Assembly (NCBI GenBank): GCA_003285105.1
Contig: CP030158.1
Coordinates: 3,330,664-3,394,663 of the forward strand
Direction of reading: 5' to 3'
Length of the DNA stretch: 64,000 nucleotides
Origin: Roseithermus sacchariphilus
GTDB taxonomy: Bacteria > Bacteroidota > Rhodothermia > Rhodothermales > MEBIC09517
Positions 1 through 64,000 of the stretch are shown here, one piece after another (position 1 is the stretch's first letter; each line of letters opens with the position of its first letter). A program made the position numbers and the translations under genes. Below the pieces are notes generated by a model, which ran no database searches, was not told the origin of the DNA, and worked only from the letters and a program-made list of their open reading frames with translations.

Positions 1-19
1 AACCCCGGCACGGTGGCCG

Positions 20-973
20 TTAGTCGACCTCGGCGGGGTCGACGACGGGTTCGAGGAGCGTGAGTTCGGCGGCCTCGGAGGTGACCGTGAGCCGGGCGTG
101 GACGCCCACGGGCAGCGCGCTCTTCACCGGGAAGTGGCCGTAGACCAGGCCGCGGGCCACCGGACAGGGCAGGTCCGCCACATAGTCGGCCAGCACCTCG
201 TCCAGCGTCAGCGAGGGCGAGTCCGGCGGCGGATCGGCCTCGGTGAAGCTGCCCAGGATGAGGCCGCCGAGGCGGTCGAGCAGGCCGGCGAGCCGGAGAT
301 GGGCCAGGAGCCCGTCGATGCGGTAGGGCACTTCCCCGACGTCTTCCAGGAACAGCAGCGCGCCCGTCAGGTCGGGCAGGTACGGTGTACCGATCAGGCG
401 GGTGAGGACGGCCAGGTTGCCGCCGAGCAGGACGCCCTCGGCCTGGCCGGGGCGGACCGGGACGAGGGCCTCCCCGCGTGGGCCGAGCAGCGGGGCGGGG
501 CGTGCGCCCTGCAGCAGCGCCCAGAGCTGCGCCTCCGTGGCGGCGTCGATGTCCGGCCATTCCACGGCGACCATCGGCCCGGAGACGCCGGGTAGCCCGC
601 TGCGGGCATAGAGGGCCAGGTGGAGGGCGGTGACGTCGCTGTAGCCCACGATGGGTTTGGGGTGCCGGCGCGCCGCTTCGTAGTCCAGCCCGGGCAGCAG
701 GCGCAGGGCACCGTAGCCGCCGCGTGCGCAGAAGATGGCCGCCACGTCGGGGCGGCGTAGCAGATGGTTCAGCGCGTCGCGTCGCTCCCGGTCCGGGCCG
801 GCCAGGTAGCCTCTCGGCGCCGGCGATTCCGGCACGAGTTCCACCCGGTACCCGCGTTGCCGGAGGGCCTCGATGCCGGCACGGAGCCGCGCCGGGTCCG
901 CCGGTGCGCTGGACGGCAACGTCACCCCGATCAGGTCGCCCGGCAGGACGGGCCGGCATCGTACGAGCGCCAT
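20..973 (-). CDS. LD-carboxypeptidase, peptidase family S66
   Basis: A 317-residue protein of the S66 family, which removes the terminal D-alanine from muramoyl tetrapeptides during peptidoglycan recycling. The family's Ser-Glu-His elements are visible: the nucleophile serine in GYSDVTALH, the acidic residue in the FLEDVGEVPYRID stretch, and a histidine near the C-terminus in VGVHARL. Length fits the family (about 300). No signal peptide is seen, so it is probably cytoplasmic. The ATG at 973 shares one base with the stop of the upstream micro-ORF (TGATG), which suggests coupled translation; in-frame extensions further upstream run through other genes and were rejected. Confidence 0.9.
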   Translation of the reverse strand: MALVRCRPVLPGDLIGVTLPSSAPADPARLRAGIEALRQRGYRVELVPESPAPRGYLAGPDRERRDALNHLLRRPDVAAIFCARGGYGALRLLPGLDYEAARRHPKPIVGYSDVTALHLALYARSGLPGVSGPMVAVEWPDIDAATEAQLWALLQGARPAPLLGPRGEALVPVRPGQAEGVLLGGNLAVLTRLIGTPYLPDLTGALLFLEDVGEVPYRIDGLLAHLRLAGLLDRLGGLILGSFTEADPPPDSPSLTLDEVLADYVADLPCPVARGLVYGHFPVKSALPVGVHARLTVTSEAAELTLLEPVVDPAEVD

Positions 974-1026
974 CAGAACCACCCGCGTCGTTTGAAGAAC
1001 ACCAGGAGCGACATGCCGATGCCCAT
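973..1026 (-). CDS. 17-residue micro-ORF resembling a CorA C-terminal tail
   Basis: A very short ORF, ATG at 1026 and TGA at 975-973, encoding MGIGMSLLVFFKRRGWF. It sits exactly between the LapA-like gene (stop at 1048) and the LD-carboxypeptidase, whose ATG overlaps its stop. A hydrophobic stretch followed by FFKRRGWF resembles the last transmembrane turn of CorA-type magnesium transporters, which often end in YFRRKGWL-like sequences. No other CorA sequence (no GMN motif) is present. It may be a coupling leader peptide, a small membrane protein or a remnant. Confidence 0.4.
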   Translation of the reverse strand: MGIGMSLLVFFKRRGWF

Positions 1027-1047
1027 GATTACCTCTGATTGTCCGCC

Positions 1048-1347
1048 TCAGCGCGTCGTGTCGATGGGCGTGAACCCGGAGGTGGTGCCCGGGGAGGAGG
1101 CGCTCTCCTGACGTTCGGCCAGCTGGCGTTTCAGGGTTTTGACCTGCATCCGGGCTTTGATGCGGCCGGGCAGCGTGGCCAGCACGCCCACCAGCACCCC
1201 CACGCCGAAGGTGATGATGAGCACCAGCGCCGTCGACCCCTGCGTTTCGAACGGCCCCAGCCTGATGGTGACGACGTAGGGGTTCTGCAGGGCGAAGATC
1301 ACCGCGAAGATGGCGATGACGATGGAGAGGATCAGAGAGAATCGCAT
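1048..1347 (-). CDS. LapA-like (DUF1049) two-TM inner-membrane protein
   Basis: About 99 residues with two hydrophobic segments: residues 2-20 (SLILSIVIAIFAVIFALQN) and roughly 35-58, followed by a basic, coiled-coil-like tail (RIKARMQVKTLKRQLAERQ). This layout, with FALQNPxxVTIRLGPF between the helices, is that of the LapA/DUF1049 family, which in Escherichia coli takes part in controlling lipopolysaccharide synthesis at the inner membrane. Start chosen at MRFSL (1347); an ATG seven codons upstream (1368) is possible. The function in this organism is inferred from family only. Confidence 0.75.
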   Translation of the reverse strand: MRFSLILSIVIAIFAVIFALQNPYVVTIRLGPFETQGSTALVLIITFGVGVLVGVLATLPGRIKARMQVKTLKRQLAERQESASSPGTTSGFTPIDTTR

Positions 1348-1416
1348 GGTGGGACGCGGAGCGGGCAAGGGGGAGGGTAAGGTACGCCCCGGCGAGGCTC
1401 GCAGCCACCCCGCCGA

Positions 1417-2478
1417 TCACGACGCGACGCGCCGGCCTTTCCAGGCGACGCGGCCCGTCCAGTGGCTCACGGCGGAATCGACCTGCAGGAGCGCACCCAG
1501 TACATAAGACAGCGGCGCCAGCAAAGGGATCCACGCCGGAAAGCGGGCATACAGGTCGGTCGTGGCCTTGAGCGCGTAGGTGGACAGCAGCAGCCAGGGG
1601 GACACCCAGGGGGCGATGAGGAAGGCGAGCGCGAAGTAGGCGAAGAGCCCGGCGAAGGCGATCGGCGAGCCGCCCATGAGCAGGTAGGCGTTCTTTCGGA
1701 ACCCTCGCCAGGCCTCCCGGAAGCCCGGATACATGTAGACCGACACGTCCCCCTGCACGTCGCGGAGGCAGGGCGTGAGGCCCTTCGTCTTGAGGTAACG
1801 CCCGATCTCGACGTCTTCCAGCACCTCGTCGGGCAGGGCATGGTGGGGTTCGTGGGCGTGGTAGTCGGCGGCGCGGATCAGCCAGCATTGCCCGTTGAGT
1901 GCAGCGAGGGTCTTCAGGCGGAGGCGTCGCACCAGGGGCCAGGGCAGCCCCACGAGGATGGCACACGGGACGAGGCTGACGAGCAGCTTCCCGCCGCCCC
2001 GCAGGCGCGTGAGCCCGGTCAGGATGCTGTCCGGCGGCAGCGCGGCGAAGCGCTCGACCAGCCGGCGCAGGGCCTCGGGGTCGTGCAGTTCGGTGTCGGC
2101 GTCCAGGAACAGGTACAGCTCGCCCGAGGCCTGCCGCGTGGCCTGGTAGAGCGCATGCACCTTGCCGACCCACCCGGGCGGCGGCCCCTCGCCCCGGAGC
2201 ACGATCAGCCGGGGGTCGTCCACGGCGCGCAGGAGAGCCGGCGTCGCATCCTCGGAGCCGTCGTCGTATACGATGATCTCCATCCGGGGATAGGTCTGTG
2301 CCAGCAGGGAGCGGAGCAGCCGGGGCAGGTTCGCCTCTTCGTTACGGGCCGGCACCAGGACGGACACGGCCGGGGGCTCATTCAGGGCGGCCCGGCGGCG
2401 GCCCCGGTAGAGGTAGACGAGGTTGGCCAGCAGGATCAGCAGCATCCCCCCGTGGAGAGCCGCGAGCAGGTACACCAT
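1417..2478 (-). CDS. Membrane glycosyltransferase family 2, probable carotenoid glycosyltransferase
   Basis: A 353-residue GT2 protein. An N-terminal membrane helix (residues 1-24) precedes a GT-A fold with VSVLVPARNEEANLPRLL, the YDDGSEDAT motif, the DxD-like FLDADTEL, and the acceptor-site motif EDVEIGRYLK. At least two further membrane segments lie at the C-terminus. This arrangement matches the CruG/CrtQ-type enzymes that glycosylate hydroxylated carotenoids. It is the last gene of a minus-strand run with cruF, crtB and an acyltransferase, so a role in making an acyl-glycosyl carotenoid is likely. The exact sugar and acceptor cannot be read from sequence. Confidence 0.8.
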   Translation of the reverse strand: MVYLLAALHGGMLLILLANLVYLYRGRRRAALNEPPAVSVLVPARNEEANLPRLLRSLLAQTYPRMEIIVYDDGSEDATPALLRAVDDPRLIVLRGEGPPPGWVGKVHALYQATRQASGELYLFLDADTELHDPEALRRLVERFAALPPDSILTGLTRLRGGGKLLVSLVPCAILVGLPWPLVRRLRLKTLAALNGQCWLIRAADYHAHEPHHALPDEVLEDVEIGRYLKTKGLTPCLRDVQGDVSVYMYPGFREAWRGFRKNAYLLMGGSPIAFAGLFAYFALAFLIAPWVSPWLLLSTYALKATTDLYARFPAWIPLLAPLSYVLGALLQVDSAVSHWTGRVAWKGRRVAS

Positions 2479-2503
2479 GGCGGTGGGGCGTTCGAGGGAA
2501 GCG

Positions 2504-3136
2504 TCAGGGCGGGTCGAGCAGGAACTCTCGGAAGAGGGGCGGCAGGTTCCTGTCCAGCAGCCGCGCACGCAGGGCGGGCGCCTCGTCGTCCTCCAGACGG
2601 TCCAGCGCGTACCAGATCCAGACCTCCACCTCCAGCGGGTCGATGCCTTCGTCCGGCCGGCGACGGACGACCTCCCGCAACCGTCGGAAGCGGTCCAGCG
2701 CGGCGCGGGCATCGCCCCCGGCGATCCGGGGTTTGAACAGCAGCGACTGCCCCTCGATCAACAGGAGGAAGGGGTCGTCGGGGTCGAGGGCACGGGCGGC
2801 CGCGAGCAACTGCTCGGCGCGGCGGCCGAAGCGGATGGCGTGGTAGAGCGAGGCGTTCCCCGCCCGGTAGCCCCACAGGCCTGCCAGCAGCGCCCGTTCG
2901 CGCGCCGTGCCGTCCGGCAGGTCGGCCGGCAGATCGGCCAGGTAGCGCTCCTGACGGTGCAGGGGATAGAGCCGGTAGCGGCACAGCAGGGCGTCGGCGC
3001 GCGTGGGTGCGGCGGCCAGCAGGCGCTCCAGGGCCGCCACGTCCTTGTGCGCATACAGCACCCGGGCGGAATCGCCCACGGACGGGTCGGGACCGGAGCC
3101 GGCAGCGGCGATCATCAGCGCGAGCAGCAACGTCAT
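2504..3136 (-). CDS. Hypothetical secreted helical-repeat protein in the carotenoid cluster
   Basis: A 210-residue protein starting MTLLLALMIAAAGSG, a short hydrophobic start that could be a signal peptide. The rest is rich in alanine, leucine and arginine, with helix-turn-helix spacing reminiscent of TPR-like repeats (for example RALLAGLWGYRAGNASLYHA). No catalytic motif is visible and I do not recognise the family. Its ATG overlaps the stop of the acyltransferase by four bases (ATGA at 3133-3136), so it is translated with the carotenoid genes and may support the same pathway. Confidence 0.65.
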   Translation of the reverse strand: MTLLLALMIAAAGSGPDPSVGDSARVLYAHKDVAALERLLAAAPTRADALLCRYRLYPLHRQERYLADLPADLPDGTARERALLAGLWGYRAGNASLYHAIRFGRRAEQLLAAARALDPDDPFLLLIEGQSLLFKPRIAGGDARAALDRFRRLREVVRRRPDEGIDPLEVEVWIWYALDRLEDDEAPALRARLLDRNLPPLFREFLLDPP

Positions 3137-3807
3137 GGATGGCGTTCGAAGAGGTGTTTCAGCAGGGAGAAGTTCCAGGTTTCCTGCGGGCTGGAGCGTC
3201 CTTCCAGCAGGAGCGTCGTCTCGGCCGGTCGGGTGGAGCGAAGCGCGTGCCAGACGGCGTTCAGGCGTTCCCACTCATCGCCTGCGAGGGCGTCGTGCGG
3301 GGTTCCGCCCGCCAGGAGCGCCGTCGGGTGCGACTCGCCCCACCAGGTCACGTGGAGGGCGACGGGCCACCAGGTGCAGGGTGGCAGCAGCCGCGCCAGC
3401 CGTTCCAGCGGCAGGGTCGAAAACGGTGCCAGGCCGTCTTCGGGCGGGTGCAGGAGGCCTTCGGGGAAGTAGATGAACGCCGTGCCGGGGTGGGTGCGTA
3501 GCCGCCGGGCGGTGCGGCGCACGGTGGCGGCTCGGCGCACGGCGTCGCCGGGGGGGAAGGGGAGGGCGCCCAGGGCGGCGAAGAACGGAAAGCGATCCCA
3601 GTCCTCCATCCACGTCACCGTGGCGCGGCCGAGGTGATGACGCGCCAGGTACCAGAGCAGATAGCCGTCGTAGAACGAATGGTGGTTGGCGTAGAGCACG
3701 ACGGGCTTCGCCTCCGGCAGCGAGGGCCAGGCTCCCACCCAGCACACCCGGCGAAACGTGCGGCGGAGGCTTCGTTTGATGATCCAGGCGACGAATCGGC
3801 TCCACAC
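3133..3807 (-). CDS. PlsC-like acyltransferase, probable carotenoid-glycoside acyltransferase
   Basis: A 224-residue member of the lysophospholipid acyltransferase superfamily. The catalytic HX4D motif is seen as NHHSFYDG near residue 42, and a second family motif as IYFPEGLLHPP near residue 111. The N-terminal segment is basic and hydrophobic, as expected for a membrane-associated enzyme. Position between crtB and the glycosyltransferase suggests it adds the fatty acid to the sugar of the carotenoid, like CruD in green sulfur bacteria; ordinary phospholipid acylation remains possible. It overlaps the downstream gene by four bases. Confidence 0.78.
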   Translation of the reverse strand: MWSRFVAWIIKRSLRRTFRRVCWVGAWPSLPEAKPVVLYANHHSFYDGYLLWYLARHHLGRATVTWMEDWDRFPFFAALGALPFPPGDAVRRAATVRRTARRLRTHPGTAFIYFPEGLLHPPEDGLAPFSTLPLERLARLLPPCTWWPVALHVTWWGESHPTALLAGGTPHDALAGDEWERLNAVWHALRSTRPAETTLLLEGRSSPQETWNFSLLKHLFERHP

Positions 3808-3823
3808 GGCGCGGCGGGGGGGG

Positions 3824-4747
3824 TCAGGTAGGGCGAAGGCGGTGACGGCGGCGCTCGTAGCCGTCGTGGGCGAGGGTCAGGAGCTTGCGCCGGAGGGGGA
3901 CGTACGCGCGGGTCGTCAGGTTGTTGTACCCCCGCGCCCGTACTTCATTCAGAATTTCCCGATACATGCGGGCGGCGGCCCGGATGCCGGTGCGGACGCC
4001 GGCCGGGAGCCGGTCGATCCCGGCGATGCCTTCGCGGTAATAGCGTTCGGCCAGCGCCATCGCCCGCTCCATGAGGGCGGCGTAGCCGGCCGGCGGCTCG
4101 GCCGCGTCCAGGATCGACGCGTCCCAGCCCCGCTCGCGCAGCCACGCCATCGGCAGGTAGACCCGCCCCAGCTCGCGCCGGTCCTCCCCGACGTCCCGCA
4201 GGATGTTGGTGATCTGCATGGCGATGCCCAGCGCCCGCGCCGGGCCATCCAGGGGGCGCGGATCCGTGCCGGGCTCGACCAGGAAGGGCAGCATCATCGC
4301 CCCGACGCATCCGCCCACGAGGTTGGCGTATGTCAGCAGATCGGCCTCCGTCTCCACCGTGCGCCCCTCCAGGTCCCACGTCGCCCCGTCGATGAGTTCG
4401 TGGAGCGGCGCGGGGTCGAGCGGGAAGGCGGCGTGGACCTCCGCCAGCCGCTCCCAGAGCAGCTCTGCCGGAGGGGTGCCGTGCAGCGTGGCGTCGAGGT
4501 CGCGGCGCAACGCGTGCAGCTCGTCCAGCGCCGCCGCTGCGCCGACTTCCCGGATGCGGTGATCCGCGATGGAGTCCACCGTGCGGCAGAACAGGTACAG
4601 GGTGGCGACCGGCATCCGCACCGGGCGGGGGAGGAAGCGGGCGGCCAGGGAAAAGGTGCGGGAATGAAAGCGAAACGCCGACCAGAGGTGCCGGTCTTGC
4701 TCCGCACGGGTCAGCGGGGCGGCGGGCAGGTCCGTCGGAGGAGGCAT
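3824..4747 (-). CDS. crtB: Phytoene synthase
   Basis: A 307-residue all-helical prenyltransferase that joins two geranylgeranyl diphosphates head to head to make phytoene, the first committed step of carotenoid synthesis. Both aspartate-rich motifs are present: RTVDSIADH (DxxxD) near residue 55 and QITNILRDVGEDRRELGRVY near residue 178, followed by YLP. It lies directly downstream of cruF and upstream of the acyltransferase, all on the minus strand with short gaps. Length is normal for the family. Confidence 0.95.
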   Translation of the reverse strand: MPPPTDLPAAPLTRAEQDRHLWSAFRFHSRTFSLAARFLPRPVRMPVATLYLFCRTVDSIADHRIREVGAAAALDELHALRRDLDATLHGTPPAELLWERLAEVHAAFPLDPAPLHELIDGATWDLEGRTVETEADLLTYANLVGGCVGAMMLPFLVEPGTDPRPLDGPARALGIAMQITNILRDVGEDRRELGRVYLPMAWLRERGWDASILDAAEPPAGYAALMERAMALAERYYREGIAGIDRLPAGVRTGIRAAARMYREILNEVRARGYNNLTTRAYVPLRRKLLTLAHDGYERRRHRLRPT

Positions 4748-4786
4748 CGGGGCGAGGGGGCGCGTGGCGAGGGCGAGGGGGAGGCT

Positions 4787-5620
4787 TCAGACGCCGGCCG
4801 GGTCGGGGCGCCGGCCGTAGACGGCGAGCAGGGGCAGGGCCGTCGCCAGCAGGCCGATGAAGAACGCCGCGACCAGGCCGTAGAGCAGGCACAGCAGCAG
4901 CGGAAAGAGGGCGTTGAGCCCGTAGACGAGCGGCGCCCAGGCATGCGGGCGGCGGAGGCCGCCGCCGAGCACCTCGTACCCCCAGGCAATCAGCAGCGAG
5001 ACGCCGAACCAGCCGATCCAGTTGCTGAACGGCATCCCGTAGTAGAAGCCGCCCTCCGGGTAGGTCCAGAACGGAAAGGCCCGGCTCATGGCCGGATCCA
5101 GGGAGACGTCCCACAGCACCATCAACAGCGCCGTGACGAGGATGCGCTCGTAGCGCCGCGTCGTGATCCGCCCGGCCAGGTCGAGCGAGACGACGGACAT
5201 GGCGAACCAGGAGAACGGGATGAAGTACGGCACGTGGTCGAACAGCTTGGGGCCGAGCCAGGCGGTGTAGGCATACGGCCCGAACGGCAGCCCCGTGGAC
5301 GTCCCCACCAGCTCGCTGAACCCGCCCACCAGGCTCCCCCAGATGACGAACAACGCCATCAGGGGCCAGCCCAGATCGCGGCCGTACATGAGGACCGGCA
5401 GCAGGGGCAGCATCGCCATGTACGTCCACGTCGGCGCTTTCACGAGCGTCGGGTACCACGGCCCGAAGAAGGCCGTCAGCGACGGAAACAGGAGCAGCAG
5501 CAGCGTGCCGGACAGGCTGAAGACGATGGCGCCCAGGAAGATCCAGAAGACGACCCGGAAGGCACGGTCCAGGCGATCACGCGGGGGAGTGAGCAAGAGA
5601 GGCGGCATGATGGAGGACAT
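4787..5620 (-). CDS. cruF: Carotenoid 1',2'-hydratase (CruF-type membrane protein)
   Basis: A 277-residue polytopic membrane protein of the carotenoid-biosynthesis family DUF422. About seven hydrophobic segments are visible. Conserved features include GGFSELVGTSTGLPFGPY, FIPFSWFAM, DVSLDPAMSRAFPFW and GGFYYGMPFSNWIGW, typical of CruF hydratases that hydrate the psi end of gamma-carotene-type pigments to give the hydroxyl later glycosylated by CruG/CrtQ-type enzymes. It heads the carotenoid operon. The start is ATG at 5620; MPPLL four codons in is an alternative. Divergent from the WbqC-like gene across about 100 bp. Confidence 0.85.
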   Translation of the reverse strand: MSSIMPPLLLTPPRDRLDRAFRVVFWIFLGAIVFSLSGTLLLLLFPSLTAFFGPWYPTLVKAPTWTYMAMLPLLPVLMYGRDLGWPLMALFVIWGSLVGGFSELVGTSTGLPFGPYAYTAWLGPKLFDHVPYFIPFSWFAMSVVSLDLAGRITTRRYERILVTALLMVLWDVSLDPAMSRAFPFWTYPEGGFYYGMPFSNWIGWFGVSLLIAWGYEVLGGGLRRPHAWAPLVYGLNALFPLLLCLLYGLVAAFFIGLLATALPLLAVYGRRPDPAGV

Positions 5621-5724
5621 CGGAAGGGCCGAATCGGAAAGGCCGAATCGGTGCGGTGGCCGGGAGGAACCTGAGAGCCGTGGAAGGTCTTAGCAGAAAC
5701 CCCGGTTCCGTCCGAAATGTGACA

Positions 5725-6399
5725 ATGATTGCCGTTCGTCCCCCCGAGTACTTCCCCCGCCTCGCGTACGTCGCCCTGATGATGCACGTGGACCGCTTCG
5801 TGCTGGCGGACACGTTTCAGTACAGCCGGCAGTCGTATCAGAACCGGACGCGGGTGCGCAACCCGGACGGCTGGCAATGGGTGTCGATCCCGCTCAAAGG
5901 GGGGCAGCACGGCCGCCCGATCCACGCGGTGGAGATCGACCCGCGTACGGTCTGGCTGAAAAAGCACTGGCGCGCGCTCGAATACAACTACCGCTCGTCG
6001 CCCTACTTCGAATGGTATGAGCCGGACCTGCGCCCGTTCTTCGGGCGGACGTGGACGCACCTGGCCGAGGCCACCGTCGCCTCGGTCGAGCTGGTCTGCC
6101 GCCTGCTGGGGCTGGACGTTCCGCGGGTGCGGGCCTCGTCGCTGCCGGGTGCCCCGGCTACGACGGCCGACGTGGCCCGGGCCGTCGGCGCGGGGGCGCT
6201 GCTGGCCCCCGAGGACGTGGTCCCCATCGAGCGCCTCCACGTGGAGAACGTCGTGGCCTTCCGGTACGAAGAACCCACCTACCGCCAGAACTTCGCCGGC
6301 TTCGAGCCCGGGCAGTCCGTGCTCGACGTGCTCTTCAACTACGGCCCGGAGGCCCTCGCCGTGATCGAACAGGGTCTTCCCCGGCTCCATCCGTCCTGA
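5725..6399 (+). CDS. WbqC-like family protein
   Basis: A 224-residue protein of the WbqC-like family, often found in polysaccharide or surface-glycan loci and of unproven biochemistry. The family signature is clear: IAVRPPEYFPRLAY at the start, then DRFVLADTFQYSRQSYQNRTRVR and WVSIPLKGGQ, with a NYGPEAL segment near the end. An ATG 69 bases upstream (5656) is in frame, but the family start begins at MIAVRPP, so 5725 is chosen. It stands alone here, divergent from the carotenoid operon. Confidence 0.8.
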   Translation: MIAVRPPEYFPRLAYVALMMHVDRFVLADTFQYSRQSYQNRTRVRNPDGWQWVSIPLKGGQHGRPIHAVEIDPRTVWLKKHWRALEYNYRSSPYFEWYEPDLRPFFGRTWTHLAEATVASVELVCRLLGLDVPRVRASSLPGAPATTADVARAVGAGALLAPEDVVPIERLHVENVVAFRYEEPTYRQNFAGFEPGQSVLDVLFNYGPEALAVIEQGLPRLHPS

Positions 6400-6420
6400 T
6401 CCAACCCCCCACCGCGCCCC

Positions 6421-6819
6421 ATGAAACGACTCGCCCCCTTCGCCCTGGGTGTGTTCCTCGCCGCCTGCCCCGCGCTGATGCAGGCACAGCCCCTCATCGA
6501 CGTCGTCGAGGTCGCCTCCCGCTGGGATCGCGTCCGCTTCACCGGGGACTCGCTCGGCTACGGCATCTTCGAGCGAAGGATCGACTCGACGCGGACGGAC
6601 CGGGTCGTCCTCTACTACAACGACCGGCGCGTCCCGACGGCCTGGCGGGCCATGATCGACGGCCAGGAATACGTCCATGCACCGGGGTTTGGCGTGTTCG
6701 CGATCACGGACTCGGTGCGCATCGCGCAGGCTGTCCTGCAGCGCTACCCCAACGTGCTCGATGCGCTGGAGTTCATCGGGCTGATCGAGCAGCGCACGGG
6801 GGCTGTCCGGGACCCGTGA
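6421..6819 (+). CDS. Hypothetical secreted protein
   Basis: A 132-residue protein with a clear Sec signal peptide (MKRLAPFALGVFLAACPALMQ, cleavage probably after AQA near residue 22). The mature part is charged and contains RVVLYYNDRRVPTAWRAM and a C-terminal helical region. A cysteine at residue 16 is followed by proline and lies inside the hydrophobic core, so I do not call a lipoprotein. No known domain recognised. It begins 21 bp after the WbqC-like gene and may be cotranscribed with it. Confidence 0.6.
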   Translation: MKRLAPFALGVFLAACPALMQAQPLIDVVEVASRWDRVRFTGDSLGYGIFERRIDSTRTDRVVLYYNDRRVPTAWRAMIDGQEYVHAPGFGVFAITDSVRIAQAVLQRYPNVLDALEFIGLIEQRTGAVRDP

Positions 6820-6975
6820 GAGGGCGACGAAGCCGCGTGCATTTCAGCCGGATCGCGCCAGAGACGCACGGTGGATCAGGGAACGACCCACGCCATCTGC
6901 GCCGGATTCGGCCGGTTTCGATGCGGCCTTCGTGGTAGCATGGCGTCGGCCGTTCAACCAACCCGAGTACGCGTC

Positions 6976-7215
6976 ATGTCCTCCTCCCGCTATACCATCG
7001 TACGGTTCCACCGCAACGAGCACGGCATCGACCGGCGGCAGGCGTTCGTGGTCTGCTCCTATCCGTCGATGAAAGACGCGCTGGCGCGTTGCCTGCGGCT
7101 CAACGAGCCGTTCACCAGCTGGTACTACGAGATCGTCGCGCTGCCGGCCAACGACGACGAATCCATGGAGCTCGCCACGCGGCTGCGCCCGATGTCGGCC
7201 CACCCGGTGGCCTGA
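6976..7215 (+). CDS. Small hypothetical protein (79 aa)
   Basis: A short soluble protein beginning [17 protein letters not shown]. It contains a mix of aromatic and charged residues ([19 protein letters not shown]) and no signal peptide or motif I recognise. Codon use is typical of the neighbours (GC-rich third positions), which supports real coding. An upstream in-frame extension from 6871 is less convincing. It stands between a secreted hypothetical protein and the ThuA-like gene. Function unknown. Confidence 0.5.
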
Positions 7216-7300
7216 GCGGGTGCCGACGGCACGAGTTGACCGGGGACGGCGTCTGCCGCATCTTAGGGGCGGTTCTTCCCTCCGGTCTGCCCGTGGTGTC

Positions 7301-8281
7301 ATGCGCGCGCTCTTCTCGTTCCTCGTGCTTCCTCTGCTGCTCCTTGCAGCAGCCTGCGCCGATCCCTCGGCCGACAGGCCGGTCCCTCCGGCGGACGATC
7401 CGCCCCTCGTGGTCTTCGTGACGGGGGATGAGGAATACCGTTCGGAAGAGTCGATGCCGATGCTGGCCCGGATTCTGGAGCGGGACTATGGCTTCCGGGT
7501 TGCGGTGCGCTATGCCCTCGACGACGACGGCATCATCGATCCGAACCGGCTCGATAACATCCCCGGTCTGGACGTGCTGGAGGAGGCCGATCTGATGGTG
7601 CTGTTCACGCGCTTCCGGGCGCTGCCGGATTCGCAACTCCAGCACATCCTGGCCTACGCCGAGAGCGGGCGGCCGATGGTGGGATTCCGCACGGCCACCC
7701 ATGCCTTTCTCTACGAAGACGACTCGACGAAGGCCTACCTCAACGAGGCGTGGCCGGCGCAGGTCTTCGGCCAGCGATGGATCACGCACCACGGCCACTT
7801 CGACGACGGCGCCCACCCGCTGACGGCGGTGACGCTCATCGAGGCACAGCGCGATCACCCCATCCTGCGCGGCGTCGAGCCCTTCCAGGCCTACTCCTGG
7901 CTCTACCACGTCGAAGGCGGCGGCGACCGCCTCTCGGGCGACAGCCAGCCTTTGCTGCAGGGGCGGGCGCTGCGTTCCAACCACGCCGAAGCCGGCCGGC
8001 TGGATCGCTTCCCGGACACGCAGCCGGTCGCCTGGACCAAGACCTACACCGGGCGGTCCGGCATCCCCGCCCGGGTGTTCTTCACCACGCTCGGCCATCC
8101 CTACGACTTCAAGGAGCCGTCGATGCGGAAGCTCGCGCTCAACGGCATCCTGTGGGCCCTCGGCCTCGAAGCGTCGATTCCCCCGGAGGGAGCGAACGCC
8201 GAGGTCGTCGGGGCCTACGAGCCGAACAACTCGGGCTTCGGCCAGCGGTACAAGCCGGGGATGCGCCCGGAACTCTGGTAG
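7301..8281 (+). CDS. ThuA-like domain lipoprotein
   Basis: A 326-residue protein with an N-terminal hydrophobic stretch ending in a lipobox (LLLLAAAC, Cys near residue 19), so probably a periplasm-facing lipoprotein. The rest is a ThuA-like, glutamine-amidotransferase-related fold: [15 protein letters not shown], an [11 protein letters not shown] strand-turn, [14 protein letters not shown] at the nucleophile-elbow position, WITHHGH, and [13 protein letters not shown] near the end. ThuA-like proteins are tied to sugar metabolism, often in secreted forms in Bacteroidota-like bacteria. It converges with a sugar-acid operon, which fits. The exact reaction is not known. Confidence 0.8.
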
Positions 8282-8292
8282 AGCGGCCCGGT

Positions 8293-9249
8293 TCAGGAGG
8301 CCAGGGCCGCGGCGTTGAAGATGCAACCCGGCTCCGGGGCCTCGTCGTGCAGGATGGCGCGGACGTTTTCCACCGTGCGCTGGCTCATCCGTCGGAAGGT
8401 GGCCTCGGTCAGGGCGGCCACGTGGGGGACGACCAGGACGCGCTCGTGCCGCAAGAGCGGATCGGCCGGGGAGGGCGGTTCGGGGTCCCAGACGTCGGTG
8501 GCATAGCCGCCCAGGAGGCCCTGGTCGAGGGCCTGCCGCAGCGCCGCCGGGTCCACGAGGCCGCCCCGGGCGGTGTTGACGAGCAGCGCGCCGGGCTTCA
8601 TGGCGCCGAACTGCGGGGCGGCGAGGAGGTGCCGCGTCTCCGGGGTGAGCGCCACGTGGAGGCTGACGACGTCGCTCTCCGCCAGCAGCGCCTCGAACGG
8701 CCGGTACGGAACCGCGACGTCCCGCGGCGTGCGGCTCCAGTAGCACACCTCCATGCCGAAGGCCGTCGCCAGCGCCGCCACCCGCTGCCCGATGTCGCCC
8801 ATCCCGACGATGCCGAGCGTCCGCCCGCCGAGTTCCAGGCCGGTGTAGCCCGCGCGCACCGCCCAGCGCCCGTCCCGGACGGCCGTAGCCAGGTCCACCA
8901 GCCGGCGGGCCAGCGCCAGCATCAGCAGCATCGTCTGCTCGGCCACCGCCTGCGTGGTGCTGCCGGGCGCGTTGACGACGGGGATGCCGCGCGCCGAGGC
9001 GGCGCCGACGTCGATGTTGTCCAGCCCGACGCCGACGCGGGCGATCACGCGGAGCCGGGGGCAGGCCTCGATCAGCGCGGCCGTCACCGGGCCTCGCCCG
9101 CGGGTGACGATGGCGGCGATGGGCGTCGTCGCGGCCCGCTGCAGGGCGGCGGCCTCGTCCCGGGCCTCCACGGGCTGCGCGAACGTTTCGAGCCGCGCCC
9201 GGGCCTCCGGGTGGATCGGTTCGAGGAGCAGGATCGGCAGGGGCTCCAC
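8293..9249 (-). CDS. D-isomer-specific 2-hydroxyacid dehydrogenase
   Basis: A 318-residue NAD-dependent dehydrogenase of the phosphoglycerate dehydrogenase/glyoxylate reductase superfamily. The dinucleotide-binding motif is GIVGMGDIGQRVA (near residue 144), the substrate arginine lies in NTARGGLVD, and the catalytic histidine in VVPHVAALTEA. The start appears to be GTG at 9249, seven bases after the VOC gene's stop; no ATG fits better. As last gene of the operon with a VOC protein, an enolase-superfamily dehydratase and an epimerase-like protein, it probably reduces or oxidises a sugar-acid breakdown product. Confidence 0.88.
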   Translation of the reverse strand: MEPLPILLLEPIHPEARARLETFAQPVEARDEAAALQRAATTPIAAIVTRGRGPVTAALIEACPRLRVIARVGVGLDNIDVGAASARGIPVVNAPGSTTQAVAEQTMLLMLALARRLVDLATAVRDGRWAVRAGYTGLELGGRTLGIVGMGDIGQRVAALATAFGMEVCYWSRTPRDVAVPYRPFEALLAESDVVSLHVALTPETRHLLAAPQFGAMKPGALLVNTARGGLVDPAALRQALDQGLLGGYATDVWDPEPPSPADPLLRHERVLVVPHVAALTEATFRRMSQRTVENVRAILHDEAPEPGCIFNAAALAS

Positions 9250-9255
9250 GGGCCG

Positions 9256-9762
9256 TCAGCGGTTGCGCGGGCCGTGGTAGAGCGTGGCGTCGTCGCTCTT
9301 GAGACCGCGGTCGTCGTTGCGATGGGAGACGTACAGCCCGGGGGTGGCCTCGACCAGCTCCTCGTCGTCGAAGAGGGCCGGGTCGATGGGCTGCTCCGGC
9401 GGGGCCGAGATCTCGACCAGATTGCCGGAAGGATCGCGGATGAACATCTGCATCCCGCCGTCGGGCAGCCGCCGCACACGGCCCCAGGGCGCCGTGTCGA
9501 TCCGCCCCATGGCCTTCATCCGCCGATAGACGGCGTTGAAGTCGTCCACCTGGAAGCAGACGTGACCTCGGAAGGAGTAGACGTCCTCCCACTCGGTCAG
9601 GTGCAGTTGCTGCTCGTCGTTGATCCGGTAGAACTGCGCCGGGTAGTCGAACGTGAACGCCGGCAGCGGCTCCAGGTCGAACGCCTCCTCGTAGAAGCGG
9701 GCGGCTTCGTCGAGGTCCCGGACGATGAGCGTGACGTGGTTGATGCGGGTGAACGTCGCCAT
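9256..9762 (-). CDS. VOC (glyoxalase/dioxygenase) family protein
   Basis: A 168-residue protein of the vicinal oxygen chelate superfamily. It starts MATFTRINHVTLIVRDLDEA, the classic first strand with a metal-ligand histidine (INHVTL), followed by RFYEEAFDLEPL, GHVCFQVDDF with a second histidine, and MQMFIRDPSGNLVEIS with the terminal glutamate ligand. The operon context suggests it acts on a carbohydrate-derived intermediate, but VOC proteins have very diverse reactions. Start ATG at 9762. Confidence 0.82.
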   Translation of the reverse strand: MATFTRINHVTLIVRDLDEAARFYEEAFDLEPLPAFTFDYPAQFYRINDEQQLHLTEWEDVYSFRGHVCFQVDDFNAVYRRMKAMGRIDTAPWGRVRRLPDGGMQMFIRDPSGNLVEISAPPEQPIDPALFDDEELVEATPGLYVSHRNDDRGLKSDDATLYHGPRNR

Positions 9763-9812
9763 GGCAAGCCTCGATGGGTGGAGGGGAGCGCCGCGGAAGG
9801 CCCGGAGGCGGG

Positions 9813-10979
9813 TCAGACCGCGACCGTGTGGGAGCGGATGAAGTCCGGGCGCGGGGTGACGCCGAGGCCGGGGCGCGTCGGCGCGGAGAACCGCCCGTCC
9901 TGTGGCTGGATCGGCTCCTCGACCAGGTCGTGCAGCATCGGGTTGTGGCCGAGGGAGAACTCCAGGATCGTCGCGGCCGGGGCGGCGAAGGCCACGTGGA
10001 GCCCGGCCATGAACGAGAGGGCCGACCCCCAGAGGTGCGGGGCCAGGCGGAGGCCGTAGGCATGGGCCAGCGCAGCCACGCGCATGGCCTCGGTGATGCC
10101 GCCCACGATGGCGCAATCCGGCTGGAGCACGTCCACCGCCCGGGCCTCGATCAGGTCGCGCATGTCGAAGCAGGTGAACTCGCTCTCGCCCGCTGCGATG
10201 GGGATGGCCGTGGCAGCGCGGACCTCCGCCTGCCCCCGGCGGTTGTCGGGGCTGACGGGCTCCTCGAACCAGTCCAGCCCGGCCGGCTCGACGAGGCGGC
10301 AGAAGCGTTTGGCTTCAGGGACGCTGAACGTGCCGTGGGCGTCGGCCATGATGCCGATTCCGGGGCCGAGGGCTTCGCGGGCGGCGAGGACGCGGGCGGC
10401 GCTCGCCTCCGGGCTGCCGTCCATCACCCCGACGCGCATCTTGACGGCTCCGAAGCCGCGGTCGACGTACCCCTGCAGCTGCCGCCCGATGTCGTCGACG
10501 CCGGCCCACCCGCCGCTGGCATAGGCCGGCATGGTATCCCGGCAGGCGCCGCCCAGCATGTCCACCACGGGCACGCCGAGCGCCTTGCCGCGCAGGTCCC
10601 ACAGCGCCGTGTCGATGCCGCTGATGGCCGCGATGCGCGTGCCGCGCCGACCCAGCTCGGGGAAGGTGCGGCCGCGGTCCAGGGCGTACCCGGCCCGCAC
10701 GCCGTTGTACATCGCCGTCCACAGCCGGGTGATGGCGCGGGCGTCCTGGCCGATCAGCAGCGGGCGCAGCTCGTGCCGGATGCAGGCGACGAGCGAGGCG
10801 CATTCCCCCGCGCTGCCCACCGCCGCCTTGGCCTCGCCGTATCCCGTCAGGCCGTCCTCGGTCGTCACCGAAACCAGCGTCATGTCGAACCACGCGAGCC
10901 GTCCGTAGTCGGAGACGTGTTGCCGTTCGGGAGGGATCGGCGCCCGAAGCCAGTGGGCGGTGACATCGGCGATGCGCAT
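9813..10979 (-). CDS. Enolase-superfamily sugar-acid dehydratase (mandelate racemase-like)
   Basis: A 388-residue enzyme with the N-terminal capping domain and a TIM barrel. Metal ligands are visible as the Asp in IMADAHG, the Glu pair in DWFEEPVSP and the Glu in AAGESEF. The general acid-base histidine lies in APHLWGS. The usual KxK pair at the end of the second barrel strand reads VKMRVG, so the second lysine is arginine. Members usually dehydrate or racemise sugar acids. It overlaps nothing but lies four bases after the epimerase-like gene, clearly one operon. Confidence 0.88.
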   Translation of the reverse strand: MRIADVTAHWLRAPIPPERQHVSDYGRLAWFDMTLVSVTTEDGLTGYGEAKAAVGSAGECASLVACIRHELRPLLIGQDARAITRLWTAMYNGVRAGYALDRGRTFPELGRRGTRIAAISGIDTALWDLRGKALGVPVVDMLGGACRDTMPAYASGGWAGVDDIGRQLQGYVDRGFGAVKMRVGVMDGSPEASAARVLAAREALGPGIGIMADAHGTFSVPEAKRFCRLVEPAGLDWFEEPVSPDNRRGQAEVRAATAIPIAAGESEFTCFDMRDLIEARAVDVLQPDCAIVGGITEAMRVAALAHAYGLRLAPHLWGSALSFMAGLHVAFAAPAATILEFSLGHNPMLHDLVEEPIQPQDGRFSAPTRPGLGVTPRPDFIRSHTVAV

Positions 10980-10982
10980 GGG

Positions 10983-11867
10983 TCAGAGCAGCGGGCGGAG
11001 CGTTTCGATAGAGCGGCGGGTCAGCATGGTGTAGAAGCGCTCGGAGATGATGGACGAGCCGTGATCCTCCAGGAACTTGCGCTCCGCCGGGCTGACGTGC
11101 TCCGGGTCGGGGTCGGTGGCGTACGGGTAGGGGTTGGCCGGGGTGCGATCCAGCGGCGGGCTGAACTCGACCGACAGGGCGCCGTCGTAGCCCGTGGCTC
11201 GCACGGCGTCGATCAGGCGCGGCCAGTCGAACCACCCCATGCCGGGCGCCATGCGGTTGTTGTCGGCCACGTGGACGTTGGCGATGCGGTCCCCGGCGGC
11301 CTTCAGCGCCGCGAAGGTGTCGGCCTCTTCGATGTTCATGTGGAACACGTCCACACACACGCCACACTCGGGGCCGACGGCCTCGGCCAGGGCCAGGGCC
11401 TGAGCCACGCGGTTGATGAAATACGTCTCGAAGCGGTTGATCGGCTCGATGGCCAGGCGGACGCCCCGTTTCCGGGCGTGGTCGTTGACCTCGCGCAGGG
11501 CCTCCACCGCCCAGGTCCACTCCTGCTCCGGGGTGCCGTCGGAGACGATCTTGCCCACGGTGCCCGGCACCACCGAGAGCACCTCTCCGCCCAGCTCGCT
11601 GACCATCGTGACGCAGGCCTTGACGTAGTCGACCGAGCGGGCACGCTGGGCCTCGTCCCGGGCCAGCAGGTTGCGCTCGCCGAGCATCAGCGTCACCGAT
11701 CCCCAGCAGCGCAGGCCGTGCTCGTCGAGCAGCCGGCGGACCGTGCGGGTGTCGTATTTGTCGGGTTCGCCCTGGAGTTCGATGGCGTCATAGCCGAGCC
11801 GGGCGATGCGGGCCAGCGTCGTCTCCAGCGGCTCGACCTTCATCCAGTTGTGGATCGCGAGGTGCAT
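10983..11867 (-). CDS. Sugar phosphate isomerase/epimerase, xylose-isomerase-like TIM barrel
   Basis: A 294-residue TIM-barrel protein of the AP-endonuclease-2/xylose isomerase-like family. Metal-binding residues of ketose 3-epimerases are suggested by AIEPINRFETYFIN (Glu), VCVDVFHMNIEE (Asp and His), NVHVADNNRMAPG (His) and LSVEFSPPL (Glu). These resemble D-tagatose/D-psicose 3-epimerases. First gene of the minus-strand four-gene operon; roughly 250 bp separate it from the distal end of the CRISPR array. Substrate unknown. Confidence 0.85.
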   Translation of the reverse strand: MHLAIHNWMKVEPLETTLARIARLGYDAIELQGEPDKYDTRTVRRLLDEHGLRCWGSVTLMLGERNLLARDEAQRARSVDYVKACVTMVSELGGEVLSVVPGTVGKIVSDGTPEQEWTWAVEALREVNDHARKRGVRLAIEPINRFETYFINRVAQALALAEAVGPECGVCVDVFHMNIEEADTFAALKAAGDRIANVHVADNNRMAPGMGWFDWPRLIDAVRATGYDGALSVEFSPPLDRTPANPYPYATDPDPEHVSPAERKFLEDHGSSIISERFYTMLTRRSIETLRPLL

Positions 11868-12118
11868 GGCGGGGGGAATCCGGGAAGCGGAGGCGCGTCA
11901 GTCCCGGCCGGGACCGACACCGTCGGGAGCGCTTCCGAACCTAGCACGCCGGATCGTCAGATGCAAAGGGAGATGGAGGTGGTCGTCACGTTGTCATTTT
12001 CAACGCTGACCCAGAGTTATGGGCAGAACTGGGCGACCGGAAAGATGGAGCCGGGAATGCAGTAGCCGGGAGTGATGTGGTTTGTCTCGTGGGTCTGGGT
12101 GGCTGTGACAGGGAGCAT
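11868..12118. other. Intergenic spacer before the array
   Basis: About 250 bp with no supported gene. It should contain the promoter for the sugar-acid operon on the minus strand, but I see no convincing -35/-10 pair. The part next to the array has no further recognisable repeat. Confidence 0.5.
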
Positions 12119-15100
12119 GAAGATGACCCTACGGGTGTGGGGATAGGCTCGTCATCGTCGAGTTTCCAACGTCGGCGTTCGCTTCACCCCCACGGGCGTG
12201 GGGACAGGCGGCGACGGCGACCACCAGCCAGACGGGCCGCCGGTTCACCCCCACGGGCGTGGGGACAGGTATGGATCGATTAGCTACCTTGATCGGCTGG
12301 GCGGTTCACCCCCACGGGCGTGGGGACAGGTAGGTGCGCTTTTGGTAGTGCTTCAATTTGTACGGTTCACCCCCACGGGCGTGGGGACAGGCTCGTCTCC
12401 CCGGTCACGGCGTGCCACATGCCCGGTTCACCCCCACGGGCGTGGGGACAGGTAGGCCCCGATGGCGCCGGCGGCCTCGTAGTTCGGTTCACCCCCACGG
12501 GCGTGGGGACAGGGGGTACCGCACGTATCTGACGCAGGGGAAATCCGGTTCACCCCCACGGGCGTGGGGACAGGCATGGCTTTCGAACTCGTGCTCATGG
12601 CATTTTCGGTTCACCCCCACGGGCGTGGGGACAGGTACGACGACGCCGCCAGGCTGATTGAATACTACGGTTCACCCCCACGGGCGTGGGGACAGGGCCA
12701 GCAGCGTGATGGCGTCGATGAGCTCCTGCGGTTCACCCCCACGGGCGTGGGGACAGGCGCCAGCGAGCCTCCTCCTCCGGGCTGTAGGGCGGTTCACCCC
12801 CACGGGCGTGGGGACAGGCAACCCATCGCCATGACACGCATCCTCCGCATCGGTTCACCCCCACGGGCGTGGGGACAGGGCGTCGGTGGGCTACCACACC
12901 GACAAGGGTGCCGGTTCACCCCCACGGGCGTGGGGACAGGAGCGGGGGTGTCGTGCAGATCCTCAACTATTACGGTTCACCCCCACGGGCGTGGGGACAG
13001 GGGCGGCACCGAGACATCGCCGGATCCATACTCCGGTTCACCCCCACGGGCGTGGGGACAGGAGGAGCCTGTTTGCCCCAGATTGCCACCCGCCCGGTTC
13101 ACCCCCACGGGCGTGGGGACAGGCTTCCCGCTGACCTGATGCTGCACGATGCGATCGGTTCACCCCCACGGGCGTGGGGACAGGCTTCCCGCTGACCTGA
13201 TGCTGCACGATGCGATCGGTTCACCCCCACGGGCGTGGGGACAGGGATATGCGCGTAGAAATTTCGCCTAGAGGCTTCGGTTCACCCCCACGGGCGTGGG
13301 GACAGGGGAGTAGCCGGATGACCGAGTGCTCCATCGACCGGTTCACCCCCACGGGCGTGGGGACAGGGCGAGCGTCCTGTTGCACGCAGATCTGATAAAC
13401 GGTTCACCCCCACGGGCGTGGGGACAGGCCTCCGCCGGCGCTATCCACTTTGGCTAAGTACGGTTCACCCCCACGGGCGTGGGGACAGGGCCACCTGCTG
13501 CATGACGTACTCCGTCGACTCCGGTTCACCCCCACGGGCGTGGGGACAGGTCATCGCCTCGGCGAGGGTTTTCGCCGCTTGCGGTTCACCCCCACGGGCG
13601 TGGGGACAGGGGGTCGGGGAAGGTGATGTCCTGGCTCGTGGCCGGTTCACCCCCACGGGCGTGGGGACAGGTGGCGCAGGCGCACGCCATCGCGACCGCC
13701 GTACGGTTCACCCCCACGGGCGTGGGGACAGGATGTCGATGCCTCTTGACACGGAGCTTCCGTGCGGTTCACCCCCACGGGCGTGGGGACAGGACCTCGT
13801 CCTCGCGCAGCACGATCCCGAAGCGCGGTTCACCCCCACGGGCGTGGGGACAGGTCAGGCGCATCTCTGACTTTTACCCCCCCCTGCGGTTCACCCCCAC
13901 GGGCGTGGGGACAGGCCGGTGGAGCCGGACGACGATCCGGCCGAGGCCGGTTCACCCCCACGGGCGTGGGGACAGGATGGCCGGGCAGGTCGTCGAGGCC
14001 GGCGCGGCCGGTTCACCCCCACGGGCGTGGGGACAGGTGCCCCGGCTCCCTGAGACGGTGGCGGATGGCCGGTTCACCCCCACGGGCGTGGGGACAGGAC
14101 CACCGAGGTGGCAACCGATTCGAGCTCCGTCGGTTCACCCCCACGGGCGTGGGGACAGGCGGGGCTTTCACGGTAATCTTTTTCGGCATGGCGGTTCACC
14201 CCCACGGGCGTGGGGACAGGCGGGGCTTTCACGGTAATCTTTTTCGGCATGGCGGTTCACCCCCACGGGCGTGGGGACAGGGTCATGCAACTGCGCCAGG
14301 TCGATCCCTCCACCGGTTCACCCCCACGGGCGTGGGGACAGGGGAGTTTGGGGCAATAGTTATAGCTCCGAAACCGGTTCACCCCCACGGGCGTGGGGAC
14401 AGGCGGGGCACCGCTCCTCGCAGGATCTCCATCAGCGGTTCACCCCCACGGGCGTGGGGACAGGGGCCCCAGCGCAGAACCCGGTGAGATATGTGCCGGT
14501 TCACCCCCACGGGCGTGGGGACAGGACGAGTCGCCCCCTCGTCCGTCTGCGCCATGGCGGTTCACCCCCACGGGCGTGGGGACAGGAGCAGTAGAGATCA
14601 TCCCATCACCTCCGAGATCGGTTCACCCCCACGGGCGTGGGGACAGGACCACCTGGGGCGGGCCGAGCGCGACCGCGTCTGGTTCACCCCCACGGGCGTG
14701 GGGACAGGGCTGCGGATGCTCTCGCTGATGCGCCGGGACGCGGTTCACCCCCACGGGCGTGGGGACAGGTCGAAGCCCTTTAAATGCGCCTATTTCCCCA
14801 ACGGTTCACCCCCACGGGCGTGGGGACAGGGGGTACGTGCAAGATTGCGCCATCGCTCAACGCGGTTCACCCCCACGGGCGTGGGGACAGGGTGGCCGAC
14901 CCGGCCGGGGGCGATGACCTGATCGGTTCACCCCCACGGGCGTGGGGACAGGCCCCTCGCACCGTCCGACACGGGAGAAGTGGCCGGTTCACCCCCACGG
15001 GCGTGGGGACAGGGGGTACGTGCAAGATTGCGCCATCGCTCAACGCGGTTCACCCCCACGGGCGTGGGGACAGGGTGGCCGACCCGGCCGGGGGCGATGA

Positions 15101-17208
15101 CCTGATCGGTTCACCCCCACGGGCGTGGGGACAGGAGCAGTAGAGATCATCCCATCACCTCCGAGATCGGTTCACCCCCACGGGCGTGGGGACAGGACCA
15201 CCTGGGGCGGGCCGAGCGCGACCGCGTCTGGTTCACCCCCACGGGCGTGGGGACAGGGCTGCGGATGCTCTCGCTGATGCGCCGGGACGCGGTTCACCCC
15301 CACGGGCGTGGGGACAGGTCGAAGCCCTTTAAATGCGCCTATTTCCCCAACGGTTCACCCCCACGGGCGTGGGGACAGGGGGTACGTGCAAGATTGCGCC
15401 ATCGCTCAACGCGGTTCACCCCCACGGGCGTGGGGACAGGGCAGCCATGTTGGAAGCCCACGAAATCGCAGACGGTTCACCCCCACGGGCGTGGGGACAG
15501 GGCGCCAGTACCGCGACAGTACCCCGCGCCCGTCGGTTCACCCCCACGGGCGTGGGGACAGGAATCCGACCCGGCAAGGTGTCCAGGTCAAATACGGTTC
15601 ACCCCCACGGGCGTGGGGACAGGCCAAAACGCTTTTTTAGATCCGCTACCGCGCCCGGTTCACCCCCACGGGCGTGGGGACAGGACGCGCCGCACCAGCC
15701 GCCCGCGCTCATCCTGCGGTTCACCCCCACGGGCGTGGGGACAGGTGCATGACCGAGGCGTACAAATCGACCCTTTTCGGTTCACCCCCACGGGCGTGGG
15801 GACAGGTTAAAAACCCCGTTAATCGGAATCGCTTCCGGCGGTTCACCCCCACGGGCGTGGGGACAGGGCATAGGTCTGATCCCGCCGGGCCAACGTTGTC
15901 GGTTCACCCCCACGGGCGTGGGGACAGGGGTATCGGCTGAGTTTCGATCCACTTAAGGCGCGGTTCACCCCCACGGGCGTGGGGACAGGACTTAAGGCTG
16001 ACTCTACCCAGGCCCCCATTTCGGTTCACCCCCACGGGCGTGGGGACAGGTAGGGCACGCTGGTCGACCAGCCCCCGCGCCACGGTTCACCCCCACGGGC
16101 GTGGGGACAGGTCCGGAGCCGCCGGGGGTGCCCTCGCCGGGGCCGGTTCACCCCCACGGGCGTGGGGACAGGTCATGGGGTGACTGATGGGACTGGGCTC
16201 TCTCCGGTTCACCCCCACGGGCGTGGGGACAGGGTAAGCACGTAGGGCCGCCGGGGACACAGGTACGGTTCACCCCCACGGGCGTGGGGACAGGTAGATA
16301 TTCCGGTAGGGAATTATCTCGGCCTGCGGTTCACCCCCACGGGCGTGGGGACAGGTAAAAACCCCATCAATCGGGATCGCCTGCGGCGGTTCACCCCCAC
16401 GGGCGTGGGGACAGGGGGGCCTGGCCACCGGCCAGGCATGTTCTTGACGGTTCACCCCCACGGGCGTGGGGACAGGTGGGGGTCATGTCGTGTGTGGGGG
16501 TCATGGCTCGGTTCACCCCCACGGGCGTGGGGACAGGACGGCAATCGCCGTAAAATCCGGCGTTCCGGCCGGTTCACCCCCACGGGCGTGGGGACAGGAT
16601 CTCAGCAACTTTCCTGTTTATTGATGCTTCCGGTTCACCCCCACGGGCGTGGGGACAGGCAAGGACGCCTCATCGACGGTCGTCGCGTCATCGGTTCACC
16701 CCCACGGGCGTGGGGACAGGGCACTCAGCACCTCGACTTCGCCCGCGTTGCCCGGTTCACCCCCACGGGCGTGGGGACAGGCACCTATACCCGAAGCGCC
16801 GGATGGGCTTGGACGGTTCACCCCCACGGGCGTGGGGACAGGCGCCACTGCTTGTCGCCGCTTGTGCCCGTCGTCGGTTCACCCCCACGGGCGTGGGGAC
16901 AGGTATTGTTCACGCCTTCGTCGAAACTGCCATCCCGGTTCACCCCCACGGGCGTGGGGACAGGAGCCTGCGCATCGAGGGGCTGGACACCGACGCCGGT
17001 TCACCCCCACGGGCGTGGGGACAGGCGCCGACGGCATGTACACGCTCGCCGTGCAGCCGGTTCACCCCCACGGGCGTGGGGACAGGGCGACCATCTCGGC
17101 GATCTGCCGGCAGACCTCCGGTTCACCCCCACGGGCGTGGGGACAGGGGCGGCATCGCAGAAGCCGATCAGCGCCAGCTCGGTTCACCCCCACGGGCGTG
17201 GGGACAGG
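12119..17208 (-). CRISPR. Type I-E CRISPR array, 84 repeats and 83 spacers
   Basis: Repeats are 29 nt with a 61-nt period. Read on the minus strand, the repeat starts CCTGTCCCC, has a 7-bp stem CCCCACG/CGTGGGG with a two-base loop, and ends in the handle GTGAACCG. That handle and the type I-E cas genes give the crRNA strand as minus. The repeat at 12119-12147 is degenerate and that at 12180 has one change, marking the old, leader-distal end; the leader is at 17209. Spacers are 32 nt except two of 31 nt (13551 and 16356). By eye 74 spacer sequences are distinct: two tandem pairs (13124/13185; 14160/14221) and a block duplication at 14587-15411 account for the rest. Repeats at 14680 and 15229 differ at the last handle base. 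Confidence 0.99.
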
Positions 17209-17272
17209 TCTAAAAAACGACGCCAAAAATCCCGATTTTGGGCAAAACGTTTCCGGTTGGGGTCTGCGCTGC
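17209..17272 (-). promoter_or_regulatory. CRISPR leader
   Basis: Only 64 bp lie between the newest repeat (ends 17208) and the cas2 stop. It is much richer in A and T than the surroundings and has a run of T on the minus strand directly before the first repeat. A near-palindrome CCAAAAATCC/CGATTTTGG occupies 17234-17252. By position it should hold the leader-end integration signals, and perhaps the array promoter, unless the promoter lies inside cas2. No clear -35/-10 pair can be named. Confidence 0.7.
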
Positions 17273-17575
17273 TCAGGGCTCCCGGCGTGGGTCGGGGTCG
17301 GCCACCATCACGAGCCAGATTCCTTCGTTCTCGTAGGGAAAGCGTCCTTTCGGGTTATGGACTCGCAGATCGAACCCCTGCTCGTTGTTCGTGGACCAGA
17401 TCTGCATGAGGGTGGCGTCGTCGTTCTCGGTGAGTTTCAGGCAGCGTGTCCACAGGTTGTCGCGCACGAGGGCGGAGAGACGACCCACGAAGACACCGGC
17501 CTTCACCTCGATCATCCAGCGGCTCAGGTCGCCCCGGGTCGAGGCTGTCACTCGTTCCAGGATCATCACGGTCAT
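17273..17575 (-). CDS. cas2: Cas2 (type I-E), integration complex subunit
   Basis: A 100-residue Cas2e protein. It starts MTVMILERVTASTRGDLSRW and continues with MIEVKAGVFVGRLSALVRDNLW, matching the E. coli-type Cas2 core, and NNEQGFDLRVHNPKGRFPYE near the C-terminus. With Cas1 it forms the complex that captures and integrates new spacers at the leader end. Its ATG overlaps the cas1 stop by four bases. It is the last cas gene before the leader and array. Larger in-frame extensions upstream overlap cas1 and are rejected. Confidence 0.95.
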   Translation of the reverse strand: MTVMILERVTASTRGDLSRWMIEVKAGVFVGRLSALVRDNLWTRCLKLTENDDATLMQIWSTNNEQGFDLRVHNPKGRFPYENEGIWLVMVADPDPRREP

Positions 17576-18507
17576 TGTCCGTCCCCTCCCCCCGGCGGCG
17601 TCCACCAGGGTGTAGGCAGGGCCGGGTCGTCGTCCGGGTCGAAACCGTCCGGCAGCAGATCGCGCTCCAGGTCCAGCACCCGGTCGATGTCGGGGACGAT
17701 CCGGGCCAGGAGCTTCATGTTGCGGAAGGCCTGCCGCATGCGCTTGCGGACTTCCCGCTCGAGCTGGTCTTCGCGGAGCTTGCCCTGTTTCAACTCGGCC
17801 GTAGTGGCGAAGGCCACCGGTACGCTGAGGCGGGTCTTGTACAGGTCGGCGATGTCGTAGACGAAGGCAAGCTGTTTGCCCTGGTGGATGAAGCCGAGGC
17901 CGGTACTGTAGCCGGCCGAGAGGATAGCGGCGTGGGCAAGGCCGTTGAGGCAGGCGTTGGCTGCCGAGAGGGCCCGATTCATCGGGTCGGCGGCGCTCCA
18001 ATTTCCACGATCATATTGGCGACCGTGCCAGGAGAGGCCGTACCGTGCGGCAGCCTCGGCATACGCATCCCGCACGCGCCGGCCCTCGAACCCCCGCACC
18101 TGCTCGATGCTCAGGCCCTCCGGGAGTGGCTCGCGGAACCGGAAGCGATACATCCGCTCGACGACCTTCATCCGCGCGTCGGGGTCCGAGGCCAGCGCCG
18201 CCTGCCGCATGAGCTTGTACGCCTTGTGCGTCTCGCCGAGGCCCTGGGCGTAGCAGCGGACCCCTTCCTCGCCCACCCACACGATCAGGCAGCCGGCCCG
18301 CGTGAGCGTGCGGACGGCCGCGTGCGTGACGGTGGTGCCTGGTCCGAGCAGGAGCGTCGTCAGCCCGGCTACCGGCAGGAGCGTGCGCCCGTCTTTGTTG
18401 ACGTATTCGATTCCCAGCCGCGTCTGCTCCACCCGCCCGTACTCGAAGTACAGGTACGAGATCGAATCGCCGACGCGGGGAAGGTCGCGGTAGGAGTGTG
18501 GCAACAT
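17572..18507 (-). CDS. cas1: Cas1 (type I-E) integrase
   Basis: A 311-residue Cas1e. It starts at MLPHSYRDLPRVGDSISY (ATG at 18507), as in other Cas1e proteins. The metal-binding triad can be placed: Glu in GFEGRRVRDAY near residue 140, His in LGFIHQGKQ and Asp in FVYDIADLYK near residues 208-221. It catalyses spacer integration with Cas2. A 143-bp gap separates it from cas6e, so the cas1-cas2 pair may have its own promoter. Confidence 0.97.
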   Translation of the reverse strand: MLPHSYRDLPRVGDSISYLYFEYGRVEQTRLGIEYVNKDGRTLLPVAGLTTLLLGPGTTVTHAAVRTLTRAGCLIVWVGEEGVRCYAQGLGETHKAYKLMRQAALASDPDARMKVVERMYRFRFREPLPEGLSIEQVRGFEGRRVRDAYAEAAARYGLSWHGRQYDRGNWSAADPMNRALSAANACLNGLAHAAILSAGYSTGLGFIHQGKQLAFVYDIADLYKTRLSVPVAFATTAELKQGKLREDQLEREVRKRMRQAFRNMKLLARIVPDIDRVLDLERDLLPDGFDPDDDPALPTPWWTPPGGGDGQ

Positions 18508-18650
18508 GGCTTTTAGAGGTGTGTGTGATCGGAACGTTCCACAACCTACGAAGCCAGCCCGCGCCAACCGGACACTAAAACGGGCTAGACGGACATTAAC
18601 GTGCATTGACGTGGGTTCAGTCTTTCAAAGAGCAATCCGTGGCCACGGGC
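18508..18650 (-). promoter_or_regulatory. Possible control region for cas1-cas2
   Basis: The 143-bp gap between cas6e and cas1 is unusual inside an otherwise tight operon. It holds a 10-bp perfect palindrome GGAACGTTCC at 18531-18540, 24 bp before the cas1 start, and two direct repeats CGGACAcTAA (18569-18578) and CGGACAtTAA (18590-18599) exactly 21 bp apart, about two helical turns. A separate, regulated promoter for the adaptation genes is plausible. No strong -35/-10 pair is visible. Confidence 0.4.
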
Positions 18651-19319
18651 TCACGAGGCCGGGGCCAGGGAGATCAGCCCGAAGCCGAAGGCCTTGGCGG
18701 GGCCGATGCCCCGGCGCAGGGACTCGGCCAGGCGGGCGGGGTCGGTGACGCGCAGCACCCCGTCGAATCGTACGCCGAAGAGCGGGATCTCCGTCTTTTC
18801 GTAGGTAATATCGGAAACGTCCCGTTTTCGGCGTTTGGGCGCCGTGCGGAAAGGCATGTCCTGCACGGCCAGAACCTCGAAGCCGGCCTGTTCGGCGCGG
18901 CGCCGGAGCCAGTCGTGGTAGGTAGGGTACCCCTCCGGGTTGGGTCCGTCGTGGATGAGCGGCACACGCGCGCCGTGCTTCTTGCCCGGTACTTTCTTCT
19001 TCACCGTCGGGTTGGCGACGAGGCGGAAGCGGAGCCGCTGGCCGGCGTGCAGTTGGGGTTCGAAGGGTTTGGGGCCGTCAGCGCGCAGGAGGTAGCCGTT
19101 TGCCATGAGTGGCCCCCAGTCGGGCGGGGTGTGGTCGGTCTGCACGAGGACGACCGACCCGCCCGGCCCGCGCTCGGGCTCGAGGCGGAAGAGCATCCGC
19201 TCAGGGTCCGGGGCGTGTTCGAGGGCGCGCAGGAGCGTCCGGTGGAGCTCGTAGGGCCGGGCCGCATCGCGCCGGGCGCCGGGGTTGCGCGGGTTGAGGA
19301 AAAGTCGGCTCAGGTACAT
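18651..19319 (-). CDS. cas6e: Cas6e (CasE) crRNA-processing endoribonuclease
   Basis: A 222-residue Cas6e, starting MYLSRLFLNPRNPGARRD. It binds the repeat stem-loop and cuts at its 3' base, leaving an 8-nt handle on each crRNA, then stays with Cascade. The C-terminal glycine-rich region GIGPAKAFGFGLISLAP is the Cas6 signature loop. A lysine/arginine-rich patch (TAPKRRKRDVSD) is the expected RNA-binding region. It follows cas5e by 28 bp. Confidence 0.95.
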   Translation of the reverse strand: MYLSRLFLNPRNPGARRDAARPYELHRTLLRALEHAPDPERMLFRLEPERGPGGSVVLVQTDHTPPDWGPLMANGYLLRADGPKPFEPQLHAGQRLRFRLVANPTVKKKVPGKKHGARVPLIHDGPNPEGYPTYHDWLRRRAEQAGFEVLAVQDMPFRTAPKRRKRDVSDITYEKTEIPLFGVRFDGVLRVTDPARLAESLRRGIGPAKAFGFGLISLAPAS

Positions 19320-19347
19320 GGATCCATATCGTTTTGCTGCGAGGGCT

Positions 19348-20088
19348 TCATACTCTGGACCCGCCGGCGTCCCCGGTCGGGGAAGCAAAGCCGATGACGA
19401 CTCGCCGGGGCAGGAAGCGCCGGTCGAAGAAGGAGAGCGGGTCGTCGGGTTGCATCCGGATCTGCGCCACGCGCAGGGCCGAGTGGGGCACGTCGGCATC
19501 GAGGACGAAGCGCCATCCGTCCTCGGGGGTCGTCGGGGCGTCATCCCCGAGGGGGTCGCGGAAGGTACGGAGCACATCGAGCGGCTCGCCCGGAAGCGGT
19601 CCGAGGGGGGTGCCGTCCTCCTGCACGATCCGCACGGGCCAGCCCGGCACACAGGCTTTGCGCCCGAGGGCAAGGGGCCAGCGGGGCGCTCCCAGGGCCG
19701 CGTCGATGGCCTGAAGGAGGTTGCGGTCCGGGCCGGCGAGGGCCACGGTGAACCAGGCATCGGCCAGGTAGTAGCGCACCGAGGGTTCGGTGTCCTTGAG
19801 CTTCGGCCTTCCGCGCTCGATCTGCCGCGCCGTGTTGCTGGCGATGAGCACGTTCTGGGCCGTGTGGAAGTCGCGACGCACAAGGCCCTCCCGGTCGACG
19901 CGGACGGCCAGGCGGAGGGCGCGGAGGTCGTCGATAGCGGCATGGCGCGGGCGCCCGAGGGCGGCGCAGACCAGCCCGAGGACGCCGCTCTTGGTCGGCT
20001 CGCGGGCGGTGTCGCGGATGGAAAAGCGGCTCTGGAGCCCCCAGGCCTGCAGGGGGGCTGCCAGCCGCAGGAGCAGCGTGTACGTCAT
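19348..20088 (-). CDS. cas5: Cas5e (CasD) Cascade subunit
   Basis: A 246-residue Cas5e that caps the 5' handle of the crRNA in Cascade. The N-terminus MTYTLLLRLAAPLQAWGLQ followed by RFSIRDTAREPTKSGVLGLV is the typical Cas5 start and thumb region. DFHTAQNVLIAS and RYYLADAWFTVAL are also conserved. Its ATG overlaps the cas7e stop by four bases. Start chosen at the conserved MTYTL rather than the in-frame ATG seven codons upstream. Confidence 0.95.
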   Translation of the reverse strand: MTYTLLLRLAAPLQAWGLQSRFSIRDTAREPTKSGVLGLVCAALGRPRHAAIDDLRALRLAVRVDREGLVRRDFHTAQNVLIASNTARQIERGRPKLKDTEPSVRYYLADAWFTVALAGPDRNLLQAIDAALGAPRWPLALGRKACVPGWPVRIVQEDGTPLGPLPGEPLDVLRTFRDPLGDDAPTTPEDGWRFVLDADVPHSALRVAQIRMQPDDPLSFFDRRFLPRRVVIGFASPTGDAGGSRV

Positions 20089-21290
20089 GCCGCCACCTCC
20101 CGGCTCCACGGAGCCAGTTTCTCGACCACGGCGTCGATCACAGCCCGCGCCGTCTCGACCCGTGCGCTGGCCAGGTGCTTGAGCACATCCACGTCGCGGG
20201 CCACCTTGACGAAGCAGTGCGTACCCTCGGTGCCGTACATCTCCGCCAGGCTGGCCCAGTGCTCGTCCAGGGCGCGGACGGAGGCCTCCACCAGGCCGGG
20301 GTCTCCCTCGCGGCGCGGCCCCCGTACCGGCTCCACGAAGGCGTTCGCCAGCGACCAGGGCATGGCGCCGTTCTCGCGCACGACGGCCATGAAGAGCGAC
20401 GGCGGCGTCTGGGCAGCGAAGCTGTTCTGCTTGCCCGTCGGGATAGCCTGGAGTGCTGCTTCGAGGAAGGCCCGGATGCCGTCGACCGCCAGCTCCCGAT
20501 CCCCCTTCAGGTTGGCGGCCAGCTGGTTGGCATCAATGAGCGCGTAGCTGTAGAAGCAGGCCGAGTTGAAACCTGTCGTGCCGATCATGCCGGCGCCGGT
20601 CTCCTCCTTCGGGTTGAGGTCGTCCACGGCGGTGAAGTAGTCGAAGTCCATGTCCACCTTATTCGTGGAGATGGCATGGGCCACCTGGCAGGCGGCGTCG
20701 ATGTTCATGCCCGGCACTTCGGCCAGCATTCGACCAAAGAGGGCGATGTCGACAGCGCGGACGTGGTCCCGCGTTTCTTTCGTGAAGGCCTTGACCAGTT
20801 CGCCCAGGGCCGCGTCATACGCCTTCTCGGCCGCCTCACGCTCTTTCTTGGAGGCATCGTCTCCCAGGGTCTGTACGGCCTGGAGGGCCTCCCGGAGCGT
20901 ATCGACGTGTTCGTGGATGAGCTCGGCCAGCCGGTCAAGTTCGTCGTAGCCGACGTAGAAGAGCACCTTCGTGCATTGCTTGGCCTCGTCCCATCCGAGC
21001 ATCTTGCCCACAAGTCCCCGGGCCAGCATCCGGGCCTCGTTTTCGTCGAAGCCGTGTTTCTCGACAAGGCGTTCGGCCAGGGGTTTGTCGCTCTGCTTGG
21101 TACGAATGGCGATGTTTTCGCCAAGCGTTTCCCGGAAAACCGGGGAGGTGCGGATACTCCGCTTGCGACATTGCGACGAGATACGGGCCCGTCGCACGCC
21201 GCCGAATTCGCAGTCTTTCGGCGAGCCCGTGTCGTCCCGGTTCAGATTGGCCGGGGGGAAGTTCTGCAGGATGTGGAGTTCGATCTTCAT
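20085..21290 (-). CDS. cas7: Cas7e (Cse4/CasC) Cascade backbone subunit
   Basis: A 401-residue Cas7e. Six copies form the helical backbone of Cascade along the spacer. Conserved start MKIELHILQNFPPANLNRDD and GGVRRARISSQCRKRSIR (RNA-binding region) are clear, as are HAISTNKVDMDFDYFTAVDD and GTTGFNSACFYSYALID. Length is slightly above the roughly 360 of E. coli. It starts 72 bp after the cse2 stop. Confidence 0.96.
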   Translation of the reverse strand: MKIELHILQNFPPANLNRDDTGSPKDCEFGGVRRARISSQCRKRSIRTSPVFRETLGENIAIRTKQSDKPLAERLVEKHGFDENEARMLARGLVGKMLGWDEAKQCTKVLFYVGYDELDRLAELIHEHVDTLREALQAVQTLGDDASKKEREAAEKAYDAALGELVKAFTKETRDHVRAVDIALFGRMLAEVPGMNIDAACQVAHAISTNKVDMDFDYFTAVDDLNPKEETGAGMIGTTGFNSACFYSYALIDANQLAANLKGDRELAVDGIRAFLEAALQAIPTGKQNSFAAQTPPSLFMAVVRENGAMPWSLANAFVEPVRGPRREGDPGLVEASVRALDEHWASLAEMYGTEGTHCFVKVARDVDVLKHLASARVETARAVIDAVVEKLAPWSREVAA

Positions 21291-21362
21291 GGCGTCATAG
21301 AAGGGTTAAGGGGTGAACAGAGGGGGTGAAAGGTCGTTGCGTGAATCATCCGGGCAGGTCGG

Positions 21363-21896
21363 TCATCCCACCCAGTAGTCACGGGCCCATTGACGCTGCA
21401 CGAAGCGGCGCGGGTGGTCCCAGGCCAGCAGATCGTTCAGCAGGCGGAGGTGGTCCGGGGAGAGGCCGCGGGATGCCAGTTGCTGCACGAGCTGTCGGAG
21501 CCGGTAGGGCAGGTCCCCGGCGTCGGCGTCGAGCAGGGCCGTTACACGCCGGTCCAGGCTTTCGGCGCCGGCAGAGAGTTCGGCGCGCAGGCGGCGCAGG
21601 GTGGCACCCAGCGATTCTCTGGGACCTCCGGTTGAAGGGTTGAGGGCGAACAGGGCTGCCACCAGGAGGTAGGTTTCCAGGTCGTCATCAAGCAGAGATT
21701 CGGGCAACTGGTCGCCCACTTCACTCAGGCCGCTGTATGTGAGCGTTCGTCCCGTGAGGGTGCGGCGCAGGCGCGCCAGCCGTGCGCGGGCGGTGCTGTC
21801 GCCCGCTTCGGCCCGATGGGCCAGACCTATCAGGTAGCCGACGAAGTCGGTTCCCTGGAGGCGTGTCGCCCGGGGAGTGGTGGTTTCAGCAGTCAT
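21363..21896 (-). CDS. cse2: Cse2 (CasB, Cas11) Cascade small subunit
   Basis: A 177-residue, helix-rich and basic protein. Its place between cse1 and cas7e and features such as FVGYLIGLAHRAEAGDSTAR, ARLARLRRTL and DDLETYLLVAALFAL identify it as Cse2, which dimerises along the Cascade belly and stabilises the R-loop. The ATG overlaps the cse1 stop by four bases. The longer in-frame ORF starts inside cse1 and was rejected. Confidence 0.9.
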   Translation of the reverse strand: MTAETTTPRATRLQGTDFVGYLIGLAHRAEAGDSTARARLARLRRTLTGRTLTYSGLSEVGDQLPESLLDDDLETYLLVAALFALNPSTGGPRESLGATLRRLRAELSAGAESLDRRVTALLDADAGDLPYRLRQLVQQLASRGLSPDHLRLLNDLLAWDHPRRFVQRQWARDYWVG

Positions 21897-23482
21897 GCTT
21901 CCTCCGTGGTCAGGGTTTGAAGGTGTTCGCGAAAGGCTCTGGGACGCATGAGGCGGCGCGTTCCTTCGGCCACGGAGCGGAGCTGCCGGGCATCCCGGTC
22001 GAGGTGGGCGGTAGCAGCCCGGAACGCCTCCCGGGCGGCCCCATAGACGATTGCCGCCCATTTCCAGAGGAACGCCTGGCGCGTGTCGTAATCGTCCGCG
22101 GCGTGCTCGGCCAGCCGGGCCAGGAAAGCGTGGAAGTGGGGTTCCAGAGCTGTCCAGAAGGAAGGCTCGGCACCGAAAGCCGCAACCAGGGCGGTGATGT
22201 CTTTCGGATCGGCGTCGGGTGCGTCGTTCGTGCCGGGCTTCGGGGGGGCGAGCAGGAAGGCCGCAGTGGTGCGTAGCGCCCTGTTCAGGATGTCCCGTTG
22301 CTCGTTGGCGAGATCGAGCGCACCCTGGATCTGGTGGATCGGATGGCCTTCGTCCGTCGCGTCGGCGAGCAGGGCGGGGAAGACGGGCATCTGCTCATGC
22401 CGCCACATCTCCACCTTGGCCTGGTCGTTGATGAGCCCGAACACATCCACGGCATAGCGGTCGATGTCCGTGAGGCGGTGCACCTCGCGGAGCCACGAGA
22501 ACGTGCGGGGGCTGCCGCCTTCGCCGGGCCGCAGGAGCTTGAACAGCGTGTCCGCATCGCGCCATACGGCCCGGTCCGCCCGGAGGCCGTAGGGGAAGAC
22601 GCCCTTGGTTCTAGAGACGGCCGACGCCATCAGCGGGTCGTTCTGGACGGGTGGGTCGTCCTTGTCCCCCTGGGTGATGTAGACAGCCGTGGCGACCGTC
22701 TCTCCGCCGGGGTGGGTCTCGGTGACCAGCGTCAGGCGGCGAGCCTGCCACGTCAGGTAGTCCCGGTAGCCGTGCACCGGGCGCCGCGCATGGATTTTGG
22801 GCAGCGGGCGTTCCCAGGCCGGCGGCCACCCGGGGTCGTCGTTTTCGTGCAGCATCATGCGGGCTTCGGGCTCGGGGGAGGCGTTGAGTAGCAGGGCTTC
22901 AAAGAGGGAACGGCCCCGGATCCAGAAGACCGCACCACCCACGAGCGGGGCATGGGAAAAGTTGAACGGCTTCGACACCCCGCCGCCCAGGGCGGCTGCC
23001 TGCGTGCAGACAACGGCGCGGGCCGTCTCGGCCAGCGATCGGGGGCGGGGGAAGGCATCCACCTCGTGTCCGAACAGCGTGGCGTTGTTGCCGCTGGCCT
23101 CGGCGTGGAAGAGCTTGCTCAGCGGCGCGGGGTCTTTCGCCAGCGGCTCCGGGTGCTGGTAGAACGGGCGCTCGGGGTGCAGTAGGTCGAACCGATCCGC
23201 TCGCACGGGGTCGGCGAAGTAGGCATCGACGGCATGTTCGTCGAAGCGGCCGGCCTCCCAGCGGTCCCACCAGGCGTCCTCGTCCGGGTGCGGCAGGAAG
23301 CCGTCGATGACAATAGCCAGGAGTAGTCGGTTCAGCGCCGCCGTCTCGATGGGGTTGTCCGCATAGACTTCACGCCATTGGTGGGCGTTGACCAGCGCGT
23401 CACGAAGGCCCACCTCGTGGCGCCGGCCGTCGGCGTCGAGCACCGGCAGCCAGGGTTCATGGATCAGGTTGAAGGAGGGCAT
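21893..23482 (-). CDS. cse1: Cse1 (CasA, Cas8e) Cascade large subunit
   Basis: A 529-residue Cas8e, the subunit that reads the PAM and recruits Cas3. The start FNLIHEPWLPVLDADG and DNPIETAALNRLLLAI are the family's conserved N-terminal blocks. YQHPEP, ASGNNATLFGHEVD and LGGGVSKPFNFSHAPLVGGA follow. It heads the tightly overlapping Cascade gene run but is preceded by a 66-residue zinc-ribbon gene and an orphan repeat-like hairpin rather than by cas3. Confidence 0.96.
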   Translation of the reverse strand: MPSFNLIHEPWLPVLDADGRRHEVGLRDALVNAHQWREVYADNPIETAALNRLLLAIVIDGFLPHPDEDAWWDRWEAGRFDEHAVDAYFADPVRADRFDLLHPERPFYQHPEPLAKDPAPLSKLFHAEASGNNATLFGHEVDAFPRPRSLAETARAVVCTQAAALGGGVSKPFNFSHAPLVGGAVFWIRGRSLFEALLLNASPEPEARMMLHENDDPGWPPAWERPLPKIHARRPVHGYRDYLTWQARRLTLVTETHPGGETVATAVYITQGDKDDPPVQNDPLMASAVSRTKGVFPYGLRADRAVWRDADTLFKLLRPGEGGSPRTFSWLREVHRLTDIDRYAVDVFGLINDQAKVEMWRHEQMPVFPALLADATDEGHPIHQIQGALDLANEQRDILNRALRTTAAFLLAPPKPGTNDAPDADPKDITALVAAFGAEPSFWTALEPHFHAFLARLAEHAADDYDTRQAFLWKWAAIVYGAAREAFRAATAHLDRDARQLRSVAEGTRRLMRPRAFREHLQTLTTEEA

Positions 23483-23576
23483 GTCGGTCTGACAGATTTA
23501 GGAACGGGAAGGATACAAGATGACGATTCGGGATCAGCATGGTGATATGGCGAGCGCAGGGTATGGCGTCCGTAAA

Positions 23577-23605
23577 GGGTTCGCCCCCGCATGGGCGGGG
23601 ATAAA
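23577..23605 (-). repeat. Orphan CRISPR-repeat-like hairpin between zinc-ribbon gene and cse1
   Basis: A single 29-nt element with a 6-bp stem CCCCGC/GCGGGG around CCAT, preceded by TTTAT and followed by GCGAACCC on the minus strand. The last eight bases match the array handle GTGAACCG at six positions. Read on the plus strand the handle would be ATAAACGA, close to the E. coli-type handle. No second repeat is found a spacer length away. In the minus-strand operon mRNA it would place a Cas6e-like hairpin between two coding regions. Confidence 0.6.
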
Positions 23606-23610
23606 CGAGG

Positions 23611-23811
23611 TCAGTCGAGTGGCCAGAGCAGCTCGCAGCGCTCGCACACTCCGCCGTTGACGCCGACCATGTAGGCAGGAATGGCCTCCGCACCACATTT
23701 GACACACCGTATGGTCGGTGTGGATGCGTCGGGACGCGATCTGGGCTCCGAGGACTGGAGCCCAGAGGGTTTCCGCAACCAGGAGGGTTGCGCCGGCTTA
23801 GAGAATTGCAT
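23611..23811 (-). CDS. Small zinc-ribbon protein in the cas operon
   Basis: A 66-residue protein with a disordered, proline- and serine-rich N-terminal half (MQFSKPAQPSWLRKPSG) and a C-terminal zinc ribbon: CVKCGAEAIPAYMVGVNGG then CERCELLWPLD, giving CxxC and CxxC pairs 18 residues apart. It lies on the cas strand, 129 bp before cse1 and about 90 bp after a strong promoter, so it is probably the first gene of the Cascade operon. I do not know it as a standard type I-E component. It may bind nucleic acid or a Cas protein. Confidence 0.7.
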   Translation of the reverse strand: MQFSKPAQPSWLRKPSGLQSSEPRSRPDASTPTIRCVKCGAEAIPAYMVGVNGGVCERCELLWPLD

Positions 23812-23901
23812 ATTTTGCCGTCCGTCGCGGTACGCCGCGACTCATTAGGGTGATGCGAGCAGGTGATGGTCGCCAAACTTCCACCGCTCGCAGACTCGGT
23901 T
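23812..23901 (-). promoter_or_regulatory. Structured 5' leader of the zinc-ribbon/cse1 operon
   Basis: The predicted 5' untranslated region contains two strong inverted repeats. One is a perfect 7-bp stem GTCGCGG/CCGCGAC with a four-base loop at 23824-23841, starting 13 bases before the ATG. The other pairs 23854-23865 with 23882-23892 (TGCGAGC/GCTCGCA extended by GGTG/CACC, one bulged base). The nearer hairpin could influence ribosome access. No known riboswitch class is recognised. Confidence 0.45.
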
Positions 23902-23938
23902 CGGAGGCCAATATAAAACAGTGGCCTCCGTCTGTCAA
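23902..23938 (-). promoter_or_regulatory. Cas operon promoter with overlapping 9-bp dyad operator
   Basis: On the minus strand, TTGACA (23938-23933) and TATATT (23915-23910) are separated by exactly 17 bp, a near-consensus sigma-70-type promoter pointing to the zinc-ribbon/cse1 operon. A perfect 9-bp inverted repeat, CGGAGGCCA (23902-23910) and TGGCCTCCG (23922-23930), has half-sites 20 bp apart and covers the -10 box and the expected start site. This is a good candidate repressor operator. The WYL protein encoded at 27727-28713 is an obvious candidate ligand, by inference only. Confidence 0.7.
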
Positions 23939-23949
23939 GATAAAATTTA

Positions 23950-23973
23950 AAGTTGAGTTGGACTATTATAGTA
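23950..23973 (+). promoter_or_regulatory. Putative target site of the crRNA-like RNA
   Basis: AAG (23950-23952) is followed by a 21-nt stretch that matches the orphan spacer at 23999-24019 in 16 of 21 positions. Positions 1-5 and 7-10 match; mismatches are at 6, 11, 12, 17 and 21. AAG is a standard type I-E PAM, and position 6 is not read by Cascade. The site begins 12 bp upstream of the cas promoter's -35 box and also covers TATTAT (23964-23969), a possible -10 of the small RNA itself. Confidence 0.6.
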
Positions 23974-24043
23974 TCCACAGACATCTGTGGGTGAACCATT
24001 GAGATGGATGATTAAAGTGTCTATCCCCACGCCCGTGGGGAAG
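23970..24043 (+). ncRNA. Candidate natural crRNA-like regulatory RNA (mini-CRISPR)
   Basis: On the plus strand, repeat 1 (23970-23998) matches the array repeat in 18 of 29 positions. It keeps a 7-bp stem CCACAGA/TCTGTGG at the same positions, with three pairs changed on both sides, and ends GTGAACCA against GTGAACCG. A 21-nt spacer (23999-24019) follows. Repeat 2 (24020-24048) is identical to the array from stem start to stem end (24025-24040) but has lost the handle. Cas6e cleavage would give an 8-nt handle, a 21-nt spacer and a 3' hairpin. An intrinsic terminator follows directly. The promoter is uncertain: TATTAT at 23964 has no good -35. Similar in principle to CreA/CreR RNAs. Confidence 0.7.
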
Positions 24044-24077
24044 GGGTCGGGGGTCTTGTGCCCCCGACCTATTTTTT
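24044..24077 (+). terminator. Intrinsic terminator of the crRNA-like RNA gene
   Basis: A 9-bp GC-rich stem GGTCGGGGG/CCCCCGACC with a seven-base loop, followed by ATTTTTT on the plus strand. The T run exists only on the plus strand, so the signal ends plus-strand transcription, opposite to cas3 whose stop codon (24069-24071) lies inside it. This directionality supports a dedicated plus-strand RNA gene just upstream. Confidence 0.85.
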
Positions 24078-26894
24078 AACTCGCTCGATACAGATGCCCA
24101 GCTCGGCATCTTCGGTGATGCGATAGCCGGCCACGTCGGCCTTCCCCGCGGTGAGGATCAGCGGGTGGCGATGTTGCAGGGCCGGCGTGTGGGCGGCGGC
24201 CTCGCGCCAGGGTTCGGGGAGTTCGGTCTCATCTCGCTCCCGGAGCGCCTGTGCGATATCTTCGTAGCTGATGCGCACCGCGTTCTGGAGCAGGGCGCGT
24301 ACGCTCTCCACCGGCAGGTCTTTACGCCCCGCGGGCACGGACAGCGGTGCCGGCTCCGTGCAGGCCGGATCGAGAAAGAGGTCGCCGCTGGTTCCGGCGA
24401 AGAGCACCACCACCTCGGCACTCTCCGCACCCAGGCGGGTCAGGACACGCTGCGAAGGATGGGCCTCGTCGTCGTCCTCGTCGGCCAGGGTACGTTGATC
24501 CGGGTCCAGCAACTTGCGTAGTCCCTGGCGGGTGGGTTCAGGGATGAGCTGGCGGAAGGCTTCGTTTTCAGCCTCCTTTTCCATCTTGCCGACGGTCTGT
24601 ATTGCCTTTTTCCACTGCTTTAAGCCTTCGTCGGAGAGTCCTTCAGGTGCCTGCTGATCGTCGGCATAGACGGCTTCGATGAGTGTGCGGTAGTCGGCGG
24701 GCAGGTGCCATGTGTCACGGTCTTTCAGCACGGCCCAGGTCTTCCAGGCAATCGAAGGCGCGTAGACCGTGTAGCGCGAGGCCCGGATACCGATGTCGCT
24801 GAGATCGGGCAGGCATCCGGGATCGGCTTCGGGGCAGAGCCAGTAGACCATGGGCACACGGTAGCCTTCCGGCCGTTCTTCGGAAGGGCGGAGTTCAAGG
24901 TGCCGGTGCAGGCGTCCGGCCCGCTGGAGCATCAGGTCGATCGGGGTGAGGTCGGTGAAGAGTACATCGGCGTCAATGTCGAGCGATTGTTCGGCCAGCT
25001 GGGTGGCGACCAAAATTGCGCCACGCCCATTCGGGCGATTCTTGCCGAACCGCTTCAACACCTTTTTTTGTATAGATTTGCGGTGATGATGGCGGTAACG
25101 CGCATGCAGGAGCATTACGTCTTCGGTCTGAGCTCGCACCTCTTCTGGAAGTGCCTGGAAGATGGCCTGAGCGCGTCGCACAGTGTTGCAGATGATAAGC
25201 GCGACGGCTCCTTTCTCATAGGCCTCTACGGCTTTATCAGCCACCTCTTTTGGATCTGGCGTGAAACGGATCAGCCGAGCATTTTGCGCCCACCGCGTGG
25301 GGAATTCGCTTCGGTACAGCATGGCCTTTCCATTCTGCACCTGCCAGATCGCCGGATAGGGGACGGATGGGGGGGGGACGTCTTTTTCCGTCACCGTACC
25401 GCCCCAGGCCCTGAAGCAGGCCTCCCGAAAGCGGGCCGGCAACGTGGCTGAAAGAAGAATGACATGGCAGCCAAGGGCATGCAGCCACCGGAGTAGCCGC
25501 ACGAAGAGATGCTGCATGTACAGATCGTAGGCATGCACCTCATCGAAGATGACCGTCTTGCCGTAGAGGGCGAACAGGCGCAGGAAGAAGTGCCGGGCGT
25601 AGAGCACACCGAGGAAGGCCTGATCCACGGTGCCCAGGCCGTAGGGAGCCAGCAGGCTGCGTTTCCGCGGGAGGAACCATGTCAGCGTGCGAACCACCCC
25701 TTCAGTCCGGTCAGTGCCGTTCTGATCGTCCTGGTCGAAGAGTGCATCCAGATCCTCCACCTCGCAGATCAGATTCTCCTGATCGGGGGACAGGTCGGCG
25801 TTGCCATGCACCAGCCGAAAGTTGGCAGCTCCGGTATGGGCCTTTTCCAGAAAGTTCAGCGTGCGTTCGAATAGCCCCTCACTCGTAGCCTGGGTGGGCA
25901 TGGCCGTATAGAGACCGCTGCCCCGGGTATGTTCTTGTAGCCGTGCCGTCAGAGCAAAAGCGCCTTCGGTTTTGCCTTCTCCCGTCGGGCCCTCGACGAG
26001 GACCAGTGAAGGGGCTCCCTTCTCCGGCAGGGGCATCCGGACCAGGGCTTCCTGCATCGAGTTGGGAGCAAACGGGAAAAGGGCTTCGAAGCCCGGGAAG
26101 TGCAAGTGGGCCTGTCTTTCGAAGCCGGCGCTGCGAAGCGCCTGTTCCGCTCCCCGGCGGCTTTTCTCCAGGTAGGCCGTGAGGTTCGTGCCGGTATCGC
26201 GTGGGAAAAAGGAAGCCATGGAGCCCAGCCAGTCTGCCAGCGTGGCCCAGCCGCCGAAGGCAGGGAGCCAGACGGGCATGAGGCGGCCCGGAGGCGCAAC
26301 GGTTGCCTGGACGGGATAATGGCCGAACCAGACCTCTTGGAGGGCGTCGAGGAGAGCATGGCGTGTCTCCTTCCAGGTCCGGTCGCCGAAGATACCCAGG
26401 TTCGTAGAGTCGTTTTCCCAGTTCTGTCTAGCATAGAGCCGCCCGTGATGCGCTCCGACCCAGGCAGCGATCTGCTCTAAGAAGGCGGCATGAGGGGAGG
26501 TTTCCGACCATCTGGCCAGAATGGCGATGCTCGCGTGGCCGTGGTGTTTGCGTTCGTTAAACCCCTCGAACCGAAAGCCGGCCGCTTCGAGCTTTTCGCG
26601 AGAGGGAGGATGCAGTGCTTGAAACGTCGGGATGGCCTTGCCGATGTCATGTAGGCCGATCCAAAAGCTCAGCACATAACCTGCCTCTTCTACGGAGAGC
26701 CCGAGGTCATCAGCGATGCGCTGCTTCAGCTCGTGTGGCAGAAAAAACTGCCAGAGCAAAAGGGCGGTGTGGGCCACATCGAACAGGTGTGCCCAGAGCG
26801 GGCGGGTCCATTCAGGATCAACCAGTTTATTTTCTTTGTCTCGGCGGCGATCCGTCTTGGCCCAGAACAGGCGCCAGCTGGGGGTGTTTGTCAT
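24069..26894 (-). CDS. cas3: Cas3 nuclease-helicase (type I-E)
   Basis: A 941-residue Cas3 that degrades the DNA strand exposed by Cascade. The HD nuclease part shows LWAHLFDVAHTALLL and GLHDIGKAIPTFQALH; the SF2 helicase part shows GPTGEGKTEGAFAL (Walker A near residue 310), IFDEVHAYD (DEVH box) and QLAEQSLDIDADVLFTDL with RAGRLHRH (motif VI). Its ATG overlaps the stop of the upstream nuclease gene by four bases. Its 3' end faces a plus-strand RNA gene and terminator, so it is not tightly fused to the Cascade operon. Confidence 0.97.
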   Translation of the reverse strand: MTNTPSWRLFWAKTDRRRDKENKLVDPEWTRPLWAHLFDVAHTALLLWQFFLPHELKQRIADDLGLSVEEAGYVLSFWIGLHDIGKAIPTFQALHPPSREKLEAAGFRFEGFNERKHHGHASIAILARWSETSPHAAFLEQIAAWVGAHHGRLYARQNWENDSTNLGIFGDRTWKETRHALLDALQEVWFGHYPVQATVAPPGRLMPVWLPAFGGWATLADWLGSMASFFPRDTGTNLTAYLEKSRRGAEQALRSAGFERQAHLHFPGFEALFPFAPNSMQEALVRMPLPEKGAPSLVLVEGPTGEGKTEGAFALTARLQEHTRGSGLYTAMPTQATSEGLFERTLNFLEKAHTGAANFRLVHGNADLSPDQENLICEVEDLDALFDQDDQNGTDRTEGVVRTLTWFLPRKRSLLAPYGLGTVDQAFLGVLYARHFFLRLFALYGKTVIFDEVHAYDLYMQHLFVRLLRWLHALGCHVILLSATLPARFREACFRAWGGTVTEKDVPPPSVPYPAIWQVQNGKAMLYRSEFPTRWAQNARLIRFTPDPKEVADKAVEAYEKGAVALIICNTVRRAQAIFQALPEEVRAQTEDVMLLHARYRHHHRKSIQKKVLKRFGKNRPNGRGAILVATQLAEQSLDIDADVLFTDLTPIDLMLQRAGRLHRHLELRPSEERPEGYRVPMVYWLCPEADPGCLPDLSDIGIRASRYTVYAPSIAWKTWAVLKDRDTWHLPADYRTLIEAVYADDQQAPEGLSDEGLKQWKKAIQTVGKMEKEAENEAFRQLIPEPTRQGLRKLLDPDQRTLADEDDDEAHPSQRVLTRLGAESAEVVVLFAGTSGDLFLDPACTEPAPLSVPAGRKDLPVESVRALLQNAVRISYEDIAQALRERDETELPEPWREAAAHTPALQHRHPLILTAGKADVAGYRITEDAELGICIERVKK

Positions 26895-27622
26895 AGCTGA
26901 TGGTGCTTATTATAGTGAGACATACGGCGTGCCAGGGCGCGGCGCCGGTTCGAATAGGTGCAACACGGACAGTCAGGAGCGGCCTTCGGAGGGAGGGGGC
27001 GGGCAAGGACCTCCAGCACCTCTTCGAGGAAGGCATCGAAGGTGGCGTCATCGCGCCGGATCTCGATCCAAGCGGGCTGCAGCCGCACCAGCAGCCGGTC
27101 GCCGGCCGTATGCGATTCGACCTGCACGGGGTCGATGCAGAAGAGCCCCATGCGGGTGATGGGACCGCGGCACAAGCCCGTCGGAGCGGCCATCTCCAGC
27201 GCGCGGGCGTAGGCATGGAGCTGTCTGGCATATTTGTCCTCGTGCTCACCGTTCGGTGCAACCATCTTGAAGTCGATCAGGCCCCAGGTACCGTCGTCGA
27301 ATTGTGCCAGATGATCGAGGCGTCCCCGGATAAAGTAGCTGGAGGTTCTCGTCTGGAGGGGGCGAGAGGTAACCCACAATTCCCCTCCGACGAAACGTCC
27401 GGGAGGAAGGGAGGGCTCTAATAGTGAGGGGCACTTAAATAGTGAGGGGCACTTACCCAGAAAGAAGCGGGTAAGGGCGTCGTGATAGCGGGAAAAGACG
27501 GCCGGAAAGGGCAGGCGGGGACGGGCCAACCCGTGGGCGTGAAGCCAGAAACAGCGACGGCATTCTTCCCACAGAAACGTCAACATCGAAGGGGTAAGCC
27601 TGACGGGTAGGGGGGTGTTCAT
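26891..27622 (-). CDS. Cas4-like PD-(D/E)XK nuclease coupled to cas3
   Basis: A 243-residue RecB/Cas4-like nuclease. N-terminal cysteines are in EECRRCFWLHAHG and a C-terminal cluster in PDCPCCTYSNRR, an arrangement like the iron-sulfur cluster of Cas4/AddB-type proteins. Catalytic residues are suggested by IRGRLDHLAQFDDG (Asp) and WGLIDFKMV (DxK), with a QLHAYA motif after it. It overlaps cas3 by ATGA, so translation is coupled. Cas4 is not normally part of type I-E. An upstream in-frame ATG at 27715 would add 31 residues. An 18-bp tandem duplication at 27420-27455 repeats KCPSLF/KCPSLL. Confidence 0.72.
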   Translation of the reverse strand: MNTPLPVRLTPSMLTFLWEECRRCFWLHAHGLARPRLPFPAVFSRYHDALTRFFLGKCPSLFKCPSLLEPSLPPGRFVGGELWVTSRPLQTRTSSYFIRGRLDHLAQFDDGTWGLIDFKMVAPNGEHEDKYARQLHAYARALEMAAPTGLCRGPITRMGLFCIDPVQVESHTAGDRLLVRLQPAWIEIRRDDATFDAFLEEVLEVLARPLPPKAAPDCPCCTYSNRRRALARRMSHYNKHHQL

Positions 27623-27726
27623 GGCAAAAACACATCCGGGAGGGAAAACATAACCTTCCCGAACATACAAACGTCCCTCTGCCAGACCGGACCTTAAAAA
27701 CTCGAACCCGGACATTATCGGGCCGG

Positions 27727-28713
27727 CTATTCGCCCGGATAGTGGCGGGCCAGCGCCCGGCTCTCCTCCTGCATGCGGGCCACCAGTTCGGGGGGATCGA
27801 GGACCTTTACGCCGGAGCCCCAGCTCAGGCAAAAGGCCCGGAGGGCTTCCAGGCCGGCGGCTTCGAAAGACACGATGATGCGCCCGTCCTCCAGGTGTCG
27901 CTCGATTTGCTGGGTCGGGTGATAGATCTTGCGTTCGAAGTAAGGAGCGCGGTCGGCCTCGACGAGAAGGCGCACGGTCAACACTTCGCCGGCCAGGCTG
28001 CCGAAGCGGTCCCGAAAGTAGAGGTCCGGGTCAAAGCCCTCAGGTGGAGAAAAGAAGGAGTTCGTGGGCCGAATGGCCCGTATGCCGGCGATGGCGAAAT
28101 CCCGGATGGCGCGCCGCCGGTGACACCAGGCCACGACCAGCCACGATCCTCCCGGCATGCCGAACATGAGCGGGTCGATGCGCCGGTTGCGCGAGACGGT
28201 GTTGTTGCTGGCCGTATGGTAATCGATGAGCATCGTGCGCTTCTCTTCGATGGCACGGCTGAGGGTGTGGAATATCTCTGCATTGATCGGGATGATGCCG
28301 GGGGAACCGAAGTGCCAGTGCGAGGGGAGTTCTTCCAGGCTGAAGGAGTAAACATTAGGGGCCAGATCATGGATGAGTTTGTCGAAAACATGTTCGAGCG
28401 GAGCGCCCAGGGGTGTGGCGGCCAGCGTGGCTCTGGCAGCCTCGACCGCTACTGTCAATGCTAATGCTTCTTTTTCGGTAATGGTTAGGTGTTGTAAGGT
28501 AGTCTGGCGGTCCTGCTCGGGGATGAAAAAGAGCTTTCTCCGGCCTTTTCGGATACTTGATACGTGGATTCCCTCATCGGCAATCTTCTTTAGTAAACGG
28601 CGAGCATGTCGCTCTGAAATCCCGAACCGTTGGGAAATATCCTGCAGTGAAATCTCTGCTCCTGTGTCAAGAATGGATCGAAGCGTTGAAAGAGTGATAG
28701 AAGGTCGTGGCAT
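27727..28713 (-). CDS. HTH and WYL-domain transcriptional regulator
   Basis: A 328-residue regulator. The N-terminal winged helix (ISLQDISQRFGISERHARRLLKKI) is DeoR-like; the middle holds a WYL-type domain, here IDYHTASNNTVSRNRRIDPL and SWLVVAWCHRRRAIRDFAIAGI, and a WCX-like C-terminal part (ERHLEDGRIIVSFEAAGLEAL). WYL proteins often sense nucleic-acid or nucleotide ligands and control CRISPR-Cas and other defence loci. Located at the head of the cas gene run, it probably regulates the nuclease-cas3 unit and perhaps the operator at 23902-23930. Confidence 0.88.
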   Translation of the reverse strand: MPRPSITLSTLRSILDTGAEISLQDISQRFGISERHARRLLKKIADEGIHVSSIRKGRRKLFFIPEQDRQTTLQHLTITEKEALALTVAVEAARATLAATPLGAPLEHVFDKLIHDLAPNVYSFSLEELPSHWHFGSPGIIPINAEIFHTLSRAIEEKRTMLIDYHTASNNTVSRNRRIDPLMFGMPGGSWLVVAWCHRRRAIRDFAIAGIRAIRPTNSFFSPPEGFDPDLYFRDRFGSLAGEVLTVRLLVEADRAPYFERKIYHPTQQIERHLEDGRIIVSFEAAGLEALRAFCLSWGSGVKVLDPPELVARMQEESRALARHYPGE

Positions 28714-28827
28714 AGTGGATCTATGGCATATATCGGGTTGAGTAGATGTTGTAATATAAAGTGGCTCTCTTGATTGATTGTAGTCTTGGGAAACTGTCTC
28801 GATAGGCTGTGCCCTTCTCTGAAGCTG

Positions 28828-29026
28828 TCAAGGTTTAATCAATAAGCCGATGACAAGATGGTCTACCAGCACTTCTCGAAGCTCGAATGCATCAGGGCCC
28901 TTGGCAACGTCTCTTAACGATCCATTGGCCATGAAGCCTGCCGGAGGTGCGATATCTCCCGGCAAGCCTTCTACCAGTATAAGCGCCGCTCCGATAATGA
29001 AGGCTAAAAGGGCCTGTCCCCATCCC
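28828..29026 (-). pseudogene. 3' remnant of an unidentified gene
   Basis: A minus-strand reading frame without a good start reads FIIGAALILVEGLPGDIA near its beginning and LREVLVDHLVIGLLIKP before the stop at 28830. The composition, with a hydrophobic stretch and balanced charges, looks coding. It ends abruptly near 29027, where the IS481-type remnant begins, so it may be the tail of a gene cut by that insertion. The 28714-28827 stretch beside it should hold the WYL gene's promoter; nothing firm is seen. Confidence 0.35.
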
Positions 29027-29338
29027 CAGGTTGCACGCTAACACGGCACCCTGGGAACGCGTCGAGCGCCTCCTGGAACTCAGCCCGGAGCACCCGGCCA
29101 GGGGGTGTAATCGCCTCTCGATCATCTCAGGTTAGAGGGGATTTCGATCACGGCTACTACCATCCAGAACGACCTCAACTAGCGCGGTCTCGGCACGTGC
29201 TACGACCGCTGGCTGCATCTTGGAGAAAAAGCGCTTCCGAAGGAATCGAGCTCTCGGTCGAGCAGTTACGCTTTCTCGAGAAGCAGAACTCGCAGTAGCG
29301 CGAGCGCCATGACGAGTTCGAGATGCCCCGGCGAGCTA

Positions 29339-30376
29339 TAGCGTAGGTCAATAATGTTGAGGCAGGAAGCCGCAGTGCTGGAACCATCCCGCGGCATCCG
29401 CCGCCGTCACCTGCTCGGTGGCATACTCCACGGCCTCCAGCAGCGCTTCCGCCGTGTCCGCACAGGCCTTCTTGATCAGATGCTTCAACTTCGACCACAG
29501 CAGTTCGATCGGATTGAACTCCGGACTGTAGCGCGGCAGCGGCCGGACGCAGGCGCCCCGCGCCTCGATCTGTTCGACCAGGTCCGGTGCCTCGTGGATG
29601 CGCGCGTTGTCCCACAGCACGATGTCGCCCGGCTTGAGTACCGGCAGCAGGTGCTGCTGGATGAACCCGCGGAAGTGCCAGCGCCGCACCGTGCCGGTAT
29701 GCATGGCCACCGTGCCGGCTCCATCAAAGCCCAGCCAGCCCAGCAAGCTGACGCGTTTTCCCTGCCGCAGCGGGGCCTGACAGACCAGGCGCTCGCCCCG
29801 AGGCGCATAGCCGTAGGCCAGGCGCATGCCCTGGATGACTCCGCTTTCATCAACGGCTTTGATCCTGGTCGCATCGACCGTACCGAGCCAGTCGCGGAAG
29901 GCGGCCCGCTCGGCTACGACGTCGGGGCGCTGTTGCTGCGCGGCCTGCATCGTCTTTTTTTTCGCGTCAGGCCCAGTCGCGCCCGGACCCGGCCCATCGT
30001 GCGGCGGCTGACCCGACGCCCGGTGTGCTCGGTGAAGCGCTGGGCCAGTTCATCCTGTGTCAGGTCGGGCTGGGCCTCAATCCAGGAGCGGACGAGGGCC
30101 TCGTCGGCCTCAGTTAGCAGCCGTCGGGACCCGCCGGGTTTTTTCGGCTCGAGCGAGCCGCTCTGCCGGGCCTGGCGAATGACGCGGTCGACGGAAGCCT
30201 TGCCGACGGCAAAGCGCTGGGCCAGGTCGGCCCGGGAGCCTTCGCCGCGCTCATAGGCACGGGCGATGCGCCACCGTAGATCGGTGGAAAGGGGAGCGGG
30301 CATCAGAGTAGCCAGAGCAAAAGGAATGGATACAGAGTCAGACTGAAGATAACATCAACCGCGATGACCTACGCTA
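29339..30376 (-). mobile_element. IS630-family insertion sequence inside the IS481 remnant
   Basis: About 1,038 bp. Terminal inverted repeats read TAGCGTAGGTCA at the left end and the reverse complement TGACCTACGCTA at the right, flanked by the TA target duplication typical of the family (29337-29338 and 30377-30378). The boundaries are confirmed by the host transposase frame, which is restored when the element is removed. It carries one two-frame transposase gene and appears intact. Confidence 0.9.
29348..30303 (-). CDS. IS630 transposase in two frames, probable -1 programmed frameshift
   Basis: Frame A (30303-29914, 129 aa) is a paired helix-turn-helix DNA-binding part with DLRWRIARAYERGEG and SRRTMGRVRARLGLTRKK. 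Frame B (29950-29348) is the DDE catalytic part: IKAVDESGVIQGMRLAYGY (first Asp), DIVLWDNARIHEAPDL (second Asp) and YSPEFNPIELLWSKLKHLIK (Glu). The switch lies at a run of eight A residues on the minus strand (29962-29955) where CGA AAA AAA AGA allows a -1 slip. Such frameshifting is known in IS630 elements; the fused protein would be about 315 residues. Confidence 0.85.
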
Positions 30377-30493
30377 TATTGAATCAGGAAACGTTCTACA
30401 TGAGCCATTTCAAGGGCGAGGGCAAGGTCTACCTCCATACGGTCGTCGATACTTTGGTGCGGCGGGGTATTGCTATGAACCTAAGTACACGAC

Positions 30494-31565
30494 CTAAGTA
30501 CACGACAAAACATGGAAGGCTGGGCGTAAGGCTCGCCGGTCGTGGCCCAGCAAATGCCTCTCCAGGTAATCCAGCCCGTACCGAAAGAGCGAGACGGCCT
30601 GCCGTCCATGCGACTTGATCACGATGGGCTGTCGCCGATGACGCCACGCCCCGACCTTCACCGCCCACACCAGCGCCACCGCCAGTACCGCCACCAGTTT
30701 CTCCAGCCGCTCAGGCTCCTTCATATGCGTCGCCTCCAGATCAAAGGATCGTGGCCGATCCGTCCGGCTCTTGAATGCGGCGAAGGTGTGCTCGATGGCC
30801 CACCGCCTGGCATACAACGCCAAGGCCTGTTTCGGCCGCTCGTTGGTCACTACGATCCACGGCTCGTCGGCCTCGCGCGCAGCCACGACGTAGACCGCGT
30901 GGCCGTAGATCACGCGCTTCTCGCGCAAGCGGCGGCGTCCGTGCAGCGCCAAGGCCGCAAATTCGTCCCCCGCACGCACCGTGCTCCCCGTACCCCGGTG
31001 TCGCATCCGTGCGTTCTTGCGGATGCGAATCACGAAGCGCAGCCTGTGCTGGATCAGCCACTGGAAGAACCGCCGTCCGATGAACTCGCGGTCAGCCACG
31101 AACGCATCGATGGCCGACGGATCGAGGTGCTGCATCAGGGCACTCATCAACGCGATGCGCTCCTCTTCGTTTGTGGCGCCAGATCCAGCGCAGGGGCACC
31201 ACGTAGCCCTCGAGCAGATACCCAACCACGAGCAGGTTGAAACGCTTGCGGCCCAGTTTCCACTCGGTGCGGTCCATCACGAGCGTCAACGGGGATGCCG
31301 TCCTGTCTTTCGAGGTCGGCCGCAGGAGCAGGAGCAGACGCGTCATGGTGTCCTGCTCGAGGGCAAAGAGCGCGAAGAAGCGCTGCAGGCGGCGGTAGTT
31401 GGTCGTCTCGGACCGGGTCGGGTTGAACACGGGCGCGAGTGTGGCCAGGCACACGCTGCGTACCCGGATGAGCGCCAGCACGAGCGCGGCGAAGCAGCAG
31501 AGGCGGGCGCGGTGCCAGGCGAGGTGGGGTTGCAGCAGAGCCATCAGGGTCGTAACGTCGGACAT
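30494..31565 (-). pseudogene. IS4-family transposase, frameshifted
   Basis: The N-terminal frame (from ATG 31565) contains VMDRTEWKLGRKRFNLLVVG, the first DDE aspartate region. The C-terminal frame contains IDAFVADREFIGRRFFQWL (second Asp) and the YREK signature YARRWAIEHTFAAFK. The frames part near 31185, where PLRWI of the first frame should continue into GATNEEERIALM of the second, a one-base shift without a clear slippery site. The stop codon CTA at 30494-30496 lies in the terminal repeat. Probably inactive. Confidence 0.8.
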
Positions 31566-31668
31566 GGGACTGGGTCGATGAGCAAGGGCTTTGGGTTTGG
31601 ACACCACAAAGGTACGTGCTCGGAAGGCTCAGTCCCTACTTGTTTCTACCGTTTTGTCGTGTACTGAG
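30494..31668 (-). mobile_element. IS4-type insertion sequence with duplicated left end
   Basis: The right end read inward is CTCAGTACACGACAAAAC and the left end is CTAAGTACACGACAAAAC. The left 13 bp (CTAAGTACACGAC) are repeated in tandem at 30481-30493. A 9-bp direct repeat GCTATGAAC (30472-30480 and 31669-31677) flanks the element as target duplication. It splits the IS481 remnant, and removing it joins the host fragments in frame. Its own transposase is frameshifted. Confidence 0.85.
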
Positions 31669-31873
31669 GCTATGAACTCTATCTTTGGCACCGAGACGCG
31701 CCGCCGGACGTTCCACACGTCGGTCGATCAACTGCTGGCGGACCTGGTTGCGTGGCTCGAGGACTACAATCAGGAGCGGATGTACCTGGGGGATCAGAAC
31801 CAGGGACGGGGACGATCCAGCAGTACCTGGTCTCCACCAGGAAAACTGTCAAGTAGCAACCTGAGAGTAAACG

Positions 31874-31909
31874 AAAAAACGCCGACCCCGTGGCTGGGAT
31901 CAGCGTTTC
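31874..31909 (-). terminator. Terminator downstream of tRNA-Asp
   Basis: On the minus strand AACGCTGATCCC, a short loop, then GGGGTCGGCGTT form an imperfect stem followed by TTTTTT, seven bases beyond the tRNA 3' end. It ends tRNA transcription just before the IS481 remnant. Confidence 0.75.
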
Positions 31910-31915
31910 TCGGTG

Positions 31916-31989
31916 CGGTCCGGACGGGACTCGAACCCGCGACCTCCGGCGTGACAGGCCGGCATTCTAACCAACTGAACTACCGGACC
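31916..31989 (-). tRNA. tRNA-Asp (GTC)
   Basis: A 74-nt cloverleaf. The acceptor stem pairs GGTCCGG with CCGGACC, followed by discriminator G73, the aspartate identity base. The anticodon loop is CTGTCAC (anticodon GTC) on the stem CCGGC/GCCGG, and the T arm reads CGGGTTCGAGTCCCG. The CCA end is not encoded. A promoter lies about 35 bp upstream and a terminator directly downstream, so it is a single-gene unit. It borders the CRISPR and IS region. Confidence 0.97.
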
Positions 31990-32022
31990 GCTTCGCTCGC
32001 CCGGTTCACCGTGCGAGGGCGC

Positions 32023-32054
32023 CAAATATACAGCAGGTCTTTCGGGAGGTGCAA
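32023..32054 (-). promoter_or_regulatory. tRNA-Asp promoter
   Basis: On the minus strand TTGCAC (32054-32049), 18 bp, then TATATTTG (32030-32023). The -10 side matches both the sigma-70 TATAAT type and the TAnnTTTG element of Bacteroidota. The expected start is roughly 28 bases before the tRNA. Confidence 0.7.
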
Positions 32055-32247
32055 GGGGGCGAATCATTAAGGTTCGGTGTAGATTGCCGCCGCTCGCCGA
32101 CCCCCGGATTCCCTACCCGCTTTACACCACCCGTCGATGGGGCGGTTCCACGGTGGGCCGTAACGCCGGCCGGGCCTTCGCGACCAAGCTCCGGGGTCGC
32201 CGATCCTCCGCGCACCTTTCAATGCCGACTCACCGAAAACGCCGTTC

Positions 32248-33501
32248 ATGCGACGCACCAAGCTTTCGTTTCCCAATGCGCAAGGGACCTCGCTGGCCGC
32301 CCGGTTGGATCTGCCGGCCGATGACGACCCGATCGGGCTGGCCGTGTTCGCGCATTGCTTCACCTGCTCGAAGAACCTGCACGCCGTCTCTCACATCAGC
32401 CGGGCGCTGGTGCAACAGGGATTCGGGGTGCTCGGCTTCGACTTCACGGGGATCGGGGAGAGCGAGGGTCGGTTTGCCGAGACGTCGTTTTCCTCGAACG
32501 TGCAGGACCTCGTCGCGGCCGCGGCGTTCCTGGAGCGGGAATGGGCCGCGCCCCGGATCCTCATCGGGCACTCGTTCGGCGGAACGGCCGTGTTGCATGC
32601 GGCCGGTCGCCTCCCGTCCGTGCGGGCCGTGGCGACCATCGGCGCGCCCTACGATCCGAAGCACGTCACCCACCTCTTCGACCGGTCGCTGGAGGCCATC
32701 GAGGCCGACGGGGAAGCCCGCGTCGACCTGGGCGGACGGCCGTTCACCATCACGAAGGCGTTCATCGAGGATCTGGAAGCTCACGATGTCGACGAGGTGA
32801 TTCGCTCCCTGAAGCGGGCGCTGCTGATCTTCCACTCCCCGGTCGATCAGATCGTGGGCATCGAGAATGCCGAGCGGATCTACCGCGCCGCCCGTCACCC
32901 GAAGAGCTTCATCTCGCTGGATACGGCCGATCACCTGCTGACGCAGGAAGCGGATGCCCGCTACGTCGGTGCCGTGCTGGCGGCCTGGGTGCGGAAGTAC
33001 ATCGACGTGCCGCAGGAGGAGGTCAAGCACCCGGAGCCGGCGGACAACGTCGTCGTGGCCCGCATCGGGGCCAGCGGGTATCGCACCGAGATCCTGGCGA
33101 ACGGCCACGCGCTGGTCGCCGACGAACCGCGCAGCGTGGGCGGGACGAACGCGGGGCCGACGCCCTACGATCTGCTCGTCGCCGGCCTGGGGGCCTGTAC
33201 CGCCATGACCCTCCGCATGTACGCCGACCGCAAGAAGTGGCCGCTCGACGGGGTGACCGTCCGCCTGAAGCACGAGAAGGTGCATGCCGAAGACTGCCTC
33301 GACGAGAACGGCCGCCCCAGGAAGATCGATCGCATCGAGCGGGTGCTGGACGTAGCGGGGGCGCTGGACGAGCCGCAGCGGCAGCGCCTCGTGGAGATCG
33401 CCAACCGCTGTCCCGTACACCGCACGCTGGAGGGGGACGTCCGGGTCGTCACCCGCCTGGAGGACGAAGCCGGCGGAGCGGAGCCGCCCGAGAGCGCGTG
33501 A
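32248..33501 (+). CDS. Alpha/beta hydrolase fused to an OsmC-like domain
   Basis: A 417-residue fusion. Residues 1 to about 255 are an alpha/beta hydrolase with nucleophile elbow LIGHSFGGTAVLHAA, an acid in HSPVDQIVGIENAERI and His in DTADHLLTQ. The rest is an OsmC/Ohr-like peroxiredoxin domain with its two reactive cysteines in GLGACTAMTLRMYADRK and ANRCPVHRTL. Such fusions are known and are linked to detoxification of organic peroxides or electrophilic esters. It stands alone, divergent from the tRNA unit and convergent with the universal stress protein gene. Confidence 0.9.
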   Translation: MRRTKLSFPNAQGTSLAARLDLPADDDPIGLAVFAHCFTCSKNLHAVSHISRALVQQGFGVLGFDFTGIGESEGRFAETSFSSNVQDLVAAAAFLEREWAAPRILIGHSFGGTAVLHAAGRLPSVRAVATIGAPYDPKHVTHLFDRSLEAIEADGEARVDLGGRPFTITKAFIEDLEAHDVDEVIRSLKRALLIFHSPVDQIVGIENAERIYRAARHPKSFISLDTADHLLTQEADARYVGAVLAAWVRKYIDVPQEEVKHPEPADNVVVARIGASGYRTEILANGHALVADEPRSVGGTNAGPTPYDLLVAGLGACTAMTLRMYADRKKWPLDGVTVRLKHEKVHAEDCLDENGRPRKIDRIERVLDVAGALDEPQRQRLVEIANRCPVHRTLEGDVRVVTRLEDEAGGAEPPESA

Positions 33502-33513
33502 CGCGCCGACCCG

Positions 33514-34470
33514 TCAGGCCGGCTGGAGCGGGGCCGGATCCGGGCGGGACGGGACGCCGGGCGGCAGGATCGGCCGGCGGGAGGGGGCGGCGGCCTTCTC
33601 CGGCCGTCGTACCGCCGCGTGGGTCGGCATGCGCAGCACGAGGACGGGGCAGGGGGCCGCGCTGGCGATGTGTTCGGTAAGGCTTCCGGCCGGGAAGTAC
33701 TTCGTGCGGCTCAGCGCCGGCGAGGCGAGCACGATCAGATCGGTGTGGTGCGATCGGGCAAACGACAGGATCTCCCGGGAGGGTTGTCCCTGTACCACGT
33801 GGAAGCGAATCCGGGCGTCGGCCGTGGCGCAGCCCGGCGGGGCCTCCGGTGGGATGACCTCGTGGCCTCCGACATGCCACTCCGGATCCATGACGTAGAG
33901 CAGGTCGACCTCGGCATGGAACCGGTGGGCGAGGGCTGCGGTGGTGTGCACCAGCGCTTCGGTTGGCTGAGAGAGATCCACCGGCAGCAGGATCTGCATG
34001 GGGCGGGAGGCCTCCGGGACGGCCGGATGCTGGGTGATGAGCACAGGACAGGGCGCCCCGCGCAATACCTCGGCCGCGACGCTGCCCAGCATGTGGGGCT
34101 GGTAATGATCCCCGTAGGGCGCCAGGACGATCAGGTCCACGCCGGCCCGCTGGGCATACTCCAGGATGACCGGCGCCGGCAGCAGCCCGCGGGCGTGCAG
34201 ACGGCGATGAGGCACGTCCGCCGCCTCGTGCCGCGCGATCATCGCCTGCATCTTGCGATCCGCCGTCGTCCAGAGCTGGCGGTAGTAGAGGTCCGGCTCC
34301 CGCGCGACCTCGTCCGAGGTACACACATGACTGCAGCCGAAGGAGGCCACGGCGTGCAGAAGATGCACCTCCGCGCCGTACCGGCGGGCCAGGGCGACGG
34401 CCTGCGTGTACGCGGCTTCCGCACCGGGTGAGAAATCCGTAGGATGCAGGATCGTGCGAATCTGTTGCAT
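33514..34470 (-). CDS. Tandem universal stress protein (UspA family)
   Basis: A 318-residue protein with two Usp domains. The first begins QQIRTILHPTDFSPGAEAAY and ends with LIVLAPYG...HMLGSVAAEVLRGAPCPVLI; the second begins MQILLPVDLSQPTEA and ends LIVLASPALSRTKYFPAGSL then ASAAPCPVLVLR. The GSxAxxxLRxAPCPVL pattern is the nucleotide-binding signature, weaker in domain two. A proline-rich tail follows. Upstream in-frame ATGs exist, but MQQIRTIL fits the family start. Divergent from a two-component system. Confidence 0.9.
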   Translation of the reverse strand: MQQIRTILHPTDFSPGAEAAYTQAVALARRYGAEVHLLHAVASFGCSHVCTSDEVAREPDLYYRQLWTTADRKMQAMIARHEAADVPHRRLHARGLLPAPVILEYAQRAGVDLIVLAPYGDHYQPHMLGSVAAEVLRGAPCPVLITQHPAVPEASRPMQILLPVDLSQPTEALVHTTAALAHRFHAEVDLLYVMDPEWHVGGHEVIPPEAPPGCATADARIRFHVVQGQPSREILSFARSHHTDLIVLASPALSRTKYFPAGSLTEHIASAAPCPVLVLRMPTHAAVRRPEKAAAPSRRPILPPGVPSRPDPAPLQPA

Positions 34471-34975
34471 GCCGCCACCCCTTGTCTGCCGTCGTGGGAG
34501 AGAACCGTTGATGCCGCCAATATAGCCGTGCGAGCACGGCCTGCCGTTCAGGTGCCGCCGTGTCTTCCTGTCAGGCAAATACCCCATTGGCTGTAGGGAA
34601 AATCCTGTTCTCCATGAATAACGTCTGGAATTGAAAAATTCATGACGCAACGGGCATTTCGGATAAAAAAATTATACTTGTTGTAACAATGGTGATGGAA
34701 TGGAAGGTCAGGCCTCCGTGGATTGCAGGTGCTGCCTCGTCGTCGATCTGGATCGGTGGTGCGCAGGGGGACGTGTCGCGGCCGACGGGCCGGGGCGTCG
34801 TGGAGGCACCTTACCGGGCGATGCGCGTATCCCTGAAAGGACAGGTCGGGTAATTCCCTACACCCGATCCGGTCCCGGTCGTCGTAGGCTTGTGAGAAGA
34901 GGAGGCTGGAGAGAGCGGAGAGTCTGCGAGACGCAGCCTGCAAGGGCGACGGGCGAACCCGTCGGGGGGCAGGGC
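34471..34975. promoter_or_regulatory. Divergent intergenic region between Usp and histidine kinase
   Basis: 505 bp with a marked A/T-rich core (34600-34700). A TATACTTG at 34673-34680 resembles the TAnnTTTG element and could start the kinase transcript. CAGGCAAA (34572-34579) recurs before the response regulator gene (37368-37375). A plus-strand ORF extension of the kinase from 34700 is arginine- and glycine-rich and unlikely to be real. Confidence 0.4.
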
Positions 34976-37342
34976 ATGGCAACAACGCAAACACGGGTAT
35001 CCCCGGACACCCGGGGGGAAGCCGGGCAGGAAGGAAGGGCCACCGGCCTGTGGCTCGATCCCCGGGGGCGTGTGGTGCATCTCGACGGCGCATGGCCCCC
35101 GTTCGTCCCGTTCCGCCCCGACGCCTTTCCCCGTCCGCTCGAGGACGTCCTCCACGCCGATCTGGTGCCCGTCGTGCGGGCGCTGCTCCAGGACGCGCTC
35201 GTCACAGCTGGCGCTGTCTGCCGCCCGGCCACGGTGGAAGGCGACCCCCACGAAGTCCGTCTGACGGCCCGGGCCGTCCGGCCCACGGAATCCGCTGCAC
35301 CCCTCGTACACCTCCTCCTGGAAGAACGAGACGACGTCCGGGACGTGGGCTTCGGGGAGCCGCTGCACGGAGACCCCGCACAGCACGAGACGGTCGATGC
35401 GCTGGCCTGCGGGCTGGAGCGCCTGCAGCGTTTCATCGCGGAGGAGAGCGACCGATACGACGCCTTGCAGCACCTGAACGAGGACCTCCAGCGCGTCACC
35501 CGACACCTCATGCAGATCCTCGACGAACGGGAGGTGCTCAACCGCGACTACCACCAGATCCTGACCGGACTGCACATCGCCGTGCTGTTCCTCGACGCCG
35601 ACCTGCGCGTCCGGCGCTGCTCGCCGCTGGCCGAGGCGCTGTTCTGCGCCGATGCCGGTGCGGGCAAGCCCCTGGTCGGGCAATCGGTGGCGGATCTGCG
35701 GCATGCCCTGGCGTACGAGGACCTGCCGGAAGACGTGCGGGGCGTCCTGGCCGACGGCCTCCCGCGCCGGCGTGAGGTGGCCGCGAAGACGGGCCGCTGG
35801 TACCAGGTGCTCGTGCATCCCGGTGCCGCGGAGGACGGGACGGTGACCGAGGTGCTCGTGGCCCTGCTGGACATCACCGAACGCAAGCAGATCGAGGCGG
35901 AATATCGCAGCAGCGAGGAACGCTGGCGCCGGCTTGTCCAGATGCATCCCGAGCCGATCCTGCTCACCGTGGACGGCGTCATCGTCTTCACCAATCAGGC
36001 GGGGGCGCGGGTCTTCGGAGGGGCCTCGGAGGACGACATCATCGGCCGTTCCGTGTTCGACTTCATCGTGCCGGAGCTGCACGACGTCTTCCGCCGGCGA
36101 CTCCGGCGCCTGCAACGCGGCCGTCCCACCGAGCCCTACGAGCATCAGCTCATCCGCCTCGACGGCGTGCGCCGGGACGTCATCGCTGCCTCCATTCCCG
36201 TCACGTACCAGGGCCGGCCGGCCGCCCAGACGGTCATCCGGGACATCACCCACCGCAAGCAGGTCGAGCGCGAGCTGCGGGAAGAGCGCAACTTCATCAC
36301 CGCGGTGCTCGATACCATCGACGCGCTGGTCGTCGTGCTGGACCGCGACGGGCGCATCGTACGCATGAACCAGGCCTGCGAGACGTTCAGCGGCTATGCC
36401 GAAGCCGAGGTGCTCGGCGAGGACCTGGTCGAGCGCTTCGTCCCGCCGGTGTGGCAGGAGCAGGCCCGGCGCTACCTGGCCGATCTGCGCGATGCCGGCA
36501 TACGGCAGCATCGGATCGAACGCCCGTGGCAGACCCGCTCGGGCGAGGTGCGGCTGGTAGCCTGGTCCACGACGACCCTCCCCGACGACTCCGGGCGGAC
36601 CCGCTTCATCATCGGCACGGGGCTCGACATCACGGAGCAGCGGCGGCTGGAGCAGGCCGTGCTGCACCTGACCGAGGAGGAGCGCCGGCGGTTCGGGCGG
36701 GACCTGCACGACGGCCTCGGGTCGCAACTGACGGGCATCGCCCTGCTGACCCGTAGCGTCATCCAGGACCTGCTGGCCGGGCAGGAGGTGCACGTGGAGG
36801 ATCTGGAAGAGATCAACCGGCTCGTCGTCCAGAGCGCCGAGATGGCCCGGGCGCTGGCGCAGGGGCTGAACCCGGTGCAGCTCGAGGAAGAAGGACTCGT
36901 CGCCGCGCTGCAGAGCCTCGTCGAGGGCATCGGTAAGCTGGCCGACACCGAGGGCGTCTTCGAGAGCCGCGTCTGCCGGGTGCCGCTGGACGTCAACACC
37001 GCCACGCAGCTGTACTGGATCGTGCAGGAAGCCGTTGGGAACGCCATGAAGCACGCCGGGGCCTCGCGGATCCGCGTGTGTCTGTGGGAGGAGCAGGCGG
37101 CCACGCCGCCCCGCCTGCACCTGCGCATCGAGGACGACGGCATCGGCTTCGATCTGAAACAGGCCGAGGCCGCCGGCATGGGGCTGCACACGATGCGCTA
37201 CCGCGCCCGGCTCACCGGGGCGCGCCTCCACATCGACAGCCGCCCCGGCCAGGGGACACGCATCACCTGCAGCATCGAAGTCCCGGGGCCGTACGGCCGC
37301 CTCGCGCCGGTCCCGGAGACCACGACCGAAGACGACCGCTGA
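34976..37342 (+). CDS. PAS-domain sensor histidine kinase (NarX/DegS type)
   Basis: A 788-residue kinase without clear membrane segments. Several PAS modules are visible: around residues 190-300, 310-430 (EERWRRLVQMHPEPILLTVDG) and 440-560 (FITAVLDTIDALVVVLDRDG). The HisKA_3 dimerisation motif RRFGRDLHDGLGSQLTGIAL holds the phospho-accepting His. The ATPase part shows YWIVQEAVGNAMKHAGAS (N box) and IEDDGIGFD then GMGLHTMRYRARL. It probably phosphorylates the LuxR-type regulator 147 bp downstream. ATG at 34976 chosen. Confidence 0.88.
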   Translation: MATTQTRVSPDTRGEAGQEGRATGLWLDPRGRVVHLDGAWPPFVPFRPDAFPRPLEDVLHADLVPVVRALLQDALVTAGAVCRPATVEGDPHEVRLTARAVRPTESAAPLVHLLLEERDDVRDVGFGEPLHGDPAQHETVDALACGLERLQRFIAEESDRYDALQHLNEDLQRVTRHLMQILDEREVLNRDYHQILTGLHIAVLFLDADLRVRRCSPLAEALFCADAGAGKPLVGQSVADLRHALAYEDLPEDVRGVLADGLPRRREVAAKTGRWYQVLVHPGAAEDGTVTEVLVALLDITERKQIEAEYRSSEERWRRLVQMHPEPILLTVDGVIVFTNQAGARVFGGASEDDIIGRSVFDFIVPELHDVFRRRLRRLQRGRPTEPYEHQLIRLDGVRRDVIAASIPVTYQGRPAAQTVIRDITHRKQVERELREERNFITAVLDTIDALVVVLDRDGRIVRMNQACETFSGYAEAEVLGEDLVERFVPPVWQEQARRYLADLRDAGIRQHRIERPWQTRSGEVRLVAWSTTTLPDDSGRTRFIIGTGLDITEQRRLEQAVLHLTEEERRRFGRDLHDGLGSQLTGIALLTRSVIQDLLAGQEVHVEDLEEINRLVVQSAEMARALAQGLNPVQLEEEGLVAALQSLVEGIGKLADTEGVFESRVCRVPLDVNTATQLYWIVQEAVGNAMKHAGASRIRVCLWEEQAATPPRLHLRIEDDGIGFDLKQAEAAGMGLHTMRYRARLTGARLHIDSRPGQGTRITCSIEVPGPYGRLAPVPETTTEDDR

Positions 37343-37489
37343 GCGCCACCCATCGGGAATCAGCCGACAGGCAAACGGACCGATCCCCCTATGACGCGTT
37401 GAAAGCCCTTCCCTAGCTTGTCGCCGGAAGACAAGCCCCGCGACGATCGTCTCCATCCGATCCATCCGGTTCCACACGGAGGTGACTCC

Positions 37490-38149
37490 ATGCCGAAGCA
37501 CATCTTCATCGTCGACGATCACCCCATCATGCGCAAGGGCTATCAGGCCCTGCTGAACCGGGAGCCGGACCTGCAGGTCTGTGGCGAGGCCGGCACGGCT
37601 GAGGAGGCCCTGGACCGCATCCCGCGCGTCACGCCGCAGCCGGATCTGGTGGTGGTCGACCTGTCGATGGAGGGGATGAGCGGCATCGAGCTGATCAAGC
37701 GGTTGCAGTCCTTCCGGCCGGATCTTCCGGTGCTCGTCGTGTCCATGCACGATGAGATGCTGTACGCGGAGCGGGCGGTGCGGGCCGGTGCACGCGGCTA
37801 CATCATGAAAAAAGAGGTCGATACCACGGTCATCCAGGCCATTCGCAAGATCCTCGGCGGGGGGTTCTACCTGAGCGAGCGGATGAACAACCACCTCATG
37901 CTCCAGTACCAGGGCGGCGGGATGCAGCACCGGAAGTCGCCCATCGAGCGCCTGAGCGACCGCGAGCTGGAGGTGTTCGAATTGCTCGGGCGCGGCTTCA
38001 GCACGCAGGAGATCGCCGAGGCGCTGCACATCAGCCCGAAGACGGTGGAGACGCATCGGGGCCGCATCAAGAGCAAGCTGGCCGTCCACTCCAGCACGGA
38101 GCTGCTCCAGCGGGCCGTGCAGTGGGCACAGGGCGTCGGGCTGCAGTGA
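37490..38149 (+). CDS. LuxR/NarL-type response regulator
   Basis: A 219-residue regulator. The receiver domain has the acidic pair in FIVDDHPIMRKG, the phosphorylation Asp in LVVVDLSMEGMSG and the Lys in ARGYIMKKEVD. The C-terminal helix-turn-helix reads LSDRELEVFELLGRGFSTQE then ISPKTVETHRGRIKSKL. Partner of the upstream kinase. GGAGGTGACTCC before the ATG is a good ribosome-binding site. Target genes unknown; the stress protein gene upstream is a candidate. Confidence 0.93.
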   Translation: MPKHIFIVDDHPIMRKGYQALLNREPDLQVCGEAGTAEEALDRIPRVTPQPDLVVVDLSMEGMSGIELIKRLQSFRPDLPVLVVSMHDEMLYAERAVRAGARGYIMKKEVDTTVIQAIRKILGGGFYLSERMNNHLMLQYQGGGMQHRKSPIERLSDRELEVFELLGRGFSTQEIAEALHISPKTVETHRGRIKSKLAVHSSTELLQRAVQWAQGVGLQ

Positions 38150-38255
38150 GCCGGCCGACTTGATCCGGAGGGATCGGTTTGCGAGCATAGCAGGTGGCGG
38201 AGCCGGCGTCGTCCGGCCGCCGCCCTCCGTTTCTGCCGCGAACCCGGGAGGCCCC

Positions 38256-39224
38256 ATGAGAGCCGTTATTGTAAGGAACGACCAGCTGGTGATCGACGCC
38301 TACCCGGACCCCGAGCCGGGGCCGCGCGAGGTGTGCGTGCGCGTCCATGCCACGGCGCTGAACCGGGCCGACCTGCTGCAACGGCGCGGGGCCTATCCGC
38401 CGCCCCCCGGCGCCAGCCCCATCCTGGGGCTGGAGATGGCCGGGGTGGTCGAGGCCGTTGGCGATGAGGTGGTGCGCTGGGAGGTGGGGGATCGGGTCTG
38501 CGGGTTGCTGGCCGGCGGAGGGTATGCCGAGCGGGCCGTCATCCACGAAGACCTGGCCCTGCCCATTCCCGACGGGCTGGGCTTCGAGGAAGCCGCGGCC
38601 ATCCCGGAGGTGTTCATGACGGCCTACCAGGCGCTGCACTGGCTGGGGCGCATCGAGGCCGGGGCGCACGTCCTCATCCACGCCGGGGCCAGCGGGGTCG
38701 GCACCGCAGCGATTCAACTCGCCCGGCTGGCGCAGGCCCATCCGTTCGTCACGGCCTCCCGGGGCAAGCTGCGGGCGTGTCTGGATCTGGGCGCCGAGGC
38801 CGCCATCGACTACCGCGAAGAGGATTTCGCTGCCCACGTGCGCGCGCTCACCGACGGCCACGGGGCCGGCCTCATCCTGGACGTCATCGGGGCGCCCTAC
38901 CTCGAGCCCAACCTCCGCGCCCTGGCGCTGGACGGGCGCATCGTCATGCTGGCCATGATGGGCGGTGCCGTGGTGGAGGGCTTCGACCTGAGGGCGCTCT
39001 TCGCCCGGCGGGGGCAACTCATCACCAGCACCCTGCGGAATCGCGATCTGGCCTACAAGATCGCGCTGGCCCGGGCGCTCGAGGATCACGCCTGGGAGGC
39101 CTTCGCCCGCGGCACCCTCCGCCCGGTCATCGACCGCATCTACGACTGGGAGGACGTCGAGGCGGCGCACCGGCGCATGGCGCAGAACCGCAACGTGGGC
39201 AAGATCGTGTTGCGGATCCGCTAG
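38256..39224 (+). CDS. NAD(P)H:quinone oxidoreductase (zeta-crystallin/QOR type)
   Basis: A 322-residue medium-chain dehydrogenase/reductase lacking the zinc ligands of alcohol dehydrogenases. Features include ALNRADLLQRRGAYPPPPG, GLEMAGVVEAVGDEV, the family's AAAIPEVFMTAYQAL and the NADPH-binding HAGASGVGTAAIQLAR. Similar to PIG3-type quinone reductases. Its TAG stop sits at the TA target site of an IS630 element; without the insertion the stop would still be TAG, so the protein is unchanged. Confidence 0.9.
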   Translation: MRAVIVRNDQLVIDAYPDPEPGPREVCVRVHATALNRADLLQRRGAYPPPPGASPILGLEMAGVVEAVGDEVVRWEVGDRVCGLLAGGGYAERAVIHEDLALPIPDGLGFEEAAAIPEVFMTAYQALHWLGRIEAGAHVLIHAGASGVGTAAIQLARLAQAHPFVTASRGKLRACLDLGAEAAIDYREEDFAAHVRALTDGHGAGLILDVIGAPYLEPNLRALALDGRIVMLAMMGGAVVEGFDLRALFARRGQLITSTLRNRDLAYKIALARALEDHAWEAFARGTLRPVIDRIYDWEDVEAAHRRMAQNRNVGKIVLRIR

Positions 39225-40436
39225 TGCCGTGTCAAGGATCATCTGCCGGGTAGGATGGTAGCTTCAACAATCGCTCACTCCTGAAGCTACTTCCTGCCAT
39301 GGCCAAAAAATACTGCGTCACGCTCAATGACAACGAACGTCAGCACCTCAATGGCCTCATTGAGCGGCGTTCAAAAAGCGCCTCGCCCGTCAAACGAGCC
39401 TTCATGCTGCTCAAAGCAGATCAGAGCCAGGGCGCACCGGCCTGGACCGATGAACGCATCGCCGAAAGCTACAACGTCAGTGTCCGAACCGTCGAGCGCT
39501 TACGCCGGCGCTTCATCGAAGAAGGCTTCGAGGTGGCTCTCTACGGCAAAAAACGCGAACCGGTTAAAGAGAAGATCTTCGACGGGCAGGTCGAGGCCCA
39601 TCTGGTGGCCCTGCGCTGTTCAGAGCCGCCGGAAGGCTTTGCCCGGTGGTCGCTTCGACTTCTGGCTGACCGTATGATCGAACTCGGTTACGTCGAATCG
39701 ATCTCGCATGAGAGCGTGCGGCAGTTGCTTAAAAAAACGAACTCAAGCCCTGGCGCGTTAAGTCGTGGGTAATTCCTCAAGCCGATGCCGCCTTCGTCTG
39801 CCAGATGGAGCAAGTGCTCGATGTCTACGCCCGGCCCTACGACCCGCTCCGACCGGTTGTGTGCCTCGATGAAGCCCGCAAGCAACTCATCAGCGAGGTG
39901 CGGCAGCCCTTCACGAGGGCCGACGGGGTGCGGCACGTGGATTACGAGTACAAACGCGAAGGGACCCGCACGCTCTATATGCTCTGCGAGCCGCTGGGCG
40001 GCTTCCGGAAGGTGCTCGTCACGGAGCGTCAGGACCGTTTGACGTGGGCTCGTGTGGTGGCCCACCTCGTTGAAGACCTCTATCCAGACGCCGAGACGAT
40101 CACGCTGGTTCAGGACAACCTCTCCGCGCACACCGTCTCGGCGCTCTACGAGGTCTTCGACGCCGAGCGCGCCCGGCGCATCGTGCGCAAGTTGGAGGTG
40201 GTCCCGACGCCGGTGCATGGTTCGTGGTTGAACATGGCCGAGATCGAGCTTTCGGTGCTGGTTCGTCAGGGTCTCTGTCGCCGCATCGGCAATGCATCGC
40301 AGTTAGAGGGCGAGATCGCCGCCTGGTACGAGGCGCGCAACGCAAAGCAGCGGGGTGTAGACTGGCAGTTCACCACGGCGGATGCGCGGGTGAAGTTGAA
40401 GCGGCTATACCCGTCGATTATAACTTGACGCAGCAC
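39224..40436 (+). mobile_element. Second IS630-family insertion sequence
   Basis: About 1,213 bp. The inverted repeats begin GTGCCGTGTCAAG at the left and, read inward, GTGCTGCGTCAAG at the right. The TA duplication lies at 39222-39223 and 40437-40438. Its transposase differs clearly from the copy at 29339, so it is another IS630 member. Confidence 0.9.
39299..40428 (+). CDS. IS630 transposase in two frames, probable -1 programmed frameshift
   Basis: Frame A starts MAKKYCVTLNDNERQHL and carries helix-turn-helix parts (ERIAESYNVSVRTVERLRRR). At a run of seven A residues followed by C (39731-39738) the frame moves by -1. Frame B continues NELKPWRVKSWVIP and gives the DDE core: VVCLDEARKQLISEV, LVQDNLSAHTVSALYE, and TPVHGSWLNMAEIELSVL. 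Without frameshifting frame A would stop at 39772. The fused product would be about 375 residues. Confidence 0.85.
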
Positions 40437-40473
40437 TAGGGCCGCCCCGGCACGCAGAGCGGGATAAAAAGGA

Positions 40474-40509
40474 TAAAAAAAGCCCCCGCCTCGAAGGGAG
40501 GCAGGGGCT
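40474..40509 (-). terminator. Terminator of the HtrA protease gene
   Basis: On the minus strand AGCCCCTGCCTC and GAGGCGGGGGCT form a stem with a five-base loop, followed by a run of seven T. It lies about 20 bp after the htrA stop. Confidence 0.9.
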
Positions 40510-40530
40510 GGATGGCCAGGCGGGGCCGCG

Positions 40531-42069
40531 TCATTCCGGCTTGGTCAGCGCGGTGATGAACGAACCCGCATTCTGGGCGTCACGCAGCCGGACGAGGAAC
40601 GTCTCTCCCGGCTCGATCTCCCGGTAGATCGCCTGGAAGTCCTGCAGGTTTTTCACCGGCTTGCGGTCGACCTCGGTGATGATCATGCCGCGACGGATGC
40701 CGGCGTCCCGGTAGGCCTCGCTCGTCGGCTCGACGTTGGTGACGACGACCCCTTCGATCGTCTCCTCCAGGCCAAGCTGCCGTGCGAGATCCGGGGTAAG
40801 CGTGCTCAGCGACAGCCCGAGGCCTTCCATCATCGACTCGGCATCCCCGCCGGAGCGGCCATTGGTGCCGAGGCCGGCCGTCTCCTCGTCCGAGGCCGCG
40901 CCGAGCCTGACGTCGAGCGTCATCTCCTCGCCTTCACGGTTGATGGTGATGGAGATGGTTTGCCCGGGGCGCAGCCCGGCGATCGTGTCCGAGAGTTCGA
41001 GCGAGTTGCGCAGCGGCTTCCCGTTGAGCGCGACGATGACGTCGCCTTCCTGGATGCCGGCTTCGTCGGCGGCGGAGCCGGGGACGACGACGCGGACCTG
41101 GGCGGCACCCTGCGGCAGGTCGAGCGCGCGGATCAGCGCCTCGCTGGCGGCGGTGTACTGCACGCCCAGGCGGGCGCGCTGCACCGTACCGTTCTCGATC
41201 AGCTGCTCGGAGACGTTGCGCACCACGTCCACCGGCACGGCGAAGCCGATGCCCTGGTAGCCGCCTGTGCGCGTGTAGATGGCCGTGTTGATGCCCACGA
41301 GCCGCCCGCGCAGGTCGACCAGCGGGCCGCCGGAGTTGCCGGGGTTGATGGCGGCATCGGTCTGGATGTAGTTCTGCACGCCGCCGGAGTTGCCGCTGCT
41401 CGTCAGGCGCCCCACGGCGCTGATGATGCCGGCCGTGACGCTGTTGCTCAGCTCTTCGGAGAGCGGCGAGCCGAAGGCCAGCACCCACTGTCCGACTCGG
41501 ATGTCTTCCTTGCTGCCGAAGCTGATGTAGGGCAGGTCGTCCACCTGGATGCGGATCACCGCGATGTCGCTGAAGGCATCGGTGCCCACGACCTCGGCCT
41601 CGTGCTCGGTGCCGTCGAAGAGCCGCACGGACAGCTCATCGGCGCCGTCGACGACGTGGTTGTTCGTGATGATGTAGCCGTCCTCCCGCACGATCACGCC
41701 CGAGCCGAGCCCGCGCGTCTGGAAGGGCTGCTGCCGCTCCCCCATCGGGCCGCCGAAGAAGTCCTCGAACGGGGTCCCTTCGAAGGGGTTGACGAAGGAG
41801 GGACGACTCACCGTCTTCTCGGCCAGGATCTGGACGACGGTGGGGTTGACGCGCTCGGCCACGGTCGTGAACGCGTCCTCGAGCGCGGCGACCGAGTTCA
41901 GGTCGATCTCGTCGATGGCGGTGCCGCCTTCATCCGGGAAGGCATGACTGGCGGTGATGACGTCGCGGGCGCCGTCGAAGAGGTTGGCCCCGGCGGTGGT
42001 GAAGAAGACGCCCGTCAGGAAGGCGACGATGAGCAACGCCGCCACGGAAAGGGTTCGTGCAATGCGCAT
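40531..42069 (-). CDS. HtrA/DegP-type periplasmic serine protease
   Basis: A 512-residue protease and chaperone for envelope protein quality control. An N-terminal anchor or signal (ARTLSVAALLIVAFLTGVFF) precedes the trypsin-like domain with His in IITNNHVVDGA, Asp in AFSDIAVIRI and Ser in NPGNSGGPLVD. Two PDZ domains follow (around residues 300-390 and 415-500: GSAADEAGIQEGDVIVALNG; AGIRRGMIITEVDRKPV). Start at MRIARTLSV; the longer upstream frame adds an unlikely non-signal stretch. It has its own terminator. Confidence 0.95.
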   Translation of the reverse strand: MRIARTLSVAALLIVAFLTGVFFTTAGANLFDGARDVITASHAFPDEGGTAIDEIDLNSVAALEDAFTTVAERVNPTVVQILAEKTVSRPSFVNPFEGTPFEDFFGGPMGERQQPFQTRGLGSGVIVREDGYIITNNHVVDGADELSVRLFDGTEHEAEVVGTDAFSDIAVIRIQVDDLPYISFGSKEDIRVGQWVLAFGSPLSEELSNSVTAGIISAVGRLTSSGNSGGVQNYIQTDAAINPGNSGGPLVDLRGRLVGINTAIYTRTGGYQGIGFAVPVDVVRNVSEQLIENGTVQRARLGVQYTAASEALIRALDLPQGAAQVRVVVPGSAADEAGIQEGDVIVALNGKPLRNSLELSDTIAGLRPGQTISITINREGEEMTLDVRLGAASDEETAGLGTNGRSGGDAESMMEGLGLSLSTLTPDLARQLGLEETIEGVVVTNVEPTSEAYRDAGIRRGMIITEVDRKPVKNLQDFQAIYREIEPGETFLVRLRDAQNAGSFITALTKPE

Positions 42070-42230
42070 GGGAGTTCGAGAGGGTATGTTCGAATCGATA
42101 CGTTTCGTCAGGCAGACGGCTTGCAGGCAAGCCGGCCATCGCCGGGGAGAAAAACGTGCCGGAGGATGATTTTCGTATGCGGCCCGGAGGATACCTGACA
42201 AGATGCCAGTTCGCCTGCCGCATCGGCGGT

Positions 42231-42274
42231 AAAAAAACGCCGGGTGCCTGCCGTCATCGCGGAGGCACCCGGCG
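42231..42274 (-). terminator. Terminator of fumC
   Basis: A 12-bp perfect stem CGCCGGGTGCCT/AGGCACCCGGCG (42238-42249 and 42263-42274) followed on the minus strand by seven T. It ends the fumC transcript before the htrA promoter region. Confidence 0.9.
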
Positions 42275-42339
42275 CAGGGGGCGGCGGCCGGTGTCCGAGC
42301 CCGGCCGACCCCGACATCCGGTGGCGGCGGTGGAGCCTG

Positions 42340-43743
42340 TCAGTGCGACCCCGGGATGCCGGGCTCGGTCATCTCCCGCACGTTCAGGTAGCGGTCCAGC
42401 TCCTCGTCCGTGAGCAGGTTCATGCTGCGGGCCACTTCGCGGACGGACTTCCGCTCGGCGGCGGCTTTCTTGGCGATGGTCGCGGCTTTGTCGTAGCCGA
42501 TGACGGGGTTGAGCGCGGTAGCGATGGACGGGTTCAACTCCAGCAACTCCTTGCATCGTGCCCGGTCCGCCTCGATGCCGTCGAGGCAGCGGGTGCGGAA
42601 GGCCTCGCAGCCGTTCGCCAGGATGGTGATACTTTCGAGCATGGCATGGGCCATCACGGGCATCATCACGTTCAGTTCGAAGTTGCCGTGCTGGCCCGCC
42701 ACCGTGATCGTGGTGTGGTTGCCCATGACCCGGGCGGCCACCATCATCATGGCTTCACTCATCACCGGGTTGACCTTGCCCGGCATGATGGACGAGCCCG
42801 GCTGGATGGCCGGCAGCTTGATCTCCGCGATGCCGCTGGTCGGGCCGCTGGCCAGGTGGCGGATGTCGTTGACGATCTTGACGAGAGAGACGGCCAGGGT
42901 GTTCAGGGCGCTGTGGGCCATTACGTAGCCGTCCTTTGCCGCCTGCGCCTCGAAGTGGTTGACCGCCTCGGTGAAGTCCAGCCCCGTATCCTCATTGAGG
43001 AACCCGATGGCGAATCGGGGAAAGTCCGGGTGGCGGTTGATGCCGGTGCCGGTGGCCGTTCCGCCGAGGGCCAGTTCGGACAGCTCGGCCACGGCGATCT
43101 TGACCCGGGCGATGCCTTTCTGGATCTGCGTGGCATACCCTCCGAACTCCTGGCCCAGCCGGACTGGCGTGGCGTCCATCAGGTGCGTGCGGCCGCTCTT
43201 GAGCACGTCGTCGAAGGCGCGGGCCTTGCCCAGCAGGGAGGCGTAGAAGCGTTCGAGGGCCGGGACCAGCTCCTGTTCGATCGCCAGGGCAGCCGCCACG
43301 TGCATCACCGTCGGGATGACGTCGTTGGACGACTGCGACATGTTGACGTGGTCGTTGGGATGCACGAGCTTGCTGCCGAAGTCCCCCCCGAGGCGCCGGG
43401 AGGCGAGGTTGGCGATGACCTCGTTGGCATTCATGTTCGTCGAGGTGCCGCTGCCGGTCTGGAAGATGTCGACCACGAACTCGTGGTCGTGCCGGCCGTC
43501 GGCGACCTCCTGGGCGCAGGCGATGATGGCATCGGCCTTTTCGTCGTCGAGCAGGCCGAGCTGGCGGTTGGCGCGGGCCGCTGCTTTCTTGACGAGGCCG
43601 AGGGCCTGGATGAAGCGGCGCGGAAAGCGCTGGCCGCTGATGGGGAAGTTTTCTCTGGCGCGCTGGGTCTGGGCGCCATAGGCGGCCTCGGCGGGGACCC
43701 TGACCTCGCCGAGAGAGTCGCGCTCGATGCGAACGTCGCTCAT
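42340..43743 (-). CDS. fumC: Fumarate hydratase class II
   Basis: A 467-residue fumarase that interconverts fumarate and malate in the citric acid cycle. Family signature GSSIMPGKVNPVMSE is present, as are QTGSGTSTNMNANEVIANLA, HPNDHVNMSQSSNDVIPT (catalytic His region) and GRTHLMDATPVRLGQE. Length and motifs match class II, the iron-independent type. Single gene with a strong terminator, divergent from panC. Confidence 0.96.
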   Translation of the reverse strand: MSDVRIERDSLGEVRVPAEAAYGAQTQRARENFPISGQRFPRRFIQALGLVKKAAARANRQLGLLDDEKADAIIACAQEVADGRHDHEFVVDIFQTGSGTSTNMNANEVIANLASRRLGGDFGSKLVHPNDHVNMSQSSNDVIPTVMHVAAALAIEQELVPALERFYASLLGKARAFDDVLKSGRTHLMDATPVRLGQEFGGYATQIQKGIARVKIAVAELSELALGGTATGTGINRHPDFPRFAIGFLNEDTGLDFTEAVNHFEAQAAKDGYVMAHSALNTLAVSLVKIVNDIRHLASGPTSGIAEIKLPAIQPGSSIMPGKVNPVMSEAMMMVAARVMGNHTTITVAGQHGNFELNVMMPVMAHAMLESITILANGCEAFRTRCLDGIEADRARCKELLELNPSIATALNPVIGYDKAATIAKKAAAERKSVREVARSMNLLTDEELDRYLNVREMTEPGIPGSH

Positions 43744-43941
43744 GGATGCAACCGGGTTGATCGGAGTGGAGAACGATGCGTGGGCGCAATATACTCGACG
43801 GCGGGACAGGATCGGGCGGTGGCCCGACCCCGGACCCCGCCGCCGCGGGATTTTGCAGAGATTCCGTGTGACCGCCGGCCTCCAGCGGCGTTCCTCCGTC
43901 TCCTTCGCATGAACCACCACGCACGAATGTCCACAGGAAGC

Positions 43942-44832
43942 ATGTCCGATCCCCGTGTGATGCAAGACCCCGCTGCCATGCGGTCCCTGGCCGAGGAGGC
44001 CCGCCGCGCCGGGCGGCGGCTGGCGCTGGTGCCCACCATGGGCGCGTTGCATGAGGGCCATCTGGCGCTGGTGCGCGAAGCCCGCTCCCGGGCCGACCAC
44101 GTCACCGTGTCGATCTTCGTCAACCCCACTCAGTTCGGGCCCGGCGAGGATTACGAACGCTATCCGCGCACGCTGGAGGCGGACCTGGAAGCGCTGCGGC
44201 GGGTGGGCGGTGTGGACGCCGTCTTTGCGCCCACGGTGGAGGGGTTGTATCCCTACGGGGAGGCCGCCAACGCCACGTGGGTGACGGTGGAGGGCTTGAC
44301 GGACGGGCTGTGCGGGCGCTACCGCCCGGGGCACTTCCGGGGGGTCACCACCGTCGTGGCCAGGCTCTTCAACGTCTGCCGGCCCCACATCGCTTGCTTC
44401 GGGCTGAAGGACGCCCAGCAGTTCTTCGTGCTTCGTCGCATGGCGCGGGAGCTGCTCACGGGCGTGGAGCTCATCGGCGTGCCCACCGTGCGCGAGGCGG
44501 ACGGGCTGGCCCTCTCGTCTCGCAATGCCTACCTGAGCCCCGAGGAACGGGCGCAGGCTCCCGTGCTGTGGAAGGCCCTGCAGGCCGCCGAGGCCGCCAT
44601 TCAGAGGGGGGAACTGCGCCCGGCAGCCATTGTTGAACGCATGCTTCAGATGCTGGCGACGGCTCCTCTGGCGCGGCCGCAGTACGTCGAGCTGGTGGAC
44701 ACCGAGACGCTCCAGCCGGTGGACCGCCTGGAGCCGGGGCGAGAGGTCCTGGCCGCCCTGGCCATCTACTTCGGCCAGACGCGCCTGATCGACAACGTCA
44801 TCGTCCGAATCCCGTCGCCCACCGACCGATAG
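43942..44832 (+). CDS. panC: Pantothenate synthetase
   Basis: A 296-residue enzyme that joins pantoate and beta-alanine with ATP to give pantothenate for coenzyme A. Motifs: LVPTMGALHEGHLALVREAR (HIGH-like), SIFVNPTQFGPGEDYERYPR, GRYRPGHFRGVTTVVARLFN, FGLKDAQQFFVLRRM and GLALSSRNAYLSPEER. The start at 43942 is preceded by AGGAAGC, a good ribosome-binding site; ATGs at 43927 and 43911 are alternatives. panD follows after 16 bp, forming a pathway operon. Confidence 0.95.
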   Translation: MSDPRVMQDPAAMRSLAEEARRAGRRLALVPTMGALHEGHLALVREARSRADHVTVSIFVNPTQFGPGEDYERYPRTLEADLEALRRVGGVDAVFAPTVEGLYPYGEAANATWVTVEGLTDGLCGRYRPGHFRGVTTVVARLFNVCRPHIACFGLKDAQQFFVLRRMARELLTGVELIGVPTVREADGLALSSRNAYLSPEERAQAPVLWKALQAAEAAIQRGELRPAAIVERMLQMLATAPLARPQYVELVDTETLQPVDRLEPGREVLAALAIYFGQTRLIDNVIVRIPSPTDR

Positions 44833-44848
44833 CCAGGCTGTTTCCATC

Positions 44849-45244
44849 ATGACCATCACCCTGATGCGGGCGAAGCTCCATCGTCTGCACGTCACCGAGG
44901 CGGATCTCTACTACGAAGGGTCGATCACGATCGACGAAGCGTTGCTCGAAGCAGCCGGGATCCTCCCGTACGAAAAGGTTCAGGTCGTCAACGTCAACAA
45001 CGGCGCCCGGCTGGAGACCTATACCATTCCGGGGGCACCCGGCAGCCGCACGGTGTGCCTGAACGGCCCGGCGGCCCGGCTGGCCGCCCGCGGCGACGAG
45101 GTGATCGTGATCGCCTATGCCGAGATGACCCCCGCCGAGGCCCGGCAGCATCGCCCACGGGTCGTGCTCGTCGACGAAGGAAACAACCCGCGCGAGATCC
45201 GGGATTACGAAGTCGTCGGCGCCGACGAGTCGATCAGCGTTTGA
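44849..45244 (+). CDS. panD: Aspartate 1-decarboxylase proenzyme
   Basis: A 131-residue pyruvoyl enzyme that makes beta-alanine for panC. The self-cleavage site Gly24-Ser25 is in DLYYEGSITIDEALLEAAG. KVQVVNVNNGARLETYTI, CLNGPAARLAARGDEVIVIA and PRVVLVDEGN are conserved. Operon with panC, so substrate supply and use are coexpressed. Confidence 0.96.
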   Translation: MTITLMRAKLHRLHVTEADLYYEGSITIDEALLEAAGILPYEKVQVVNVNNGARLETYTIPGAPGSRTVCLNGPAARLAARGDEVIVIAYAEMTPAEARQHRPRVVLVDEGNNPREIRDYEVVGADESISV

Positions 45245-45318
45245 TCGGCGCCCTCGGTCGTCCTTACCGGAGGGCGGCTCTCTCCGGTGTGTCCCCTCCA
45301 CGGTTCTTCGTCTCCGCC

Positions 45319-46386
45319 ATGCGTTCGGCTCGTTCCGTCTCGTCCGCTCCGGCGGTCGTCCTGCTGCTCATTCTGTGGATGCTGCCGGTGTGCGCGCCGG
45401 CCGTGCAGGCCCAGGCGCCCCCGCCCGACGCCCGCTACCCCGTCTCCATCGGCGGCAAGCAGGGCTTCATCGACGCGACGGGGCACCTCGTCATCGAGCC
45501 CCGGTTCGATCGGACCTTCGGCTTCAGCGAAGGGCTGGCGGCCGTGGAGTTCGGAGGCGCCTGGGGCTACATCGACCCGAACGGAGACTACGTGATCCCG
45601 CCGTCGTACGATGAGGCCTACAGCTTCGTCGGCGGCCGGGCGCGCGTGCGGGTGGGGGCGGACTGGGGCTACATCGACCCCACGGGGGCCTTCGTCGTGG
45701 ATCCCGGCTTTGCCTCCGCGCTGGACTTCTCCGAGGGCTACGCGCCGGTCAACGTGCAGCAGCGCCGGCTGGGGGCGGACGTCAAATCCACCTGGGGCTT
45801 CGTCGACCGCGAGGGCCGTCTGGCCATCGAGCCGCGCTTCCAGCGGACGCAGGTCTTCACCGAGGGGCTGGCGGCCGTGGAGGTGGACCGCCGGTTTCTG
45901 CTGATCCGGCTCGGCACGCGCTGGGGCTACATCCGCCCGGACGGCACGTGGGCCATCGAGCCCCGCTTCCGGACGGCCCGCAGCTTCGAGGAGGGCCTCG
46001 CGCTCGTGCGGTCCGAAGCAGGGTTGACCTACATCCGCCCGGACGGCACCACCGCCTTCGTCGTGGAGGCGGCGCAGGCGCACAGCTTCTCCGAGGGGCG
46101 GGCCCGCATCATGCAGGACGGGCTCTGGGGCTTCATCGACACGACCGGGGCCGTCGTGATCCCGCCGCAGTTCACGCGGGCGTTCGACTTCAGCGAGGGG
46201 CTGGCCGCCGTGCAGGAGGGTGGGCGCTGGGGCTACATCGACGCCGACGGTGCCTACGTCATTCCCGCCCGCTTCGAGCGGGCCCGCAGCTTCAGCGACG
46301 GCCTCGCCCAGGTCACGCTCGACGGCCGGACCGCGTACATCGACCGGCAGGGGCGCCTCGTCTGGCAGGAAGCCGCGGATCGCTAG
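45319..46386 (+). CDS. Secreted WG-repeat protein
   Basis: A 355-residue protein with a signal peptide (VVLLLILWMLPVCAPAVQAQ, cleaved near residue 32) followed by about seven WG/KWG-type beta repeats. Each has the pattern WGYIDxxGxxVIPPxFxxAxxFSEGLA, for example AWGYIDPNGDYVIPPSYDEA and RWGYIDADGAYVIPARFERA. Such repeats build a beta-solenoid or propeller surface of unknown role outside the cytoplasm. It follows panD by 74 bp; cotranscription is possible but functionally unclear. Confidence 0.85.
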   Translation: MRSARSVSSAPAVVLLLILWMLPVCAPAVQAQAPPPDARYPVSIGGKQGFIDATGHLVIEPRFDRTFGFSEGLAAVEFGGAWGYIDPNGDYVIPPSYDEAYSFVGGRARVRVGADWGYIDPTGAFVVDPGFASALDFSEGYAPVNVQQRRLGADVKSTWGFVDREGRLAIEPRFQRTQVFTEGLAAVEVDRRFLLIRLGTRWGYIRPDGTWAIEPRFRTARSFEEGLALVRSEAGLTYIRPDGTTAFVVEAAQAHSFSEGRARIMQDGLWGFIDTTGAVVIPPQFTRAFDFSEGLAAVQEGGRWGYIDADGAYVIPARFERARSFSDGLAQVTLDGRTAYIDRQGRLVWQEAADR

Positions 46387-46394
46387 GCGACGCC

Positions 46395-47369
46395 TCAGGC
46401 GTCGTCCTCGTCTCGCTCCTTCGCGAAGCGCTCGTACGCGGCGATGATGTCCTTGACGAGGCGGTGGCGCACCACGTCGTTCTGGTCGAAGTAGACGAAC
46501 GCGATCCCGTCGACGCCCCGGAGGATGGCCTCGGCCTGTACGAGCCCGCTCTGCGAGATGGTGGGCAGGTCGGTCTGCGTCACGTCGCCCGTGATGATGG
46601 CGCGGCTGTTGGCCCCCAGGCGTGTCAGAAACATCTTCATCTGCTGGGTCGTCGCGTTCTGCGCTTCGTCCAGGATGACGAAGGCCGAGTTGAGCGTGCG
46701 GCCGCGCATGTAGGCCAGCGGCACGATCTCCACGACGTGCTGCTCCAGGTACTGCGCGAGCTTTTCGCGGGGCAGCATGTCTTCGAGCGCGTCGTAGAGC
46801 GGCCGGAGGTACGGGTCCACCTTTTCGCGCAGGTCCCCCGGCAGAAAGCCGAGCCGTTCGCCGGCTTCCACGGCCGGGCGGCTGAGCACGATGCGTTTGA
46901 CCTGCCGGGCCTTCAGCGCCGCCACGGCCAGCGCGACGGCGGTGTAGGTCTTCCCGGTGCCGGCCGGGCCGATGGCGAAGACGATGTCGTTCTGCCGCCC
47001 CGCCTCGACCAGGCGAAGCTGGTTCGGCGTCTTGGCCCGGACCAGCCCGCCGCTGGGGGTGAACAGCACCACGCCGTCGGCATCCGAACCGCTGCGGCCG
47101 GCGCCGTCGCCGACGGTGTGCAGGGCCAGCACGGTGTCTACGTCGTTTTCCGTCAGGTGGCCGTTCCGGTTCAGGATGACGATCAACTCGTGCAGCACCC
47201 GCTCGATCTGTGCGATCGCCTCGGGCTCTCCGCGCAGGATGATCTGGTTGCCCCGGGCCGTGATGTGCGTCCGGTCGAACGCCGACTCCACCTTGCGCAG
47301 GTGGGCGTCGTTGAACCCGAACAGCAGCACCGGATCGGCGTTCTCAATCACCAATCGCTTGTCGATCAA
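46395..47369 (-). CDS. phoH: PhoH-family ATPase
   Basis: A 324-residue PhoH protein. An N-terminal KH-like part (NQIILRGEPEAIAQIERVL) precedes the P-loop ATPase: VFAIGPAGTGKTYTAVALAV (Walker A), FVILDEAQNATTQQMKMFLT (Walker B and following motif), and RAIITGDVTQTDLP. PhoH proteins act in RNA metabolism, with evidence for links to YbeY and rRNA processing. Convergent with the WG-repeat gene (8 bp apart), divergent from dapF. Confidence 0.93.
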   Translation of the reverse strand: MIDKRLVIENADPVLLFGFNDAHLRKVESAFDRTHITARGNQIILRGEPEAIAQIERVLHELIVILNRNGHLTENDVDTVLALHTVGDGAGRSGSDADGVVLFTPSGGLVRAKTPNQLRLVEAGRQNDIVFAIGPAGTGKTYTAVALAVAALKARQVKRIVLSRPAVEAGERLGFLPGDLREKVDPYLRPLYDALEDMLPREKLAQYLEQHVVEIVPLAYMRGRTLNSAFVILDEAQNATTQQMKMFLTRLGANSRAIITGDVTQTDLPTISQSGLVQAEAILRGVDGIAFVYFDQNDVVRHRLVKDIIAAYERFAKERDEDDA

Positions 47370-47530
47370 GATGGCGTTCGTCCTCGTGGCTGATGTGACG
47401 TCTTCGATGAGCGTGGGGAGCCGGGGCCGAGGCCCGGCGGCGCTCTCCCGTACGCTGGTCCTACCCCCGGCCGCCGGATTGGTGCCCGCGGGGCCGCTTC
47501 GTTCACCGTCTGTTTCTTTCCCTACGTAGC

Positions 47531-48379
47531 ATGACTCCGCGCAAACTGGTCGTCGAATTTACGAAAATGAACGGCGCCGGGAATGACTTCATCGTGATCG
47601 ACAACCGGTTCTACCGGTTCACGGACGACGAGCTGGCCGGTCTGGCCCGGCGCTTCTGTCCGCGCCGCACCGGCATCGGGGCGGACGGGCTGCTGGCCTT
47701 CGACCCGCCGCGGGAGGAGGGCCGGCACTTCCGTATGCGGTACCGCAATGCCGACGGTTCGCTCGGCACGATGTGCGGCAATGGGGCGCGGTGCCTCGTC
47801 CGCTTCGCCCGGTGGGCAGGCATCGAGGACGAGGACATGGTCTTCGAGACGGACGCCGGCGTGTACCGCGCGCACCTGCCCTCGGCGCCCGATGCGCCCG
47901 TGCGGCTGTTCGTCCCGCCCCCGCGCGACATCCGACCTGATGTACGACTCGAAGCCGCTCCCCCGCATCCGGTGCATTACATCTGGACGGGCACGGAGCA
48001 CCTGGTGTGTTTCGTGAACGCCGTGGCCGAGGCCCCGGTGGGCACGGCCGGTCCGGTGTGGCGGGCCGATCCGGCGCTCGCGCCCAACGGGGCCAACGTC
48101 AACTTCGTGGAGGTGGACGCCCACGCAGACGGCCGGCCGCGGCTGCTCGTGCGGACCTACGAGAAGGGCGTGGAGGCCGAGACGCTGGCGTGTGGCACCG
48201 GCGCGCTGGCCGCCGGCATCACGGCACGGTGGCTCGGCTACGTCGACGCCGGCGTGGTGGACGTGCAGATGCCCGGCGGGGTCCTCACCGTCGGGTGCGA
48301 GGTCAACGGCACGGAGGTCGCCAACGTGTTCCTGGAGGGGCCGGCCGAGACGGTCTTCCGGGGGACGGTGGAGGTGTGA
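47531..48379 (+). CDS. dapF: Diaminopimelate epimerase
   Basis: A 282-residue enzyme that converts LL- to meso-diaminopimelate for lysine and peptidoglycan. Substrate and catalytic motifs are clear: TKMNGAGNDFIVID, the first catalytic Cys in GTMCGNGARCLVRFA, and the second in ETLACGTGALAAGI. GTGIGADGLLAF-like sequence (RTGIGADGLLAFDP) is also present. Start ATG at 47531. Stand-alone. Confidence 0.95.
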   Translation: MTPRKLVVEFTKMNGAGNDFIVIDNRFYRFTDDELAGLARRFCPRRTGIGADGLLAFDPPREEGRHFRMRYRNADGSLGTMCGNGARCLVRFARWAGIEDEDMVFETDAGVYRAHLPSAPDAPVRLFVPPPRDIRPDVRLEAAPPHPVHYIWTGTEHLVCFVNAVAEAPVGTAGPVWRADPALAPNGANVNFVEVDAHADGRPRLLVRTYEKGVEAETLACGTGALAAGITARWLGYVDAGVVDVQMPGGVLTVGCEVNGTEVANVFLEGPAETVFRGTVEV

Positions 48380-48416
48380 GGCCGGGGCGGCCGCCCGGTC
48401 CGAGGGGCCGGCGGCG

Positions 48417-51002
48417 TCAGGGCGCGCTGGGGCCGAGGAGGACGGCGTTCAGGAAGAGCCGGTCCGCGCCGCGCCAGTAGCCGCGGAAGTTCGGGTCCTC
48501 GGCGAAGGCGATGACCCGGCCCTGCCCGATGCGCTGTTCATAGACGAAGACCGAGCCCGGCAGCCGCTCGTCCGCCTCGGGCCAGGCAAAGCCGGCCAGC
48601 CGCGTCGGGGCCTCCCCGGCGAGCCGGGCCGCGACCCGCTTGCTCGAAGACGGCGGGCCTTCCGGGGCGCGGTAGAGGCGGTCCGAGTAGACCAGCACCG
48701 GCAGGTCCGGGTCGTCATAGCCGGAAGCCAGCCACCCGAGCGTGTCGAGGCGGGCGCGGTAGACGGCGCCGGGCACGGTGATGCGCTGGGCGTGCTCGTG
48801 CTCCTCCTCCTCGTACCACGAGGCCAGGTCCAGCAGGTCCAGCGGCCCGCGGGCCGCCTCGACGGCCCGGCCGATGGCGACCAGCGTTCCGCCGTCCCGC
48901 ACCCATTGCTTCAGGCGGCTCACGCCGGCGGTGCCGAGCAGCGTCTTGAACCGCGTGGTGTCGTAGACCTCGGGCAGGACGAGCACGTTGAAGTCGCTCA
49001 GGTCGGTGCGGCCCAGTGAGGCCATGCGCAGGACGGTCGTGGGCACGTCGTACTGGCGGTCGAGCGTGTGCCAGGCCCACCCGAAGGAGTAGGCCTGGAT
49101 GGGGTCCTCGGCCACGAGGGCGATGGAGGGCAGCCGCGCGTGGATGGTGAAGTCGCCCGAGCCGAGGGCCGGAAAGCCTTCCGGGGACAGCCCGGTGCCG
49201 ACCGGCACCACATCCAGGCGGTAGCGCGCCGCCACCTCACGGACGGCCTCGTGGACGCTGTCGTCGTTCTGCCCGGTGCGGACGATGACCGTGCCGCTGG
49301 CGAACGTCCGTCCTTCAATGCGAGTGGGGCGGGTGATGACGGCAACGCGGTGGCCGGCGGCCCGCAGGTGATAGAGCGCCGCCAGCCCGGCCGCCTGCCG
49401 GCCGTCGATCAGGTAGGCGTAGCCGGCCCGTTCCGGCAGGGGCACCTCGGAGCGGACGGGCCCGGTGACGAGGCTCCCGGGCAGCGCGCGCCCGTCCTCG
49501 GAGCGATAGGCCTCCACGTTGAACAGCAGCGGCAGCGACCAGCCCGTGATGTCGTAGAAGCGCGGATTCTCGTCGCGGTCGAGACGCAGCCGGGCCAGGT
49601 TGAGGAAGCGCTGTTCCAGCGTCACGTCGGTGCCCAGCAGCACCTCGATGAGGTGGTGGCGGGGCTGGGCGGTGTCGATGACGAAGGTGCCCGCCGGAAA
49701 GCCCCGTCGCCCCACGGACGCGCCGGTGCGGTCCCGCACGGCCTCCAGGGTCGTCGCCTCCGTCAGCGTCTGCACCTCGACGCCGCTGCGCAGCAGCAGG
49801 TTGACGAGCTCGGCCACGTGGTTGGGGTCGCCACCGGGAGGGAGGAGGTAGCGGCGGGTGCCGCGGCGGCCGGCCTCGACGGCGGCGACGTGCGCCTCGT
49901 AATACTCCCGCAGCAGGGCCTCCCGCTCGGCGGCGGCCAGCCGCACCGCGGCCCAGGCGGCGGTGTACTGCTGCGCGATGGCATCGGACAGGTGGCGCAC
50001 CGTCTCGTCGGCGCGCGTGATCGCCAGCCCGCGTGTGGACCCCTGTTCGTAGAGCATCCCGATGGCCCCCTGGTAACTGCCGTAGGAGCCCGTGTAGCCG
50101 GGGTAGAGGTAGTTGTACCGCTCACGCGTCAGGTACTCGTAGCCGGCCGCATCGAAGGCCTCCGCATAGGCCTGGCCGAACCGGGAATACCATCGACGAG
50201 CATAGGCGGGGTACGTCGAGCCGAAGGGCTCGGCCGGGGGGTCGAAGAAGAACTCCACGTCCGAGCCCATCTCGTGGAGGTCCACCATGACCTGAGGGCG
50301 CCAGGCCTGGATCGTGGCGGCGCGGGCGCGCGTCTCCGGCTGGGTGTGCGCGAACCAGTCGCGGTTGGTGTCGAAGAAATAGTGGCCGGTGCGGTAGGTG
50401 AGGGCCTCGAAGCTGGTGAAGTCGTTGTTCCAGTCCTTGCGGCTGGGGTTCACCCGGGCGCCGAGGCGGGCATGGTTGACCTGCGCGAAGGCATCCCGCC
50501 CGTCCGGGTTGATCATGGGGTCGAGCAGGATGACGGTGTGGGCCAGCGCCGCGCGCGTCTCGGCATCGTCGCGTGTGGTGAGGTGCTCCAGGAGCCGGAG
50601 GACGCCTTCGGTGCCGGACAGCTCGAAGCCGTGGATGGAGCCGCCGAACCACAGGATCACCGGCTGATCGGCGATGAGCCGCTCCGCCTCGTCGGGCGGT
50701 GTCTGGCGGGGGTCGTTCAGGCGCACAGCGGTCTGGCGGATGGCGTCCAGGCGAGCGTGGTTCTCCGGGGCCGTCACGATCGCCAGCATCAGGTCACGGC
50801 CCTCCCAGCTCGTGCCCTGCCGGACGATGCGGACGCGGTCCGAGGTTTCGGCCAGCGTTTCCAGGTAGCGCACCATCTCGTGGTGCAGGGTGATGCGCTC
50901 GCCGAAGTCGTGCCCGGTGACGTCGGCGAACGTGGGCACCTGCGCCGCCAGAGGACGCAGACCGGTCAGCAGGAGGAGGGCGAGGGGCAGCAGGATGCGC
51001 AT
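48417..51002 (-). CDS. Large secreted M14-family zinc carboxypeptidase
   Basis: An 861-residue protein with a signal peptide (MRILLPLALLLLTGLRPLAAQ). The M14 catalytic part occupies roughly residues 20-330: zinc ligands His and Glu in GGSIHGFELSGTEG, the NPDGRDAF motif, a third ligand probably in VDLHEMGSDVEFFFDPP, and a VTRE-like region later. The C-terminal half has a class I amidotransferase-like fold (FNVLVLPEVYDT) often found in these long M14 proteins. A second M14 gene lies 80 bp upstream, so both probably form a secreted peptide-degrading unit. Confidence 0.88.
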   Translation of the reverse strand: MRILLPLALLLLTGLRPLAAQVPTFADVTGHDFGERITLHHEMVRYLETLAETSDRVRIVRQGTSWEGRDLMLAIVTAPENHARLDAIRQTAVRLNDPRQTPPDEAERLIADQPVILWFGGSIHGFELSGTEGVLRLLEHLTTRDDAETRAALAHTVILLDPMINPDGRDAFAQVNHARLGARVNPSRKDWNNDFTSFEALTYRTGHYFFDTNRDWFAHTQPETRARAATIQAWRPQVMVDLHEMGSDVEFFFDPPAEPFGSTYPAYARRWYSRFGQAYAEAFDAAGYEYLTRERYNYLYPGYTGSYGSYQGAIGMLYEQGSTRGLAITRADETVRHLSDAIAQQYTAAWAAVRLAAAEREALLREYYEAHVAAVEAGRRGTRRYLLPPGGDPNHVAELVNLLLRSGVEVQTLTEATTLEAVRDRTGASVGRRGFPAGTFVIDTAQPRHHLIEVLLGTDVTLEQRFLNLARLRLDRDENPRFYDITGWSLPLLFNVEAYRSEDGRALPGSLVTGPVRSEVPLPERAGYAYLIDGRQAAGLAALYHLRAAGHRVAVITRPTRIEGRTFASGTVIVRTGQNDDSVHEAVREVAARYRLDVVPVGTGLSPEGFPALGSGDFTIHARLPSIALVAEDPIQAYSFGWAWHTLDRQYDVPTTVLRMASLGRTDLSDFNVLVLPEVYDTTRFKTLLGTAGVSRLKQWVRDGGTLVAIGRAVEAARGPLDLLDLASWYEEEEHEHAQRITVPGAVYRARLDTLGWLASGYDDPDLPVLVYSDRLYRAPEGPPSSSKRVAARLAGEAPTRLAGFAWPEADERLPGSVFVYEQRIGQGRVIAFAEDPNFRGYWRGADRLFLNAVLLGPSAP

Positions 51003-51023
51003 GGGAGAGGTCGGATGGAAAAA

Positions 51024-51089
51024 GAGACGGCGGAGGGATCAGGAGGAGACAGCGGAGGGATCAGGAGGAGACAGCGGAGGGATCAGGAG
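51024..51089. repeat. 22-bp tandem repeat, three copies, at a gene's 3' end
   Basis: GAGACaGCGGAGGGATCAGG-type 22-bp units at 51024-51045, 51046-51067 and 51068-51089; the first differs by one base. The last copy contains the stop codon of the upstream M14 gene (51083-51085), so the other copies are untranslated duplicates of the gene's end. Confidence 0.9.
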
Positions 51090-52363
51090 GCGTCCGGCAC
51101 CTCCAGCAACCGTTCCATCAGCGCCTCGGCGGCCGTCCGGGCCACGGAGCGGATGCGGTCCCGGTCGTTCTCGTCGCCCACTTCGTACGTCACGGCCGTG
51201 GCGCCGAAGGTTTCGTAGAACCAGTTCTTCGACACCGGCGAGCCCAGCCCGAAGGGTTCGTCGCGGACCGTGTACGTCGGCAGGCGAGCGGCGATGGTTT
51301 CCAGCCACCGGTCGACCAGCCCGTCGGGGAAGGCCTCCAGCGAGCGATCCAGCGTGTAGAAGACGTCGTACTGCGTCGAGTGGAAATCCACGGCGAAGTA
51401 GACCGTTGCGTCCGGGTCTTCCCGCAGGGGGAGGAAGGCGTCGCGCACCTGCCGCGTCTCGGGCTGGTTGAAGTCCAGCCAGTCCCGGTTCAGGTCCACG
51501 CCGCCCGTGTTGTGCCGCCAGTGGCCCTCGTCCACGCCGTCGGGGTTGACCAGCGGGACGGCCAGCACGGCGAACCGCCGGCGGAAGCGTCGGGCCAGGT
51601 CGGTGTCGTCCGCGAGCGTTTCGAGGAAGGTCTGCACGGCGAGGGAGCCGGTGACCTCGGGCGGGTGTTGCCGGCCGATGACCAGCACGAAGTCGGTGGC
51701 CGGCCAGGCCTCGGTGATCGTCAGCCGGTAGAGGGGGCGGCCCTGGCGCGAGGTGCCGATGACGTCCCGCGTGACCCAGGGCCGTTCGGCCAGGCGGGCC
51801 GTCCAGGCGTCCACGTCGTCCGAGGTCAGCAGCTCCTGCGCACTCACCCAGAGCGTGTCCGGCCCGACGTCCAGCCGCAGCCGGGCGGTGCCGGCGGACG
51901 TGTCGGGGCGGTAGGCTGCCGGGTCGATCGGGCGCCAGCGGTGGCCGTCGCGGCTGAGCTTGGGCACGTAGCGGTGCGTGCCGTCCACGTAGGTCATCTC
52001 CACGTAGATCGTCTGCGGGCGGTCGGCCCAGAGCTGGAAGGCATACCAGGGGCTGTTGTTGATCGGCGCGTTCTCCGGGCGGATCACGGCGGTGTAGAGC
52101 GAGTCGCTCGTCCGGAAGAAGTCGTCGAGGCGCCCTCCGGCGAACTCGTTGCTGGCGTAGACGCCCGCGCTCCGCATGCCGATGGTGCGGCGGTGCGGCC
52201 GGGTGATCGGCTTGTCCATGGTGACGACGGCGCCGGGCGGGTCGTAAGCCTGCGGGAGGGGGCCTTCCGGCGTGCCGGGACCGCAGGCGGTCAGCAGCAG
52301 CCCCAGCAGGAGCGCGCCACAGGCGGGAGGCAGGAAGGGGCGGCGGAAACGGGAATCCGGCAT
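51083..52363 (-). CDS. M14-family carboxypeptidase lipoprotein
   Basis: A 426-residue protein with a lipoprotein signal (CGALLLGLLLTACGPG, lipobox LTAC). A beta-rich N-terminal domain (residues about 60-190) precedes the M14 domain, as in cytosolic carboxypeptidase-like proteins. Zinc ligands: His and Glu in VIGRQHPPEVTGS and His in YFAVDFHSTQYDV; NPDGVDEGHWRHNTGGVDLNRDW is the substrate-binding region and the general base Glu lies in ATAVTYEVGDEND. Anchored in the envelope next to the other M14 enzyme. Confidence 0.87.
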   Translation of the reverse strand: MPDSRFRRPFLPPACGALLLGLLLTACGPGTPEGPLPQAYDPPGAVVTMDKPITRPHRRTIGMRSAGVYASNEFAGGRLDDFFRTSDSLYTAVIRPENAPINNSPWYAFQLWADRPQTIYVEMTYVDGTHRYVPKLSRDGHRWRPIDPAAYRPDTSAGTARLRLDVGPDTLWVSAQELLTSDDVDAWTARLAERPWVTRDVIGTSRQGRPLYRLTITEAWPATDFVLVIGRQHPPEVTGSLAVQTFLETLADDTDLARRFRRRFAVLAVPLVNPDGVDEGHWRHNTGGVDLNRDWLDFNQPETRQVRDAFLPLREDPDATVYFAVDFHSTQYDVFYTLDRSLEAFPDGLVDRWLETIAARLPTYTVRDEPFGLGSPVSKNWFYETFGATAVTYEVGDENDRDRIRSVARTAAEALMERLLEVPDAS

Positions 52364-52514
52364 CGGGTGGGTGGGGGAACGACCGCGGAAGGCACGGTGC
52401 CCGAAAGCGCTCGTCCGCGAGGCTAAAGCGAGCCGCCATCGGGGACGATAAGGTACATGTCACCCCCGACGATGCCAAGGTGTCGTCACCGCCTTTTCAC
52501 CGAGCTTCACCCGT

Positions 52515-53579
52515 ATGACGTCCTACCGTTTCAACCAGCATCTCGAAGCCCTCGTCGAGGTCACGAGCACCGAGAGCGTGCTGACCAAGTACGTGTTCAT
52601 CCTGGCCCGGGGATACGACCAGATCACGTCGGATCTGACGTCGGTGCTGAGTTCGCGCAACCGCACGATGTATTCCAAGCGGCAGCAGGATACGCAGGAG
52701 CAGTTCGCCGAATTCCGCAAGCACGCCGAGACCTTCCCGATGGGGCAGGTCTTCCACGAAGTCATCCGCATCAAGGAGGTCCTGGATGAGATGCAGAAGG
52801 ACTTCGCCGACGCGTCGGATGCCTTCATCGGGGCGTTCCGCAAGCAGTTGGACGATTTCTACGCGGCGCTGGAGCAGTGCGTGCGGGGCGGCGAGGACCA
52901 GGCCTTCGTCACGCTCATGATGGAGGCGCATCACCTCTATCCGATGATGACCACCGCGCGGCAGCTGTTTCGGATGGTACGCCGGGGCCTCGAGCGCCAG
53001 AACCCGATCGAGGAGCGGGCCGACGAGGCCGGGCTCGCGCTCGTCTTCGAGATGCCGCAGACCTACGAGGGGGTGGTCGGCAAGCTGGCGTCGGTGCAGA
53101 ACGCCTACGAAGAGCTGTGCCGGCTGATGCAGGTGTCGATCCTGGACTACCCGCTGCGGCTCGTGAAGGTGGAGACGGGCAGCCTGTGGCTCAGCGTCCG
53201 GGGGCACGCCGAGGTCGTGCGGATGCTGACCTCCCTCATCGAGCGGTTCACCACGTTCCTCCAGCATCGCTTCAGCATCAAGGGCAAGGCCGCGGACATC
53301 TCGGAGCGGGTCATCGCCACGCAGTCGCTCATCAACCTGGCCGACGAGCTGGAGATCGCGGGGGTGACGGCGCCGCTGGAGGATGAGGCGACGTTGAAGC
53401 AGGCGGCCCTGAACCTGCGCCGGGAGCTGACGACGCTGCTGGCCGGCGAGCCGATCGTGCGGATCAACGACGAACTGCACGAGGTCGAGGAAGCCGCCCG
53501 GGAGCAGTACATCGAGCAGACGCGGCGGTTGATGCCGGGCCGGATCCAGCCCTACCCGCTGAGCCGGCACGGGAGCTGA
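52515..53579 (+). CDS. Hypothetical helical protein (354 aa)
   Basis: A long, mostly alpha-helical and charged protein starting MTSYRFNQHLEALVEVTSTE. No signal peptide or membrane segment. A central part reads SLWLSVRGHAEVVRMLTSLI, and a final region QAALNLRRELTTLLAGEPIV has coiled-coil character. GC-rich codon use like its neighbours supports coding. I do not recognise a family. It converges with the downstream membrane hydrolase gene with only two bases between the stops. Confidence 0.6.
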   Translation: MTSYRFNQHLEALVEVTSTESVLTKYVFILARGYDQITSDLTSVLSSRNRTMYSKRQQDTQEQFAEFRKHAETFPMGQVFHEVIRIKEVLDEMQKDFADASDAFIGAFRKQLDDFYAALEQCVRGGEDQAFVTLMMEAHHLYPMMTTARQLFRMVRRGLERQNPIEERADEAGLALVFEMPQTYEGVVGKLASVQNAYEELCRLMQVSILDYPLRLVKVETGSLWLSVRGHAEVVRMLTSLIERFTTFLQHRFSIKGKAADISERVIATQSLINLADELEIAGVTAPLEDEATLKQAALNLRRELTTLLAGEPIVRINDELHEVEEAAREQYIEQTRRLMPGRIQPYPLSRHGS

Positions 53580-53581
53580 CG

Positions 53582-54661
53582 TCAGCGGTCACCGGCTGCG
53601 TCGGAGGTTCCGGCTGCGACTTCCGCGGCGCGGTCTCCCCACATCCGCCGCCAGAGGCGGCCCAGCACGGCGCTCCGGGCATCGAAGGAAGGAATGGCCT
53701 GCTCGAAGGTCCACTGGTCGTCCGGCGGGCGCGTCGGGTCCGGCCGGGGGCGGAGGCGAAAGTTGAAGATGTACGCGCCGCGATCGGTCAGCCACGCGTC
53801 GCTGCGTCCGAAGCGGAGGTCGTGGAAGACGAGGCCCTCCCCGGTGTCGGAGACGGTGAAGTAGCCCCGCGAGAACCACAGCAAGACGCGGACGGCACGC
53901 TGGTCCCGGAGGGGGGCGAGGCGATCGGCGTGTCTGGGGATGCGCCGGAAGCGGACCTCCGGCCCGTCGTCCAGCACCGAACGAAGCCCCACCCAGAGCG
54001 CCTCGCCATCGTCGGCGATGGCGGTCCAGAGCAGCGCGTTGAGCGGGGTGGGCGTCGTCATCATGCGTTCGACCCGGATGCCCTGCTCGGCCAGCGCGCG
54101 CTCGAAGGCGGGCCATGTGATCGCCTTGGCCGCCACGGTACAGAGCAGGTACGCCGTGCTCAGCACCAGGCCGACGGTGTTGGCCCGGTGCCCGAGTCTT
54201 CGCGTGCGAGAGGCGATGAGCGCCCATCCCACCCCGATCAGCAAGGGCAGGGTGTAGAGCGGGTCGATGATGAAGATGGTGTTGAAGCTGACCGGATAGT
54301 CGCTGAAGGGCTGGAAGAGCTGGGTGCCGTAGGTCGTGCAGGCGTCGATCAGGGCATGGGTGACGAAGGCCGCGAAGACCAGGCGGGCCCAGCCGCGCGC
54401 CGGCACGGCGTCGTCCCGATGCCACCGCGCCAGCAGCCACCCGAACAGCGGGGCGGTGACGGCGGCGAAGAAGAAGGAGTGGGAGAGGCCCCGGTGAAAC
54501 TGGAGTTCACCGATCGGGTCCAGAAAGACGTTGGCGAGGACGTCCAGGTCCGGCAGCGTCCCGAAGGCCGCGCCCCAGAGCGGGGCCTTGTTGCCGACCC
54601 GTCGGCCCAGCACGGCTTCTCCGACGGCGGCACCCAGCGCGGCCTGTGTCAGCGAATCCAC
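53582..54661 (-). CDS. YdjM-like (DUF457) membrane metal-dependent hydrolase
   Basis: A 359-residue membrane protein. The start MDSLTQAALGAAVGEAVLGR is the hallmark of the LexA-regulated YdjM/DUF457 family, with putative metal ligands in GTLPDLDVLANVF and HRGLSHSFFFA and in FVTHALIDACTTYGTQLF. Four or five hydrophobic segments follow. The C-terminal 150 residues are soluble. Substrate unknown; phospholipase C-like chemistry has been proposed for relatives. It lies three bases after the thioredoxin-like gene's stop region in the same direction. Confidence 0.83.
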   Translation of the reverse strand: MDSLTQAALGAAVGEAVLGRRVGNKAPLWGAAFGTLPDLDVLANVFLDPIGELQFHRGLSHSFFFAAVTAPLFGWLLARWHRDDAVPARGWARLVFAAFVTHALIDACTTYGTQLFQPFSDYPVSFNTIFIIDPLYTLPLLIGVGWALIASRTRRLGHRANTVGLVLSTAYLLCTVAAKAITWPAFERALAEQGIRVERMMTTPTPLNALLWTAIADDGEALWVGLRSVLDDGPEVRFRRIPRHADRLAPLRDQRAVRVLLWFSRGYFTVSDTGEGLVFHDLRFGRSDAWLTDRGAYIFNFRLRPRPDPTRPPDDQWTFEQAIPSFDARSAVLGRLWRRMWGDRAAEVAAGTSDAAGDR

Positions 54662-54664
54662 GGG

Positions 54665-55258
54665 TCAGTCGCCCTCCGCCGGTGCCGTCCCGGCCAGCAG
54701 GTCACGGAGCACGGGGCGCATGGTGTCCACGGGGAACAGGCCGAGCGCGCGATGCACGATGCGTCCCCGGGCGTCGATGACGAACGACATGGGCAGGCCG
54801 AAGACGCCGCCGAAGGCATTGGCCGCTGTGCCGTCGTCCAGGGCGATGGGATAGGGGATGGCGAGCGCCTCGGCGAAGGGGCCGACGACGTCGGCCCCTT
54901 CCTCGTCCAGCGCGATGCCGAGCACGGTCAGCCCGGCTGCGTGCATCTCCTCGTGGAGGGCGATCAGGTCCGGGATCTCCACCCGGCAGGGCGGGCACCA
55001 CGTCGCCCAGAAGTTGACCAGCACCACACGGCCGCGGAGGTCGTGCAGCCGCAGCGAGTCCCCGCCGATCAGCCGCAGCGTCAGGTCCGGGGCTTCGCGC
55101 GCGTCGGCCGGTTGCAGGCCCGTCGGGGTCGGGAGCGTGTCGGCCGGGAGCGTGGAGGGGAGCGGCGTCGGGGGCGGTGCAGCGGGTTCGCCGGCGCCGC
55201 AGCCACCCAGCCCCACCGGGGCAAGGAGCGTCAGCAGGAGCAGCAGGCGGTACGTCAT
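54665..55258 (-). CDS. TlpA/ResA-like thioredoxin-family lipoprotein
   Basis: A 197-residue lipoprotein (LLLLTLLAPVGLGGCGAG, lipobox LGGC). A proline-rich linker precedes a thioredoxin fold with the CxxC motif in LVNFWATWCPPCRVEIPDL and the cis-Pro region GVFGLPMSFVIDARGRI. Such periplasmic reductases keep cysteines reduced, for example in cytochrome c maturation. It follows the YtxJ gene by four bases, so both thiol proteins are probably cotranscribed. Confidence 0.88.
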   Translation of the reverse strand: MTYRLLLLLTLLAPVGLGGCGAGEPAAPPPTPLPSTLPADTLPTPTGLQPADAREAPDLTLRLIGGDSLRLHDLRGRVVLVNFWATWCPPCRVEIPDLIALHEEMHAAGLTVLGIALDEEGADVVGPFAEALAIPYPIALDDGTAANAFGGVFGLPMSFVIDARGRIVHRALGLFPVDTMRPVLRDLLAGTAPAEGD

Positions 55259-55262
55259 GGCG

Positions 55263-55604
55263 TCATCGTGGGCTAGAGCGGGGAAGGGCCGCGCGAACGG
55301 CTTCGGCGCGGATGCGGCTGTGGGAGGCGTCGTAGACGGCCTCGCCGCGCCAGAGCAGCAGCACCTGCGGCGAGGCGTGCCGCACCCCGAAGCGCCGGGC
55401 GATCTCCTGCGAGAGCCCCGGCGTGTGCTGGACGACCACCTCGTAGACGGGCGGATCGTCCGGGGCGGTGAGGGCGTCGAGCCGCCGCCGCACGGCATGG
55501 CTGATCCCGCATGCCGCGCTGTGCTTGAACAGGAGGACGGGCGCGTCGTAGGATCGGGCCACGGCCCGGTCCAGCCCGGCGGTATCGGTGAGGGGGTGGA
55601 ACAC
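55263..55604 (-). CDS. ytxJ: YtxJ-family monothiol bacilliredoxin
   Basis: A 113-residue thioredoxin-like protein with the single active-site cysteine in FKHSAACGISHAVRRRL, the signature of YtxJ (BrxC-type) proteins that act with bacillithiol to remove thiol adducts. FGVRHASPQVLLLWRGE holds the cis-Pro region. It implies the cell makes bacillithiol, as known for many Bacteroidota-like bacteria. Operon with the TlpA-like gene. Confidence 0.85.
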   Translation of the reverse strand: MFHPLTDTAGLDRAVARSYDAPVLLFKHSAACGISHAVRRRLDALTAPDDPPVYEVVVQHTPGLSQEIARRFGVRHASPQVLLLWRGEAVYDASHSRIRAEAVRAALPRSSPR

Positions 55605-55748
55605 GGTCAGGCGGGGAGCGACAGCCCCGGGGGGAAACCTGGTCGCCGGCCGGGAGTCCTTCGACCCGGCGACGCGGTCCGGTGGGGCCGGTCTGGTGCG
55701 GGGGCTTACATGGTTTTCCCCGCCGTTGGATCCCGCCGGCCCACGCCG

Positions 55749-55808
55749 TGCTCCGCGCCATGCTCCGCGCCATGCTCCGCGCTGCGCTCCGCGCTGCGCT
55801 CCGCGCCG
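55749..55808. repeat. 12-bp tandem repeat, five copies, upstream of the oligopeptidase gene
   Basis: Five contiguous 12-bp units of the type tGCTCCGCGCca at 55749-55808. The first two are identical; later copies vary at the first and last bases. The block ends 34 bp before the pepF start, in its expected promoter or leader. Confidence 0.85.
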
Positions 55809-55842
55809 TCTTCGTTCACCACATCATCCCACACGCATCATC

Positions 55843-57642
55843 ATGATGGACGCAACACCGACGGGCGCCGAAACCGTCCGCTGGGATCTGACCGATCTCT
55901 ACGCCGACCCGGCCGCGCTGGACGCCGACCTGACCGCTGCCGACGAGCAGGCCGAGGCGTTCGACCGGGCCTACCGGGGGCGGGTGGCCTCGCTCGATGC
56001 CGCCGGGCTGGCCGAGGCGCTGGCGGCCTTCGAGGCGGTGCTGGACCGCCTGGGCCGCGCCTACACCTACGCCTCGCTCAACTGGGCCACGCAGACCAAC
56101 GACCCGGCGGCCGGGGCGCTGCTCCAGAAGGTCAAAGAAGCCTACACTCGCATCCATCAGAAGCTCATCTTCTTCGAACTGGAATGGGTGGCGATGGACG
56201 AGGAACGGGCCCGTCGCCTGCTGGAACAGCCCGAGCTGGCGGCCTACCGCCATTACCTCGAACTCGAGCTGAAGCACAAGCCGCACGTCCTCACCGAGCC
56301 CGAGGAGAAGATCCTGGCCGAGAAAGCCGTCACGGGACGGAGCGCGTGGAACCGGTACTTCGACGAGACGCTCGGAGCGGCCCGCTACACGCTCGACGGC
56401 CAGGCGCTGACGCAGCAAGAGATCCTCTCGAAACTCTACGAACCCGACCGCGACCTGCGCCGCCGGGCCGCGCTGGCCTTCACCGAGGGCCTCGCCGCCC
56501 AGCAGCGCACGCTCACGTACGTCTTCAACACCCTCCTGGCGGACAAAGCCTCCGACGATCGCCTGCGGCGCTATCCCCACTGGCTCGCCAGCCGCAACCT
56601 GGCCAACGAGGTCGAGGATGCCGTGGTGGACGCGTTGATCGAGGCCGTCACGTCTCGCTACGACCTCGTCGCCCGCTTCTACCGCCTCAAAGGGCGGCTC
56701 CTGGGGATCGACGAGATGATGGACTACGACCGCTACGCCCCCGTCGGCGAGGCGGACCGTCCCTACGACTGGGACGAGGCGCGCGACCTGGTGCTGGCCG
56801 CGTACGGGGCCTTTCACCCGCGGATGGAAGCCATCGCCGCCGAGTTCTTCGAGCGGCGATGGATCGACGCGGCGCTCGCGCCCGGCAAGCGAGGCGGGGC
56901 CTTCAGCCACGGGGCCGTCCCGAGCGCCCATCCCTACATCCTGATGAATTACACCGGCAAGATCCGCGACGTGCAGACGCTGGCGCACGAACTCGGCCAC
57001 GGGGTGCACCAGTATCTCTCGCGGAAGCAGGGCGTCCTGCAATCGGACACGCCTCTGACCACGGCCGAGACGGCGTCGGTCTTCGGGGAGATGCTGGTCT
57101 TTCAGCGTCTGATGGCGCAGGAGCCCGATCCGGCCAACCGCCTGGCGATGCTCGTCAGCAAGATCGACGACACCATCGCCACCGTCTTCCGGCAGGTGGC
57201 GATGAACCGCTTCGAGGACCGCATCCACACCCGCCGCCGTGCCGAGGGCGAGCTGAGCGCCGAGGCGTTCGGCGAGGCCTGGATCGACACGCAGACGGCC
57301 ATGTTCCAGGGGAGCGTGACGCTGGGGGCGCACTACCGGCACTGGTGGAGCTACATCCCCCACTTCCTGCACACGCCGGGCTACGTCTACGCCTACGCCT
57401 TCGGCGAGCTGCTGGTGCTGGCCCTCTACGAGCGCTACCGCCAGTCCAGCCCGGACTTCGCCGATCAGTACCTCGGGCTGCTGGAAGCCGGCGGGTCCGA
57501 CTGGCCGCACGTCCTCGTCGGGCGGCTCGGCGTGGATCTGACGGACCTCTCCTTCTGGCAGCAGGGCCTGGGGGCCATCGAGCAATTGATCGACCAGGCC
57601 GAGCGGCTGGCGGACGCGGGCCGCAACGGCACGCCCGGCTGA
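55843..57642 (+). CDS. pepF: Oligoendopeptidase F (M3 family)
   Basis: A 599-residue cytoplasmic metallopeptidase that cleaves short peptides. The zinc motif HExxH is in LAHELGHGVHQYLS (near residue 386), with the third ligand in TTAETASVFGEML. GGAFSHGAVPSAHPYILMNY and NRFEDRIHT are also conserved. Start at MMDATPTGAETVRWDLTDLY, the usual N-terminal block; the upstream frame runs through the tandem repeat and is rejected. The partner of the two secreted M14 peptidases could be this intracellular step, by inference. Confidence 0.93.
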   Translation: MMDATPTGAETVRWDLTDLYADPAALDADLTAADEQAEAFDRAYRGRVASLDAAGLAEALAAFEAVLDRLGRAYTYASLNWATQTNDPAAGALLQKVKEAYTRIHQKLIFFELEWVAMDEERARRLLEQPELAAYRHYLELELKHKPHVLTEPEEKILAEKAVTGRSAWNRYFDETLGAARYTLDGQALTQQEILSKLYEPDRDLRRRAALAFTEGLAAQQRTLTYVFNTLLADKASDDRLRRYPHWLASRNLANEVEDAVVDALIEAVTSRYDLVARFYRLKGRLLGIDEMMDYDRYAPVGEADRPYDWDEARDLVLAAYGAFHPRMEAIAAEFFERRWIDAALAPGKRGGAFSHGAVPSAHPYILMNYTGKIRDVQTLAHELGHGVHQYLSRKQGVLQSDTPLTTAETASVFGEMLVFQRLMAQEPDPANRLAMLVSKIDDTIATVFRQVAMNRFEDRIHTRRRAEGELSAEAFGEAWIDTQTAMFQGSVTLGAHYRHWWSYIPHFLHTPGYVYAYAFGELLVLALYERYRQSSPDFADQYLGLLEAGGSDWPHVLVGRLGVDLTDLSFWQQGLGAIEQLIDQAERLADAGRNGTPG

Positions 57643-57800
57643 ACCGCCGCCCGCCGGGCCTCTCGGGTGCCGTGACGCCCCCACGCCCCGGGTGGGGCTT
57701 TCCCCTACAGGACCGGCCCGGTACCGGCCCGATCTTGCGTGCCGTCTGCCCCGGCCGGTGCTGCCCACGACCCGGTCGCGGCGTGCATGGAGGGGTGCGT

Positions 57801-57828
57801 GGATGAAGGTTTCATGCGATCTTCATCC
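57801..57828. promoter_or_regulatory. 8-bp inverted repeat upstream of hemA
   Basis: GGATGAAG (57801-57808) and CTTCATCC (57821-57828) form a perfect dyad with a 12-base centre, about 100 bp before the hemA start. The arms are 20 bp apart, so both lie on one face of the helix, as for a dimeric regulator. A weak stem GCCCCCAC/GTGGGGC at 57677-57698 earlier in the 287-bp gap may end pepF transcription. Confidence 0.45.
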
Positions 57829-57929
57829 AGCATGCGCTCACAATTCACCGCGGTCCGACGAACCCTGTGGAAGGTCGGGCCGTTGGCTTCACCACTCCGT
57901 AACGTTCAGTCAGGGTCTGCCCACTCCGT

Positions 57930-59330
57930 ATGACGTTCTTCGCGTTCGGGCTCAATCACGAAACCGCGCCGGTGGCCCTCCGGGAGCGGTTCGCGCTGGG
58001 TGAGGAGGCCATCCGCCACCTGTACCGGCACGTCCGGCTGTCTCCGGATGCGGAATACGTGGTGCTCTCCACCTGCAATCGCACCGAGGTCTACCTGTTC
58101 GGTCGATGGGCGGACGTCCACACGCTGCGGGCGTGGATGGCCGAGCGCGCGGGTACGGCCTGGCCGGAGCCGGCGTCGTTTCTGGCCGAGGACGAGGCGG
58201 CCCTCCTGCATCTGCTCGAAGTGACGGCCGGCTTGAAGTCGCTCGTGCTGGGGGATGCGCAGATCTTCACGCAGGTGAAGGCGGCCTACCAGGTGGCCGT
58301 CGAGGAGGAGGTGGTGGGGACGGTGATGCACCGGCTGATGCATACCGCCTTTCGCGGGGCCAAGCGGGTGGCGGCCGAGACGGTTCTGGGGCAGGGGGCG
58401 GCCTCGGTGTCCACGGCGGCGGCCGAGCTGGCGCGGCGCCACGTGGAGGCGCGCTCCGGTGGCAGCCCGGCGCGTGCGGTGCTGATCGGGGCGGGGCAGA
58501 TGGGGCGGCTGGCGCTGGAGGCGCTCCATGCCCGCGGCTTCGGCGAGGCGGTGCTCATCAACCGGACCCGTGCCCGCCTGGAGCCGCTGGCCGCCGCCAC
58601 AGGCGCGGCGGTGGCGGACTGGTCGGAGCGGCACCGCATCCTGGCCGATGCCGACGTAGTCATCGTAGCCACCGGTGCCGACACGCCCGTCCTCCGGGCC
58701 GAGTCGGTTCCGGCCCGCACGCGGTCGTCCGAATGCCTCATCATCGACATCGCCGTGCCGCGCAACGTGGACCCGGCCATCGACGCGCTCCCCGGCTACC
58801 GGGTGGCGGACCTGGACCGGATCGACACCTGCATCGGGGAGGTGGCCCGGCAGCGGCAGGCCGCCTGCCCGGCGGCACAGGCCATCTGCCGGGAGCTGGC
58901 GCAGGACTTCGTGACCTGGGTCTTTCACCAGCAGGCCCTCCAGCCGGCCATCCATGCCATCCGCGAGACGTTCGAGACCATCCGCCGGCAGGAGATCGAG
59001 CGCCACGCCCATCGCTTCTCGGAGGCGGACCGCCGCGAGCTGGAGCGGCTGACCGGCTCGATCATGCAGAAGCTCATGGCCGTCCCCATCGTCCGCCTGA
59101 AAGACACGGATCCGGGCAGCATCGACTTCGTGCGGGGCGTCAAGCTGCTCAGCACGCTCTTCTCCCGGCCCGGCTGCGACGACGCCTCCGAGGCCGAGGC
59201 GTCGGCTCTGACGCAGTCTCGCCTGCTCACCGAGCCGGCCCGGCCCGAGGCTCCCGCACGCCCCGAGGAGCCGGCCGCCGGCTGCCCCGTCACGTCACCG
59301 CGGCAGGGCGGTGAGGCTCCCGTTCGCTAG
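57930..59330 (+). CDS. hemA: Glutamyl-tRNA reductase
   Basis: A 466-residue NADPH enzyme that makes glutamate-1-semialdehyde from glutamyl-tRNA, the first step of C5 tetrapyrrole synthesis. The active-site Cys is in VVLSTCNRTEVYLFG; GLKSLVLGDAQIFTQVKAAY and the nucleotide-binding LIGAGQMGRLALEALHARG are conserved, as is DIAVPRNVDPAI. The C-terminal dimerisation helix is followed by a proline-rich tail. First gene of hemA-hemC-hemD. Confidence 0.95.
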   Translation: MTFFAFGLNHETAPVALRERFALGEEAIRHLYRHVRLSPDAEYVVLSTCNRTEVYLFGRWADVHTLRAWMAERAGTAWPEPASFLAEDEAALLHLLEVTAGLKSLVLGDAQIFTQVKAAYQVAVEEEVVGTVMHRLMHTAFRGAKRVAAETVLGQGAASVSTAAAELARRHVEARSGGSPARAVLIGAGQMGRLALEALHARGFGEAVLINRTRARLEPLAAATGAAVADWSERHRILADADVVIVATGADTPVLRAESVPARTRSSECLIIDIAVPRNVDPAIDALPGYRVADLDRIDTCIGEVARQRQAACPAAQAICRELAQDFVTWVFHQQALQPAIHAIRETFETIRRQEIERHAHRFSEADRRELERLTGSIMQKLMAVPIVRLKDTDPGSIDFVRGVKLLSTLFSRPGCDDASEAEASALTQSRLLTEPARPEAPARPEEPAAGCPVTSPRQGGEAPVR

Positions 59331-59346
59331 GACGCTGCGGCTCGTC

Positions 59347-60294
59347 ATGCCGCGTGCCATGCATCGACCCACACGCATCATCGGGACGCGCGGCAGTGCG
59401 CTGGCGCTCTGGCAGGCGCATCACGTCCGGGACGTCCTGACGGCCGCCGGCTATCCCGTCGAGATCCGCACCATCACCACGAAGGGGGATCGCATCCTGG
59501 ACGTGCCGCTGGCCGAGATCGGTAGCAAGGCGCTCTTCACGAAGGAGCTGGACGAGGCGCTGCTGCGGGGGGAGATCCATCTGGCCGTGCACTCGCTGAA
59601 GGACCTGCCCACGGCCTTGCCCGAGGGGCTGTGCCTGGCCGCCATCACCGAGCGCGCCGACCCGCGAGATGCCTTCATCGCCCACCCGTCGGTGGCGGGA
59701 GGGCTGGCCGATCTGCCGGAGGGGGCGACGCTGGCCACGTCCTCGCTGCGCCGCCGCGCCCAGCTCAAGGCCTGGCGGCCCGACCTGACCATCGTCCCGG
59801 TGCGCGGCAACGTGGATACGCGGCTGGCCCGGCTGGATGCCGGCACATGGCACGGGATGATCCTCGCCACGGCCGGCGTCGTGCGCCTGGAGCGGACCGA
59901 CCGGATCCGTGAGCGGATCGACCCGGCCCTCATGCTGCCGGCCGTCGGGCAGGGGGCGCTGGGGGTGGTCTGCGCCGTGGACGACGAGGCCACGCGGGCG
60001 CTGCTCCGCCGGCACCTGCACCACGCTCCCACGGCGGCCGCCACCCTCGCTGAACGCGCCCTGCTGCGCCGGCTCGAAGGCGGTTGCCAGGTGCCCATCG
60101 GCGCGCTGGGGCGGCTCCGCGAGGGGCGGCTCGAGCTCGAGGGGTGCGTGGCCTCGCTCGACGGCGACCGCCTCGTGCGGGATCGCCTGACGGGCACACC
60201 CGGGGCGCCCGAGGCCCTCGGCGGTGCCCTGGCCGAGCGGCTGCTGGCCGCCGGTGCCGGGGCGCTCCTGGACGAGATCCGCGCCGATTCGTGA
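59347..60294 (+). CDS. hemC: Hydroxymethylbilane synthase (porphobilinogen deaminase)
   Basis: A 315-residue enzyme that polymerises four porphobilinogens. Conserved parts: IIGTRGSALALWQAHHV, TKGDRILDVPLAEIGSKALF, AVHSLKDLPT (catalytic Asp region), TSSLRRRAQL, VRGNVDTRLARLD and the cofactor-binding Cys in LEGGCQVPIGALG. ATG at 59347 is chosen; 59311 would overlap hemA. Its stop overlaps the hemD start by one base (TGATG). Confidence 0.95.
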   Translation: MPRAMHRPTRIIGTRGSALALWQAHHVRDVLTAAGYPVEIRTITTKGDRILDVPLAEIGSKALFTKELDEALLRGEIHLAVHSLKDLPTALPEGLCLAAITERADPRDAFIAHPSVAGGLADLPEGATLATSSLRRRAQLKAWRPDLTIVPVRGNVDTRLARLDAGTWHGMILATAGVVRLERTDRIRERIDPALMLPAVGQGALGVVCAVDDEATRALLRRHLHHAPTAAATLAERALLRRLEGGCQVPIGALGRLREGRLELEGCVASLDGDRLVRDRLTGTPGAPEALGGALAERLLAAGAGALLDEIRADS

Positions 60295-61052
60295 TGACGA
60301 GGGTGCCGGATACCGGCTCCGCGCGGCCCGTCGTCGTGCTGCTTCGTGCCTCAGACCCATCCGATCCGTACGAGGCCGTGCTGGAGGCCGCCGGCTTCGA
60401 CGTGCGCAGCCGACCCGTGCTCGCCTTCAGCCCGGTAGCCCCGGAACGCCTGGCGGCCGCGCTGGCCCGTCCCGAGGCCTACGCCGGCCTCGTCGTGACG
60501 AGCCCCCGGGCCGTCGCAGCCATCCGAGGCTGCTACCCGGATCCCGGTCGGCTTCCGGCGGGGTGGCGCGAGAAGCCGGTCTACGCCGTGGGGCCACGCA
60601 CCGCCGCGGCCGTGCGTGCGCTGGGGTGGACGCCCGTGGGCGAGGAGGCCGGCTCCGGGGCCGCGCTCGCCAGCATCATCATCACCGCCGCCGAACACGG
60701 TGCGGAGGGTGCCGCCCGCCCCTACCTCTTTCTCTGTGGCGACCGCCGCCGTGACGACGTGCCGCACCGGCTGACGGCCGCCGGTCTGGCCGTGGAGGAA
60801 TGCGTCGTCTACCGGACCCACGTGCGCGCCGGGGTGAAGCTGCCGCCGGCGTCGCCGGGTGGCTGGCTGGTGTTCTTCAGCCCCTCCGGCGTCGAAACGG
60901 TGCACCCCGGCGAGGTGCGGGCGTCCGGCTGGCGCGTGGCTGCCATCGGGCCGACGACCGCCCGCGCCCTGGCCGAGGCGGGCATCCCCGCGTCTGCGGT
61001 GGCCGCCGAACCCACTCCCGAAGCCCTTCGGGACGCGTTGCAGGCAGCGTAG
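60294..61052 (+). CDS. hemD: Uroporphyrinogen-III synthase
   Basis: A 252-residue two-domain enzyme that cyclises hydroxymethylbilane. Typical weakly conserved signals: VVVLLRASDPSDPYEAVLEA at the start, GLVVTSPRAVAAI, VYAVGPRTAAAVRALGW, PYLFLCGDRRRDDVP, WLVFFSPSGVETV and AAIGPTTARALAEAG. Position after hemC and the start-stop overlap settle the assignment. Confidence 0.93.
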   Translation: MTRVPDTGSARPVVVLLRASDPSDPYEAVLEAAGFDVRSRPVLAFSPVAPERLAAALARPEAYAGLVVTSPRAVAAIRGCYPDPGRLPAGWREKPVYAVGPRTAAAVRALGWTPVGEEAGSGAALASIIITAAEHGAEGAARPYLFLCGDRRRDDVPHRLTAAGLAVEECVVYRTHVRAGVKLPPASPGGWLVFFSPSGVETVHPGEVRASGWRVAAIGPTTARALAEAGIPASAVAAEPTPEALRDALQAA

Positions 61053-61062
61053 GGCCGGCGTG

Positions 61063-61701
61063 TCAGGACGCCAGCGCGGCGTCGAGGATGCGGCGGAAGC
61101 GGGCCGTCATCTGATCCGGCCGATCGGCCAGCGTGATGGCCGTCATGACGGCGATGCCGTGGGCGCCGGCTTGCAGCACCGGGCGGACGCGCTGCGGGGT
61201 GATCCCGGCGATGGCGATGACGGGGATCGGCACGGAACGGCACACCTCTTCGAGCCCGTCGAGGCCCTTGACCGAATCCACCCGGGCCTTGGAGGACGTC
61301 GGGAAAACCGGGCCGAAGCCGATGTAGCTGGCCCCGGCCTCGCAGGCGGCCTCGGCCTGGGCGCGCGTGGTGGCCGTCGCCCCGATGATGGCCTCCGGGC
61401 CCAGGATCGACCGGGCCACGTCGATGGGCAGATCCGTCTGTCCCAGATGGACCCCCTCGGCCCCCACCGCCAGCATCACGTCCACGTGGTCGTCGATGAG
61501 GAGCGGGACACCCCGCGACCGGCACACCTCTCGCACGAGACGCGCCTCGTGAAGCACGTGCCGGATGCCCCCCGTCTTCTGGCGAAACTGGATCGTATCC
61601 GCGCCGCCCTCGATGGCGAGCCGGGCCAGTTCGGCGTGGGAGTAGCGCTGCTGGAAGTGGAAGTCCGTCAGAACGTGGAGCCGACCAATGGACATGGGCA
61701 T
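61063..61701 (-). CDS. thiE: Thiamine phosphate synthase (ThiE/TenI family)
   Basis: A 212-residue TIM barrel. Seen: RLHVLTDFHFQQRYSHAELA, GGADTIQFRQKTG, LLIDDHVDVMLAVGAEGVHL followed by GQTDLP, IIGATATTRAQAEAACEAGA and YIGFGPVFPTSSK, then IAIAGIT. These are ThiE motifs, but the family also includes TenI aminohydrolases; other thi genes are absent here. Start at MPMSIGRLHVL (61701). Convergent with hemD. No TPP riboswitch is seen upstream. Confidence 0.8.
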   Translation of the reverse strand: MPMSIGRLHVLTDFHFQQRYSHAELARLAIEGGADTIQFRQKTGGIRHVLHEARLVREVCRSRGVPLLIDDHVDVMLAVGAEGVHLGQTDLPIDVARSILGPEAIIGATATTRAQAEAACEAGASYIGFGPVFPTSSKARVDSVKGLDGLEEVCRSVPIPVIAIAGITPQRVRPVLQAGAHGIAVMTAITLADRPDQMTARFRRILDAALAS

Positions 61702-62133
61702 GTGAGGCGGTCTGGTCAAACCGGCGAGGACGGCTGCAAGGTACGATAGCAAGGGCGGCCCGGCACGCCCCGCCGGCTTCGAAGGGCACCGAAACGGTCG
61801 TTCACATCCCGCCACACGATTTTATCGGTCATCGGCAAAGGATGCTGCTTTGCCATGTTATATCAAGTGGGCTGGGGTGATCGTATTGAAAAAAGTGTCG
61901 ACATAATCCGATAGCGACTAAATAAATGAGGACGCTGTGGGGTGTGTAAGGAAATTTACCTTGCAATGAAATCCGGACTTTCGTTTACTCCACGCCATCC
62001 TGCCCCACCTTTTCGCCCTTTCCCTGTTCGAGCGCATTCGCTCCGTCCTATTTCCCGTGCGTACGTAGGCCGTACTGGTATTCGGGCCATCGCACGGTTT
62101 TACTCGTCCACCCCACAACCCCACGAACGGCAT
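61702..62133. other. Divergent intergenic region before the SusC-type gene
   Basis: 432 bp, clearly richer in A and T than the genes, with stretches such as ATTGAAAAAAGTGTCGAC near 61885 and GAAATTTACCTTGC near 61950. It should contain promoters for thiE and the receptor gene. TACCTTG near 61957 resembles a TAnnTTTG element; nothing firmer can be named. No ORF on either strand is convincing. Confidence 0.4.
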
Positions 62134-64000
62134 ATGAATCGGTTGAGACTATGCTTCCTTGCGGTCCTCTGTCTGGGCACGGCGCTTCATGCGGCGGCTC
62201 AGGGGACGATCAGCGGTACCGTGCGCGATGCCAACACCGGTGAGGTTATCATCGGTGCGCAGGTCGTGCTCACGGCGTCCAACATCGGGGCCGTCACCGA
62301 CATCGACGGGAACTACACGATCGCCAACGTGCCGGCCGGTACGTACGACATCCAGGCCCGGTACATCGGGTATCGTTCCCAGACCAAACAGGTCACCGTG
62401 ACGAGTGGTGAGACGGCCACGGTGGACTTCGACCTGGCCGAGAGCGCCATCAACCTCGACGAGGTCGTCGTGACCGGAGCGGGCGGGCCCGTCGAGAAGC
62501 GCAAGCTGGGCAACTCCATCTCCACGATCGACGCGGAGGCGCTCCAGGAGGCCCCCATCGCCACGTTCTCGGACGTCCTGCAGGGGCGTGAGCCGGGGCT
62601 CGTGGGGCTGCCCTCGGGGGGACAGACGGGGGAGGGGACGCGGATTCGGATTCGCGGCTCCGCCTCGCTCTCGCAGAGCAACGAGCCGATCGTCTACATC
62701 GACGGCGTGCGCGTCAACAACGGGGGCGGGCTTTCCGGCCTCAACGGCGGCGGCGCACCGTCCCGCCTGGACGACATCAGCCCGGATGCCATCGAGCGGG
62801 TGGAGATCCTGAAGGGGGCGGCTGCGGCCACGCTCTACGGCACGGAAGCCTCCAACGGCGTCATCCAGATCTTCACGAAGCAGGGGGCCGTCGGGCCGCC
62901 GCGCTTCACGTTCCAGACCACGCAGACCGCGCTGGCCTACCCGAAGGTGTACAAGGCCAACACCGGCTTCGCCCGCACCGCCGCCCGGGCCGACACCATG
63001 TCCAAGTACTTCGGCGGGACGATCCGGCCCTACCAGCTCGTCCAGAAGGAGTTCATGGAGGAGCTCTACGAGACGGGCTATGCCCAGACGTACTCGGCCT
63101 CGGTCAGCGGGGGGACGCCCGGCATCACCTACTACGTCAGCGCGCGCTGGCAGGACGAAGACGGGCCCTTCGGCGGTAAGGAGGGGCGCCGCTACCCGCC
63201 CGGCGCCAAGACGCTGGTGCAGGACATCGTCAAACGTGCCCAGGCCACGGCCACGCTCAACATCTTCCCGACCGAGCGCTTGCAGTTCCGGCTCTCGACG
63301 TCCTACACGGACATGAGCCTGGAGACGATGGACTCCAACAACAACATCTACGGCGTGCCGTCCCTGGCGCAGTTCTCGAAGCCCGAACTGGTGGCCTACA
63401 ACAACCAGACGGGCACGATCGCCTTCGCCACGGTCAACGAGGCCATGCAGCAGGTGCTCGCCCAGGAGGTGAACCGCTTCGTCGGCAGCTTCGGCTTCAA
63501 CTACCGGCCGCTGGACATGCTCACCATCGACGGGACCTTCGGGGTGGACTTCACCTCGCAGCAGGATACCGACGTGCGGCCGTTCGGCTGGGCCATCGAC
63601 AACTTCGCCGCCCGGCTCGATCCGCCCGGCGGTTCTGAACCGTTCGGCAGCCGGGACCTGATCACGACGACGAACCTGCAGACGACCTTCGACGTCAAGG
63701 CGACCCTGCGTAACCAGATCGGGCGGGACTTCGAATCGACCCTGCTCGTCGGCGGGCAGGGCTTCATCTCCAACATCCGGCAGCAGGCCTCCTACGGCGA
63801 ACGCTTCCCGGGGCCCGGCTTCAACGTGACGAGTGCCACGTCCGTCCGGGACCTTTTCGAGTCCTACGAAGAGGTCATCAACGCGGGGCTGTTCGCCCAG
63901 GAGCAGCTGGGCTTCCGGAACTACCTGTTCCTGACCCTGGGCGGGCGCCTGGATGCCAACTCGGCCTTCGGGTCTGACTTCGAGGCGGTCTTCTACCCGA
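62134..64000 (+). CDS. SusC/RagA-type TonB-dependent outer-membrane receptor (partial)
   Basis: The first 622 residues of a large receptor; the gene runs past the window end. A signal peptide (LRLCFLAVLCLGTALHAAAQ) is followed by a carboxypeptidase-D-like beta domain (GTISGTVRDANTGEVIIGAQ...TDIDGNYTIANVPAGTYDI), the TonB-box-like region NLDEVVVTGAG, the plug domain with GTRIRIRGSASLSQSNEPIV, and DAIERVEILKGAAAATLYG, then beta-barrel strands. SusC proteins import oligosaccharides or peptides with a SusD lipoprotein, expected just downstream. An N-terminal Cys lies in the signal core but is not a lipobox. Confidence 0.95.
   Translation, partial: MNRLRLCFLAVLCLGTALHAAAQGTISGTVRDANTGEVIIGAQVVLTASNIGAVTDIDGNYTIANVPAGTYDIQARYIGYRSQTKQVTVTSGETATVDFDLAESAINLDEVVVTGAGGPVEKRKLGNSISTIDAEALQEAPIATFSDVLQGREPGLVGLPSGGQTGEGTRIRIRGSASLSQSNEPIVYIDGVRVNNGGGLSGLNGGGAPSRLDDISPDAIERVEILKGAAAATLYGTEASNGVIQIFTKQGAVGPPRFTFQTTQTALAYPKVYKANTGFARTAARADTMSKYFGGTIRPYQLVQKEFMEELYETGYAQTYSASVSGGTPGITYYVSARWQDEDGPFGGKEGRRYPPGAKTLVQDIVKRAQATATLNIFPTERLQFRLSTSYTDMSLETMDSNNNIYGVPSLAQFSKPELVAYNNQTGTIAFATVNEAMQQVLAQEVNRFVGSFGFNYRPLDMLTIDGTFGVDFTSQQDTDVRPFGWAIDNFAARLDPPGGSEPFGSRDLITTTNLQTTFDVKATLRNQIGRDFESTLLVGGQGFISNIRQQASYGERFPGPGFNVTSATSVRDLFESYEEVINAGLFAQEQLGFRNYLFLTLGGRLDANSAFGSDFEAVFYP

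Follow-up and report, generated by a model that had tools for sequence, protein, structure and literature searches.

A candidate Cas-regulating RNA gene and a perfect dyad at the promoter of a bacterial type I-E cas operon

Introduction

CreR (Cas-regulating RNA) was reportedly introduced by Liu et al. in 2023. According to one review, types I-B, I-E, and V-A have CreRs through which the Cas proteins repress themselves (PMC13131331), and CreR is also treated in two further reviews (PMC12948488, PMC12737573). In the repeats of CreA, psiR1 keeps the 5' handle and psiR2 the 3' handle (PMC9458426), and guide positions 1-5 and 7-11 are required (PMC8501985). Regulation by proteins is described as well: a type I-D locus is under repression by the WYL protein Sll7009, and the inverted repeats to which BrxR binds have 11-bp arms and a 5-bp gap (PMC9122601).

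Here we analyze a cas locus of Roseithermus sacchariphilus within a window of 64,000 nucleotides, the whole stretch of DNA considered. An earlier reading of the same window, made from the letters alone (the sequence-only reading), had pointed to a strong cas promoter under two layers of control, a repressor and a crRNA-like RNA. We conclude, with a probability of about 0.72, that the site is the promoter of a type I-E effector operon (cse1-cse2-cas7-cas6e-cas1-cas2) accompanied by a divergent gene of the CreR type.

Results

According to the gene calls, cse1, the first Cascade gene (21893-23482, minus strand), is followed by cse2, cas7, cas6e, cas1, and cas2, and cas3 (24069-26894, minus strand) lies upstream of the region studied. 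Direct reading of the sequence returned exactly the near-consensus minus-strand promoter that the sequence-only reading had given: a −35 element TTGACA (23938-23933), a spacer of 17 bp, and a −10 element TATATT (23915-23910), with the start predicted at ~23903. Many members of the phylum have a promoter consensus other than TTGACA-17-TATAAT, and the meaning of this pattern was for that reason checked in this genome, a single G+C-rich contig of 4,807,988 bp; a prior statistical test on 138 predicted upstream regions had been uninformative, and the sigma consensus was judged by a whole-genome pattern search. The cas promoter matches the consensus at 11 of 12 positions, has the top score in a 13-kb scan, and is one of ten genome sites within one mismatch of TTGACA-N17-TATAAT, the reversed pattern giving no sites at that threshold. 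Of the other near-consensus sites, two stand no more than ~35 bp from genes for tRNA-Met and tRNA-Ala, and further ones precede a cold-shock gene and a gene for a LacI-type regulator, which argues that this organism does make use of a consensus like that of E. coli. As only ten such sites exist and some precede tRNA genes, the cas promoter belongs to the strongest class of the genome; it is a sigma70-type promoter with consensus hexamers 17 bp apart, of the kind that the organism uses. The description of the promoter as unusually strong is borne out by these numbers, but that of the operon as silent-prone found no support here. Upstream of the −35 element lies an A+T tract (23940-23952, minus strand) that resembles an UP element and may act as one, and whose upstream end, read on the plus strand, is an AAG PAM.

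On the strand opposite the operon, positions 23970-24070 hold a degenerate repeat, a 21-nt guide, a second repeat, and a terminator. By repeat comparison and folding, psiR1 (23970-23998, plus strand) is a degenerate repeat with a hairpin and a 5' handle GTGAACCA that matches at 7 of 8 positions, while psiR2 (24020-24048, plus strand) has retained the 3'-handle part (19/21) and lost the 5' handle (1/8); the array repeat in the crRNA sense is CCTGTCCCCACGCCCGTGGGGGTGAACCG. Between them lies the guide, TTGAGATGGATGATTAAAGTG (23999-24019, plus strand), identified by its target match. An intrinsic terminator is predicted at 24044-24079 on the plus strand, and the centroid fold of the RNA consists of a hairpin, an open guide, a hairpin, and the terminator (z −4.15). 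TATTAT (23964-23969, plus strand) is the likely −10 element of the gene, and no clear −35 element was recognized in the sequence. Two degenerate repeats around a short pseudo-spacer, placed in the cas locus and apart from the array (~12127-17209), are the anatomy expected of a CreR gene. The array itself (12100-17215) yielded 78 spacers, 70 of them unique, and the partial repetition of spacers as blocks (e.g., around 14771-15441) suggests segmental duplication.

In an Rfam comparison, psiR2 and the terminator matched the Chlorobi-1 RNA family with 24.8 bits, where the cutoff is 50, and that identity was rejected. Chlorobi genomes carry the family in multiple copies, often without any Cse1 match, and we thus judged the similarity to be a chance resemblance of two hairpins. 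In some Chlorobi genomes, several copies of Chlorobi-1 lie ~230 bp apart (L078, G251:C1:1700054-1700572), and the first stem of the family, CCUCACGCCAGUGAGG, looks much like the hairpin of a type I-E repeat.

Searches for guide matches in the window placed the best hit other than the guide itself at 23953, directly behind the PAM AAG (23950-23952), with 16 of 21 positions and the whole seed (7/7) identical. Positions 1-5, 7-10, 13-16, and 18-20 of the guide are paired to this partial protospacer (23953-23978, plus strand) and position 11 forms a G-U pair; positions 6 and 12 are those flipped out and unpaired in type I complexes, so that, with wobble-tolerant pairing extending to position 26, position 17 is the sole true mismatch within 26. 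None of 4,000 shuffled guides reached an AWG PAM, a full seed, and at least 14 matches, and the genome has no other site for the guide at two or fewer mismatches. AAG is a PAM of type I-E; a search in phages for protospacers of the array, from which a local PAM might be derived, gave no usable protospacer, and no array spacer targets the window itself. Partial, PAM-flanked seed complementarity to the cas promoter region, the second hallmark of a CreR, is found in the sequence of this locus. The target overlaps the TATTAT and the start of the crRNA-like gene, and its PAM lies in the A+T tract, 11 bp from the cas −35 element on the upstream side. Such a distance is within the usual reach of RNA polymerase, and bound Cascade may overlap the polymerase footprint at the cas promoter.

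Promoter, dyad, and RNA gene make up a module of ~507 bp between cas3 and cse1 (23530-24036), delimited by genome comparison and missing in the two nearest relatives with the operon. In the relative G010, whose cse1 is 92% identical and whose sequence flanking the module is 89-96% identical, ~5 bp stand in its place, and a more distant relative (77%) also has a short gap there. Among the phylum's other Cse1 loci, 25 were compared and none has such a module before cse1, and a class-wide DNA search returned only array repeats and short matches judged to be chance. G010 keeps a plus-strand terminator hairpin and T-run at the cas3 end; furthermore, the CCTGT of this array corresponds to TCTAT in psiR2, and the array of G010 and the terminal repeat of this array have CCTAT. 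The retained terminator hairpin and the repeat pattern may point to loss of an old module by G010 more than to its recent acquisition in this genome, although the outgroup has no module either.

Within the promoter we confirmed a perfect 9-bp dyad that the sequence-only reading had placed over the −10 element and the start. Its arms on the plus strand, CGGAGGCCA (23902-23910) and TGGCCTCCG (23922-23930), are separated by a loop of 11 bp and centered on 23906 and 23926, 20 bp apart; one covers the last −10 base and the predicted start and the other lies inside the −35/−10 spacer. Arms two helical turns apart over the spacer, the end of the −10 element, and the start occupy the classical position of an operator. 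The search for additional copies that had been proposed found none in the genome at two or fewer mismatches, and the dyad was also single-copy when the loop was varied from 5 to 17. A perfect 9-bp dyad arose in 0.025% of first-order Markov resamples of the 50-bp promoter, although the raw 64 kb contains 13 distinct perfect dyads of at least 9 bp (loops 3-25), so that what is unusual is the position of this one in a promoter. Judged by position and improbability alone, it is plausible that the dyad CGGAGGCCA-N11-TGGCCTCCG (23902-23930) is a protein operator adding a second brake.

The chief competitor to the operator part of our reading is that the dyad has no regulatory role and arose by chance or as part of another element, and we regard this as a real possibility, if not the one we favor. 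With 13 distinct ones in the window, such dyads are not rare, the module has another perfect dyad (23740-23766), and conservation offers the operator no backing; against this stand the exact placement over the spacer, −10 end, and start and the 0.025% frequency in resamples. Absence from related cas promoters had been named as evidence against the dyad. It is indeed confined to this genome, but the relatives lack the whole promoter module, and its absence there accordingly says little about function. A comparable dyad is found in one other of the ten near-consensus promoters, the one before the LacI-type regulator gene. A third copy of the 9-mer, a lone half-site CGGAGGCCA, lies at 23682-23690 on the minus strand, 220 bp into the leader and within a small ORF. 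Two relatives of the same order, L030 and L033, have in common another dyad, GTGACAta(a/c)cgtTGTCAC, a short way before cse1.

The predicted leader of the cse1 mRNA (23483-23903, minus strand), as outlined by ORF, fold, and repeat comparison, is ~420 nt long and bears on a further alternative, which we consider unlikely: that the locus is a CreTA/CrePA system, in which the RNA is the antitoxin CreA, the promoter drives a toxic RNA or peptide encoded in the leader, and the cell comes to depend on Cascade. The guide has the anatomy of a CreA guide, the strong promoter lies directly downstream of the target, and a long structured stretch (z −3.28 against shuffles for the first 344 nt) with a 66-codon CxxC..CxxC ORF (23611-23811) precedes cse1. 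The coding status of this ORF is doubtful, however, its coding score being low, and it matched no toxin family. No creT gene, that is, a short ORF with a strong ribosome site and rare AGA/AUA codons, was recognized by eye among the ORFs under the targeted promoter, known toxins being sequence-diverse. Moreover, the minus strand has no terminator between the promoter and cse1, so that the promoter should feed the cas genes too, and G010 retains the operon without the module. As for the zinc-ribbon-like character of the ORF, assignment to a known family was dropped when Pfam, PHROGs, plasmids, viral contigs, and genomes of the phylum gave no convincing match.

The leader further contains the 10-bp inverted repeat at 23740-23766, predicted to form a strong RNA hairpin without a T-run, and psiR3 (23577-23605, minus strand), a weak repeat-like hairpin with a handle-like GCGAACC. 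It agrees with the repeat at 19 of 29 positions, no more than background, and for the guide that it would define (32 nt after the hairpin) the window holds no target. That Cas6e cleaves the cas mRNA at psiR3, as post-transcriptional control, is speculation, and an arrangement of three stacked controls, with CreR acting on both promoters, a repressor on the dyad, and a repeat-like hairpin cut by Cas6e in the cse1 leader, appears quite improbable.

For the protein that might bind the dyad, the sequence-only reading had named the WYL/WCX regulator encoded at 27727-28713 (minus strand). The WYL gene is located in the operon, and there is precedent in Sll7009, which represses a type I-D locus, and in BrxR, which binds inverted repeats, though with arms of 11 bp and a gap of 5 bp (PMC9122601) against the 9 bp and 11 bp seen here. 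The protein is nevertheless 83% identical in G010, which has neither promoter nor dyad, and three cas-linked WYL genes have no copy of the half-site core in the ~500 bp before them; because of these two observations we consider WYL very unlikely to be the repressor. The dyad lies neither at the WYL genes' own promoters nor travels with WYL in relatives, and neither the genome searches with the dyad nor the search upstream of WYL genes turned up a regulator for it. A second, diverged type I-E locus of the same genome (L051:8795-19018), with the gene order WYL-cas1-cas2-cas3, has its own WYL gene, 40% identical to this one. Between WYL and cas3 in the present locus lies a PD-(D/E)XK nuclease gene (Pfam PDDEXK_1, 26891-27832), conserved in G010 and an unusual companion for a type I-E operon.

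That the RNA controls only itself and a dyad-bound protein alone controls the cas promoter would suit a target squarely on the −10 element and start of the RNA gene and a dyad squarely on the cas promoter, but we hold it to be highly improbable, as an RNA with self-repression as its single job would be pointless, the PAM edge is only 11 bp from the −35 element and so within the usual reach of polymerase, and no dyad-binding protein was found.

Discussion

We infer a CreR-type mechanism for the locus. The plus-strand gene at 23970-24070 would be transcribed into a crRNA-like RNA whose two degenerate repeats serve as cleavage sites for Cas6e, and Cascade carrying the 21-nt guide would bind the PAM-flanked target at 23950-23978 through partial pairing; as the pairing is only partial, bound Cascade should block rather than cleave. 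It would cover the −10 element and start of the crRNA-like gene, repressing it, and would occupy about −47 to −80 relative to the cas start, where it would keep RNA polymerase off the A+T tract and the upstream edge of the promoter. High levels of Cascade would in this way shut off their own synthesis, and loss of Cascade, competition from new crRNAs, or an anti-CRISPR would release a very strong cas promoter. A regulator bound to the dyad may form a second brake.

Some features weigh against this CreR reading. The target is located off the core promoter, on the upstream side of the cas −35 element, and autorepression of the RNA gene could be the most direct effect; the RNA gene has no clear −35 element; and, with the module missing in the two nearest relatives, conservation cannot serve as evidence. 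Of the two layers of control proposed earlier, the RNA-guided one appears the better supported, the crRNA-like RNA being apparently able to control the strong promoter, while the dyad repressor is only plausible and WYL disfavored as its identity.

If correct, the CreR reading would offer a clean bacterial case of RNA-guided cas autorepression, in which target, PAM, and seed are open to single-base tests. On this view, a cell may safely maintain a strong cas promoter, since what the promoter makes turns it off again. Should the dyad also be an operator, one 80-bp site would bring together a sensor of the internal state, free Cascade, and a second signal. The presence or absence of the module among relatives in which the operon is otherwise the same provides a natural comparison. 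This bacterial case is, as far as could be found, undescribed.

Among known systems, the WYL repressors Sll7009 and BrxR share with the locus a WYL gene in a CRISPR locus and an inverted repeat at a promoter, but the dyad here has a different geometry and does not travel with the WYL gene. The resemblance to CreA of CreTA is closer: psiR1 has the 5' handle and psiR2 the 3' handle (PMC9458426), the seed pairs at 1-5 and 7-11, position 11 here being G-U (PMC8501985), and the RNA would act back on the promoter serving itself (PMC8501985, PMC9458426). The locus differs from CreTA in its divergent orientation, in that no creT was found, and in being a bacterial type I-E system whereas CreTA is haloarchaeal and type I-B. 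With CreR, as characterized in the review descriptions, it shares a crRNA-like RNA that is encoded in the cas locus and has degenerate repeats, a seed that matches the cas promoter region partially and next to a PAM, and type I-E, one of the reported subtypes. Compared through those reviews, it differs in that the target lies just upstream of the cas −35 element, on the RNA's own −10, and in that the cas promoter also carries a perfect dyad. CreR-type anatomy has already been reported for type I-E, and the locus described here would be a further case.
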